Translations under genes and position numbers: made by a program
The notes under the pieces: generated by a model
What the model was told of the DNA's origin: nothing
The model's input: only the letters and a program-made list of their open reading frames with translations
Databases searched by the model: none
NCBI GenBank assembly: GCA_963930775.1
Contig: OZ005702.1
Span: 868,001 to 932,000, forward strand
Length of the DNA: 64,000 nucleotides
Source of the DNA: Cliona cf. orientalis
Lineage: Eukaryota; Porifera; Demospongiae; Clionaida; Clionaidae
Reading direction: 5' to 3'
In this document: piece after piece, positions 1 through 64,000 of the stretch
How positions within the stretch are numbered: the stretch's first letter is position 1
Layout of the letters: the number at the start of each line of letters is the position of its first letter

Positions 1-11
1 CAGGCTATTAC

Positions 12-2155
12 CTGAATTAGTTTCATGTATCTGAAGCCTACATTCTTCACAACACTAACACTAGATATTGAATTTCCCTACAGAAAGAGCTCAATAGGTG
101 TTAAAATATCCAGATTATTATGGTCAGTAAACTAACTAATGCTAACATTTTTTAGGATAGTGACGTCAGTACTTGTCTCCACCAAAGTAGCTTGTGAGTT
201 TGAATTTGGTGGCTTCACTCCAACGGGCCACCAGAGGTACTTGTCTTCTATCACAGAGGCTGCTATAAGATCACTTTGGACCGTATAGCACTCAGAGAAG
301 TCATCTTTTATTGTGGACACATGAATAGTCTAATTGAGAAAACACTAGTCTTTAGGTATACATAAAATGTATTATGGCAGTTCTGTACCTCTTGAATTTT
401 TGGGAAGCTTGGACCACTAACAGTGGTTGCTATAGAGACATCAATGGTTGTTGGTTTTGGAATGATGATGCAGACAGTGACAGTGACAAAGTAAGACTTC
501 GTAGATTCATCATAGCCAGTCTTAGGGATCACATAGGAGACATAGGCCTCAGTGAATGTGACCAGGCTGAGGATTAAAAGTAGTATTTATATTGCAAAAA
601 GAGTGTGTGGTCCCGTGGTGTAACGGTTAGCACCTGAGACTCTGAATCTCAAGATCCGAGTTCAAATCTCGGCGGGACCTTCTCTTTTTTTTTTTTTTCT
701 TTTCCCCATTATCTCGACATCATCTTTCTCTCTTTTTTTTTTCTCCCGCCTTCTCTAAGCTTCTACATTTCAAAAAAGTATTTTTTTTTTCTATACCTGA
801 TATTTTGCCATATTCCTGCAGGAACAAAGGCAGGCCCCCAGTCCCAACCAAAGTCAGACTGCGCTTTGCGGACAAAATTCCTCACGGAGTAGTTAAAGAA
901 GTTGCCATCAACAAACACCGGGTAAGGATACTCTGCAGCTGTCCTATTGGAGTAGTTAGATGCTGACTGTATTATCATAAAGAACAGTATAATATTCTAC
1001 TTTCAAGTTTTTATCCTAATTACAGATTGCTTACCTCAAAAGCAATAGAAATAGTGTTTTCACCTGCCTTTACCTCATCCTATGCCGAGGAAGGAATAAA
1101 CATTAATATAATAAACTACCTAACTTCACCATTACTCTTTATTTAAAGTTGGGAAAGAAAACCGAGCCAAATAGATGTATGTCCCATTCCAATTCCAAGA
1201 TAATTATGGACTCTAGACCTCAAAATAGTTGGATTCACAAGACTTAGTTATAATATACATACCGTAACATTAAAGAGGTACTGTCTGTGCATGTTATTGG
1301 CTGTTCCCACCGGCAGGATATTGATGCTGCATATGAAAAAGTAAAAAGGTCACCATAAATATTAATTATTCCACACATGCACACATGTACATGTAAAGCC
1401 ACGTCACATTTCTGTGGACCAGCTAAAGATGGTGCCAGAAGCATGATAGTGCAGTTGCTACGTAGTCTGTGATTGAATATTGTTGTACCTAACTGTGGCC
1501 ACTGTGTCCAGCCCATCACACTTCAACCAGACCGTCTTTCCCTCAATCTGGTCGCGATCAACGGTAAAGGTTCTGCTATAGTTCCAATTGTCGTAGCCGA
1601 TCCACTGATAGAGCCAGTCATTCCAGCCGTCTGGATGATAGAAAAGTGTTGTGTGAAGGTATAGCAGATATTGATAGTCATATAATTTATATTATTTTTA
1701 AGCTATCCTACGTAAGCTAGACTAAAGCCAGAGTGAGATCATAATAATACAACTTACTGTATGGATCTTCAATGATTCCATCGCGTCTGCAAATAACAAA
1801 CAAGGCAGAGAAATTATCGATATATAGTCAAGCAATCACTGATTCTAGACCTCAGTATAAATTTTTGGTATGCTTGAAAATTATAGTCTGTATTGATCTG
1901 CATGTTTTAATTAACACTAGCATGCATGCATTAATATTCGATTCAGAAGTTTAATAGAGTGCATGACCATGCTGTATCCACTTACATGAGGTCAAGGTGC
2001 ACTACTCCAGGGACCTGCGCCTTGATAGCCTTGACCCTGCCGTCGGAGTCTGAGAGGGACCAGGAGTCACCGTTGAGGGATATCTCCAGCTGATCACCCA
2101 CCGCTCCGCGCACGAGAAGGAGCAGAGCTAGAGCGAGCAAATGACAGACAGCCAT
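12..2155 (-). CDS. MANBA: Beta-mannosidase (lysosomal, GH2), 5' part of gene, partial
   Basis: Lysosomal exo-glycosidase that removes terminal beta-mannose from N-glycan fragments. Nine exons join in phase: 1986-2155, 1758-1786, 1489-1630, 1263-1326, 1035-1079, 797-966, 389-566, about 147-329 and 12-77, giving about 349 residues before the window edge. The start at 2155 opens a signal peptide ([20 protein letters not shown]) followed by the GH2 jelly-roll N-terminal domain: [46 protein letters not shown] and LWWPVG all match mammalian MANBA in order. The TIM barrel with the two catalytic glutamates lies beyond position 1 and is not seen. The donor of the exon ending near 147 is uncertain (an alternative lies about 15 bp upstream in the gene). 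The first exon start is about 300 bp downstream of the PINCH stop on the same strand, so each has its own promoter. A tRNA gene sits in the sixth intron. Confidence 0.9.
609..680 (+). tRNA. tRNA-Gln (anticodon CTG)
   Basis: A 72-nt cloverleaf. The acceptor arm is GGTCCCG (609-615) pairing with CGGGACC (673-679), with T680 as discriminator. The anticodon stem TGAGA/TCTCA (635-639, 647-651) encloses loop CTCTGAA with anticodon CTG at 642-644. The T arm contains the B-box-like TTCAAATC, and the A-box region is GTGTAACGGTTAGCACC. A long T-run begins at 685 and would terminate RNA polymerase III. There is no intron and no encoded CCA. The gene lies within an intron (567-796) of the beta-mannosidase gene, on the opposite strand. 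Confidence 0.95.
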
Positions 2156-2454
2156 TTCTCAATGCGGCATCCAATACGTAGACGTAGACGGTCAATGCGA
2201 AAAAAAATCACATGATCGCTCAATTTCTACGAGCCCCACCCACGCCATGTCCTTGATCAGGCAAAATTCGACCTTCAGCTGTTCAGCGCAACTTACATAA
2301 AGGGTAATCATTGCACAATATAAAAAGAATGTAGCATTGTCCTTGCTAGATGGATCAGAAGCTAACCTCTATAAAAAGCACAAAAAATAATGATCAAATG
2401 GGTGTTCAGTAATTTTGAGCTCATTGACTAAACTTTAAAGATGAAAACTAGCAG

Positions 2455-5405
2455 TTAAGAGGACTGTTTCTTAAGCCTTCTTCGCAGCTCGGCTGGTACT
2501 CTCTCGAAGCATCTCCTGCAGTAGGGACGTTCGTCCATGTCAGCATAACGAGCTCCACCCCTGCAGAAATTAAATTAATTTTTTTAGGCATATATATACC
2601 ACCAAAATTTATGTTTTTTTGCATAAGTGCTGAGATTGATATCTGTACATCATACCTTGATGTGGCGAGAAGGACATCACAAGCAGTGCAGCGGAAATGC
2701 TGAATACACCAAGTCTTGTTCAGGACATTCACAACTGTAAAAAAACAAGCACGATATTAAACATGAAGAGGATGGACCATAGCACTAGTACAGCTAGCTA
2801 GCTTACCATCGCCACGGCAAGGCTTGCTACAGGAGTAACACACGTCTCCAAACAGCTGAGGAAAAGAAAAACATGTTGAGGAGAGATATTTTGTTTGGGG
2901 GGGGGGGGACTAGTCACCCAAGTACATTGTATAATTATACTAGTCTTGTTTTAGGCTCTCATGATAATAATAATAATAATAATAATAATACTGTATAGTG
3001 GGATACTTTGAGGGAGAAAACTTTCGCGGATTGGTAGGAAGGGAGCATTTCGCTGAGAAAACTTTCATGGAATGTTAAAATGATCGCATAATGGGTGTGG
3101 CATGCCTAAAATTTCACTTTCGTGGGTGGCTGTAAAATTGCGAAATTCATGAAGATTTTCTCCCTCGAATATTTCCCGCTATACGGCATGTGTATCAAAC
3201 AGGTCGCATTTACTTCAAAGTGTTCCTTACCGCTTTGTAATCTCTCTCACAGTAGGCCTTCCCCTTCTTCTCGTAGTGTCGACGTCCTTCAAACGGCTTC
3301 TCACAGTGGGAGCACACAAAATGCTATATGTAAAAATTTAGAATCGGAAGTTGGAAAATAATTAATTTTATGGAATCAGTTTTTATGTTAAGAATTGGAT
3401 GACAAACCTCGGGATGCCATGTTTTGCCCAGTGCATGAATAACACGACTCTCGATTGGTCGCCTGGACAAAGGAAAATTAACACGTGTAGATTTTGATTT
3501 TTAACTATGTGAGGGAAAACGATCAGTGCATGAAAGAGAGGGAGTGGGTAGAATCTGAACGACAATGATAGGTAGGATTTTGATTTTTAACTATGTGAGG
3601 GAAAGATCAGTGCATGAAAGAAAGAGTGTGGGTAGAATCGAATGACAATGATAGGTAGGGTCTGGGAGGAGAAAAGTAGTAGTAATGTATATACACACCT
3701 GCAGGCTGCACAGATTGACGACTCCATGTTGTCATAGCAACGAAGGCAATAGAGCTGGCTGTCCTTTTCTCGGCAGTTTGCGGTCAATTCCTTTCTGTAC
3801 GTAAGAGAAAGAAAAATGGAGATTAAGGGAGGGGGGAGAGAGAAAGAGAGAGAGAGAGCTGAGCCTCACTTGCACTTGTGGCAGTTGAAGTGTTCTGGAT
3901 GAACCACTTGAAACTTGTAGACAATGTGCTCACCCTGGATAGGAAGACTGTGGGTGGGTGGGTGGGGGGGGGTGGGGGGACAAAAATATGGCTTTAATCG
4001 ATGGAGAGAAGGTGAACACTATGCCACTCACCTGCACTTTTGACAAAATTTTCTCTTGCCTCCCTTGAAATCAGCATTGCACTTCTTACACAGAGGCCTG
4101 GAACAGGAGAAACATTTGCTATAATACTCCTTCCTTTCTGTACAGCACATGTATGTATACGTGGAAGTTCCATGCTAACAGGTGAACAATGTCATCGCAT
4201 AAGTGTGCTCTAATAAGGCATATCCTACTGCTTTGGCTAACGATTCTCATTTGTACATACACACAAATTACCACAAGAATGCCTTAGAGATACGCTTAGC
4301 GACATTACCATATATGGATAAGAGGAACCATGAATGTTACATGACTTGTACATATAATATGTGAAGTATGTCAATACTGCACTGAAAAATTAAACATGCC
4401 GAGTGTACGTACGCAGGGAAAATAAATCCCATCCAAGAAAAAAAAACAATCCTAGCTATAATAACATACTTACAAAAATGTACATGTACAAAGAATAGTA
4501 GTGCTACATCAAGCCCCCCCCCCCCCCTCACTACTTATGTGGAAGTATCCTTAAGGACGTGGTTTCATTTCAGTGGTATTTTTCTAAATCAAGTAGGGTG
4601 CACGGTATCCTCCTAGCTGACTTAAGGAAGGGATTGTCTGGCGATAAAGTTAAACCCACACCCCCAGAGCCATGGCACTCACTCCACTCACCTTCCTTGG
4701 TTCTTGACGAAGCCGATGTCAGCCAGCTCATCATGGCAGCTGACACACTTGAAGCAGGTCGGGTGCCAGCACTGGCTCATGGCACGGATCACTCGACCAA
4801 TCACAAACTCACCTGGACCATAAAATTAATACAGTTCGTGTGTGCATGTATAAGTGTGTATGAGTGTGTATGCCTGTAGTAAAGATACAGTTTGTTTTTT
4901 GGGGAGGGGGGTGTGCTATAAGGAGTTTACAAAAAGTCTAGGCACTATCATCCAATGCCATCAGGTGTGTGTACGTTCATTTAATAATATTGTGTGTATA
5001 GCATTATGATATGTATTTGTTCGTATGTATGTTTGTTTTACCACATCCACTGCAGCAGGGAGCAAACAAAGCCTGGAAGTCGTTCTCACAGTACTTCCGC
5101 CCTTCGTGCTATTGAAGAGAGGTAAGAGTATTACAAAGTCATCAAGCCTTTCTCTGATATTAAATTGTGGTACTCATGACAAACCTCATAGAAAACACCT
5201 TCTGGGAATGGCTGAAAACACTCCACACAGCTGTAGCAAGATGAAAAAAAAAACAACAGTTATCTCAAAGAGATATGATCATCTTGTGAACTAGAGCTTC
5301 TTACACGAAGCAAGGCTCGTGCCAGACTTGGCCTCCCGAGTTGATGATATTCTCGTCTCGTCCGAAGGGCTCCTGGCAAAGATTACACACCATTGCTGGA
5401 TCCAT
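2455..5405 (-). CDS. LIMS1: PINCH, five-LIM-domain adaptor of integrin adhesions
   Basis: Adaptor of the ILK-PINCH-parvin complex that couples integrins to actin. Twelve exons (5305-5405, 5185-5230, 5042-5108, 4692-4812, 4032-4097, 3870-3947, 3699-3794, 3408-3462, 3231-3323, 2807-2855, 2656-2734, 2455-2560) total 957 nt, or 318 residues; vertebrate PINCH has about 325. All phases agree. Five zinc-binding LIM units follow one another: CNLCQEPF to CFVCVECF, the [17 protein letters not shown] unit, FCQKC to [27 protein letters not shown] to [11 protein letters not shown], and [11 protein letters not shown] to the C-terminal [12 protein letters not shown]. The basic end [11 protein letters not shown] corresponds to the conserved PINCH tail. 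ILK binds LIM1 in known PINCH proteins, and LIM1 is intact here. One inverted-repeat element (2992-3186) sits in an intron. Orthology to LIMS1/2 together is secure; the animal probably has a single copy. Confidence 0.95.
2992..3186. mobile_element. MITE-like foldback element in a PINCH intron
   Basis: About 195 bp with terminal inverted repeats of about 30 bp. The left end reads TATAGTGGGATACTTTGAGG and the right end is the reverse complement of TATAGCGGGAAATATTCGAGG-like sequence, followed by the matched block GGGAGAAAA/TTTTCTCCC. Both outer ends carry the GTATAG motif seen on other elements in the window. It has no coding capacity. A (TAA)n run lies immediately to its left (about 2966-2990). 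Confidence 0.75.
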
Positions 5406-6671
5406 CTCGAGCTATTTCTCCTGGCACCAGAACCAACTTCTCAATCTGATCTAGTCTGTTTACACTCGGCTGATAGGAAGTGCCCCACCACCCCCCTTAC
5501 GGACATGCCGGCAGCGCTCAGGTCATACAGTACAGGGGGGTTCTTCAAGAAATCTGTGCCCCACATGTATATAGGGGGGATTCATTATTCGTGACAAGTT
5601 GACCACGCCCACATATTGCTAGCAAGCACCCCAACACTATCACTGCCCTGGAAACTTACCCTCATAGCAGACACTGGCGAAAACTTTGTAGATTCGATTT
5701 GTAATAGCAAGGAGAGCTAAAGGCTAGCTATAGCGCTATAAGCGCGCTAGATCTATGGAACTGCTGTGCTAGTAGTCTTCACTAGCACTGGGAGGTCATA
5801 GGTCGAATTACATCATGGGTTAGGGGGTTGTAGGGGTAAGCCACACCCATCATACTTGCAAGTCTCCTTATGGTGCAGGTGGCCGGGGGGAGGGGTGAGT
5901 GGGGCAGTTGACACACCCACTTCAACTGTACATAAAGCCGCCGCATCAATGCGAGTGGATCATATCTGCGTCAACATCGGGATCAACGTGATTGCAGCTC
6001 AACCAACTTTTGATAAAAATTACCTAGCTTGTTGGATACGTGAGTTAGAATTCATGTTTTACGATGTCATTGCTACTTCACTCATTTCCTATATAAATTA
6101 TGTAAAATGCTGTACATAATATTATTGCAAAATTTACTTATAGCTAAAGGATCAGTATTGTATTGTTTGAAAAACAATCCATTTGAGATTTTGGTGGCTA
6201 GCTTTAGAATTAGCTAAAATATTCTTGTGATTGAGCTGTCTCCTCAAGTTTAAGTGTGAAGTTCACCTTCAATTATTGTCAGCTAGCCTACGTGTACCCG
6301 TTTCAACCAAATTTTCTCAGCCCCTTCCCCCCCTCCCACCACCCACCACCACACTTTTCTTTTGTTTTCGACAGCTGGGTTAGTGCTGCAATATTCTACA
6401 ATGGGTGGAAGGATCATAGAGATTTTGTCGAGTAGCTATAGTGATTATTGATCACTGCGTGGCCAATTTTCCATAGTTTACAATACCATAATTACCAATT
6501 CTTTCAACCGGATACATAATAATTATTGTACTCCACTGGTATACTGTTTATTTTTCCTACTAGCAACCAAACCCTGACCTTTAATTTGCTTGCCACTGAA
6601 GACCCGTTATCCAACATGCTATCACTATTCTCTTTGTTATCTATTCCAGTTGAATCGAAGATCTCATCAAT
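5406..6671. other. Divergent intergenic region between PINCH and the exchanger gene
   Basis: This 1.27-kb spacer holds the 5' flanks and presumed promoters of two divergent genes. I see G-rich and C-rich runs (5535-5580, 6325-6350) and the palindromic stretch CTATAGCGCTATAAGCGCGC near 5730-5755. No conserved reading frame, RNA gene or complete transposon was recognised. Confidence 0.5.
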
Positions 6672-9600
6672 ATGCGTGTTCCAAGTGTACATAACAAGAG
6701 CTTCAAGAGCAGTGACTTGCTGAAAAGAAGCAAGCACTTACTAAAACTTAAACGGGACAACCGATACAAAGTCCTAGGGATTGTGGGTGGTATCCTTGTG
6801 GTGATCGTAATCGTTCTAGCCATTGATATTTGTCTTATCGAGTTTCAAAAACGACGGCTACTTGGACTATCGAATGTGAACGTTGACTACTATACGAGTG
6901 ATGGACAAATTGACGACTTACTTGAACAGACGACACACAAACTTGGCATCAGAGAAGACACGCAAGATAACGTAACTGGCTCGGGGATGAATGTAACTAA
7001 TGACACTACGACGACAGAACCTACTGAAGAATCTCCAGGACGCCAGTTCCCGCCAGACGCATTTTCCTTGGAGCAGAAACGAATGGGGTGGATAATCCTC
7101 CACATTATAGGAATAATTTATATGTTTTGTGCAATAGCGTTAGTCTGTGACGAATTTTTTGTACCGTCTCTGGAAATCATTGTACAAAAACTTAATATCC
7201 CCGAGGATGTTGCTGGAGCAACCTTCATGGCAGCTGGTGGAAGTGCTCCAGAATTCTTCACGTCACTTGTCGGGGTGTTCTTTGCCAGAAACGCCATAGG
7301 CTTTGGCACTATCGTGGGCTCGGCCGTCTTCAATATCTTGTTTGTAATTGGAGTTGTTGGTCTTGCTTCAAAACACGTCCTGCCTCTGACTTGGTGGCCT
7401 CTCTTTCGTGACACCAGTTTTTATACTATTGCCCTCGGTTTTCTCATAGGATTTTTCCAAAACGGTCTAATAGAGTGGTATGAATCACTGATTCTCTTCA
7501 TCCTGTACATACTTTATGTTCTCTTTATGGTCGTCAATTCACCGACCGAAAGGATTGCAAGAAAGTTTGTGAATTACTTGCGACATAAGCTCTGCTGTAA
7601 CAGTTGTACGTGTACCTGTTCGTGCACTAGGAGCTCGCGTGTTCATAGTGATCCTGAATCCTCCGAGTGTGGTACCGGTGATGCAACCAGTCAAAGCGGC
7701 AGAAATTCAAATTCAACAATCTTTGTACGCCCCAGGGATCCTTCAGATGCCAATAAAGAGATGGCAATGGTTAGTAGAATTAGAATTTAATGTTACGATA
7801 GGCGCATGTTATTATTCATAGAGCTACTGTCGAGTAGTTGGTAAAATAGCTGTATTTAATCTTGAAATTCATTGACTATTCATGCAGCTCCCAGGCTTGG
7901 TGCCTACTCCGCATCACACCCTGAGAATTTCTTCAGCCAGGCAAAATTGTGAAATAATCGACTGCGAGACTTCTGGTGAAAATTTCTACCCAGTTATCAC
8001 CGAGAGCACGCCAAGTCCAGGGCCAGTCATAGAGCCAGTCATAGAGCCAACATCCTCTAAGCTACCCCCACTGGCAAAGCCTCGGTTCATGACCAAGACC
8101 AGCACAAGAACTCTTCTCGATTTGCCTAATCGAAGGAGCAGTGACGATTCAGGACTTGGCAGAACAAATTCTAGCTGTGCTGGATCAGTGGTCAATTCGC
8201 CAACTTCGCACGGCGTTGTTTCGAGACTCGACAGCAATCGTAGCTTGGTTATTACCAACAGCGCTAGCCAAGCAGCCAACTTGGAAACCTACGATCCATC
8301 GCAGTACACCGAGGAAGTGGGGAGTGTACTCTCTCTGGACTGCAAAACTGACGAGGACAAGAACCAACTATTCGTACGTAGGAGAAGCTTCAGTAAAACT
8401 CCTGATGAAATGCACTCGTCTGCTCCTACTCTCCGTGCCACAACGGCCTGTAGCAACGGCGAAGAGAACGATGTCGATGTAGACAAGGAAGAACGTGTTG
8501 AAGAGGGAGAGGGAGAGGAGGAGGGGGAGCTAGAGGAGGAGGAGGAGGAGGATGAAGGGATTGTTAACATCATACCCCCAAAGGGTTGGATTAAGAGGAT
8601 CTTTTGGGTCCTCTTTCTGCCACTGATCATTATACTCTTCTTCACGCTACCAAACGTCAAGAAGGATGTAAGTCTAAATAAAGTAGAAATTTTAGTTGCC
8701 ATACAGTATAATAATGCAGTGGTCTGCAGCTCAGTTGTATAATTTGTCCCCAGCTGAATGTTCCTGACCTATTAATATTGAGTCATTTGATCTCCCCTCT
8801 TTCACATACATGCAATATCGTAGCGTTGTCGATGCTGCTACGTGTACGTGTTCGTCGGAAGTATATTCTGGATCGGTGTATTCTCGTACTTCATGGTCTG
8901 GTGGGCCACGGAGTTTGGAGAAACGGCTAACATTCCTCCCTCCGTGAGTACGATTAACAACTAAGCATTGTAGTACATCTTTTTTTTTTGTTGAAATTGG
9001 TGCACCCACTTAGTGCAGTGTTTTGTGACCCTGAGCCATAATGAAACAATCGGTGTGAAATGTCATTGCCTTTAGTGCTACTAATCAGCACCTAGGTTTA
9101 TCCCTGTAGGTGTCACAATGTTAATTGCATAATTGGATTCAACACTTGGAATTTGCACACCTCCGTTAATATTGAATTTTGTGGTTAATTATTAATAATT
9201 ATTATGCAGGTGATGGGGCTCACATTCCTTGCTGCCGGTACGAGTATTCCCGATCTGATCACCAGTGTCATAGTTGCCAGGAAGGGCCATGGAGATATGG
9301 CACTCTCGAGCTCAATTGGAAGCAATATGTTTGATGTCACAGTTGGGTGAGCAACAGCAATTCAATTCAATAACTACAAATTCATATAATCATATGCTTT
9401 CGTTCACTAAAAATTACTGGAGTATTTAAGACCACCATACTAGTCTTGTTTTGAAATTCCACCCGATCCACATTGAACAAAATCTGTTGCTGAGTTGGGG
9501 GATACAATTACCACGAACTTTTTGAAACTAGATCATAATGTCATATACCCATGTGTGTACTATATCATAGTGTGCATGCATTAATTTTTACTATGTGAAG

Positions 9601-10158
9601 GTACATTTATCTAGGTCTTTTGTAGTAATTGAGGGCATTTATAGGAACACCTGTCTAGTTTGTAGGTTGCACATTTACTGTGTGAAGGTACATTCATGTG
9701 GGTCTTCCGTAATAATTGAAGGGACAAGAACCATACAGTAGGCTAGGCTAATGTGGAAAATAATGTCTAGAAAGCTCTAAATGGAGTAAAAACCATGCAT
9801 TGTCTTAATTCTCCTACGTTGCCAATTAACATTTGATATTTGTAGACTAGCTCGCTACAATTGAATTGTATTCTGTCTATGACCTATTTTCTGCTCTTTT
9901 CTATGTAGTCTTCCGATCCCGTGGCTTCTATTCAGTATTGCACACAGTGGCCAAGCGGTTTCAGTCATGAGCAGTGGACTGTTCTGCTCTGTGCTGCTGC
10001 TAATCGTCATGCTGCTGGTGATGGTCATCAGTGTAGCATTGTTCGGATGGAAGCTTGGTAAAATCCTCGGTCTTGTATACATAGCAATGTACGTTGTATT
10101 TGTCACATTTAGTATTCTCTTAGAACTTGTCATAAACTGTAATATAGGAGGTCAATGA
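6672..10158 (+). CDS. K+-dependent Na+/Ca2+ exchanger (NCKX family)
   Basis: Plasma-membrane antiporter extruding Ca2+ and K+ against Na+. Five exons (6672-7769, 7888-8667, 8824-8943, 9210-9346, 9909-10158) give 2385 nt, 794 residues. A hydrophobic segment at residues 33-55 may be a signal anchor, followed by a Thr/Asn-rich extracellular loop. The alpha-1 repeat (about 157-235) holds the hallmark [10 protein letters not shown] and [13 protein letters not shown] long cytoplasmic loop follows (about 290-610), Ser-rich and ending in a strongly acidic run (about 567-590). The alpha-2 repeat (667-715) contains [19 protein letters not shown] and [17 protein letters not shown], then two further membrane segments. 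This is the SLC24A1-5 pattern rather than NCX, since the loop lacks Calx-beta motifs. The ATG at 6672 is the first in frame; an alternative upstream exon is not excluded. Confidence 0.92.
9585..9730. repeat. Imperfect tandem duplication in an exchanger intron
   Basis: Two diverged copies of a roughly 50-bp segment sharing TGTGAAGGTACATT and GGGTCTT/AGGTCTT blocks begin near 9590 and 9675. They lie in the long fourth intron of the exchanger gene. No function is apparent. Confidence 0.5.
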
Positions 10159-10264
10159 TATAGGAGGTTGATTACTACTCTAAGTTGTCAACTTGTTACC
10201 AAATTTGCTCTCTAGTCACTAATACTGTCATTCTTTCTTCTATATTTCCACTTGTTAGCACACT

Positions 10265-10363
10265 AAACATATCAATAATTAGTGCATAGTAATCATTATA
10301 ATGATTACTATGCACTAATTAGTAATCATTATAATGATTACTATGCACTAATTATTGACATGT
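10265..10363. repeat. About 100-bp AT-rich palindrome with internal palindromes
   Basis: The unit AGTAATCATTATAATGATTA, itself palindromic, occurs twice and is flanked by inverted copies of TGCATAGT/ACTATGCA and AATTAGTGCA/TGCACTAATT. The outer arms AACATATCAATAATTAG and CTAATTATTGACATGTT are also complementary, so the whole segment can form a cruciform. Confidence 0.8.
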
Positions 10364-10495
10364 TCACACCTGTACTCTCGTTATACTTTTCTGTTTGTCA
10401 ACAAATTTGCTCTTTCTAGTCCATTCTTTGTTTTATTTCTACTTATTAGCACAATGTTTAATTACTACGCACTTTATATAATTTGTTCACACTTA

Positions 10496-10641
10496 AATAA
10501 AACGAAGATTCTTGGCGGACAACTTAACTGTTTGGTAAAACTTGCACTTTTTGCCCTGAGGATAACTAGTCTAAGAGCATCTAGTCGAAACGTCAAGTTT
10601 TATTGAACAGCAAGTTGTCCGCCAAGAATTTTCGTTTTATT
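10496..10641. mobile_element. Foldback element, about 146 bp, with 30-bp inverted ends
   Basis: The left end AATAAAACGAAGATTCTTGG and the right end are near-perfect reverse complements over about 30 bp, including GGCGGACAACTT/AAGTTGTCCGCC. A second inner stem AAAACTTG/CAAGTTTT is nested inside. The loop contains CTGAGGA, a short ACTAG/CTAGT stem and CGAAACGTC (about 10556-10593), which resembles a hammerhead ribozyme core (see findings). It encodes no protein. Confidence 0.75.
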
Positions 10642-11038
10642 CATGCAGATTGCAACTGAGAACGATGTCACTTGTTCACACTTGTCCTCTTGTTAGTTTT
10701 TGTGTTAGTTTCTCTCTTCCATAGTTCCATCTCCTTTCAAAATCTTTCAATATTTCATTGTTTTGTGCCTCTGATTGCAATCCTTTGTATCTTTTCACAA
10801 GTCCACTGATATCTGATTCCAATCCCTCAATTCTGCATATTTATTATTGATTACAAAATTAAAATTTTTCAGAAATGCTATCCTCACGATTTGTATTGTT
10901 TTGGACAAGGATTCAATTTTCGCACGATCTCTCTGTTTCCCTCTTCAAGAAGGTCGTAGCCTTTGACCTTGACATTCCGATAAGTATCAGAAACTGCAGT
11001 TTGGCCATAAAAATATGTTAAGGGAATTGGCACAAACA

Positions 11039-12686
11039 CTATAACATACGTTTGTCATGGGGAACTGGAATGCTGACTTTAGACCAGTCAGTAGTCTCTG
11101 GAATGGGAATCTCGGGAATGGAGATTGAACTCGATAGATGCACTATCTCATCTGCGAACAGCTCGATGAGAGGGGACAGTGCACACTTTTTCTTCCATTC
11201 AGTGGGAATCGATCCTGCGCCATAGTAGGCTCCACCCAGCTGCCCAAAGATGGCACCAACTGTATCAGCATCACCTCCCAAATTCACTGCATGGATGTTT
11301 AAAGATCTTAATACTTGTTTGCCTGAGCTATTATCATACATACCAACTTTTAAGCATCCTTCTTCGAAGCTAGATGAGTTATGGAAAGCCCAGAGAACTG
11401 CCTCCAGTGAGTGGACAACATAGCCAGTGGCCTTTATGTCGGGTGGTTCTAGTGCTTTGTACGAACCAGCAGCTATGGCATCAATCTCAGGAACCTAAAA
11501 TCAATAATAATTAGGACATCGTGACTATGTATGGGAATAGGGATATGAATTTACAGTAATCCATACCATGGGATGCTGAGTCCAGTACTCCATTCCACAG
11601 GGAGAGTACCGAGGTGCAAGTAGCTCTTCTTTATTAACGCCTTGTAGACAGCCGATAATTAAGCCAGAAAAATACCTACAATTTTGTACAATACATGTAC
11701 ATCTGAATGAAATGATATTAAGCTGTTCACCTGCAAGCATCTAAAGCGGCCTTAGCTCCATGAGTAGTTCTTGAAGAGTCCTTACTCATCTCCATGGCAA
11801 TGATTGGATGTTGGTGGAAGGTCAGCGGTATGGGAGTGAGTCTCATCAGGGAGCCATTACCAGCAGCTCCCTCGGACGTTGGTCCGGGGTATGGCTCCGT
11901 CTGGCCGGAGCGCTCAAACGTATGCAGCGCTTTTCTCACAGTCTTGCCTACATCAAAACACTCCCCGTTGCTTGAGAGATGCCCCTCCTATAATTAAATA
12001 ATATAGTGGAGTGGCGGAAACAAATTAACTTAGAATGCAAAGACAAAGATGCCTATAATTGGAATATTAAAAACATGATTGCTATTGTCTAGTACATGCA
12101 TGTTCTTGTGAATATTGTGGATTAGCTATAGAATGGCTATGATCACTGAGAGCCATTGAGAACCTACGGAACCTTGGAAAATCTATGAGAACCTATGGTA
12201 ACCACGTCACTACCACATTATAATGCCAGGCACCACAAATTATGGTCCCATCTGCGATAGCAATCAAATTATTGGCACTTGATCATTTGATGATGATTTG
12301 CCAACTCTGTGAAGCATGATTTGTGACATCGTACATACCTGATACCATCGCCAGTAGCGTCGGAGCTGGTCGACAGGATTGAATCCTTGACACTCGATCA
12401 AACTCTCAGCGAGACACAGAGCCATACTGGTGTCATCAGTCCACTAAAAAAAGAAGCAAAAGTCACCAAAAGCATCATAAATTTAATAATTATTAATATT
12501 CTAATCCCCCCTCACTTGACCAGGCAGAAGAGAAAATTTCCCGCCCCCCTGCATGTCAGTGACTTGTTCAAACGACCCCGGGGGCATGGCCTCAACCGTT
12601 GTACCGACGGCATCTGCTACCGCCAGGCCTAGCAAGGAGCCTAGCACACGTTCCCTCAGAGTCAGAGTCACTGAGCTGGTGGCCAT
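11039..12686 (-). CDS. ADP-ribosylglycohydrolase (DraG/ARH3-like)
   Basis: Hydrolase of the DraG/ARH family that removes ADP-ribose from proteins or small molecules using a binuclear Mg centre. Six exons (12516-12686, 12339-12443, 11731-11987, 11567-11675, 11344-11494, 11039-11286) give 1041 nt, 346 residues, all in phase. Family signatures appear in order: [30 protein letters not shown] (metal-binding TDD), [35 protein letters not shown] and the C-terminal [22 protein letters not shown] with metal-binding DxD. No signal peptide is evident. The protein resembles ARH3 and the J1-crystallin group more than ARH1; substrate is not predictable from sequence. The ATG at 12686 was preferred because the upstream in-frame codon at 12713 is GTG. 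It is divergent from the chondroitin-synthase-like gene, 183 bp apart. Confidence 0.92.
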
Positions 12687-12869
12687 TTTGCCTTGAGTGA
12701 GGACCACGCCCACACTACGAACGAGCCCCGCCTCTTATCTTGATGAGCTCGAGCTAGCCAGAAACATAATTGATGTTGCGCGGCAACACTTTGACTGATA
12801 TGGAATCTAAAAACATCCGCCCATGGCCAAAAGCTGCTTCTTTGACAGCCCCTGGTAAGTCGATAAGAC
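12687..12869. promoter_or_regulatory. Compact divergent promoter region (ADP-ribosylglycohydrolase / CHPF-like)
   Basis: Only 183 bp separate the start codons of two divergently oriented genes, so the core promoters must overlap or abut. I see no convincing TATA box. Assignment rests on gene orientation alone. Confidence 0.5.
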
Positions 12870-15313
12870 ATGAAGTACGTCACGAGAGTGCGCCCAGCTA
12901 CAGTATTCCCGTTCGTTCTGGGAGTTTTCAGTGGTACACTGATCACTGTGTTTCTCTTCCTCTCTGTACGGTCCATTGAGGAGCTAGAAGCCGAGCCTCC
13001 AGGAGTGGAGGCAAGAGAGGGGAGAACTAGAGCGAACACAAACACTAAGCTATCAGTACGTGATCATGAGAGAGATTCCCAGGCATTGGGTACACTTGAC
13101 AGTACCAGAAAGAAGATTGTTTTTCATCGGAGAAAGGCTGTGTCGTACAATGTGCTAACTCAGTCTATGCAAGGTGACAGCAGAGGGATAGCAATTCATA
13201 AAACTTGGGCCAGCGAGACAAAATTGAAGAATCACGTCAATTTTTACCTATTATCACCTGTGCAAACTGAGGAAGGCATGCTGAAAAAGAAATTGCATAT
13301 TACCCCTCTAGTGATGAAAGAAGGTGATGCAATATACAGTGACAATTACCAAGGGATTTTTGACCTATGGAGGGATATTTGCGAGAGAAAACTCAACGAC
13401 TATCACTGGTTTGTGAGACTAAAAGACACTGTTTATTTGAAAGCCGATAAACTAGAGAAACTGCTCGCTTCTCTAAACAGTTCTGAACCAATTCTGGTTG
13501 GACGCTCCGTCACTCCGGCTGGTTACGAGAGAAATTCTCTTGGGCTGCGAGCTGGAGAGAGCTACTGCTTTGAGGGTGGCTATGCTTTGAGCTGGAAGGC
13601 ACTGGACTTGGTCTGTCCTCACCTCTCGGCTTGTAAAGAGGGTGCCAAATCAGAAAATGAAGACGTTGAGATGGCTAGGTGTATCAGAAGTTACGCTGGC
13701 ATCAACTGTACAGCTAGCACCGAGGTATATAATTATTATGGTCAATAAAAATGAGTATTATGAAATAGAAATTTAATGAGCCTAAGCTTATATCTATATT
13801 TAAGGACATACTGCTTGTAGTACTGGTAACAGTCATTGTCAAACTTAATTATTTTCAGATGAAAGAGCTATTTTATGTGGCAGAAGGCATCATTGCTGAG
13901 GAAGAGCTACAAATGGGAGCATATCACCTCAATCCTTCAGTAAAGCAAGCCATTCTGCTCAGCCCTCTGAGAGAACCCGATCATTTCTACCACCTACACC
14001 AGTACCTCATGAGAGAGAAGCTCAACTCAACAAAAATCACAACTAACCAGCTAAGAACAGTCATGATCGAAACGGCCGAAAGAGCGGCACAGCTGGACAA
14101 CCTCCTCTACACTAGTGAACATCAGTCACCACCGTGGACCAGACTCGGAATCAATCCTCCCTTCTCTTCTCGGAATCCAGATGATGGAATTCTCCATTTT
14201 CAAAGTTTTGACGATCAGTATAAATACACTGAATCCAAACACCATCCCAGTACTCCACTAAACGGTACGACGAAAAGAGAGATGAGTGAGGTTGTGGCTG
14301 CCGTGGCAAAATTTCAAGCTCAGAAAGCTCAGAGCATAGATTCTGAAAATAGAGAAACTGCTTTAGGTGGGAACAAATTGGTGGTTGAAAGTATTTTGCA
14401 AAGAGTGGATCCAAGCCGTGGAATTGACTACTTTCTACAGTTGGCTGACCTGGACAAGAACAAAAGTAGCCATCTCACAATCAGATCTGAGTTCTACCAC
14501 GCCCTGCGAGAGATTGAGCCGCCCAGAGTTATATCAATGAACAGCCCAAATTGTGGGAGCATCAAGGTTAACTTCGTGGTTGCAACGCCTCCAGTGTCAA
14601 GGGGATTTCAACGCTTTATGCTCTCTTTCGAGAACAGCTTCTTGGCCAGAAATCCACCGGAACTAGTCAGTCTATTGGTCATCCTGTACAGTGATGGAAA
14701 ATTCAAAAAATACGACAAAGATCTCTTTTCAGTGGTCACACTGCTTGACTTGTACAAGAAGAAATACCCCAAGGGCGATTTAAGACTGATTACCACAAGA
14801 AATTCCTACTCGCGGAAGGAAACTATCGAGATCGCTTCGAAAGAGTATCCGACCTATGAGCTACTATTTCTTGCCGATATCCATATTGATTTCTCTATGC
14901 AGTTCATAGAGAGGTGCCGAATGAATGCTGTTGAAAATGGGCAAGTCTACTTTCCCATGGTGTTCAGTCCTTACGATCCTGTTGAATTTCACAAGTCACG
15001 GATCAAATTTCCGTACGCTACAAAGTTCAAGATTGGTGAGAATATGGGAGCTTGGATACCTGAAAGCTATCACCTTGTCTGTGTGTTCAACTATGACCTT
15101 ATCAAGGTGCTAAATAGAAATCAGAACAGAGAAGGGATCGAGAAGAATTGGAATTTGCTGAACGAATTCATCAAGTATGATCAGTTGAGAATTTTCAGAG
15201 CTGTGGAGCCAGGTGTAGTTCACCTCTGGCAAGATGGATGCAAGGAGGAGGAGCTTGGATCTAGGAAAAGAACTTTGTGCCAACAACTAAAACTTATTGA
15301 TGATATAGAATAA
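12870..15313 (+). CDS. Chondroitin synthase / polymerizing-factor-like Golgi glycosyltransferase
   Basis: Type II Golgi protein of the CHSY/CHPF family, which builds the GlcA-GalNAc chondroitin backbone as heterodimers. Two exons (12870-13724, 13859-15313) encode 769 residues; CHPF is about 775 and CHSY1 about 802. Residues 10-33 form the signal anchor. The N-terminal fringe-like (beta3-GT) domain shows HKTWASE, SLNSSEPILVGR, EGGYALSWKALD and EDVEMARCIR. The C-terminal beta4-GT domain shows FIERCRMNAV, QVYFPMVFSPYDP and FRAVEPGVVHLW. The DxD position in the N-terminal domain is LKDT (184-187), where CHSY1 has ADDD, and the C-terminal DVD is DIH (625-627); the GWGxED loop is also lost. The protein therefore looks like a non-catalytic CHPF-type partner. 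This is family knowledge plus inference, and activity is untested. Confidence 0.88.
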
Positions 15314-15687
15314 TAGTAATTCTTATTCTTAAATTATAATAATCACTAGCATAATTATTATTAATTTATTTTACGATGATTTTTCTTACGTAATTACATG
15401 ATTGATGTAAATTATATGTTAATTGAACGTAATTGATGGATGGCAGGGTCAAATAGTACACAAACAAGATTTGTAGGGATAATCACATCCACTGTACATC
15501 CCTACACTTACTTTTCCTGGTTATCATGCACTTACTGATGTCGATTGCGACTTGTTCTGTTATAAAAAAAATTGAATCTTTAAAAAATAAACTCCAGTAG
15601 ATGAACACAAAATTAATTTTTAAATTCAGGGCACAGCCCCAGGAAAAAATAATTAGCTATGTGGGAACTGGAAATATATAGCATAAA
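15314..15687. other. Short convergent intergenic spacer
   Basis: 374 bp of AT-rich sequence between the 3' ends of the CHPF-like gene and the sulfatase gene. It presumably carries both 3' UTRs. I see no other feature. Confidence 0.5.
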
Positions 15688-17187
15688 TTAATGGTCATCT
15701 TCTTTAATCCCGTAACACTTCACTTCATCAGTTGCACTCTTGATAACAGACTGCCTCCACTGCTCCAGCTCAGCCAGCATGTCATTGTATACTTTCTTCT
15801 CATCGCCAGACAAGTCCTTAGTCTCAAACGGATCAGCCAAGAGGTCGTAAAGTTCAGCCGACTTCACTTTTCCCTTATCGTATAGTGCATAAATCTTATA
15901 CTGATCGCCACTGATTGCAGCTTGGTATGCCCCATCAAAGTTATGTGGAATATTGTATGCCCACTTGATGGAAACATTTCTCTGTGTCTTATCACCTTTA
16001 ATGAAGGGCATGATAGAGACTCCATCAATAGGACGATCAGAAGGTGGACTGGTGCCCACAATATCACACGCCGTCGGAAGGAGGTCACTAGAAATCACCG
16101 GATAGTCAGACTTGACATTCTTTTTTATCATGTCTGGCCACTCGATAAGACCAGGGAGTCGTATTCCTCCTTCGTATAGACTTCTTTTACGTCCCCTGTA
16201 ACCAGCCGTCACTCCAGGCTGGCCCACCTCTGGACCGTTGTCGCTCGTGAACCAAAGCATGGTACTGTTACTGACATTGTAGCTCTTGAGGAGATCGCGT
16301 ACTTTTCCTATTGCATCGTCCATTGCTGAGATTGCTCCGTAGTAGTCAATCTGCTGTTGGCTGTAGCCCTTCTCTGTGTAGTTCCTGATGTAGCCTTCTG
16401 TTGCGAGATAGCGGACGTGCACAGTGTGAAAGGGAAGGTAGACAAAGAAAGGTTTGCCTGTCGTCGTCGCTTTCTTGAGGTAGTCTTCGAAGAGGCTTAC
16501 GATAAAGTGAGTGTCGTCTCCATTTAGCGGATAGTTCAACCCCTCTAGAGTACCATTTTCAGACATCGTGTAATAATTAGTGCAGGCTGGATCGTCTTTA
16601 TAGTGGCCCAGTACACACATATTTTTGTCGAAGCAAGCACAGTTTGTATTTGCACTTTGAGCAGATCTCTCCGTTCCCCACCATGTTTCAAAGCCATGCG
16701 TGCCAGGATGAGACACCGGCCATTTCTTGTTTCCACCTGGCAAGGCTTTGAAATCTCCAAGGTGCCACTTGCCAAACATAGCAGTCTGATATCCATGCTT
16801 CTTCAGGATCTCAGCCACAGTGACTTCCGTGTAAGGTAAAGGCATTGTTTCCGGCTTAGCAAAATCTGGTGTACTACCTCCAGTGTTTGCAGACCAGACG
16901 CAGTATCGATTATGATTGCGTCCAGTCAGCACCGTTCCTCTTGTCGGCGAGCAGACTGGTCCGCCGCTATAGTATCGCGTGAGGTGGACGGTGTTCGCAC
17001 CACTCGCCATGGCGTCCAAGTTCGGGGTAGTTGCGTTCCCGCCGTTGTAGCCGACATCACCGTATCCCAGATCGTCAGCCATCATGAATACTATGTTGGG
17101 AAGCTGCTGTTGGTCATTGTGAAGGGCCGACGCAGTGCTCAAAATGAAAGAAAGTACCAAGAGAGCCAGAGTGCTTGAGCTTGCCAT
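15688..17187 (-). CDS. Secreted sulfatase (arylsulfatase type), intronless
   Basis: Hydrolyses sulfate esters, probably in lysosome or outside the cell. A single uninterrupted 499-residue frame begins with a signal peptide (1-21, ending STASA). PNIVFMMADDLGYGD supplies the first two metal-binding aspartates (38, 39). C79-S-P-T-R-G with downstream GTVLTGR is the sulfatase signature whose Cys is converted to formylglycine. MFGKWHLGD and WFTSDNGPE carry the remaining conserved Lys/His and Asp/Asn ligands. The length is usual for the family (450-550). It is the only long single-exon enzyme gene in an otherwise intron-rich stretch, which suggests a retrocopy, intron loss or old acquisition from bacteria. 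The start is the first ATG and is followed directly by the leader. Exact substrate (arylsulfatase B-like, N-acetylgalactosamine 4-sulfate, or other) is not resolved. Confidence 0.95.
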   Translation of the reverse strand: MASSSTLALLVLSFILSTASALHNDQQQLPNIVFMMADDLGYGDVGYNGGNATTPNLDAMASGANTVHLTRYYSGGPVCSPTRGTVLTGRNHNRYCVWSANTGGSTPDFAKPETMPLPYTEVTVAEILKKHGYQTAMFGKWHLGDFKALPGGNKKWPVSHPGTHGFETWWGTERSAQSANTNCACFDKNMCVLGHYKDDPACTNYYTMSENGTLEGLNYPLNGDDTHFIVSLFEDYLKKATTTGKPFFVYLPFHTVHVRYLATEGYIRNYTEKGYSQQQIDYYGAISAMDDAIGKVRDLLKSYNVSNSTMLWFTSDNGPEVGQPGVTAGYRGRKRSLYEGGIRLPGLIEWPDMIKKNVKSDYPVISSDLLPTACDIVGTSPPSDRPIDGVSIMPFIKGDKTQRNVSIKWAYNIPHNFDGAYQAAISGDQYKIYALYDKGKVKSAELYDLLADPFETKDLSGDEKKVYNDMLAELEQWRQSVIKSATDEVKCYGIKEDDH

Positions 17188-17333
17188 GCTTCTTTGTGGC
17201 TTGCAAGATCACGTGATCAGCCCCACCCCTCTAGATCTATATACTGTATATAAGGGGATATGGAGACGAGGTACATAAAGGAACCGAAAAATTCAACAGT
17301 GAATAACAGAAAAGAGATTATTAAAATCTGAAG

Positions 17334-18066
17334 TTATGCTGATCTCATGTACAGGACAACATAGACTGCACCAAGCCTATTTCGAACCAATACAAAAAGC
17401 CCGCAGTCTAGATAATTGTACACTGTCAGCGGCAGAAAGTCCACACTGGCCGACGGTCCGAGTTTGAATCCTTCCGCTGGCTCCACCTCTGTGAGGGGCA
17501 AAGCATCTAAGACAGACTGCTCCGTGTGCTTGGTGTTATGGTGGACGGCTCGAGATGAAGAAGAATTCGAAGCGGGGATGGTTTTGGGGAGAGAAGGAAG
17601 GAGAAGGTTATTCCAGAGGAGGAGCTGACTGTCCCAACCAATGGAGACCAGCCGGTGGCCACTGCCAAGGAAACACACGTCAGCAATGAACGACTGATGA
17701 CCTATAAAAATAAAATGAGTAACTGTTATCACACTCGTGCTTGCTTGCGCTCACTTTGTGGTGGGGCTGTGACCACTATGATAACAATGATTGTAGGGAT
17801 TAGTTTATCTGCTTACCTCTTAGAGTGTGAGTATGAACAAATTTGTGCTTCACCTTTGAGTCGTCTATTTGAACTGTTGTACAATAAATTCAATTAGCTG
17901 TATATAGGCCACAGTAATGCTCTACTTACAGTAGTTCAGTATGGAGGACGAAGATATCGGTTTGGTGGACGGCTCCTTTGGCTCCCTGCTCTGGAGAATT
18001 TGGATGTTATCATCACTGCCTCCCACAGCAAGAAGCCTAAGTAGAATTATATACCAAGGGAAATTT

Positions 18067-18102
<36 letters not shown>

Positions 18103-20784
18103 GTACACATCCCTAGGCTCTCAAGAAGTCTTGTATACTTAAATTTTTCTTTACTATAACTCATACCTGCTGTCCTTGGACCAAGCTAGACACCGTATGC
18201 TGCCTCCAGAGACCTGGAGGGTCTGCATGTGCTTCAGAATACTGCCACTTTTTGGCTGCATCATGGATTGACTGGCAGCTGCTGCCTCTAAACTGGCAGA
18301 GTAGACAAGAATTTCTCCACAGATGGTACCAGCCACCAGGGACCTGTTTATTGATAAACATAATGTGCGATATTATATTCAATGTCCACAAAATTGATCA
18401 TCAGAACTTGATGAGAGTTGCTTGAGACTCACTTTTTGTCAGGAGCCCAGGCACAGGCCGTGATCTGGTCCTTGGTCTGTTCAGAGTCTATCCTCTCCAC
18501 AAGCTGCACACTCTCATAGCTAAAATAAATTTTAATGAAAAGTTAATATCAACCAATAAATTTGAGTCTATATAGTCTGAGACCCTCATGATGTCAAAAC
18601 TCACGTGTAGAATGAAGGACAACGCTGTAGCTTGATGCTCCACACATACAGGCCTCCCACACTGCTGCCAGCACAAAGGAACACATCGTATGGACTGTCC
18701 TCGGCAGATTCTGTCCAGGATAAACTAAAATAAAATGTCGAAACAAACTGATGTATACGATAGAACTTAAACAGTTGAACCCAGCAATAAATTAACAAGT
18801 ATACACCCCTCCAAGAAAGGATTCTAGATGAATATCTGAGAATAATACAGCTGTTAGTATAATATTATGTACCTAGTCATCTTTGTCGATGGAGAAACTA
18901 AGAAGTCAAGAGGAGTCCAGAGGAGATTAGTCTGTGTGTTGTCCAGCCTCAGGGGTGCTGTGCAGACAGTGCTACCATCTTCAGAGGCAACAGCAACCAG
19001 GACAACAGAGAGCAGCAGCTGCTGTGAGCTAGTAGAAGTCAGCGATGGAGATGTGTCCGTTTTCTTCTCTTCCTCTCCTTCCTCCTGGCTGCAATGAACT
19101 TCTATCTGATGTGTAGCCACTATGATATGAGACTTGGAGGATATATTCTGAAAATGAAAAGATTTTTTTCTTCTCAATCATAGCCCCTTTTTATTAAATA
19201 TCAGGTTCTAGATATACATACCGATGGGAGTTTTCCACATCTCCTGAAGCTCGTATCGTTTGACAAAGACTGGACAAACCCCACTGCATTGCCGCTTAAG
19301 TACTGGACTTCGGAATCGGACAGTGACACTGTTACATCGTCCTGTTCTGCTTCCATCTCGGAGTACCCCTTGCTTTCCAAGAAAGCTTCTATCTTGCTCT
19401 TCTTGCCTCTGTGCTTCTTCAGCCATTGCTCGTCTACTGTGTGAAATTTTGTCTTTTCCTCCTCCTTTTTCTTCTTTATTTCAGCAATCCTCAAACTCCT
19501 TCGCTTCGAATTCGATTCAGCCGCCACAGACGACTTATCCTCCCGTAATTTTCTCTTTGTCCCTCTCTTTGTTGATTTTTTGCCGTTCATAGATGACTCA
19601 CCTACCACTTTAGAGTCACTTAAAGGCACTGGATCCTCCTCCATACCTTTACCCGATGATTGTACAACTGCTTCTTCGCCATTTTGTTGGTCACTTGAAG
19701 ATGATGGCTGCATATCCATCTTCTCCGCTACTCCCTCCAAGGTTCTAAAATCACGCGTAACAAGACAGAGCTCTAATTCTTTAGTGTCGGCCACCCTGTG
19801 AAGTAGAACGGCCATCATCCGTTTGCATCTGTCCATACTCGTCGGTAGCAGCAAGACAGCACTTTTCCCGAGTGCCACGGAACACGAAATGCTGGCAGAG
19901 GCTTTTAGTGCCAGTGGTCTGTGGTTTTTTCTCGATGCGGTGTGAGCATTCTCAGTTTGCTGCGGAGTAGAGTCTGCTGAGGCCGACTCACTGGCGAGGT
20001 GTTCCGACAATGCATGACTGCAGAATGAACACGCAGCCTTGGGCAGTTCCATACGGACGTAGTCGAGGTTGTGAGTCCTGAACTTTTGCCACAGTCGAAC
20101 CAAGTCAATTTCAAATCCTTTGCATGTGCACTGTACTCCTCCTTCCTGCAGATTAAGAGAGTAACAATAAGACTGTATGAAACTACCGTATAGCCGGAAA
20201 TATTGGCGGGAATTAAATTTGGCGGTTGAGCCCAAAATCACTATTGGAAGAATATCAGCGGATTTAAATTTGGCGGTTCGGTACGGGATCGCCATATGTA
20301 TATATGCGAGTAGGAAATTTTGGCAGATTTTAATTTGGCGGTTGTGTAATATAGACCGCCAAACCGCCAAATTTTCCGGCTATACGATACTTCTGGATAT
20401 CAATGTATAATGATAGTGCATAACTTGCATGATTTTCGCTGGTGCACTGATCCTCTCTGGGAAGGGGGATGAGGTCGTAGGGTTCAAATAGGGGACTCTT
20501 GGGGATATCCCTAGTCAGGATTAGGTGCGTACACTGAGCGGTAGACTTTTTGGCTCTTTTCACCTCGTCCTGGATGTACCGATCAATCGATGTCAGCTTA
20601 CGATGAAGCGATGCTTGATGGCTGCATTGCTGACACCCAGTCCTCAGTTGCAGTAGAGTACTGTGATCAATGGGTGGTGGGTGAGCATGTGGTGTGGTGC
20701 GCATTAATTAGAAATTTACCCTTTGGCGCCTTTGGGCTCCTTGTATCCCTTGCAGCTGCAGGACGGGTGAATGCATTTATCCAT
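17334..20784 (-). CDS. WD40 protein with duplicated GCN5/PCAF-N-like Cys/His modules
   Basis: No orthologue recognised. Nine exons (20720-20784, about 20425-20642, 19222 to about 20141, 18873-19147, 18605-18724, 18433-18519, 18167-18343, 17930-18036, 17334-17701) sum to 2337 nt, 778 residues. Two copies of a Cys/His motif occur near the N-terminus: CSCKGYKEP to CQQCSHQ, and CTCKGFE to CSFCSHALSEH. They recall the C-x-C-x-G-W...CxxCSHALxxH segment of the PCAF/GCN5 N-terminal domain. A charged, Lys-rich middle region (TKRGTKRKLRED, KIKKKKEEEK-like) looks nuclear. The C-terminal half has WD40-like blades: FLCAGSSVGGLYVWSI, ITACAWAPDKKSLVAGTICGEILVYS, SIRCLAWSKDSRLLAVGGSDDNIQIL and RLVSIGWDSQLLLW. 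A chromatin or transcription role is inference only. The junction between exons 2 and 3 is uncertain by a few bases. Confidence 0.75.
18073..18101. repeat. (AG)n microsatellite
   Basis: About 14 AG dinucleotides inside an intron of the WD40 gene. Confidence 0.9.
20184..20390. mobile_element. MITE family A, copy 1
   Basis: About 207 bp. The left end TACCGTATAGCCGGAAATAT is followed by TGGCGGGAATTAAATTTGGC-type repeats; the right end is the complementary AATTTTCCGGCTATACGATA. Internal blocks of AATTTGGCGG recur. Copies 2 and 3 lie at 25183-25371 and 25902-26099. This copy fills most of the second intron of the WD40 gene. Confidence 0.9.
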
Positions 20785-22035
20785 ATAGGAGCGTCAGGAC
20801 ATCTGGAGTAGATCAACTACACGAAAGAGAGCTTTTCGAGACCTCAGCCACAGTTTGAAAGCGACCGCCAAAGTTAGTAAAACCGGGTCGCACGTGAGCC
20901 AAAACACATCGGGTCACAAAAATAAGCCATCTCTGTCGAGCCGAATTGAACCGAGAAGCTTTCGCTGCCAGTTCTACCGCTACAGTCCGTCTCCCGAAGC
21001 AGCCACTTTGAAGCACAGGTAACTTTTTCCGTGTCTAGAAAGCTAGCCTTTTGTGTCCTGGTCCGGAGCTATTTATAGCTGTTTGGCCGGCTAGGTGGTT
21101 ATAAAAATAGCTGGGCGGGACAAAAATAGGTCAACGATGACTTACCGAGTTACTGAATAATATTTAGACACGCGCTGAGGAATTTGTGTGAAAAAAATAT
21201 GCCTAATCATTCTCTATACTAAAAATAGGTCGGCGAATTTGAATTATCGATCCCTACACCTATTTCCTTCTTTATACATGCCAATTGATAGGCTGTGAAT
21301 ACTGTGAAGTTGTAGATCAAAGCCTTTTATATGAGCTTATCACTTGCTGATTGTCTGCTTGAGGCTATTATAGGCTACTGCATGTTCTTGCACTGAAATA
21401 CTTAAATTATATCCAACATTTCTGTTACATGAGGTTCTCGTCTCGTCGCGGTTTATTTTACGTGTGTGTGTGTATTAATTCAATTTTATTAAACCGCTAG
21501 CTGTATATGCCTGATATAGACTCTGCTTGGCTGAGGTATTTGTTTTAGTGTGTCTATTCAAATTTGAACAACGCGATTACATGTGCAGTACCAGTACCTA
21601 CATATCATGCGTGTGTGTGTATCAAAGGTGTGTGTGTATGTATGTACAACAGTCGTATGTGTGGTCACATGTGCCACGATTTATACCACATGTATCTATA
21701 GGGGCATTCCACTTTTACTTTCACCATAATCTGCCGGCGTTCCCCTGGGTATTATTCGGGGCTCTCTTTAATCCAGTTCCACACACTGTACATGTACGTC
21801 TATGCCCTGCAATAAATATTGGACACCTCAGCCATAAGCACTTATACTATTATCATTTGAGAGATTGATAGTATTGCTGATGGTATAATTTACTTTTCTA
21901 CAGGAAAAGCTGTTGTCTTTCCAAAAAACAATAGTAACAGCTACTTCTTAGCAATACAGAGAGATTTATATTATTTGTCTGTGATAACATTGGAGAAGAC
22001 TGTGTGCACGCCAGTGAGTGCTGTAGGTGTGGGTC
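20785..22035. other. Divergent intergenic region upstream of WD40 gene and MEF2
   Basis: 1.25 kb between two divergent start codons. It must contain both promoters and probably a non-coding first exon of MEF2, since the MEF2 ATG lies just downstream of a pyrimidine-poor region without a clear core promoter. GT-rich runs occur at about 21463-21475 and 21608-21650. No coding potential was seen. Confidence 0.45.
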
Positions 22036-25000
22036 ATGGGGCGAAAGAAGATCACCATCACACGGATCCAGGATGAACGAAATAGACAGGTGAGAGAAAG
22101 AGGGAGGGAGAGGGAGGTGTACATGTGCATGTATGTCTACATGCATGTAAAAAAGGTTACTGGGATGGTATATGTATAGGTACATGTACGGTACATGTAC
22201 ATGCATTAAGTTTTGCATCATGCACATGTATGCAAATTCACAATGTTGTTTCCCATAAGAATTCTGATAACCCTTTATGAATTTCCTTATGCGCACGTAC
22301 ATACATGTATATACAGATTACCTTCAGTAAGCGGAAGGCCGGCCTACTAAAGAAAGCCTATGAGCTCAGCATTCTCTGCGATGTGGAGATCGCAGTTATC
22401 ATGATCACCAGCAACAAGAAGCTCTACCAGTACGCCAGCAGCAACATGAACTCCATCCTCATCCGCTACACAGAGTTCAAGGACCCCGACGAGAGCAAGA
22501 CCAACGCAGATATTCTCGACGTGAGGCCATTGAGTTGATGATGTCATTTGTAGTACATGTTGTTTAGCAATTGCATACTTAGTGCAATAATATCTTCAAG
22601 CTTACGTGCATATATAGCTCTGCTGTAGTATCAATCTAAGGATGTATTGCATATCACATGTTCTTGGCACTTCTGTGGGACACATTATTATCATGCCAGC
22701 TAGTGTTGACTTTAATTGGTAGCTAAACATAGCTATCCACCAGTCAGTGCTTCATGCTTTAACTCGAATTTTTCCAGAGTGACTATTCAAAAGCAGTTGA
22801 GTTGCATGTGGCTATTAGTCTTGAGACGTGCATCGTTTTGCATACATGTATTTCATTCAGTCAATGGTAGCACAGGTGCTTAGTAGGTCAATAGCAAGTC
22901 AGACCATGTATGACTTCACCCCCAATACATGTGTGTATAGCTATATTCCGGTCACCTGATGTGTTCAGTAATAATAATATTGTCATCATGCGTCTATTTG
23001 CTGTGCTGTCCAATCCCACACACGCACACAGGATATCACAAAGAAGGAGAAGGGAGGTGGGGGTCAGGATGAGTCGGGAGAGGAGGACAGCGGTCACTCT
23101 GTAAGTATCCCCTTTCTGTTCCCCTTTGTTCACCAGAATAGGTCCTTGTAACATTACACATACATGTACCGTCGCCTCTTTGTTCTTTCTTTGTTCACTC
23201 ATTCATAATTTTACTCTCTGACACGTGCATTAGAGTGCATGGTACTGAATCAGTGATCATGTTCTATCTAAAAGTATATATCAGAAGTAGTGACAGTATC
23301 AAAAATCCAAGATCTAGCAAAAAAATCAGTGTCTTAATAATGTATTTACTAGGGTAGCACTTCATATACTTTGCATACATGTACATGCAGAACTTTCTAG
23401 TGACTCCACACACTCAGGAGAGCTACAGGAAGATTGACGAAGAGTTTGATACCTTGCTTCGCCAGAATCAGATACCCCAGCAACCAGTCCAGGCTCATGG
23501 GATACAGGTGAACAGTTTGGACACATTCCCCCACCCCCCTTCCCCTTCCCCTTCCCCTTTCCCTCTTGTCAATTTTCACCTCGGGGGGGGGGGGGTCTCT
23601 CACTCTCCCCCCACCCTCTTATTCACTCATGGTAGCACACCATTAGGTGTTGTCAAGGGTTTAGGAGAAGAGAGCATGGAATATCTTTGTAACTTTATCC
23701 ATAATTTTATCCCTCCATTTTGGTGTGTGCACACATACACTACGCACGTACATCCCCAGACGCCCCTAGGCAGTGCTCCAGCGTCCATTCCCGCCGTGAT
23801 GCCTGTCTCTGTCCCGGTCTCGAGCACCAACACTGTCCATCGTCAGATCCACCAGCACCTCAAGGGTCAGCTAGAGACACAGAAGTCTTCGGGCAGCTCG
23901 GCTGGTCCTCTCTCCTCTGCCTCCAGTGGTAGTCTCTTCTCTCCACAGAGGTACGTATTATTATTCTAATACCGTAGATCTGGAAATTTTCGTGTACAGA
24001 AACTTTCGTATGATAAATTTTCGTGCAAAAATATTTTCGTAGGAACGACCCCTTACCGCATTAGCGTTAATAGTGCATACTAATTTTCGTAAGATTAATT
24101 TTCGTAGCCGCCACTGACTACGAAAATATTTTTACAACGAAAATTTCCAGATTTACGGTACAGTCAAATTTTTGTGTATCTAGTGGTCACTGTGTATTGC
24201 AGCCACTTAGTACAAAAATAATTGTGATTTTAACTTTCACATGATTTTATGGTAAAGGTCGTCACACACTCCATTAAGATACATTATCACCTAAAACGCG
24301 AATTTTCTTGCGCTAATTCGAACACGGTTCATTAGATTACATAGTGTAAATCCTGCCCCATCACTCATTTATTCACATTTCGATGCATCTCTCTCTCTTT
24401 CTCTTCCTTCTCCCTCATCTTAGTGATCTTTCCAGTGCCAGCCCTGCTGTTGTGGTCGGTAACAAGACGGGTCAGAAGTCTCCCATGCCCCCGCCCCAGA
24501 ACACGCCCACCAGGCTACAGATGATCAGGAACCAGACCCTCAAGCTCCACCTACCAGGAAGTGGACGGAACTATATATCTCTGCCAGGTTAGATTGCTAT
24601 AGTAATACCATTTTCAGAGCATCCCTATTTCATTTCTGCAGTAATGGAATAATATTATTATACATTCCTGAAGGCAAAGCTATTGTTATAGTCACTGTCT
24701 GTATGTTCTGACATGTGTTAATATTAAATTTTTAAAAATGCCCTATTAGTAGCCTCAAATTAACTTGAGTGTTGATGAGAGTGCTTGACACCTATTATGC
24801 ATTTATTGCTGCTAATTTAATAATTTTATGCGGACATGACTCCCATATACCTAAAAATTTAATAATAATTTTTGATGACTCTGTGCTAATGATATAACTA
24901 ACTAAGTCTTTTTGTTCTTATTATAATGCAACACACAGGTCCAGGAAGCTCTAAAAGTGCCACAGAAGAGGGTGTGGCCGATTCCCCCGAGGACCTGATG

Positions 25001-27084
25001 GGGGAGGAGCCTGACGGCAAGGACGAGGGAGCAGGGGGAGGGGGAGAGAAGGGAGGACGACCGGGATCAAAGCCACAGCTAAGGGTCTACATACCAGGAC
25101 AGAAGGAGTTTGTCCCTAGAACAGTGAGTCACTGAATAAACTTACTTAGCCGTAAGAAGCTTTTGTCAATGTCATGTTCATATACTGTATAGCCGGAAAT
25201 ATTGGCGGGAATTAAATTTGGCGGTTGAGCCCAAAATTGCTATTGCAAGAATATTAGCCGATTTGAATTTGGCGGTTCGGTACAGGATCGCCATACGTAT
25301 ATATGTGAGTAGGAAATTTTGGCAGATTATAATTTGGCCTTCAAACCGCCAAATTTTCCAGCTATACGGTAAGTAGCTTATTATTACCAGACCTCCCAAA
25401 TTTTCAGTATCATACACAGAAAACTTGATTAAATTTTGTTACTTTATCTTTATAGCAAGCTACATCTCCACTGGCTCAAGTTGGTCTAAATAATGCAGCT
25501 GGTGGAGGGGGTGGAGCTTCAGAGGCAGCTGGAGCCGAAGGGGGAGGAGGAGGAGGAGGGGGAATGGGACAGGCCCCTGCTATTGCCAACCAAACGACCA
25601 CCAGTACCGAGTCTCTAACCACTCCCATCCTCTCCCTGGCCACGCCCAACATGTTCAGCAGTCTTCCTCCATTGTTCTCTAGCTTCATGGGAGATTTCCC
25701 CTTTGGGCAGATTCCTGGTGGTGCAAGTGCCGGAGGAGGGGCTGGTGGGGGTGGGGCTAGTGCCATGGGGGCAGCTGGTGGAGGACATCCAGGTACTAAT
25801 TTACTAAAACAAACGTTAAGAACATACTCAATTAAATACAGTACTATATATATAGTTATGGCTGATATCAAGAGTATGTATGTACGTTAATGTATGTGAC
25901 ATACCGTGTAGCCAGAAATATTGGCGGGAATTAAATTTGGCGGTTGAGCCCAAAATCGCGATTGCAAGAATATTGGCGGATTTAAATTTGGCGGTTCGGT
26001 ACGGGATCGCCATATGTATAGTAGGAAATTTTTACTGATTTTTAATTTGGCAGTTTTAATATAGACCATCAAACTGCCAAATTTTCCAGCTATACGGTAG
26101 TTTGAAAATTGTATCAAAATGGAATTTATATTTTACTCAGATGACTTACAAATCTTATCATTACCCAGTGTATGTTATTATGGTGATTGTTTCTATTCTA
26201 CAGGGGGTGCTTCAGGAGACGGGGGATCAGCTGCCCTCGTTGCCTTCCCTGTGAGCATCCAGCCCTCGGCCAGCGGTCAGGGAATGGGAAACCTCGTACT
26301 TCAAGCTCAAAACATGGGGCAACCGTTTCTTCTCACTCCAACCTACGATCGGACACAGCACCCGTTGACAAATACTTCCCAGGGGGGCCCATCGGGTGGG
26401 GGACATGGGGCACCTCCCCCTCCTGCTGCTCCTCCCCCTCCATCTTCGCTGGCCTCGGCCCCCAGTATTAGTCCAAACATGATGAAGGACTTGGAACAAT
26501 TGAAGCAACAGTACGAGAGGACAACACAACTCATTCAACAGCAGCTGTTCTTTTCTCAAATGACATCCATGATGCAACAACAGCAACACCAGCAACAGCA
26601 GCAGCAGAATCAGCCCCCTCGGAATGACATCGACGTGGGGGGAGGGGGAGGGGGACCTCCCAACGGCCCCCCGGGGGGAGGCGGGGGAACAGCAGGAGGG
26701 CAACTAGAGGGAACAGGTACGATTCTGTATGATATCAGAGTATAAACATGTACTGATTTCGTTTTGCATTCAGGTTCGCAAGGAGCTGCTGGTCACGGTG
26801 TTGGAGGTGGAGCTCCGCCTGCTGGTGCTAGCGTATCACCGCTGGGTGCCAGTCGAGACACTCGGGGAGGAGGTGGAGGAGGAGGTGGAGGGCTGGGCTC
26901 ACAGGAGTCAGACGCTGAAGCACAGGCCAATCAGTTCATCAATGGTTCCGACGTAATGATTAGCTCTCGGTCGCAGTCGGACAGCCTTCTGCGACGAACT
27001 GCAAGAGACGTGGGAGAATTGGATAGTGAGGACTTGGCTGCATCGAAGAGACCACGTCTTGATACGTCTGTTTCGGCACTTTAA
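22036..27084 (+). CDS. MEF2: MEF2 MADS-box transcription factor
   Basis: DNA-binding regulator of muscle and differentiation genes in animals, recognising YTAWWWWTAR sites as a dimer. Ten exons (22036-22089, 22317-22520, 23032-23100, 23391-23507, 23760-23950, 24424-24587, 24939-25123, 25456-25792, 26204-26716, 26774-27084) give 2145 nt, 714 residues, all phases matching. The MADS box (1-58) begins [18 protein letters not shown] and continues [22 protein letters not shown]; the MEF2 domain (59-86) reads [20 protein letters not shown]. The intron after codon 18 is at the position typical of animal MEF2. The remainder is long and low in complexity, with Gly-, Pro- and Gln-rich tracts (exons 7-10) and a KRPRLD nuclear-localisation-like end. 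It is much longer than vertebrate MEF2 (about 500). Two MITE copies occupy consecutive introns. Confidence 0.95.
23970..24160. mobile_element. MITE-like element (TTTTCGTA-rich) in a MEF2 intron
   Basis: About 190 bp. The left end TACCGTAGATCTGGAAATTT and right end are complementary over about 24 bp (right end CCAGATTTACGGTA). Interior repeats of TTTTCGTA and its variants are present. It lies in the fifth MEF2 intron. Confidence 0.85.
25183..25371. mobile_element. MITE family A, copy 2
   Basis: Same family as 20184-20390, with ends TGTATAGCCGGAAATATTGG and CCAGCTATACGGTA and the same internal AATTTGGCGG motifs. It is located in the seventh intron of MEF2. Confidence 0.9.
25902..26099. mobile_element. 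MITE family A, copy 3
   Basis: Third copy, with ends TACCGTGTAGCCAGAAATAT and CCAGCTATACGGTA. It lies in the eighth intron of MEF2, about 530 bp from copy 2 with one exon between them. The internal sequence is more diverged near its right end. Confidence 0.9.
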
Positions 27085-27579
27085 AACTTACCAAAAAAAG
27101 TGTTCATTGATCATCTATGACATGTAGTGTACCACTTATGTACAACATTTCATCTGTTCTCACTCACTCCCTCCCCCACCCCCACACCACCACCCTCAGT
27201 GGTGTACACAAGATTTGGCACTATTAGTTTTGTACACGTTTGTCTTGTCCTTGCAACTATTGCAGTATCACCGTCACCGTTATTGTTACATGTATGTATA
27301 GCAATAATATTATGTGGTAGTTTCCATCTGTCATCTGTTTCAATTCACCCCTGTTTATAAATAAAATGTATCATTAAAAATATAATTTTCTACCCTAGTT
27401 TTTGTAACTAATAATTATTATTATTGTAACTGTTACGGCAACTTGGCATAACATTAATATTTCTATTTCCTTTCGATTTCAGCTACAATAAATAAATGAA
27501 AACCTTGATAAATAGGGAGCTTATTATTAAATTTTGTGTTACCAAAAAGATACACACAAAATTATATAATGACTGTGAA
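27085..27579. other. Convergent intergenic region, MEF2 3' UTR
   Basis: Downstream of the MEF2 stop. A candidate AATAAA polyadenylation signal lies at about 27360-27366 and others near 27487-27495. No other feature was seen before the SECIS-like hairpin of the convergent gene. Confidence 0.5.
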
Positions 27580-27655
27580 GAGTTCCATAACTTCAGGCAA
27601 TCTGCCTCTTGGCGGTGACCAAGTTTGAGCAGCTACCTTCATGAGAGAGAATCCC
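27580..27655 (-). promoter_or_regulatory. Candidate SECIS element (selenocysteine insertion hairpin)
   Basis: On the minus strand, in the 3' UTR of the C18orf32-like gene, 78 nt past its stop. Read 5'->3': helix I GGGATTC/GGAACTC (27649-27655 with 27580-27586); internal loop; 5' quartet ATGA (27639-27642) opposite TGAA (27592-27595); helix II GGTAGCTGCT with AGGCAGATTGCC, one bulged A; then unpaired CAAA with the conserved AAA (27624-27626); apical mini-stem CTTGG/CCAAG closing loop TCACCG. Twelve nucleotides separate ATGA from AAA. These are the defining parts of a type II eukaryotic SECIS. Folding was done by eye. Confidence 0.75.
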
Positions 27656-27732
27656 TGAGTGATATCGATAACGATAGCAAAGAGAATTCTATTGGATCCA
27701 ATTCACAGCGTTGATAAAGGTGGCAGTTTTTA

Positions 27733-28096
27733 TCATGTCTTGCATGATTCGGTGACTTTGGCGGCCGAGACCAGACCCTCTGCTTCAGCAGTGATCCTTT
27801 GCCTGTGTAGGGAAGAGAGAGAGGAGGAAAGAAATAAATGAGGGCTAAAATTGTCAAATTATGATGTGTCAACCATCATTAGCAGCCTACCTGACGTTTG
27901 ACTGATCTACTTGGGAGGCGGGGCCCTTTTGCTGATCTTGGCCGTTGACATGGCTTGTCGGATCTTCCTTATTTTCCGATGCCTTGATCGCCTTCCCCGC
28001 TGGATCTACTCCCTTCCACCAGTCAACCAGAGGCTTGATCACTACCCTCCACAGGAGCAGCGCCACCGGGATCACGAAACAGCTTATTCAGACCAT
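27733..28096 (-). CDS. C18orf32 (UPF0729) homologue with in-frame TGA, candidate selenoprotein
   Basis: Two exons (27891-28096, 27733-27802), 92 codons including stop. The start ATG is 28096-28094; codon 3 is TGA (28090-28088), followed by ISCFVIPVALLLWRVVIKPLVDWW. Human C18orf32, as I recall it, begins MVCIPCIVIPVLLW, so TGA sits exactly where the first Cys of the CxxC is found, giving U-x-x-C. Without readthrough no ATG remains in the frame, yet the downstream coding sequence, splice phases and family similarity are intact. The rest is a hydrophobic segment (about 7-24), then a polar tail with KAIKASENKED. A SECIS-like hairpin is present in the 3' UTR. The human protein is a small ER/lipid-droplet-associated membrane protein of unclear activity. 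Alternatives are a sequencing error or a decayed gene. The promoter side holds MARE- and NRF-1-like sites. Confidence 0.75.
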
Positions 28097-28140
28097 TTTG
28101 ATTTCTCGCTCGCTCTTCTTTGAGAAATTATGACGTGTCC

Positions 28141-28178
28141 TGCTGACTCAGCGGAGGTCATGGTTATGCGCATGCGCA
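28141..28178. promoter_or_regulatory. MARE-like and NRF-1-like palindromes upstream of the C18orf32-like gene
   Basis: TGCTGACTCAGCG (28141-28153) matches 12 of 13 positions of a Maf recognition element; TGCGCATGCGCA (28167-28178) is a perfect NRF-1-type palindrome. They lie 45-82 bp upstream of the ATG at 28096, between that gene and the CCDC124 stop codon. Confidence 0.5.
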
Positions 28179-28256
28179 TTAAATAACATTGGCGATCCAT
28201 TACCACACTGAGATAATTTTGCACAATGTATATACTATACATGTAGCATGGCTGTA

Positions 28257-29075
28257 CTATGTCTTAGCATTGTGAGCAATGTAGTGCTGGTTCATGGGGT
28301 TTTCTGGTGACTTCATCCATTCCTTTCTAAGCAGCTGCTTCAATTGAGACATTCTCAAATTCGGGTTTTCCTCTTTCAATCGAGGCAGCTCCCTTTCCTC
28401 GTAGGCTGCGTAGGCTGCCTTCATTCTTCTCTCTGGATGTCTGTCTTGAGGCTCTTGCCCGACGCTTAGCACCGCAATGGCTTCATCAATAGTTCTTGCT
28501 TCTATCTCACCAGCCATTCGTCTTTCCTGAGCCTCACGGTTAGGATTGAGTTCAAGGGTTGGTTCATCGATTGACAGCCTTTTTGGGAGAGCAGTAGCAC
28601 CCACTGAGGCCTCACTCTCTCTCCTTCGCTGTTCTTCAGCTTCAGCAATTTGAGCACGGGTAACCTTTGCTGCCCCTCCTCCTCCTCCTCTGGATGACCT
28701 CCCCCCAGGGCCAAGCTTAGCCTCTTCTTCAGCTAGGAGGAGTTTGGCCTCCTGCTTCTTGTCGAGCTGTTCTTGTCGCTTCTTCTCACGTTCAGCCTGT
28801 GAAAACAAAACAAAAAAAAAATGATGAATGAAATGATAGAACTAGCCAGTCTGCAGTGCAGCCCATTGATGTACATAGTATAAAGCTTCCAAATAATTTA
28901 GTGTGTCATTTTGTACCCTTCTATCTTGTTTTCTCTGAGCATGTTTGTCGTCGTCTTTCCAGTAGGCGTCCTCTTCAGCCCTTCTCTTTCTCTCGTCCGC
29001 CTCTTGCTTGGCTGCCTGTTTCCTCTCTCTGGCAGCTGCCGCCTTGCTGTTCTCTCCCTTAAACTTCTTCGGCAT
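28257..29075 (-). CDS. CCDC124: CCDC124 (Lso2-type ribosome hibernation / translation factor)
   Basis: Conserved eukaryotic coiled-coil protein; its yeast homologue Lso2 binds the ribosome A site and aids recovery from dormancy. Two exons (28917-29075, 28257-28796) encode 232 residues; human CCDC124 is 223. The N-terminus MPKKFKGENSKAAAARE and DAYWKDDDKH are nearly invariant in the family and include the ribosome-binding segment. A Lys/Glu-rich coiled coil follows. The C-terminal domain contains VTRAQIAEAEEQRR, EARTIDEAIAVLSV, DRHPERRMKAAYAAYEE and ENPNLRMSQLKQLL, ending NPMNQHYIAHNA. The first ATG gives the exact family start. It is divergent from neugrin with only 83 bp between start codons. 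Confidence 0.96.
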
Positions 29076-29158
29076 AGCTCCACATTTGTTTAGCCAGCCT
29101 CCCCAAATAATGCCACCGACCCCACCAACTAATTCGGGGGATTTCCTCGCTCCAGCTG
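29076..29158. promoter_or_regulatory. 83-bp divergent promoter (CCDC124 / neugrin)
   Basis: The whole space between the two start codons is 83 bp, so both transcripts must begin within it or inside the partner gene. No TATA box was seen. Confidence 0.55.
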
Positions 29159-29733
29159 ATGCGCACCATGCACCATCTTGTGTCATCATGCTGTCTTTCA
29201 ACTCTGTCAAGAATTAGCAACATCCGACTGTGCCAGAGAAGCTTATGGAGAGCAGCAGAATTCTGCAGAAGTTATCAAACTGAGCTCATAGATACCAATG
29301 ACCCAGAAGCTCAAAGGTATGCCTGCAGCCTGGCATGATCTACTGCATACGTCTTTTCAGTTGTGCTTCAAAATTGTCTAGAGCCAAGAACCCAGCTGGA
29401 TTAGAGGACAAGAACTGGAGAGATCTTCGAAAGAAGCAGAGACTCGGGCACAGCCATTGGCAGCCAATGAAGCGACTCACTCACGAACAAATAGACCACC
29501 TGAGAAATCTCAAACAGATGAAGCCGGAGGAATGGACCAATCAGAAGCTTGCATCAAAGTTTGGAATCAGTGTACCATCTGTGATTCGTATACTGAAGAG
29601 TAAATTTGATGCCACTCCCGAGATGCGTGCAAGACAAGACGCCAAGGCTCTTCAACAGAGAGACAGTCGAAGAGAAAAGATACATCATGAACGCAAAAGA
29701 GAACCAAAATCTAGAGAATTAGAATCAATCTAA
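29159..29733 (+). CDS. NGRN: Neugrin / Rrg9-like mitochondrial protein
   Basis: Neugrin takes part in mitochondrial 16S rRNA pseudouridylation and ribosome assembly in mammals. Two exons (29159-29316, 29361-29733) give 176 residues. The first exon encodes a basic, Ser/Cys-rich presequence (MRTMHHLVSSCCLSTLSRIS) consistent with mitochondrial import. The core domain follows: DKNWRDLRKKQRLG, HWQPMKRLTHEQIDHLRNLK, PEEWTNQKLASKFGISVPSV and IRILKSKF, a helix-turn-helix-like segment matching human neugrin. The protein is shorter than human (291) because the poorly conserved C-terminal tail is absent. The upstream ATG at 29159 was chosen because it yields the presequence and an in-phase splice. Confidence 0.88.
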
Positions 29734-29903
29734 AGCACTCCCTTAATCATATCCATATTATTGCTGCAATCACAATAGCAATAATAAAATGTGCAATATT
29801 TATTAAGAAAATTAATATTGAGTACCCTATTAATCGTGATTGGTGATAATTATTGGAGCGCTATTATACAAAAATATTATTATCATGATTGATGAAAATG
29901 AAG

Positions 29904-32900
29904 CTATGAATATCTATAACTGAGCAAATTCTCAAGTCTATATACAAATAAATAGCTGAGAATGGAGCAAATATCTGCCGTCATCTGAAAGGCTCCTTCG
30001 TACATGAACCGTGGAGCAAAGATCCACCAGACCATCAGGTGGCGTCGATGGATTGAAGCCGCCAAAACTGTCACCACCATCTACATGAGCAAAAAATCAC
30101 TATTACCATCAGATTCTCTATCTAGCTAATTTTTCAATTGCAATGCTATAAGCAAAAGGTTCTTGATTTACAGTTAATTTGTGCCCCTCACCTTTATTGA
30201 GTGAAAGGTGATGTACTGAAGAATAATCTTGAATAGCTCATCGGAAGGTGCCTTCTTGGGATTCTCTGGCTGACTTGGATTCAAAAATAGAAGTAAAGGT
30301 AATCCCAGACCAAAGAGAAGCTGAAGTAAGAAGATGAGTTAATAAGCATTAAATTTTATCTATGGTGGTAAGATCTGCTAATGAATGATAAAAATAGGAG
30401 CTACCGAATTAATTAATTTTAATAATTATTACCTGTGAGGCCAGTGTGTTGAGTCCAACCAGGGCACCTGCAATGGGGAGGTTGTATGTGTGTATCTCTC
30501 CATGAAGACCGACAAAGCCAGCCTCAAACCTCAGACTGGTGACGATGGCATGGTGACCAAACCCAAAGAAGAACTGGAAGCTCATTAGTCCCCACAATAC
30601 ACAGACTGGCCAAGAAGAACCTATGGTGAAGAAATTAGGTTATCAAAACTTGCATCTATTTCTCATTCTATATAGGTACCTGATTCCTTATCCTTCAAGC
30701 CCTTGATTGTGAGAGCCACTTGAGCGGCCATGATGACAGCTGATAGAGCTATGCTGTCGTTGAGGAGGAGAGCAACTGGGATCCACAAAGCCACCAAAAG
30801 AAAGAGATTGGTGAGAGGGATGAGTGCTGTCAGAGATGGATGAAGGACGTGTCTGATCGTGTCTTGTGAGAAACTGTCACCTGGCTGGATATGATGTAAA
30901 TTCGATCTTCTCAGCCTCGGTCCTTGAGTTTCAGTTTCAGTCGGAAAATTTCTTTCATTCCTAGCACCATCATTCAAAGTTGAAGTCATGTCGGCATTAT
31001 TAGTAGGGTTTTCCTCGCAGTTCATTGTCAGTACTCTCTCCCCTCTCTTGAGTGGCATCACGACACAAAGCACCATGGCAACAGCACTGACAAGATAGAC
31101 GATCCTAGGGAGAGTCACGTGCTTCCACCAGGCAAGATCCTCCAAGTCCGTCTGAGGAAGACACAGCAACACCCAAAAGCCACAAACACAGAGAACAGCC
31201 AAAAGAAATCCATATTTTGCCACAAAAAGCAGCCACTGGTTCAAATGTCGTGCTCCGGCACTTTTTTGCACGAGGAGTAGAAATCCAACGGGAACTGAGA
31301 TAACAGCTGCACAGGAGAGCGCCATCCTTGAATAGGCTAGCCATTCCCCAAGAAACTCGTACGCCACAGGCAGAGCGTGAATGAAAGTGGTGGCCACACA
31401 TCCATCTTGGACCTGCAAGTCTCTGCAAGCGTAGAAGATCTTGACTAAACGAATGCACACCATTGCGGCAATGTGGGGAGCAGCTGTTCTTGCCACTCGA
31501 TTCAGCATAGCTTTATCAAGTACTAGATTAGTTTCATTACTGAACTCGATTTGAAGACTTCTAATGGTGAAACAAACTAGAAGGCTTTGGAGGAAGAAAT
31601 TCACCATGTCTGCTTCATAGAGGACAAAACTGTTAGAAAGCATCGCCACGCCATAGAGGATGGTGATCGCAATAGAAAGCAGCTGGAGAACTGAAAGTTG
31701 GTCCACGAATGAGAGAAGTCTTTGTCTACTACGTAACAAATCCTTCAGAGATTGGAAGATGGCAGGACTGAAAAATAAGATGAAAATTACGATGGATGCA
31801 GCTAGGCTGTGGAGGGATAAGGCAAGTACCAGAGATATAATGCCACTAAACGTTAGCTCAAGCTGAACAATGTTAGAGAACAGAGCAAGTACAGTAGTCA
31901 CTCCTAGTCCGCCCATAGCTCCATAGGGTAAGGCCTGTCTTAGAGTAGTGGCACCACTTTCAACGTCAATAAGCATCAGTGGTACCACGGTAACAGAGAG
32001 GAGAAGCAGAATCAGCCCCTCTGTGATTGACACGTCATCAAACTTTGCCCAAATGCTCTGGCACATCACCTTCACCTCCTTCATGTAGCCAACATAAGCA
32101 GCTGCAACATCTGTGAGGTCCTTCTGCAAAGATTCAATGCTTTCTCTTTCAACCAGCTTCTTGTGAAGTTCAAGTACACGATTTAGATCACCTTGCAATG
32201 ACTGAAATATATTGGAGGGAAAGTCATCTGAATGTTTGGCATAGGTTGTAAGATATTTCTGAATCTGCAGAGCATTCTCCTGTAGCGCTACTAAGAATTC
32301 CATTGTTACTCGTCCAGAAAAGCCATCATCCAAGGACTCGTCACTGTTCTTGGAATCGGAATCGGACCCTTGATAGGGTAGGAACACCTCAGGGATGATC
32401 ATACCAAGACTAGAGAAGGGAATGGGTATGCCAAGCGTCATGGCAACGGTAGGTATGATGTCGATCTGGTTGATAGAACGTTCCGATGGCTAGACACGTA
32501 CACACGCACACAAAAAAACAACATAAATAGTATTGGCACACACCGTAGCATTAATGCATAAACATATTTCCTTATACCATAAAACTGTACAACTTTGAAA
32601 AATGCCTCATTTCAACAGCTAGTAGGCCCCATGATCCCTCACTCATTCACGAAATTGAACACTATAATAATATAATTATGCATACTTCGCAAAGGGGAGG
32701 GCAGGCCTGGTTTAAGGCTAGCTGTACTTACTTACATGCAATATATTTCATACTCACTTGGTGGGGGTTGAAGATTGGTCTAGGTGAATAGATCAGGAGG
32801 GCAGCATCAGTCTCCATCTCTGTCTCCCCTCCATGGTCCCCTGTTGATGTCATACCATGATCACCTAATACAAACACTAGCGTATCTTCATCCAGCGATG

Positions 32901-33641
32901 TCAGAACTGATCTAAATGAAAAATATAGCAACAGTCATCTTGCATCAAAAGCTAAAAAAAATTAATATCCCTTTAGTAACAGATCATCAGGTGAAAAAGA
33001 CTAGCAAACTGTCCCTTCTTCCCAGCCCTCTTAAAAATCCCACTGGTATATGTACATGTACATTGGGCTTTTCCATTAATAAAGGATACACCCCCACGGA
33101 AGACCAATAATTACTTCCTGACGGTATAAGCTGTAAAATTTTAATTACTTTCTTGATGGATATTTAGCCACTTTATATTAATTCTTGATGGTCAGCCAAT
33201 GCAATTTTAATGATTCCAAACGGTGTTGTTAATAGTTGGAGGTGTAATTAATTGACAGGGTATCACTAGAAAATGTTTTTTTTTACATGATCTACATGTG
33301 ACATTGTGCAGTTAATTGTCTAATTAATGCTATCATGTGATGCACAGTGGAGTAGGAAGCAATTATACATTGGGGGGGGGGGGCCAAGGTACTCGGTCAT
33401 GCGCGATGCAGAATTAGTCATAGCGGCTAGTTTCTAAAAGCCTACCTTTTTTAACACATGTTACTGACATTAATCAGTATGCTAAAAATTAGACATTCGA
33501 GACCTTATCCTACTAATAAGCTAAGACTTTCTGGTCTTCTATCCTTGCTAAGTATAATTAGCTATCCATCCTTTTATTGGAGGGGCCAGCCCTTCTACAG
33601 GATTGGGGGGGGGCCACTGGCCCCCCCCCGGCCCCCCTAGC

Positions 33642-33673
<32 letters not shown>

Positions 33674-36600
33674 AGTTCCTACTCCACAACTTAACACACA
33701 TTCAGAAGAGGGGTTGGGGGTGGGGTGAGGAAGAGAACTATAGAGAGACTCCTAGAAGTTACAGGAAACCAGTTAGCTCACTTTAATTAACATGACAGTG
33801 GATTCAACAATCCCATGGCCACACCCCTAGCTCATTACTACTATGTTTATTTCCCTCTTGTAAGTCTATTATTCCTTGTCATGTTTCCAGGCCATGCATG
33901 GGCCACTTAACAACTTATCCTAGGGTAGCCTCGTCCCCAGGCTCCCTGATGTTGTCTTTGCATGCAACATTGAATAGCTGGGAATATAGGGCCTGGGAAT
34001 GAGGTATATACCCTAGGGGAAATATACTACAATAGCTATGTCTTACGGGGCTATCAAAGAATTATTATGAGCACGTATTGAGGGGAATAAGTAAAGGACT
34101 AAAGTGGGCAGCTCAAAGTGGGTATGTATAGGAGGGATCGATGAGATGAAGTGATTAGAATATCCTTCTGAGTGCAATTTGGAAATAATCACACGAGTAA
34201 CTGCCAGTTGGAAAGCTTGAAATTGCATGAGGTGAAGCCAAGTGCAATTTAAATTGCTTTACAACTGGCAGTTACGAGTGTGATTATTTCCAAATTGCAC
34301 TCAGAAGGATGTGATCAATTACTAATCATATGAAGCGCTTATGTAAGGACGCCTATCTACTTGACTAACAGACCACTAGCAGTAGTATAGGTCCACTAAG
34401 TAAACAGAAGCCTGGCTACCCCCACAAGGTGAAAGGGTGCTTTGTAGAGCTTGTGTAGCATCAGCAGGTTTCGTGGCTTTCTTCTTGACCTTGCAGCTGT
34501 ACTAACAAAACGAAGGGTGATTTTACCCAATCAGCATGTGATTAGGTGCAAGCTGTAATTAAATTAACACCATAGGCAATCAGTGAGCGATTACACTTGC
34601 ACTGTTAGATACAAGAATTATTGCCTACTTCTCTATGGGAGTTTACTGTAGTGACTTAGTACATCATATTATGATTAGGGTGCATAGAAGATGAAATGGG
34701 TAATGTGATGGGAGTATGCATAATATTATGATGAAGTGATCAGTGGGTGGGAATGAGATGCATTTTTGTATGAGAGGGATGAAATGATCAGGACATAATT
34801 ATAAATGATTAGGGTATGTGTATGAGAAATGAAGTAATAGGGCAGTATATATGAGAGATGAGTGGGGATGAGATGATTAGGACATATGTATAAAAGATGA
34901 AGTAATTAGGGTATATGTATGAGAAATGAAGCAATAGGGCAGTACACAATTGTAGTATAATATGACACACAGTAGTGAGATGGGTATGTGTGTGAGAGAT
35001 GCGAATGGTTGCATGGGGTATGTGCTTAAGACATGAAATGATTAGGATATATGTATGGTGTATGGTGTATGTGTGTACCAGTGCTTGTGATTGGGGTATG
35101 TGCATGACAACATGAAGTGATTAAGGTATGTATATAAGAGATAAAGTGACAGGGATTGGAATATGTGAGAGGTGATGTGATTAGGGTGTGTGTAGTTAGG
35201 GTATGAGAAATGAAGTAATAGGGCAGTATACGACACACAGTGAGATGGGTATGTGTATGAGAGATGTGAGTGGTTGCATGGGGTATGTGTTAAAGACATG
35301 AGATGATTATGATATGTGTATATGTATGTGCATACCAGTGCTTGTGTGTGTATGACATTGTGAAGTGATTAAGGTATGTATATGAGAGATAATTGGAATA
35401 TGTGAGAGGTGATGTGATTAGGGTATGCGTGATTAGGGTACGTGTGGTAAGGGTATGCATGATTAGGGTATGCATGCTTAGGTGGCTATACCATGCTCAG
35501 AAGTCTAGTGAGCCTAGTACTGAAAATCAGCAGACACCCACAAGCATATCTAGTGGGGTAACCACTACTACTGTCACTTGGGTGGTGATGGTGGTTTCAC
35601 ACCTAGATGTGTTACCACATAGTGCTGTAACTTGCCTGGGCATGTTTCAGATCTCTGCACAACACACCACAAAAACACTCTACCTCTGCTCCTCTGACTC
35701 AGTAGATTTCATCTGCACATGTACACACCCATACTTGCTCTCAGATTAACTCTTGCTTGAAATTTGATTCCCACCATGATCTTGCTCATCCATACAAGAG
35801 ACAATTTATAGCCCTATGGTCCTCTATACATGTGTGCCCAACTGTCACTGATGACTTACATTCCACTAGTTTAAATATGAGAATAGCATGCTAAGTTAGC
35901 CAAGAGCGCATAATATTAAGAACTATGCGCTCTTGGTTAGGTATAATGTTGTAGAGAGCTACTTTCAGGGGCATGCATGAACCTATAGCTAGTACATGCA
36001 TGTAGGTGTATACTATAACATGTAACAGGTATAAATGTGTGTACCATGCGTATACATTTTTATGCTTAGTGTGGTACTAGGTTGTTTCTACAAACATTAT
36101 TGCAAACCATTTGTAGCAGCATGGTGGGCCAGTCTGACCTTCAGGACATACTACTGGGATGATGTATACGCATGCATGAGCTATTATAAGTAACTGGAAA
36201 AGGTAGGGGTGTATATACTACTTTCTTAATGAGAGCTCAGCTAGGGATTTAAGCAGGTTGTGTCCCTTGTCCAATTAATACACAGTGCTGTCATACAAAT
36301 TAAGGTAAAATAGTGGTATGGGGAAAACTTCCTCAATAGTACCAATAATGTTTAGCAATGACAATGATCTATGAGTATCAATGTACCACACCAAGTCTGA
36401 TCTGGTGTTGATATTAAAATAATTTTCCTATAGGTTTGTGCTGTGGTTGGCACCTTTTTCCAACCACAAACATGCACAGAAAATTACTAGGACCACTGGC
36501 ATCATTAAAAATAGTTTCCATAGCAAATTAGCAAAGGTCTATTGTGCAATGTTGGGCATCAGTTGTTCATGTGAAATGATTATCCAATTAAAGCCATGCA

Positions 36601-38743
36601 AGGGTTAGCCTCGTGCACCAGGCCTACCCTCCATACTACACATTGTCACGCTATACGAAAAATAGTAGTGTGCATAGTATTATTGAGAGTATAGGCCTGG
36701 TACACGAGGCTTGCAAGGACCATGGTTTTCAATAAGAGCCGGGACGAGTGATTCCATGCTACAATATCTTGGAGGCATAATAGTTAATGTTATGCAAGCT
36801 GGAGTGTAATAAACAATTACCTACCAATAGAAGTTCCTCTAAATCAGTGAAGTGTAACCAACCCAGGGATAAAGATACTAGTACTGGGAACTCAGATCTT
36901 ATTAATAGTGTCTGATGGATAGCTAAAATAACCTCTTTGTAACAGGACAATGTTTATTTTTATGGGAGTGAGTAGCTTGGAACAGTGCAGTATGTACGTA
37001 GATAACACTATTGAGGAGAGAGAAAGGGAGCTGTATTTGATACTGAATTTGTCTTCTGGGGATGGTAGCTATGTCATATTAATAATTGTGTCATAAGTAC
37101 ACTAAATTACACTCATAGGGGGTGTATGATTACTAGGCATTGGTGAATTGTGCTCAAAATCTGTCCTATTATGCTATGCTGGCAATGCTAGTAAAACCCT
37201 TCATGCTCACCACAATGCCTTATAATTAGCAAAGGTACCGCTGCACTGAACAACAAAGGTTGCTGACATGCAGTCAAATATAGAAGGCAATTAGCATATT
37301 ATGTATTATTATGCTCCAGTACCTTGGGCTCCAATAAGGATTCATGCAGCACACGAGATGAGGAAGGAATGGTTGAAGGTAAACCTAAATAAATTATAGA
37401 ATCTATTATGCTAGCATATGCCCATGTGCTAATGGAATCTATTATGCCCAAAATTAGCCTCGTCCCCAGGCCTCTACCCATTTCTGCGTGCAACATTGAA
37501 GCTGGGTGGAGGCTTGGGGACGAGGCTATAGCTCAAAATTATGCCAGCATATTTCGCCAATGCCTAATGGTTACAAAATCAAATAGCTAGCCCAATATAG
37601 CTACAGGCCAGCTCAGATGCCTTTAATACCCATATTACTTTGATGTGGTCACAAACCACACCCTCCCATTACTTTTTCCTTAGGTGAACTCTGAGCCCAT
37701 CAATGCACAGTTAGCTAAAATCCTTACGATGAGGACACCACTTGCAAGGGACGGAAGACCATTAATGACTTCTTGATGGTCTCAATACTCTAGTTAATTA
37801 ATTCTTGATGGTTCATCGGCCTATAATTAGATCTAGGGGGTCATATGCCTATTTCACTCTTCCGTGGGGGTGTATCATTCATTAATGGAAAAGCCCATTG
37901 TAGTTTCTCCATCTGTATATTATACATGAAGACTAACTTGATTACGTCATTCATCTGTGTGAGCTTATCTCCCATCGTCCAGTGACTGGGGCCATACGTG
38001 TGACCGACGTGATCCACACCCAAGAAGTGGGCTATGATAAAGTCGGCATCCTTCAGTGCTAGCTCGGGCTGTAGGTGAGATATCACCCCGTTATCGACAG
38101 TATGAAGGTCCTTTACGTTTAGTGACGGATAATCGAACACCTTGCTAAACATCCCAGGGTAGAGCCCCAACCATGTATCGTCACCCATGAACGTAACGTT
38201 TCTCGAGTGCATCCTAGCCTGATAGATAAGGTTGTCCTCCTGGATTTCGTAACTGTTAAAATTGCTGCCGATATCGATGAACGTAGGTAAGCCTCCAGTC
38301 GCAAGGGCCTTCAGACGCTGCATGGTGGTCGTTGGAGCATCAGCGATCGATTTGAACAGCTTTGCATTTTCCGGACGCTCTCTAAGTAGATCACGAACGA
38401 AGGGTAGTTTGTTGCGATAGACAGGTGGTGTGGGGTCTAGCCGGTCATCGTAGACGAGGAAATCGTACCGCAGCGCATCGATAAGAAGCCAAAGTACTCG
38501 TTTAAATCTTTTAGGGTATCCAGTGCACGAGATAGGAGCACCGGATGGATGGATACGGTCACCTGCTCCAAAGGAGCTATCTTGCCGCACAGTGGATCTG
38601 GAATGTGGTCTGCATTGGCTGTATTCAGGAATTTCGACTCTTTTGAGCAAGAATCCCTGACAGAAGACTAGAAGACCGACTGCATGACAGCACACTATGA
38701 AGATCAGAACGAATGTACGTCTACTTCTACCGCGATCGCTCAT
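29904..38743 (-). CDS. PIGO: GPI ethanolamine phosphate transferase 3 (PIG-O)
   Basis: ER enzyme that adds the ethanolamine phosphate to the third mannose of GPI, the link to protein. Six exons (37938-38743, 32758-32911, 30680-32489, 30433-30620, 30192-30320, 29904-30080) give 3264 nt, 1087 residues; human is 1089. After a signal-anchor segment (residues 9-30), the lumenal alkaline-phosphatase-like domain has WLLIDALRYDFL, the substrate-region TTTMQRLKALATGGLPT, MGDDTWLGLYP, FLGVDHVGHTYGP and GDHGMTSTGDHGGE, carrying all the expected metal ligands. Numerous membrane segments follow. The C-terminus RRHLMVWWIFAPRFMYEG matches the family. The start codon at 38743 was chosen since the upstream in-frame codon is TTG. 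The first intron (32912-37937) is 5 kb and full of repeats. The gene is divergent from RSL24D1, 128 bp apart. Confidence 0.95.
33347..33687. mobile_element. Inverted-repeat element with long C and G runs
   Basis: About 340 bp bounded by GTGGAGTAGGAA and its exact complement TTCCTACTCCAC. It contains a G12-type run near 33372, a G/C-rich block around 33605-33640 and a C-run of more than 25 bases ending at 33673. It lies in the first PIG-O intron. Homopolymer lengths may be unreliable in assembly. Confidence 0.7.
33925..34008. repeat. GCCTCGTCCCCAGG-type foldback, copy 1
   Basis: The left arm GTAGCCTCGTCCCCAGGC pairs imperfectly with the right arm GGGCCTGGGAATGAGGTA. The loop contains GCATGCAACATTGAA, also present in the copy at 37454. 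It lies in the first PIG-O intron. Confidence 0.75.
34163..34310. mobile_element. Foldback element with 45-bp near-perfect inverted repeats
   Basis: The arms run TCCTTCTGAGTGCAATTTGG... through ...AACTGCCAGTT and are complementary to 34262-34310. The loop is about 50 bp. It lies in the first PIG-O intron. The arms are close to identical, suggesting recent insertion. Confidence 0.85.
34670..35480. repeat. Degenerate tandem repeat (GATTAGGGTATGTGTATGAG type)
   Basis: About 800 bp of imperfect, nested repeats of motifs such as GATTAGGGTATG, GTATGAGAGATGAAGT and AATAGGGCAGTATA. Two longer copies (34920-35105 and 35215-35350) share the order of sub-motifs, so a higher-order unit of roughly 280 bp was duplicated. 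It is minisatellite-like and lies in the first PIG-O intron. Confidence 0.8.
35895..35940. repeat. Perfect 13-bp hairpin
   Basis: CCAAGAGCGCATA pairs exactly with TATGCGCTCTTGG across a 14-base AT-rich loop; the flanks extend the pairing weakly. It lies in the first PIG-O intron. Confidence 0.85.
36605..36712. repeat. GCCTCGT-type foldback, copy 2
   Basis: The arms TAGCCTCGTGCACCAGGCCTA and TAGGCCTGGTACACGAGGCT are near-perfect complements. It belongs with the elements at 33925, 37454 and 61846. Confidence 0.8.
37454..37530. repeat. GCCTCGTCCCCAGG-type foldback, copy 3
   Basis: The arms TTAGCCTCGTCCCCAGGCCT and CTTGGGGACGAGGCTATA are complementary, with loop sequence GCGTGCAACATTGAAGC. It lies in the first PIG-O intron. 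Confidence 0.85.
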
Positions 38744-38871
38744 TACTGCACTGAGAGAGATGAGCTGAGAGGCACCGGTGGTGCACTTCAATTAGAAAAA
38801 TGGTTGGTGTGCACTATTTAGAGTACTTTCTACCACCACGTGTTTTAGTAGCTTAGGATTTAGTATCTAGG
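38744..38871. promoter_or_regulatory. 128-bp divergent promoter (PIG-O / RSL24D1)
   Basis: Start codons of two divergent genes lie 128 bp apart. The interval contains CACCACGTG (about 38832-38841), an E-box-like core. Shared control is inferred from spacing. Confidence 0.5.
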
Positions 38872-41800
38872 ATGAGGATTGAGAAGTGCTACTTCTGTTC
38901 CTCTCCGGTCTACCCCGGGCACGGAATCATGTTTGTACGGAACGACTGCAAGGTATTTAATGAGGCTTCTGGCTACATAATTTATTACTATTCAATCAGT
39001 GACTCTATATTTTTTCCCCACTGTTTTTAGACATTTAGATTTTGTCGTTCCAAGTGTCACAAGGCCTTCAAGAGAAAGCGAAACCCCCGCAAGGTCAGGT
39101 GGACGAAAGCTTTCAGGAAAGCTCACGGAAAAGAACTCACAATGGTAAACATTTTAGTACATGTACATGCATGTATATACCGTAGAAACTGGTTGTTAAG
39201 CGCTGCTCGCTGTTAAGTGCATACTTTTTATTAAGCGCATAGTTTTGTGCGAGCCCTACCGCTCTTTGTTAGGCGCATATGTCCAGCAGGCCACCTGAAC
39301 GACGAGCGATCGGTTACATAAGCCCAGAAAGAAGGATAGAAGTATACTGGAGAAGAAAACGTCGAGAATTACGCTCTCTGGTCGCTTCTTGGCCATCGTT
39401 GTCAAGGGCGGAGAACAGGTAGCAAAAGTGGGGGGGCTCAGACCTTTGACTGTGTACTGTGACAACTATTAGGCTGTGGGCATGTGCCCACAGCCGACCT
39501 AGGGGGGTCTGGGGGCATGCTCCCCCAGAAAATTTTGGAAATTTCGACTCCCTGAGAGCGTTTCTGATGCAATCTGGCACCAATTTTTGGACTGATTTTA
39601 GTAGCAATTTTTACTTTAGCACTCTTTGCAAACACCTAGAATTATGACAGAACTATGTTGCTGTAATTTTGTAGTATGGGCATACCGTAGACTCGGGTTA
39701 TTAAGCGCATGCGCTTATTGCTGTTTGTGGTAAGGAAATGTGCGCTTAATAAAAAATGTGCGCTTATTAACGAGAGTAGTTTAGCCACACCCCCTCACGG
39801 GCGGTCGTGATCCGCGCGAGGGATCGAAGTATACTGCACTGGTAGAGCTATCAAGTGAGTAGCAGAGCCATCAAAAGGGACGGTAACCTGATCAGAAAGC
39901 TACAGTGAACAGCTATAGGCTACATTTGTTGAGTATGCGCTTATTAGCCAATGCTAGTAGTAGGAAGGCAGCATGCGCTTATTAAACAATGTGCGCTTAA
40001 TACCCAGGTGCGCTTAATAACCCGAGTCTACGGTATGATAAAATGGGGGGGCTCAGCCCCCCTTGTTTCCAAAGTGGGGGGGCTGAAGCCCCCCCTGCCC
40101 CCCCTATTTCTCCGCCCCTGGTTGTAGGTCTATCTACCCTCGACACGTTCTTTACGCACGCCCCACCTACCGTGTTTTAGCACTTTTAATTAAGCACATG
40201 CTTCCTGTTAAGCGCATACTTTTTGTTAAGCGCATATTTTCTTGCTGCCGCGTGTTATAAGCGCATGCGCTTAACAACCAGTTTCTACGGTATTGCTATA
40301 ATACTACCACTCTACGGGGTTTCCTATACTTGTATAATTATTATATGCTGTAACAGTATATTATTATTATTATTATTATGTATATAATTATATTGTTGTA
40401 TATGGTCGAATGCTTTGGTTGTAAGCCAATACCTTTATTATGTTGCTCTGTTCCTTTATGAATAGGATTCCACGTTTGAGTTTGAAAAGAGAAGAAACGT
40501 TCCTGTCAAGTATAATCGACAGTTATGGCAGCAAACAGGTAGGGAAGCATTGCAGCTCTACCGAGAAAGAGAGGGGGGCTATTGTGATAGAAGCTTCAGT
40601 ATGACAGGTTGCCCCATATGCTTGCCTACACCTAATCGGCCATTCAAACCGTACAAGTTTGTATACCTACACTGCTGTATAAATATTTGTAGGGATGAAA
40701 TTACGTTGTTTTTATCGACAGCAGTAGTTTACGTTCGAGTAATTTTCGATATCTCTGTGTAGGAAAAAGGAAGCAAGTGAAGAAATATTTAGCTTCAGTT
40801 CAGTTATTTTTGCTCCATGTACATGTAAATAGCTAGCACTACTTTTACCTCAGTGACAAGTATTGTAGCATAGCTAGATATCTCGCATTTGTATTTGCTC
40901 AGTAACAGTTCTCCAGCCGCGTGACAGTTTTGACCTCTGGTATCTATCAAAGTTACATGTACATGCACCTCTGATACCTAGGTCAGTAGCTTGTGCAGGT
41001 GTGTACAGTTGAAGTCAGTTTGGTGTTTCTTTCCATTAGTCTCCTACATGTACAGTTATATACAATAGGTCATAAAGTTGCTTGTACTCACTGCAAAGCC
41101 ATCAAGATAAATTCAAGCAGTCATATAGTGTATAAATTGTTGTACCCAGCTGCTCCAGGTGTCCTTCGTTTACCATCATATTATTATCGTTGTTGCTTGA
41201 ACGTGTGATCGATTTGCTGTGTGCCTCATTTAATTGCCCTGCACTTGTTCTACTACAATTAACAAATGCAGTACTTGTCGTAGTACACGACATTATGCAT
41301 TTGCGACACGTTTAAATTTTTACAGTGACCAGCGGTTCCTCTTCGTGTAGCTAAGAATGTTCGTTTGGTAAACTCTTCAGCCTTGGAGTAAAAATTTATC
41401 CGTGTGGGAGTAGCTGTATCAATTTGCATTGATTGCTCTCGAGAGAGATACCATCTGTGCCTCTGATAATTGTCTTTCTGGCTACTCGCCCCTCGTTTTC
41501 TAGTTGATCGGAGGGGGGCAAGCAAGATGGGGCAATCTGGCGACCCCTGTCTATTTGTGGTTGGCTATGTCATTTATCTGTGCGTTATTGGTGCTTTTCG
41601 ATACTCAGCGAGAGCCATGCGGAGGATAGGAGAGATCAGAGAGAGAAGACAGGCACAGTTCATCAAAAACAGGTCAGTACTACATTATTTATTATAAGAA
41701 TCATGTGCATGCTTGAAGTTACTCATGCGCTGACTGTATAATTGTTTTGCATTGTAGAAGTTTATGTCTCCCCCCTCTCTCTCTCTCTCTCTCTCTCCCC

Positions 41801-42052
41801 CTCTCCAGACTGAAAGCTGGTCTCAAGCTACAGGATGAAGCTGAAAAGAAAGAAGTTGAAAAGAGCATCCATCTTCTCCAAGATCCGGAAGGTGGGATGC
41901 ATGTTAATGCAGTGTATCACAAATAAATGATTATGACTGTTTCATTCCTCCCTCCCTCCCTTGCAGTCACAGCAAGAAAGGTACAAGAGGCCCAGCGGCA
42001 AAGAGAGGCAGCAAAATCCAAGTCCAAAGCCATGGAGATGGAAACAGAATGA
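38872..42052 (+). CDS. RSL24D1: RSL24D1 / RLP24, 60S ribosome biogenesis factor
   Basis: Nucleolar placeholder for ribosomal protein eL24 during 60S maturation. Six exons (38872-38952, 39031-39144, 40466-40538, 41609-41672, 41809-41891, 41967-42052) give 501 nt, 166 residues (human 163). The protein starts [25 protein letters not shown], the zinc ribbon with C6, C9, C32 and C36-type cysteines, then [21 protein letters not shown]. The second half [20 protein letters not shown] and [21 protein letters not shown] aligns well with the human protein, and the acidic-ending tail (SKAMEMETE) matches family ends. Exon 4 was placed at 41609 because the splice restores frame and homology; an overlapping longer frame from 41470 lacks support. 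The second intron carries nested transposons. Confidence 0.95.
39408..40122. mobile_element. Inverted-repeat element, middle layer of the nest
   Basis: Bounded by AAGGGCGGAGAA and TTCTCCGCCCCTG, with GTTGT flanking both ends as a possible target duplication. The interior is rich in GGGGGGCTC and AGCCCCCC tracts and includes a palindromic GTGGGCATGTGCCCAC. It is inserted into the element at 39178-40292. Confidence 0.7.
39683..40035. mobile_element. Inverted-repeat element, innermost layer of the nest
   Basis: The terminal repeats are about 26 bp: TACCGTAGACTCGGGTTATT then AAGCGC at the left and its complement ending CGAGTCTACGGTA at 40035. The ends resemble those of the outer element (TACCGTAGA...GTTnTTAAGCGC), so the two belong to related families. 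Sub-terminal TGCGCTTATTA repeats are present. Confidence 0.9.
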
Positions 42053-42192
42053 AAAATTATTAGTATGTTATGTTGTCTTTTGTGTCAGTGCTGAATTTTC
42101 AATCACTATGCAAGTAAAATTAATGATAATCATCTAAAAGTTAAAAAAAAGTGTGTATCATATTATGCAATGCTGGGTTTGTTTTTTTTTTT

Positions 42193-43794
42193 CTACAAAT
42201 CAGTCTGTAGTTCATCTTCGTATATGTATGTTATAGGATCAGTGGTGTTGGGGTGCTGTGCATGAAGTGTAGGGCCATCATCCCCGGGTTGAACTAGTGG
42301 TGGGATGCACGATTTAGAACCCTCGTCCTTTAAGATTTGCTCCATTGAAATCGAGGCTTTAATTGGAGGGTTCTCCTCTCGATGATCGCACTTGTAGTGA
42401 GCTGCAGCTGCAAAGTACGGTAGACTTTCGTCTGGTATAATCGCCGAATAATAACGAGCGGTATTCTTCTTTGGCTTCTGTAAGGCAGTATAGAGTGCCT
42501 CTGCCGTCATTGGGGGTACTGGGGGTGGCTCTTCCGTCAAATCTGAAACACTGAAAGCTTTCGGCTTCTTTTGAACCACCGAGTAAACTGGCTCATCTGT
42601 CTTCTTAGTATTCCCTCTCTCTGCTTGTACAATTCCTTGCTTCATCTGCGTTGCATGTGTGGAGACTAGAGATTTATCGTGACTAGAAGTCGAAGCAACT
42701 GCTTTGTCAGCATGAAAATCAGCGCCAGCACCTACATGCGGCTGTTTAGTAGTCACCGTCCTCTTCTGGTTTGGCCTTACAGTATCTAGATCTTCGTAGC
42801 CTGCCACACCAACACCCAACTGCTGATGATCAGTAGCAGTAGCTGCGGGCTTACTCAGCTTGGTCGCTGCAGCCGGTGCCCGATTTTTCTTAACCGTGTC
42901 GACATCTTCGTAACCTGCTATGTCCAACAGTGTGGGGATGCTCCTACTAATCTTTGGAGCTGATGTTGGTGGTGGTTTGACTATCTCATTCCCGTACACG
43001 TCCAGCATGGGAATACTCTGGCTTAGGATGTGAAACTGCTTTTCTATTTCGTCTAACACTTTGTATGCTTGCTCCATCTCTTCTTTCTCCTCGTCTACTT
43101 GTAATTGATCAACGCTTAAGCTTGTCACTATTCCTCCAGTCTTCTTGGACGATTTTGGCTTAGGTATCTCACTGTCGTGTGTACTCAGACTATTAGTATT
43201 TTCACCACCTAAGCTTAGTTGGCGTGGGACGGAGAAATTGGACGATGTTGCTCTTGTGCTCTTATCTATAGCTAGTGGTTCATAACTGCAATTTCGACCC
43301 ACTGGTATTGGTTCTTCTACAACTACCTTTGGGTGATCCTTGTGCGTTTCTGTAGCTTCTTGTCGCTCTCTCACTTCACCTCCTTTTGGATGCTTTACTT
43401 CTTCTGGTGTTCGATTGTCACCCTGAGCAGCTGTCTTGTCAGGTCCTGAGGGAGAGACAGTGACGGCACTATAGGCTATGTTAGTCTCCAGCTCTGGCTC
43501 TACTTCTGACACCACACATGTACTCTGTGTATAGGTAGACCTGCTCCCAAGTTTTGACCGCTTATCTCCCCTTCTCACATGATAAACGTGCTCTCTCTCT
43601 TTTCTTCTAATCTGACACTTTCTACAAATGACCACTAGTAGGACCAGTAGTAGCTCCAGAAGGACTACACCGGCTATGATACCTCCGGAGTAGAATATCC
43701 ATTCTCTTTGCATGTCAGGATCAGGATCAGGTGTAAGATTCTGAGGTCCTCCGGATCCACTACTCTCAGTCATATCATCATTCAATGAGATCAT
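42193..43794 (-). CDS. Single-pass membrane protein with tyrosine-motif cytoplasmic tail (paralogue A)
   Basis: No known family. The 533-residue frame has a short Ser/Pro-rich ectodomain, a membrane segment (33-57, WIFYSGGIIAGVVLLELLLV then LLVVIC), a basic stop-transfer KCQIRRKEREHVYHV, and a long cytoplasmic tail. The tail has GYEDVDTVKK and GYEDLDTVRP, SIPMLDVYGNE, PVYSVVQKKPK and EALYTALQKPKK units with neighbouring PPPVPP, possible SH2 and SH3 ligands. The same motif order occurs in the protein at 54477-56848. The ATG at 43794 is provisional: the frame stays open upstream to an acceptor-like site near 43831 with text (TSDSVTIM) resembling exon 2 of the paralogue, so a separate signal-peptide exon probably exists upstream but I could not find it. 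Confidence 0.7.
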   Translation of the reverse strand: MISLNDDMTESSGSGGPQNLTPDPDPDMQREWIFYSGGIIAGVVLLELLLVLLVVICRKCQIRRKEREHVYHVRRGDKRSKLGSRSTYTQSTCVVSEVEPELETNIAYSAVTVSPSGPDKTAAQGDNRTPEEVKHPKGGEVRERQEATETHKDHPKVVVEEPIPVGRNCSYEPLAIDKSTRATSSNFSVPRQLSLGGENTNSLSTHDSEIPKPKSSKKTGGIVTSLSVDQLQVDEEKEEMEQAYKVLDEIEKQFHILSQSIPMLDVYGNEIVKPPPTSAPKISRSIPTLLDIAGYEDVDTVKKNRAPAAATKLSKPAATATDHQQLGVGVAGYEDLDTVRPNQKRTVTTKQPHVGAGADFHADKAVASTSSHDKSLVSTHATQMKQGIVQAERGNTKKTDEPVYSVVQKKPKAFSVSDLTEEPPPVPPMTAEALYTALQKPKKNTARYYSAIIPDESLPYFAAAAHYKCDHREENPPIKASISMEQILKDEGSKSCIPPLVQPGDDGPTLHAQHPNTTDPITYIYEDELQTDL

Positions 43795-44289
43795 TATTGT
43801 GACACTGTCACTAGTACTAATACTAGATCTCTCCTAGCACATAAGTTAAGCTACTTTCGTGCTGACACTAGTACTAACTTTCTAGTACTAACATGTATTA
43901 AATCTTGCGTAAGACATTGAATTCAGTTGGGTCATGTGTGTCTCTAGCTATTGTGATACACATTTGCTATATACAATAACATTATTGCCTCCTATACCGT
44001 TTACTAATGCTTTTTATTGTAAGTGTGTCAACAGGGCACAACCCGTGCTGAGCAGCTCAGTGCCACATAAACATGTTTTTAGTGAACTACTAGAACGTTA
44101 TTGTCAACACATGGTAGCTGTGATGTTGCAGTTTTCACATTCACTATACTGCTCGCAAATTGATACAATTCATCTGTGTATAATTTGATAGTTTTTATCC
44201 TGAGAATTGGAAAGTTATCAAAACACCATCAGGTACCGGGTATATACATTATACAGGTGAATAGGTAATGGTCATCAAATATTAATGCA
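43795..44289. other. Spacer upstream of membrane protein A
   Basis: About 495 bp between two co-oriented genes. It contains repeated ACTAGTACTAA motifs (43810-43900) and must hold the 5' part of membrane protein A and the dioxygenase 3' UTR. A plus-strand open frame here shows no similarity to anything I know. Confidence 0.4.
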
Positions 44290-45557
44290 TCACGATTCTT
44301 CTTTCTTGCTATAGGAAAGATGGTAGTCAGTTTTGTAGTTCATGAAATCTTTTCCAGCAAAATCGTTAGTAGATTGGCACTCCACAATAGCCGTATCTGG
44401 GACCTGTAATAAAAATTGTCAATTTCTAGCAACAAGCCTCAACTTAATAAAAGCAGTATAATAATATTATAATAGTTCTACTTTTTCCAGCCTGGTGTAC
44501 TGAGGATGGTGGTGAGGGATAGTGGGATTATTGGAGGCACGGTTGTATGCAATGAGGAAGGCCCAGCGTCTCCTGTCACTGTCGTTCTTGTCGCTGCAGT
44601 GGAGTAGGTTGCAGTGGAAGAAGAGAGCATCACCAGCCTCCATCTCAACCTCCACCAAGGGAAGCACCTGTTTCCAGAAAATTAATTAATAATAATACTT
44701 CACTAATAATTTCACACCGACATTGTTTTGATCTAACTGTGTGGACTACCCTATACCTTTCTTATCTGCTCAACTCTCTCAGTGTCTGCTCCCATCTGTC
44801 CACCAACCTGCTTATGTTCAATCCGTCCACATTTATGGGAACCCTTTAATACCTAATATTAGTAGAGAAAGTACATCTGAAAATTAAGCACTGTATAATG
44901 GTTATGATAATTATTTGCATTCTACTTTGAGGCATCCATTTTCTTGATCTGTTTTGTCAATAGCTATAAACACAGTTCCCATGTCTGGGTAGAGAATTCC
45001 ATAATTGTACCAATACCTGCAGTAAAAATCTGAATGAAACCTCCATGATTATTCATGTCACAGTGTGGCATTTAAATTTTAGTTTTAGTAGCTTGTGTAC
45101 CCATAGTCCTGGTGCCAGACAAAGGATCCTCCGGTGTGAGCCTCCTTCATCATGAGCTTAGTGTGGTAGTGGTAGACCTCTCCTCCCAGCAGCTGTTCCA
45201 TTGTCCCAGCCACTTTCTCACATCTCCCCACCATCCCAGTGATGTCGTTGCCAGGGTGATTCCATTGGCACTGTTTACAGTTGCGACCATGCCCATCGGA
45301 AACGACATAGGAGTACTTCATGATTCCATCATCTCGTTCAAGCTCCTCTTTCAGCTTGGACAACTCTTCCTTTGGTATCAGAGATCTGCAAGGATATCAT
45401 AAATTTAATATTCCATAGCTACATGGATGTTGCCCTTTTCAATTGGCTTTGGTAACCTGATCACAATGTAGCCATCTCTATCGAAACTCTTTTGGATTTG
45501 TGAAGTGACCTCAAATCTCTGTCCTGAAGTGAATTGAAACGTCGAAGTCTCCTCCAT
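44290..45557 (-). CDS. Phytanoyl-CoA dioxygenase-like protein, copy 1
   Basis: Fe(II)/2-oxoglutarate oxygenase of the PhyH family. Six exons (45457-45557, 45101-45385, 44926-45016, 44757-44852, 44482-44667, 44290-44403), 873 nt, 290 residues. The metal site is H125-x-D127 in SFVWHQDYG and distal H214 in [14 protein letters not shown], with R225 a candidate 2-oxoglutarate ligand; the jelly-roll context [10 protein letters not shown] and [16 protein letters not shown] matches the family. There is no N-terminal PTS2 or signal peptide, so it is probably cytosolic, and the substrate is unknown. The exon structure equals copies 2 and 3. The start could also be the adjacent ATG at 45560. It is divergent from the Cys-rich gene at 45715, 157 bp away. 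Exon 3 has IDKTDQENG where the others have IDKCN/DMENG-like text. Confidence 0.92.
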
Positions 45558-45714
45558 CATGTCTATCGTGCAATGCTGCAAGCATAGCTCCACCCCCTTT
45601 GGTGGAGTTGACCTCATAATTTATGCGCATGCGCACATTGGTAGTTGCGTGCATAAAAAGGTGTGCACCCTCGCTTTTCATCATTCAGACGATAGAGCCG
45701 CAGCACAACTCAAA
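45558..45714. promoter_or_regulatory. 157-bp divergent promoter with NRF-1-like palindrome and TATA-like box
   Basis: TGCGCATGCGCA (45624-45635) is a perfect NRF-1-type palindrome. CATAAAAAG (45652-45660) is a TATA-like element about 55 bp before the ATG of the Cys-rich gene, with an initiator-like TCATTC at about 45680. Confidence 0.5.
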
Positions 45715-46740
45715 ATGTCTCTGAAGACTTTTCTTCTCGTGTTGGTGATAGCAGCAGCTGCACATAGTCAGCCTGCACAGAACTTCGATCACGCTGAATT
45801 TAGAAGGTGTACTCGAGTTTCCGTGGAACAGATCTGCACCGACAATCGTGCTTATGTCAACGATCTGCTGGAGACTCTCGTGAACTGTAGAGCAGCCGAG
45901 CCCGCTAGATATGCAGCAACCTTTTGCGCAAGGGATGAACAAGCTGGTCTTTATTGTGGAGCGGCCGAGGCCTACAGCGTCGACTTCGGCGTTGCTCAAT
46001 TCTTCTGTAACTCTACCATCCAGGGAGATCAACAATGCACTGATGAGTGCAGAGACTGGTTGACGTCCATCCGTAACGATCTTGGCTGCTGCGTTAACAC
46101 CTTCTTCAATAATACGTTGATACTCGGTGCAATATTCGGTGACGTTTTGAACAATTCTCTCTGGGCAGACTGCAACGTGCCACTGCCAAGTGCCACCTGC
46201 GACGGTGAACTTCCCTTCACTCTTCCAGATACTCCATCGGAAACCTGCACTTTTGATGAATATGAAGCATGTCGAGAAGGGGACTTCAATGTACTTAAGG
46301 CTTCCCTAGCTGGAGAGCCAGCAAGCTGTGATGTTGTCGTACAGTATAACCTAGATCGGTGCAGCCGCATGCCTGAAAGCGATGATGCCTGTCTTCTAGG
46401 ACTTGGAACTGATACGCTAACACCACAAGATGGCATACAAGCGATTGCATACAACTGTTATTTTGCTCGAGCCACGGAATCTTGTTCCAGTAGCTGCAGA
46501 GATTCTCTGCAAACCTTTACAGAAAGCCGAGGATGTTGCATAAATACACTTTACAACTCTACATATGCTCTGGCTAGTGGATTAAATTTTACGATACCAT
46601 ACTTTCAAGACACCGTGCTGTTCGATCTGTGTGAAATTGATGCCCCTCCACTCACATGCGAGTCTGGAAGCCTGCCGCTCAAGGCTTTTGCTTTGACGAT
46701 GCTCCTTCCTCTGATCGTTGCACTGCTTGGAAACAATTAG
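45715..46740 (+). CDS. Secreted, probably GPI-anchored, Cys-rich two-module protein
   Basis: No known family. It is an intronless frame of 341 residues. MSLKTFLLVLVIAAAAHSQP is a signal peptide. Two homologous modules follow, each with a conserved sequence of cysteines and N-glycosylation sites: CTDECRDWLTSIRNDLGCC then NTFFNNT, and CSSSCRDSLQTFTESRGCC then NTLYNST; each is preceded by a Cys-rich stretch (ICTDNRAYVNDLLETLVNC; TFDEYEACREGDFNVLKASL). The C-terminus LPLKAFALTMLLPLIVALLG with only GNN after it is a classical GPI-attachment signal, not a transmembrane segment with a tail. The ATG at 45715 was chosen because it starts the signal peptide and follows a TATA-like box; the frame is open upstream to 45559 without support. 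It lies between dioxygenase copies 1 and 2. Confidence 0.82.
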   Translation: MSLKTFLLVLVIAAAAHSQPAQNFDHAEFRRCTRVSVEQICTDNRAYVNDLLETLVNCRAAEPARYAATFCARDEQAGLYCGAAEAYSVDFGVAQFFCNSTIQGDQQCTDECRDWLTSIRNDLGCCVNTFFNNTLILGAIFGDVLNNSLWADCNVPLPSATCDGELPFTLPDTPSETCTFDEYEACREGDFNVLKASLAGEPASCDVVVQYNLDRCSRMPESDDACLLGLGTDTLTPQDGIQAIAYNCYFARATESCSSSCRDSLQTFTESRGCCINTLYNSTYALASGLNFTIPYFQDTVLFDLCEIDAPPLTCESGSLPLKAFALTMLLPLIVALLGNN

Positions 46741-48560
46741 CTATAAAGGCTATAGATTTTGAACTATTAGCTAGAGCTGCATATGTAAAATTTAATAGAG
46801 AACTAATAGTGTAGGTACAGATTTTAATTAGTGATTATGTACATGCATGTACTGAGTAGTTGTTTTAAAATGATATTTTTTTAAATCAGCTATAGCTACG
46901 TATATCATGCATGCTATAAATCCCACTTAGTCTATTATAATTATGTATATACGTGCACATGTGGCATCAGTATTGTAAGCCACTAATTATTGCATGATGC
47001 ATAATAGCTACTTATCTACTATAGCTACAATGTTATACCGTGGATTGCGAATTTTTGCTGTTAAAAAATTTTCGTTGATGACCTTTTCTGATGAAAATTA
47101 AACACACAAAATATTTTGTGTAATGTACGTCAACCTATACCTATGCATATGTTTGCTAAAGTCTGGTGATGAAATCAAGTTAGAAAAATTTACAAGCGAA
47201 ATATTTTACTGGCAAAAATATCCCGATCTATGATAGTTCAACAGACCATTGTATAATAATAATATTATTATTATACATATTATCATTTGCCACACCTTTG
47301 TATGCATAGCCCGATCCGTAGCTATGTGTTAAAATTCAAAGGATTGGTACTCCCTTATGGTAGATGTAATAACTATCATTATTGTGCCATTTAATGTGGA
47401 TATTATTATAATGTCTGAGTCTGTTGTGGGAGTCTAGACTTGTCACAATTATTATATGCATTGCTGTAAAATAATGTGGATATTATCAGAAAATTATATC
47501 TAAGTCTGTCGTGGGAGTCTAGATCGACTCAGTGTAGCTATACCAACATGCAATAGCAGTGAATTTGCTAACAAATAAAAGTGAGTGTGTGTTCATGGGA
47601 TATAATTTTATTCATGGCCCAAGCATGTATGCATGCTTTGCAGCAGACCACTCATTGACAATGCATGATGTATATAATTTTAATATCATGGTGTATAAGT
47701 GTGGATGTAGGCATGCCCATATAATATTATTATAGTAGCTATGATAGCAGCCACAGTTACTATATATATATCCTCCCACAAACATGCATGCCAGAAAATT
47801 GTCACAAGGTATAATAATTTTGTGTATACCGGCAATTATTATACTCATGCTCTCAGGTTGGTCTGCATACAGCCCATGATTGTATACAACAGTAGTTTTC
47901 CATCTTTGGGGGAAAAATTACATGTTGCAACCAACATCAGGAGAGTCAAGGCTACACCATTAGGCTACTGGCAAAATGTATCAGACGATGTGGTAGCTAG
48001 CTACTAGATGGAGCCACTGTACATGTATCATCATAATAATATCTCACAAATGGCTATCCTGAAATCTAGAACTACATTCTGATCCTAAGCCTTCAAATTA
48101 GGGCTTGTATCGTCCGAGATACGCTTTCTGCTCATGTGCATAAATAATAATAGTCGGTAGGTAATTAAAGATCGTCAATAATTCTGCTAGCACTAGTATG
48201 GAATTGTTATTCTCCTTGTCATATTATTACATTTAATGTATGGTAGCTATACTATTGAGTTGCATGTGCATCTGACTCAACCGTATATTAACCAATGTTC
48301 CAGAAAGTATAAATTAAGGAAAATTAGGAATCTGGAAAATTCAGCCGGGCTACGTATAATTATGAGATTCCCTATGCTATTAAATGGCTAATGATCTAGA
48401 AATGAGCTGGCACCTGGCGATGAAACTGAGACAGTCTTTGGTTGCAAGCACTACACTGGCCTAGCTACATAATATGCATACAATAACTCACGAACATGCA
48501 GGCACACAAAATTAATATCGTATTATGCATACTGTAGAATACCTCAGAATCTATTACGTT
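46741..48560. other. AT-rich intergenic region
   Basis: 1.8 kb between the Cys-rich gene and dioxygenase copy 2. It includes a degenerate inverted-repeat element (about 47036-47236) and two copies of a roughly 50-bp unit ending GTGGGAGTCTAGA (47396-47450 and 47474-47525). Several ATGCATGCA runs are present. No gene was recognised. Confidence 0.5.
47036..47236. mobile_element. Degenerate MITE-like element
   Basis: The left end TACCGTGGATTGCGAATTTT and a right end whose complement begins CTATCATAGATCGGGATATT share the order of short blocks, with internal AAATTTTCG and GCGAAATATTTT. It resembles the TTTTCG-rich elements at 23970 and 48779 but is more decayed. Confidence 0.5.
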
Positions 48561-50479
48561 TTATTGCTTATTAGTTTCATAATTGTATACGGTCTTATCA
48601 TCTGCTGGGTTCAAAAAGTCCTTTCCGGTAAACTCTGTGATAGAGGGGCAATCCAAAATAGCAGAATCGAGAACCTGCACAACAATAATTATAACAAGAG
48701 CAGATTTGAAGAGGATGTTCTGAGCATGCATGTACCCCGCATGGCCCTGGAGTACTTCTGCACATAATAATTATTATATACCGTATGGTGGGTAATTTTC
48801 GTGGGGTGCTAATTTTTGTGGTTGATTTGGCAGTCACGAAATTTTCCCACCCACGAAAATTAATGCTCATAGTCCATGATAATGGACGTGGCCACAAACA
48901 TCATGATAGCGCAGCCAACACTTCCCAGTATTAGCAAGCAACAGTAGCCATTGTCATCCGTCTTCGACACTAATATTCTTCTATCTCATTTTATTTGTCC
49001 AATTAGTAACAAAGAAGATCACGAACGCGTGCATTGATTACATCATCGTTTGTGCAGCAGTGCCATGCCCCTGGATTGGTTGCTGTCACGAAATTTAAAA
49101 CCACGAAAATTATTTTTGAGGGCCTTTTCGGACTTTCCACGAGAATTAGCCCCACAAACATTACCCACTATACGGTAGCTCTAAAATTAGTGAATTATAA
49201 GGAGGAGCTAGGATAATTATAATATTATTATGCATGGATTCATTTGATCGCATGCAGTTGAACTGTACTAGAGCACCACAGACTCTTCCATTCACATCTG
49301 GTGTGCTGATAGCAACCAAACTGTACTAGAGCACATGAATCGAAAATGGGGAGGTCTAGAGGGATGCATGGACTGAGAGGTAGCCAGAGCTATAAACTAC
49401 TGCTATAATATACCTTTTCTAATTTAGTATACTGGGGACAGTGGTGGCGAATGACGGGATTATTGGAGGCTCGGTTGTATGCTATGAGGAAGGCCCAGCG
49501 TCTCCTGTCACTGTCGTTCTTGTCGCTGCAGTGGAGTAGGTTGCAGTGGAAGAAGAGAGCATCACCAGCCTCCATCTCAACCTCCACCAAGGGAAGCACC
49601 TATAGGAATTTCCAGAACTGCATAATGTTATATAGCCACAATACAGATCTTGGTCCCTTCATTAACCATAATGCTATAAAGGAATGATAGATCAAACACA
49701 CCTTCTTAATTTGGTCGACTCGTTCCATGTCAGCTCCTGTCTGTCCTCCGACTCTTACATGATCAATCCTTCCACATCTATGGGATCCCTTCAGTACCTG
49801 AAAGAACAGTTGTTCAACATAATAATGGCATATCAATTAAGACAATCTATTTCACATACTTTGAGACATCCATTCTCCATATTGCATTTGTCAATAGCTA
49901 TGAACACAGTGCCCATATCTGGGTAGAGACAGCCATTCTTGTACCAATAGCTATATACGAGAATTATTTGTACTAATGTTTGCATGTGCAGATGAGTATA
50001 GCTACTGCTTACCCATAGTCCTGGTGCCAGACAAAGGATCCTCCGGTGTGAGCCTCCTTCATCATGAGCTTAGTGTGGTAGTGGTAGACCTCTCCTCCCA
50101 GCAGCTGTTCCATTGTCCCAGCCACTTTCTCACATCTCCCCACCATCCCAGTGATGTCGTTGCCTGGGTGATTCCACAGGCATAGTCGGCTGTTTCGACC
50201 ATGCCCATCAGAAATGGAATACGCATGCTTCACAATTCCATCATCTCTTTGTAATTCTTGATTTAAGCGAGTCAACTCTTCCTTTGGTAGCAGTGACCTT
50301 CAAGATAGTGGAACTGATGAATTCTCTCTCTCTCTCTCTCTGAGGCTGTAGCTACCTTGACCCACTTTTCACTAGCCTTACCTCACTAGAATATATCCAT
50401 CTCTTCTAAAGGCGTCATGTGCTTCTGGAGTCACCTCAAATCTCTGTCCAGGGGTGAAACAAAACACTGATCCTTCCAT
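48561..50479 (-). CDS. Phytanoyl-CoA dioxygenase-like protein, copy 2
   Basis: Six exons (50382-50479, 50013-50297, 49860-49950, 49702-49797, 49414-49599, 48561-48674), 870 nt, 289 residues. Exon sizes 285, 91, 96 and 186 are identical to copies 1 and 3. H124 and D126 in SFVWHQDYG and the distal His in [14 protein letters not shown] are kept. The N-terminus is [19 protein letters not shown]; the C-terminus is [20 protein letters not shown] and ends NYETNKQ. Much of exon 2 is identical in DNA to the other copies while exons 1 and 6 differ, suggesting gene conversion. A MITE-like element (48779-49177) lies in the last intron. Confidence 0.92.
48779..49177. mobile_element. MITE-like element in last intron of dioxygenase copy 2
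   Basis: About 400 bp. The left end TACCGTATGGTGGGTAATTT and right end (complement TACCGTATAGTGGGTAATGT) match over more than 40 bp, with GTGGGGnGCTAAT also matched. Sub-terminal CACGAAAATT motifs repeat. Confidence 0.88.
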
Positions 50480-50650
50480 GACAGCCTGATCAGCCCCGCC
50501 CACATATTTAATGGGTGTGGTCACAATTATGTATCATGTCATGAAAGATAGCTATAGGGAAATAGCACAACTACAAATTCACACAAAGAAACAACAATAA
50601 AAAAAAACACTTGAAAACATTCTCAGGTTTTGCTGGTTCATCAAATTAGT

Positions 50651-51997
50651 CTAGCTTTTGTCGTCATTTGGATTCATGAAATCCTTCCCAGTGAAGTCAA
50701 TGGTGGGAGGACACTCCAGAATGGCTGAGTCAGGCACCTGTGACAGGTAGGATACAATATTGTAATGATAACAGTCAACTATCCTTCTCTAGCTATAGCA
50801 TAATATTGAGTTATTGACACAGGGGCTAGGCTTAAAACGGCTTTGCTTGCATAGTTAATGCCGATCTGCCAGAAGTGAGACTAACTTTAGAATAGAATAG
50901 ACAACAGCTATAATACAATGTCAGGATAGATTGATATGCACCACAGACATGTAATAGAGGGTTGCACCTTCTCCAGTTTTGTGTACTGAGGATGGTGGTG
51001 TGGATAAACTGGATTGTTGGAGGTCCTGTTGTATGCGATGAGGAAGGCCCAGCGCCTCCTGTCACTGTCGTTCTTATCACTGCGATGGAGAACGTTCGAG
51101 TGGAAAAAGAGAGCATCACCAGCCTCCATCTCAACATCCACCAAGGGAAGTACCTGTCAAGAAATTGTTTCAATATTACATACATAGAAGCTAAAAAGTT
51201 GAATTTAGCTATAATATAGTCTACCTTCATAATTTGCTCCACTCTCTCCATATCAGCTCCTGTCTGCCCCCCAACCTTGATGTGTTCAATCCTCCCACAG
51301 AGATGAGACCCCTTCAATACCTACCATATTATGTGCAATACTTAGTTTAAGTTATAACGATAAAGTCTCATTCCAATACTTTGAGACATCCATTCTCCAA
51401 ATCACACTTGTCAATAGCTATGAACACAGTTCCCATGTCTGGGTAGAGGCAGCCATTCTTGTACCAATAGCTATATACGAGAATAATACTAATGTGCAGG
51501 GGTAAGTATAGCTACTGCTTACCCATAGTCCTGGTGCCAGACAAAGGATCCTCCAGTGTGAGCCTCCTTCATCATGAGCTTAGTGTGGTAGTGGTAGACC
51601 TCTCCTCCCAGCAGCTGTTCCATTGTCCCAGCCACTTTCTCACATCTCCCCACCATCCCAGTGATGTCGTTGCCAGGGTGATTCCACAGACACATTCGGC
51701 TTTGTCGACCGTGCCCGTCAGAACGAGCATAGGAGTGCTTCACTAGTCCGTCATCTCTCTCCAGCTGCTCCTTCAGGCGATCCAATTCCTCTTGGGGCAA
51801 TATATTTCTGTGAGTGTGAGTGTGTGTGGTATGGTGTGGGTGTGTCATGGCCAATGATCAGCATGCATAATTTGTTGATTTTTTTTTTTCTTTCCTCACT
51901 TGACCAAGATGTATCCATTTTTATCAAAGCTCTCCTGAGCCTCTGGAGTCACCACAAATTTCTGCCCAGGTGTGAACTGAAACGCTGATCCTTCCAT
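50651..51997 (-). CDS. Phytanoyl-CoA dioxygenase-like protein, copy 3
   Basis: Six exons (51900-51997, 51523-51807, 51380-51470, 51225-51320, 50968-51153, 50651-50737), 843 nt, 280 residues. The iron ligands are preserved: HQD in exon 2 and the His of [14 protein letters not shown] in exon 5. It starts [19 protein letters not shown] and ends [15 protein letters not shown] then [12 protein letters not shown], nine residues shorter than copy 2 at the C-terminus. It is adjacent to copy 2 in the same orientation (171 bp between start of copy 2 and stop of copy 3) and divergent from HACD3 with 234 bp between start codons. Confidence 0.92.
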
Positions 51998-52231
51998 TGC
52001 CTTTAGCACGCAGCAAGCTGATTAGCCCCACCCACTTGTTACATAACGTGCCAAGCTCGTGCATGCTAGGGCCGGCCGGACGCGGTACGCGGGGCGCGCG
52101 AGTTGTAATGATGAAACCACACCCAACCGGAAGCATTGTACATGTATATGTACGTACATGTTCGACGTTCTGCAGCTAGCTACCATAAGGAAAAGGTCGC
52201 CAAAGTGCCCTTTCTGCAGATCGTAAAGGCC
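51998..52231. promoter_or_regulatory. 234-bp divergent promoter (dioxygenase copy 3 / HACD3)
   Basis: Space between two divergent start codons. It includes a GC-rich stretch GCCGGCCGGACGCGGTACGC (52071-52090) within otherwise AT-rich DNA, as expected of a shared TATA-less promoter. Confidence 0.5.
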
Positions 52232-53274
52232 ATGAGTGAAGAAGAGACTACTCTAACTCCCAGCGTCCTCTGGGCGCAGAGGAAGCACCTGGTCCTGATG
52301 CGGGTTCAAGTACAACCAATTGGGGTGAGATAAAAAATAAAAAAAACTTGCACCCACCCATTAAAATTATGTTATACATGGAAAAATTCCACTTGTACCT
52401 CTTCAGAGGCCAGACTTCACTATCCATGAGGACTACATGACATTCAAATGTGAGCCTCCTTCTCTCGTTTAAGGCTTTTTTGTAAGTACTTGTTTAATAC
52501 AGGTGAGGGGGTGGGGATGTCAGGTCACGGGACATTTACTTTCAAGCTGACCTTCTTTGAGCCCGTCAAGTCTGATGTGAGTTAATATCAGATTTGTGCT
52601 TTAATAATATTATCATCTGATTACCAATATGATATTATTAGACGTGTAGGGTCAAATTTTCAGAGAAGGAGATTGAATTCCGCTTACTAAAGAAACAAGG
52701 TTGATGTTTGATTTTTATATCCTCCATACCGTAGTCACATAAAATTGACCAGTGTTCTCCCCAGCATACTTTACAGATATGTGCCATTCATTTTCTTTGA
52801 TATGGGAATGGGGCAGGGCCAAGTCTTTGATATTCTTACTGGCTCCACCCAAGCCACACCTCCAAATACTTGTCCTGGGGAGGATGTTGACGATAAATTT
52901 GAAATATCTTTCTTCTTTTGTTCAGAGACAACTTGGCCACGCCTCCAAAGCTCCCTGGAGAAGCCGCACTGGATCAGTGTCGACTTTGAACGCTTTGAGT
53001 ACCAGGACGACAGTGAGCCAGAGGCAGAGGAGGAGGGGGAGGAGGAGCAAGGAGAGATCATGGACCCTGAGAAATTAAAGAGAATGGTATGCCTAATATC
53101 CTTTGTTGATAGTGGTGACATTTTGTCGAAAATATTTTTCCCCATCTCTGTGATTATAGGAGGAGACCAGGGCTCAACTAAAAGAGTTTGAGGATGTTGC
53201 CATGAAGCAGGTGGCAAGGTATAACAAGATTGTTGACTGTAAGTAATGGCAATTTTTGTCTCTAAGTATGTGTA

Positions 53275-53369
<95 letters not shown>

Positions 53370-56300
53370 TGAAGTTTTAAACAAGCTACGGGTTGTGTAT
53401 CTCCTTGCTTACAATGGCATCATGTGGAGTGGCTTCATTCTGATTGTTTTGACGCTGCTCAGGCTGCCTGCTAAAGGAATGGGTATGCCTAAAAAAATCA
53501 GTAAAGCTTTATTATCTTTTATTTAGAGTATTCAGAACTAAAGTAACCTTAAGTTATTAGGCTCTCTCCCTTGGATGAGCATAATTATTATGGTGAACTT
53601 GTTTACTTTGTGTATTACTAAGCTTGAGCAGAGGCTTATACAGTGTATACTTTTCTTACTGTGTTTAGAGGGTATCACGAGTGCCTATGAGAAGGTGTCC
53701 CCCATGATGATATTTTGCCAGGGGCTGATGCTCCTGGAGATCGTACACGCTGCTGTTGGGCTCGTTAAGGGTGGGGTTTTCCCCATCTTTCTGCAGGTTA
53801 GTGGCTGTTAAATAATATTATATTTATAGCATTGACTCATGATGTACCTTACCACTATTGACGTAATACCCAACACTCGTTTGGGCATTTAAGTGTTCTT
53901 GTTTCTTTTTTCAGGTGTTTGGTCGTTTTCTGATCCTATTTGCGATCTTGATACCTGCTGAAGAGATTCATGACCATCCGATCGTCTTCGCGCTTTTCCT
54001 GCTTTGGTCTAGTATTGAGCTATTCAGGTGAGAATAACAATTATGGTAAGAAGCAAGCTGGCCACTGTCTCTCGGTTCCCAAATTCACTGAAACAAACGT
54101 GATTGTGTTTATAATCTTGCTGTGGCGTTAACTTATAAATAAATATCACCATGCATCTCTCTCCTGTTACCAAACCAACTCACTGTGTGTCCAAATAATA
54201 CTTAAACATCTTTTCCCAAAACCCTGTGAAGGATGTTTATCAGATCAGCACTGCTGTGTATGCTATGCTATTAATGTTTAGTGATGTGATTATTGAGCTC
54301 TTTGGGAAAGGTACATGTAGAGGGTTTATAAACACATCCGTAGTATCATTCATAAACGTCTTGGTGTCAACCTTCTGTATGTGTACGTACCTGTGAGTAC
54401 AAGATATACTGCTACACACATACAAAAACACAAAAACTGTTAACCAGTATGTAGCTATACTATATTAATATTGTTTCTATAAAACTGTCTGCTTCTCCTC
54501 TTTGTGTCTGTATACACCAGAATAGACTCTTTCGTGGGCACGAGGGGGTATGGGCGGGATTTTCCCCTCTTTTTGAGCAGCTAGGTATGCCTCTTCAACC
54601 GTCTTGGGAGGAAGTGGTGGAGGGACCACTTCAAATTCAAATGTGGGCACTTCCGTGTCAGTGGCTTTCTTAGCCTTTGGCCGCTTCTGAACTGCAGTAT
54701 ACATGGAGGCGATTGTTGTGGGGGGAACTGTCGGGGCACTCTCCTCAACATCTTTCTTAGTCTCCTTTGGCCGCTTCTGAACTGCAGTATACATGGAGGC
54801 GATTGTTGTGGGGGGAACTGTCGGGGCATTCTCCTCAGCATCTCTCTTAGCCCCCTTTGGCCGCTTCTGAACGGTGGTGTACATAGAGGCGATTGTTGCG
54901 GGGGAAACTGTGGGGGCACTCTCCTCAGTTTCTCCTTTGGGGGGAAGCGGTGGAGGTCCCCCTTCAGCCGGCGTAGCACTACTCTTGACGGGTGTCCTCT
55001 TTTTTGGCTTCTGAACAGCCGTATAGAATGCCTCCACTGTTAGAGATGGTACTGGGGGTTGAGGCTCAACCAGATTAGTGGTGCTAGAGCTCTTTTTGCT
55101 GGTAGAATAGAATGCTTCCAGTTTCTTGGCCTTATTTTCTCCTTCTCCTCCAATAGCTGCATGTGCTGCGATTGTTGAGCTTTTTGGCTTTTTTTGGACG
55201 GCTGTGTACATAGATTCAATTGTGCGTGTTGGTACAGAAGGTGGACTTTCATTCACTACAGCTCCTAAGCTGTGTCTTCCGGCTTTCTTTTCTGTGATAG
55301 ATTCATAAAAATGGTTATCAAGACCTAAATCCGTGTAGTTCACTTGGATCCTCGGAGTGGCTTGCTTCTGTGCTGGCTTCATAGCATCAAGATCCTCGTA
55401 TCCGGCTACATCCAGAATTGGGATGCTCCTACTAGGCTTTGGAGCCGGCTTGACTTTATCAAGATCTTCGTATCCGTACAAATCCAGAGTTGGTATACTC
55501 TGACTAAGGATGTGTATCTGTTTCTGTAACTCATCAATGGCATCATAGGCGTGTGTCATTTCTGAATCACTACTATGATCAACTACGAAACTGACTGGCT
55601 TCTTGTTGAGCCGTCCACTACTTGCTGATATGTCATGATTTTTATCTCTGCTATCTGTACTTTGGCCGTTGGTGATAGCTTGTAAACTTGAAAGCTGTAA
55701 TTTTACACCCAGGGTATCATCGTACAGGTTTGCATCATCTTGCGAAGTAGGTGATTCATTGTCGCTATCACCATCGTAAGGATTGAAGATATATTTCTGT
55801 TTGTCTTTTTTATCGCTTTGTTCATCCTCTGGTGAATGTAGCTGGTCGTAAGCGCCCGATGTCAATACTATTGATAATTCTTGGATCTCCTGGTGTCCTT
55901 CACGTTTCAAGGAATCATACGCCTGCGTATTCCTCGGCAGTAGCTCGATAAATCCTTCACCTTCCATATCTACAGGTTGCACCACCGCAGCAGCTCCTAG
56001 TAGCGTACTAGCACCTTTGGTTGTGGCTCTCTCAGCCTCTGCCCCGCCTTTTTTAGAACCCAGCTCTGAAGAAACCTTCTTTTGTTGTTTTTGTTTCTGG
56101 GCTGGTTGTGCCACACCTTTCTTCTTGGCCGATGGTTCATCTTTTATCACCGAATACAAGTGCTCGCTAGCTGCTGAAGCTGGCTTGGAGTCTGGCTCGC
56201 CTGGTATGCGATCGTAGTGGACACCTCCAGAGTAGGCAGAATTAGTGACGGTATCAGCTATGTTTCTAGTCGTGCCTGGGATGTCCATAGGCTTTGTAGT

Positions 56301-59300
56301 GGCGGGCTCAACTTGAGGTAAGTTGACGTAGTTGGTCAGTGTTATCGGCTGATCATTTGAATTCTCTTCTGCTAGCGCTGCCACTGGATTTGGTGGTCGG
56401 TCTCCAATGGTATAGTAGAGATGTTCCCTTAGTAGCCGCTCTTTCCTGATCTGACGTTTTCTGCACAGGACCACTGCCAAGACTAGTCCTAGTCCTACCA
56501 GCAGTGTTCCTGATATGATGCCTACAACACTCCCTATCCATGTGGAATCCAGTCCACTTTCAAATAGTGTTGAATTAGTCACCAGCGGGGTTGGGGTAGA
56601 GCTTATCGTAACAAAACTTGTGAGAGTTTCTGCAAGAATAACATTATTGGTATCATTAAACTATGCTATTGGCTACTGTTTAGCCTTCTAGGCAGAAAAG
56701 CATATTAATCTTGTTTTGGCAGTATCATAGCAGCTTAGCTGTGGACTAAGCCTTTATTCTATTTGTTATTGCACTTACCGTTGCATTCTCCTTGAGGAGC
56801 TACATTCAACAAAGCAGTGGTGATAAAGATGGCGGTATTGAGTTTCATCTTGACACTCCACTCAAACACTTACTAAATCATGACTGTGTCCTTCGTCAAA
56901 CTGCAAGCCCCTCTGTATCCCACAGAGAGTATGGAGTCATAAACACCCATCTCTTTTCTAAAATAGCACTGTTTTCTATTTTTACTTTCTGTGTTTGGAA
57001 AATGACGCTGTATATTATAATATAAATACAGCGGTGCATAATACAGGAGTATATTATAATAATATTGAAAATTGATGGTACGTTATCCTCTGTGTACTTT
57101 AGGTATCCATATTACGCATTATCTGTGATTCATTTGGATATCAAAACTCTGACTTGGCTGCGATATTCGGTGTGGATACCAATATACCCCCTTGGATTCA
57201 CCTGTGAAGGTATATATAGCTGATAGTAATAATTATTGATTATGCATGTTGAAAGGGTAAGTGATCTTTTTGCTATAATATTTGTTTGATGTGATTGTAG
57301 GCTTTTCAGAGCATTTGGGATGGATTTATAATAATAATAATCTTATTATACCATTATGGAGCATGTTGATGTAAATAGATATCTATAGCTGTTCAGAGGA
57401 GACAAACACACCCGAGTATTGTTTGTGTCAACATGCATAGAGCCATTTTCAAAACTGAAAATCTTTAGTGCTAATTAGCAGCTTAATGCCCAATAAAAAT
57501 TAATAGTTGAGTGATTGTTGATAACAATATTTCACCTTCATTGGTGAAAGGGTACTGTGATTAAAGGTGATGGATATTTTTTGGACACTTTGTAACAGTA
57601 AGGTTTACTATGACATTATTTCTCTCAAATGTAACAGCTATCGTGATATGGCTGTCTCTTACACACTTTGACAACTCTGATGACCTCTCCCTCCCACTCC
57701 CCAACCCTCTCAACATCTCCTTCCATCCTTCCATCATCCTGAGAGTTGGACTCTTTGTGGTCCCTTTCTGTAAGTACGTTACCGTATTGCGCATGCGTAA
57801 TGTAGCCAGCGGAAAACCACGCCCACCTTCGTAGCGCAAGCGCAAGGGCGGACGCATGCGCAGAATTATTTCACACCTTTTCGAAGTTGACACTTCATCG
57901 TGGAAACAGTTTCTGAGTGATTGTTCATTTATCCCTTTTTGAAGCAGAGGAGCCATGCAGCAGGCAAAACGCCCAAGATTGGACTTAAGCGAGAGTGAAA
58001 ACGAGCAGCCAGACTGTGGCCTGGTCGAATCATCCAGTAGTGTTGAATCCTTGGCGGAGAGCGAAGAATCTCAACTCGATCCCGAACTAGAGGCCGACAT
58101 GGAGCAGTACAGAAAACCAGACGCCTCCTACATCGAACTGATCGCCAAGGCTATTCTGGATTCTCCCGAGCAGAAATTGAGGCTGCACGATCTCTACGAC
58201 GCGCTGGAGAAGAAGCATCCCTACTTCCAGGTGGCGGATGCGGGCTGGAAAAACAGCGTGCGGCATAACCTCTCTCTGCACGAGTGCTTCTGCAAGTCGG
58301 AGAGGTGTGGAAATGGGAAAGGCCACTACTGGAGCATTCATCCCATCCACTTGCAGGATTTTCAGGCGGGAGATTTTCGCAGGAGAACTGTCCAATCGAG
58401 AGCTCGCCAGCTGCACCAGCAACAGCAACAGATCCAAGTCCAGCATCACAAAGAAGCAGGAGTAAGGGGAGGAATCTTGCCATCATCCCCAATCCCACTA
58501 ACTTCACCCCCGTCTACCCTTCTATCACCTCTTGGGGGACAGACGTCACACTTTCATTTCCCTACTCCCTCCGCTCAGTTCGGCAGCCCCCCTGTCATAC
58601 CGTCGCCAATCCCAATCTCGCCAATGCTTCCCACATCCCCCTCCGCACTGATGTACAATCCTGCCATCGGTGGTTTTTACTACACGGCATTTCCATTCCC
58701 CTTCATGTGTGGCCCGGCCCCGGCTTCTAATCAATCTCAGGGCTACAACCCTCCAGCTTTCGGCTCCTCTGGCTCAAGCCTCCTAGCTGGCAGCGTACCA
58801 CCACCCCCACCTCCACCCTCTTTACCATCAAGCAACAGCTGCAGCAGCACCACCATGCCTCAGCCGTTCTCGACTAACCTTGATGTCCCTCCTACAACAG
58901 GGTCTTCTCTACCAGGAGCAGCGCTAGCACCACAATCCACTGCCATTACAAGTGGTACTACCGGTCCCCCAGTCCTTCCCCCCGTGTGCTGCATCAATGC
59001 TGGACCCCCTCCTTCTTCGCTTGGAAGTGCAGCTGCTTCAAGCCACGGTGGCAGTTTTAGCACTACTTCCACGCTAACTGCTGGGATCAGGTCTCACATT
59101 CTGCAGGAGAATCTCAAGCAGTCACCTTTTTCTATCGACAATATCCTAGCCTCTCGACGAAATTAACTTGACTTCAAGTTGGACATTCATTCTATTTACA
59201 CAATGTACCTTGTAGATAACTTTCATTTTTAAATCTTAATTTTTTTTTGGTTTTCATACTTTTTTCCTTACAATTTTTAGTTTCATACTTTTATCTATGA

Positions 59301-59478
59301 TATGTTCGTACTTTTTACACCACGTACGGTTTTGCATGAATTCTTTCAGTTTTGCAACTAATTTATCACAATTTGTCCTCTCCCTCACACTTGCTTTCAA
59401 TTTGCAGTTGCTTACAATCTGATCTCACACATGTTCGCGCAGAGAAAGAAGAGGCTTGCTAAACTTAAGGCTGCCTAA
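52232..59478 (+). CDS. HACD3: Very-long-chain 3-hydroxyacyl-CoA dehydratase 3 (HACD3/PTPLAD1)
   Basis: ER membrane enzyme of fatty-acid elongation (third step, dehydration). Twelve exons: 52232-52324, 52407-52449, 52503-52576, 52642-52699, 52926-53086, 53160-53238, 53375-53482, 53669-53796, 53915-54027, 57103-57209, 57638-57769, 59408-59478; total 1167 nt, 388 residues (human 362), every phase compatible. The N-terminal CS/p23-like domain starts TPSVLWAQRKHLVLMRVQV; an acidic coiled stretch follows, then the PTPLA membrane domain. The catalytic pair is Y314 and E321 in IYPLGFTCE, encoded by exon 10. The C-terminus AQRKKRLAKLKAA is the basic ER-type tail. Two other genes lie inside its introns: a membrane protein (antisense, intron 9) and FoxQ2 (sense, intron 11). 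A (TC)n run forms the polypyrimidine tract before exon 7. AATAAA occurs at 59604. Confidence 0.9.
53279..53364. repeat. (TC)n microsatellite at a splice acceptor of HACD3
   Basis: About 43 TC units ending 7 bp before the GAAG acceptor of exon 7, so the repeat serves as the polypyrimidine tract. Confidence 0.95.
54477..56848 (-). CDS. Single-pass membrane protein with repeated YTAVQK tail motifs (paralogue B)
   Basis: No known family. Two exons (56779-56848, 54477-56629) give 740 residues. Exon 1 encodes a signal peptide (MKLNTAIFITTALLNVAPQG). A short Thr/Ser ectodomain precedes the membrane segment (about 54-78, WIGSVVGIISGTLLVGLGLV) and basic RKRQIRKERLLREHLYYTI. The long cytoplasmic tail holds DLYGYEDLDKVKP and DVAGYEDLDAMKP, then at least six (S/A)(M/F)YTxVQKxPK units and PPPLPPK or IPPIPPR segments. 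Three of the units form a 90-bp tandem repeat. The layout is that of a receptor or adaptor with several SH2- and SH3-type docking sites; this is inference. It is a paralogue of the protein at 42193-43794 and lies antisense inside HACD3 intron 9. Confidence 0.78.
54673..54942. repeat. Three tandem 90-bp coding repeats
   Basis: Copies of ATACATGGAGGCGATTGTTG recur at exactly 90-bp steps (about 54699, 54789, 54879). They encode the units around IASMYTAVQKRPK in membrane protein B. The first two are nearly identical; the third is more diverged. Confidence 0.9.
57788..57862. promoter_or_regulatory. NRF-1-like half palindromes upstream of FoxQ2
   Basis: TGCGCATGCGTA (57788-57799) and ACGCATGCGCA (57852-57862) lie 90-170 bp before the FoxQ2 ATG and just after HACD3 exon 11. 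Function is inferred only from motif resemblance. Confidence 0.35.
57955..59166 (+). CDS. FoxQ2: FoxQ2 forkhead transcription factor
   Basis: Forkhead regulator, expressed at the anterior or aboral pole of many invertebrate larvae. It is a single exon of 403 residues. The acidic N-terminus is followed by the forkhead domain (about 54-144): KPDASYIELIAKAILDSPEQ, KHPYF, GWKNSVRHNLSLHECFCK and NGKGHYWSIHPIHLQDFQAG then DFRRR. The motif GKGHYWxIHPxxxxDFxxGDFRRR is diagnostic of FoxQ2 rather than FoxA, FoxL or FoxQ1. The middle is Pro/Ser/Gln rich. The C-terminus contains FSIDNILA, an EH1-type Groucho-binding motif also typical of FoxQ2. KPDASYI replaces the usual KPPYSYI. The ATG at 57955 is in good context (AGCCATGC). 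It is embedded in the same orientation in the last intron of HACD3, so transcription through it is expected. Confidence 0.93.
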   Translation: MQQAKRPRLDLSESENEQPDCGLVESSSSVESLAESEESQLDPELEADMEQYRKPDASYIELIAKAILDSPEQKLRLHDLYDALEKKHPYFQVADAGWKNSVRHNLSLHECFCKSERCGNGKGHYWSIHPIHLQDFQAGDFRRRTVQSRARQLHQQQQQIQVQHHKEAGVRGGILPSSPIPLTSPPSTLLSPLGGQTSHFHFPTPSAQFGSPPVIPSPIPISPMLPTSPSALMYNPAIGGFYYTAFPFPFMCGPAPASNQSQGYNPPAFGSSGSSLLAGSVPPPPPPPSLPSSNSCSSTTMPQPFSTNLDVPPTTGSSLPGAALAPQSTAITSGTTGPPVLPPVCCINAGPPPSSLGSAAASSHGGSFSTTSTLTAGIRSHILQENLKQSPFSIDNILASRRN

Positions 59479-59753
59479 AGTGTGCATGCATGCCAGGTAG
59501 AATTATTATAATGAATCGAAGAAGGCTATAAAATTAATACTATGATTATGTTACAATGCCATTGTATTAATATTATGTTATAGAATCTGATATATATTAT
59601 TATAATAAAAATTCAGTTATTAAGAGTAGTCAATTTTGCAATTGTGTCTTCCTCATTCCTACGGCTTATCTATGAATCCTGAAGTTCTGCATGTTATTGA
59701 TTAATAAAATTGTAAAATAATATGAAATGCAAAATCATTAATATGTATTATAG

Positions 59754-64000
<4,247 letters not shown>

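Follow-up and report, generated by a model that had tools for sequence, protein, structure and literature searches.

The window, a 64,000-nucleotide stretch of the genome of the sponge Cliona cf. orientalis, carries on its minus strand what we take, with a probability of about 0.9, to be a genuine selenoprotein gene. Judged from its sequence, the gene would encode a divergent homolog of C18orf32/UPF0729 in which the UGA at codon 3 is decoded as selenocysteine (Sec) under the direction of a SECIS element in the 3' UTR. This reading is supported by four agreeing lines: the homology to C18orf32; the build of the SECIS; the presence in the same genome of tRNA-Sec, SepSecS, and ordinary selenoproteins; and eight relatives that begin at codon 8. 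A broader proposition, held less firmly but still likely, is that the gene belongs to an undescribed selenoprotein family shared by several related species (probably sponges), namely C18orf32 with a Sec in place of Cys at codon 3, and that it identifies the near-invariant CxxC motif of the human protein as a place of redox catalysis on membranes of the ER and lipid droplets.

Structure of the Candidate Gene

The candidate gene (minus strand, 28096-27733; Table 1) comprises two exons and 91 codons, the first of which, read downwards from 28096, are ATG-GTC-TGA-ATA-AGC-TGT-TTC-GTG-ATC-CCG-GTG. The minus-strand start M-V-TGA-I-S-C-F-V-I-P-V given in the original prediction is thus the one encoded, and the accompanying claims of an intact splice and frame with no in-frame ATG downstream also stand: the exons are joined across an 88-nt GT..AG intron, the spliced product numbers 91 residues (MVUISCFVIPVALLLWRVVIKPLVDWWKG...VTESCKT), and no Met follows Met1 anywhere in the 91-codon frame. 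With A at -3 and G at +4, the start ATG lies in a good context for initiation. Searches of the assembly (217 Mb in 149 contigs) detected no second copy of the gene at E <= 0.001, the two matches obtained being the two exons of the candidate itself.

Table 1. Positions of the features of the candidate gene (window numbering) and of the tRNA-Sec gene.
Feature	Position	Strand	Remarks
Start ATG	28096-28094	-	followed by GTC, TGA, then ISCFVIPVALLLW...
Exon 1, coding	27891..28096	-	M-V-U(TGA)-I-S-C-F-V-I-P-V-A-L-L-L-W-R-V-V-I-K-P-L-V-D-W-W...S-N-V; ends in phase 2; matches homologs and DUF4512
In-frame TGA, codon 3, proposed Sec	28088..28090	-	on the first Cys of C18orf32 MVCxxC
GTG (Val8)	28073..28075	-	first possible start codon past the TGA under the bacterial code; start of 8/8 close relatives
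Intron, 88 nt, GT...AG	27803..27890	-	donor GT at 27890
Exon 2, coding	27733..27802	-	RQRITAEAEGLVSAAKVTESCKT, first R split by the intron; stop TGA 27735-27733, TAA directly after
SECIS element, type II-like	27584..27651	-	3' UTR; Rfam SECIS_1 and own scan
tRNA-Sec gene	L006:1501-1587, contig C14:1175346	+	same contig as the candidate, ~280 kb away

Conservation of coding sequence past an in-frame TGA is a mark of selenoprotein genes, and such conservation was found here. The intact frame and splice, together with the conserved protein, also speak against a sequencing error or a pseudogene, in which codon 3 would really be a Cys codon or the gene would be dying, and the hairpin in its 3' UTR would have arisen by chance. 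In favor of error or decay, the N-terminus was read in one DNA copy, and a single base parts TGA from TGT or TGC.

The gene ends in TGA-TAA (27730-27735, minus strand). The terminal TGA is taken as the stop; given a SECIS in the mRNA, some readthrough to a second, C-terminal Sec before the TAA is conceivable.

Homology to C18orf32

The Pfam model DUF4512 (PF14975) matches the window protein at 22.3 bits (E 2.2e-4), without reaching its curated score of 27. Replacement of Cys3 with S, A, W, or R lowers the score to 17.0-18.5, a Cys at the TGA column being worth 3.8-5.3 bits, and replacement of Cys6 with S or A lowers it to 18.5-18.6 (a loss of 3.7-3.8 bits); changing S5 to P raises it to 25.2. 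The match is gone when the first seven residues of the window protein are removed, and four of the relatives that are without this N-terminus (P0003, P0124, P0125, and P0129) give no DUF4512 match. Profile-profile alignment with hhalign of window exon 1 and the eight close relatives against nine Cys-type homologs returned an E of 2e-11 with the N-terminus included and the TGA entered as Cys. When the first seven codons were removed, E was 6.6e-6 and the register was unchanged, with the TGA still on Cys3. Because these seven codons were left out, the latter match is free of the assumption that the TGA stands for Cys. The register obtained both with and without the N-terminus agrees with the original prediction that the TGA replaces the first Cys of the C18orf32 CxxC. 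In addition, a profile (A2) built from the window protein, two typed variants of it, P0001, and P0003 finds P0130 at E 4.6e-3, and P0130 itself scores 38.2 bits against DUF4512.

A query with human C18orf32 returned 431 proteins. Among the best 120 of these 431, CxxC is present in 117, and 113 carry a Cys at codon 3 within MVCxxC; the three without CxxC (P0067, P0071, and P0093) are truncated or altered at that place. The candidate resembles the Cys form of C18orf32 found in animals in its small size, in the M-V-C-x-x-C frame followed by [IV]-P in register, and in having one hydrophobic stretch and a polar tail, but differs from it in the TGA for the first Cys, the S for P inside the motif, and a divergent middle and tail. 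Together these comparisons support the assignment of the candidate as a divergent C18orf32/UPF0729 homolog whose TGA would fall on a nearly invariant Cys. A search of the PDB found no relative; a search of the genome with the DUF4512 profile gave no match, but the controls of that search also gave none.

Relatives Starting at Codon 8

The protein database holds eight close relatives (P0001, P0003, and P0124-P0129; P0002 is the window's own protein), which share 34-95% identity with one another and with the window. All eight start at window codon 8, with M-I-P-V or M-I-L-L, and none contains CxxC. When ORFs are called mechanically on the window, in which the TGA is known to be present, the same start results, the GTG of Val8. 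The control set consisted of 16 Cys-type homologs from ena/lgn-only sources (all 14 such entries among the best 120 of 431, plus P0130 and P0131): MVCxxC is present in 14, of which 11 have an extension upstream of Met1; another starts MCIPC, P0093 is altered, and not one starts at codon 8. Fisher's test on 8/8 versus 0/16 codon-8 starts gives 1.4e-6, a value that treats related proteins as independent events. At their other end, five of the eight relatives finish in ...QSxxR exactly as window exon 1 does, a stop being provided there by the donor, and P0001, P0125, and P0129 continue for 7-9 residues more.

The simplest reading of these starts is that all eight relatives would have a stop, presumably TGA, between codons 1 and 7; as each begins just past the TGA site, a conserved stop would precede a conserved protein. 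The codon-8 starts are the strongest new evidence for the selenoprotein reading, and it is difficult to see how an error or a dying gene in the window would be accompanied by eight other database proteins, 34-95% identical, that share an ORF start past the stop site. They also suggest that automatic annotation would probably miss the gene, since every one of the eight database relatives begins beyond this site. Searches of viral and genome contig collections for the DNA of the relatives matched only locus L034, on a gammaproteobacterial MAG contig, and this was rejected as a short chance resemblance inside another protein.

A true start at codon 8 would, however, give the same pattern in the relatives. 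The protein might be made without Sec, either from a downstream start such as the GTG of Val8 or from another first exon that leaves the TGA in the 5' UTR, and the modest score of the SECIS (20.3 bits) fits with this. Against it, the frame downstream offers no ATG, GTG is rarely used as a start in animals, and the sequence before Val8 is purine-rich with no evident acceptor (by eye). Production without Sec also leaves unexplained both the SECIS and the match in register between M-V-U-x-x-C and MVCxxC, and it is considered very unlikely.

The SECIS-Like Hairpin

The 3' UTR had been predicted to fold into a hairpin with an ATGA/TGAA quartet, AAA, an apical stem, and 12-nt spacing, and all of these were recovered: the 5' core ATGA (27642-27639) is followed by 12 nt, AAA, and a 6-bp apical stem, and there are an 11-bp helix with one bulge and the 3' core TGAA. 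Rfam SECIS_1 matches 27651-27584 over its full length at 20.3 bits, below its gathering score of 35, with an E of 1.5 that applies to 3,001 bases on two strands searched with 4,227 families. For this family alone, a score of 20.3 bits corresponds by arithmetic to ~1.3e-5 in 213 nt of one strand, 0.008 in the whole window, and ~26 elements expected by chance in the whole genome. Neither the genome-wide SECIS_1 search nor a joint control search (piece L029) lists the candidate; its E at those search sizes is above 10.

As an isolated fold of 81 nt, the hairpin is unremarkable (z -1.09, with 31 of 200 shuffles folding at least as well), and fold energy alone was on this account rejected as proof of a SECIS; the 176-nt piece of 3' UTR folds better (z -2.98, with 0 of 200 doing so). 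With a loose pattern, our own scanner reported 13 hits in the window with energies of -8 kcal/mol or lower, the candidate being the best (-16.9 versus -14.2 for the next). Hits of its strength numbered 22 in 40 shuffled windows, counted at a cut of exactly -16.9 that the real hit (-16.8999) narrowly misses, and this frequency is the second point in favor of an error or pseudogene with a fortuitous hairpin. The strict pattern ATGA-N12-AAA at equal energy, on the other hand, gave 3 hits in 40 shuffled windows, or ~1.2e-4 for the candidate 3' UTR, and the strict pattern with at least 10 helix pairs (a floor picked after the candidate was seen) and tolerance gave 1 hit in 150, or ~1.1e-5. A strict-grammar hairpin in the right 3' UTR thus has a chance of ~1e-5 to 1e-4, and, with the evidence from the frame and from the relatives, error or decay appears even less probable than production of the protein without Sec. 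The grammar and the place of the SECIS are unusual; the hairpin apart from its place would not convince.

Selenoprotein Loci of the Same Genome

As controls we used seven SECIS elements from six other loci (Sep15-like, TXNRD, SelK with a tandem SECIS copy, GPx, SelW-like, and SelL-like), a list of the loci found rather than a complete selenoproteome, in which the Sep15-like locus is counted without its Sec codon having been seen. Their SECIS_1 scores are 32.0, 31.2, 28.5, 26.8, 24.3, 23.8, and 22.9 bits; the candidate, at 20.3, is the lowest of the eight compared. As none of the seven reaches 35, the Rfam gathering score was dropped as a yes/no test. The distance from the 5' core to AA is 12 nt in five of the six distinct controls (13 in TXNRD), as in the candidate; the 5' core is ATGA in five (TTGA in GPx), with both features together in four, and the 3' core is TGAA or TGAT in five (CGAT in GPx). 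Beyond AAA the control elements align poorly. Two of the controls, GPx with its TTGA and TXNRD with its 13 nt, escape the strict ATGA-N12-AAA pattern. Our scan gave -19.3 kcal/mol for Sep15 and -9.6 to -12.6 kcal/mol for the others recovered, and with the loose pattern it failed to find the TXNRD element and did not pick out the correct one for GPx. These comparisons support the view that the candidate SECIS has the same build as the putative SECIS elements at selenoprotein loci in this genome.

Searched genome-wide, SECIS_1 produced three hits from the 134 candidates scored out of 5,043 at first look: one after the thioredoxin reductase end ...TQGCUG, one after the SelL-like gene, and the second SelK SECIS copy; the 32.0-bit Sep15 element is absent from the hits among these 134 of 5,043. 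Gene-first searches added the Sep15-like, GPx (SQUGLTDKNY), SelW-like (GGUGYAPRY), and SelK (GGGGUGR) genes, all of which are followed on their own strand by a SECIS_1 match. With the SelW-like gene, the SECIS lies ~3.6 kb from the matched exon and the two are presumed to belong together. A second GPx locus (L022/L028) has no SECIS_1 match. The SelK-like gene (contig C8; L030:704-771, minus strand) is accompanied by a near-identical second SECIS ~2.7 kb further on (L004:1501-1568, minus strand), apparently a tandem copy. The SelL-related/AhpC-TSA_2 protein, with U-P-P-C (L005:882-1454, plus strand), has its SECIS just downstream (1501-1566, plus strand); it scores 90.3 against the NCBIfam SelL-related cut-off of 120 and is possibly of a divergent type.

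Selenocysteine Machinery

The genome contains one clear tRNA-Sec (76.8 bits; ARAGORN anticodon TCA). The seven weaker hits that were checked, out of 17, all proved to be tRNA-Ser. SepSecS is represented by six exon matches, three of which have stops inside the matched stretch, presumably at intron edges. With tRNA-Sec and the SepSecS exon matches, the host has Sec machinery.

The presence of tRNA-Sec bears on a further alternative, true readthrough of the stop codon with insertion of another amino acid and without a SECIS. A frame that is open and conserved beyond the TGA would suit such readthrough, but the TGA sits exactly on the Cys column, a SECIS-like element is located in the 3' UTR, and the base after the TGA is A rather than the C that directly follows the stop codon in common readthrough contexts. 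Of all the alternatives, this is regarded as the least probable.

Proposed Mechanism

For the preferred reading, that of a Sec-containing C18orf32 homolog, translation would begin at 28096 and reach UGA at its third codon. SECIS elements recruit SBP2, eEFSec, and Sec-tRNA, and the one proposed here, ~357 nt downstream in the spliced mRNA (arithmetic), would do so to direct the insertion of Sec at codon 3. To our knowledge, this would place Sec earlier than in any animal selenoprotein, and it raises the mechanistic question of how a UGA two codons past the start is decoded as Sec rather than as a stop. By analogy, very early Sec codons may be inefficient; in E. crassus SelW reporters, a UGA at position 85 was used more efficiently than one at position 9 (PMC3737529).

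In the product, M-V-U-I-S-C-F would lead directly into one hydrophobic helix, such that Sec3-x-x-Cys6 heads the predicted membrane helix. AlphaFold2 (16 sequences) models one helix at residues 4-29, with block pLDDT values of 76-86 there, in a model that is weak overall (mean pLDDT 62.3, pTM 0.29). The UxxC motif may form a reversible selenenylsulfide, and Sec would make this pair, elsewhere Cys-Cys, more reactive. The most likely activity, by analogy, would be that of a thiol/peroxide oxidoreductase working at the membrane surface of the ER or of lipid droplets; this placing of the candidate is proposed because human C18orf32 is reported there, being described as a lipid-droplet protein with a level controlled by ligases linked to ERAD (PMC9213792). 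Binding of metal by the Cys pair, or its attachment to lipid, seems less likely because Sec would bring no clear gain to either. Human C18orf32 may likewise have a redox role.

Relation to Known Selenoproteins

Like SELENOK and SELENOS, the candidate would be a small selenoprotein anchored in the membrane, its short Sec motif lying outside any thioredoxin fold. In those proteins, however, Sec is found near the C-terminus, after the membrane helix, whereas in the candidate it would be at codon 3, before the helix; the SelK-like gene of the same genome also differs from the candidate, ending in GGGGUGR. With SELENOW-type and other UxxC/CxxU selenoproteins, the candidate would share a helix headed by a Sec and a Cys with two residues between them, but, unlike the SELENOW type, it appears to have no thioredoxin-like domain, the weak model predicting a single helix. 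A selenoprotein family found only in sponges has been reported before, that of the AphC-like protein (PMC3473315); it is a thioredoxin-fold protein, and no resemblance to the candidate was noted.

New animal selenoprotein families are rare. That the C18orf32 family had not been described as Sec-containing, as the original prediction supposed, holds for the literature searched: Table 1 of the metazoan survey of Jiang and colleagues gives 22 Amphimedon selenoproteins, with the C18orf32 family not among them (PMC3473315), and a literature search, whose reach excluded subscription papers and preprints, showed among the papers listed no report linking C18orf32, UPF0729, or DUF4512 to selenocysteine. 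C18orf32 has been named among the regulators of GPI-anchored protein biosynthesis, with mutations in patients having neurodevelopmental anomalies (PMC10940682). If true, the present reading would add a new selenoprotein family and bring redox chemistry to this poorly understood human disease protein; exchange between Sec and Cys is a classic pointer to catalytic redox cysteines, and it provides a testable biochemical hypothesis for C18orf32.

Neighboring Genes

A CCDC124/Oxs1 homolog (28257-28841, minus strand; Pfam E 1.7e-38) lies on the same strand as the candidate gene and ends ~160 nt upstream of its ATG. Head to head with this CCDC124-like gene is a neugrin-like open frame (29302-29733, plus strand; Pfam Neugrin E 2.6e-14).
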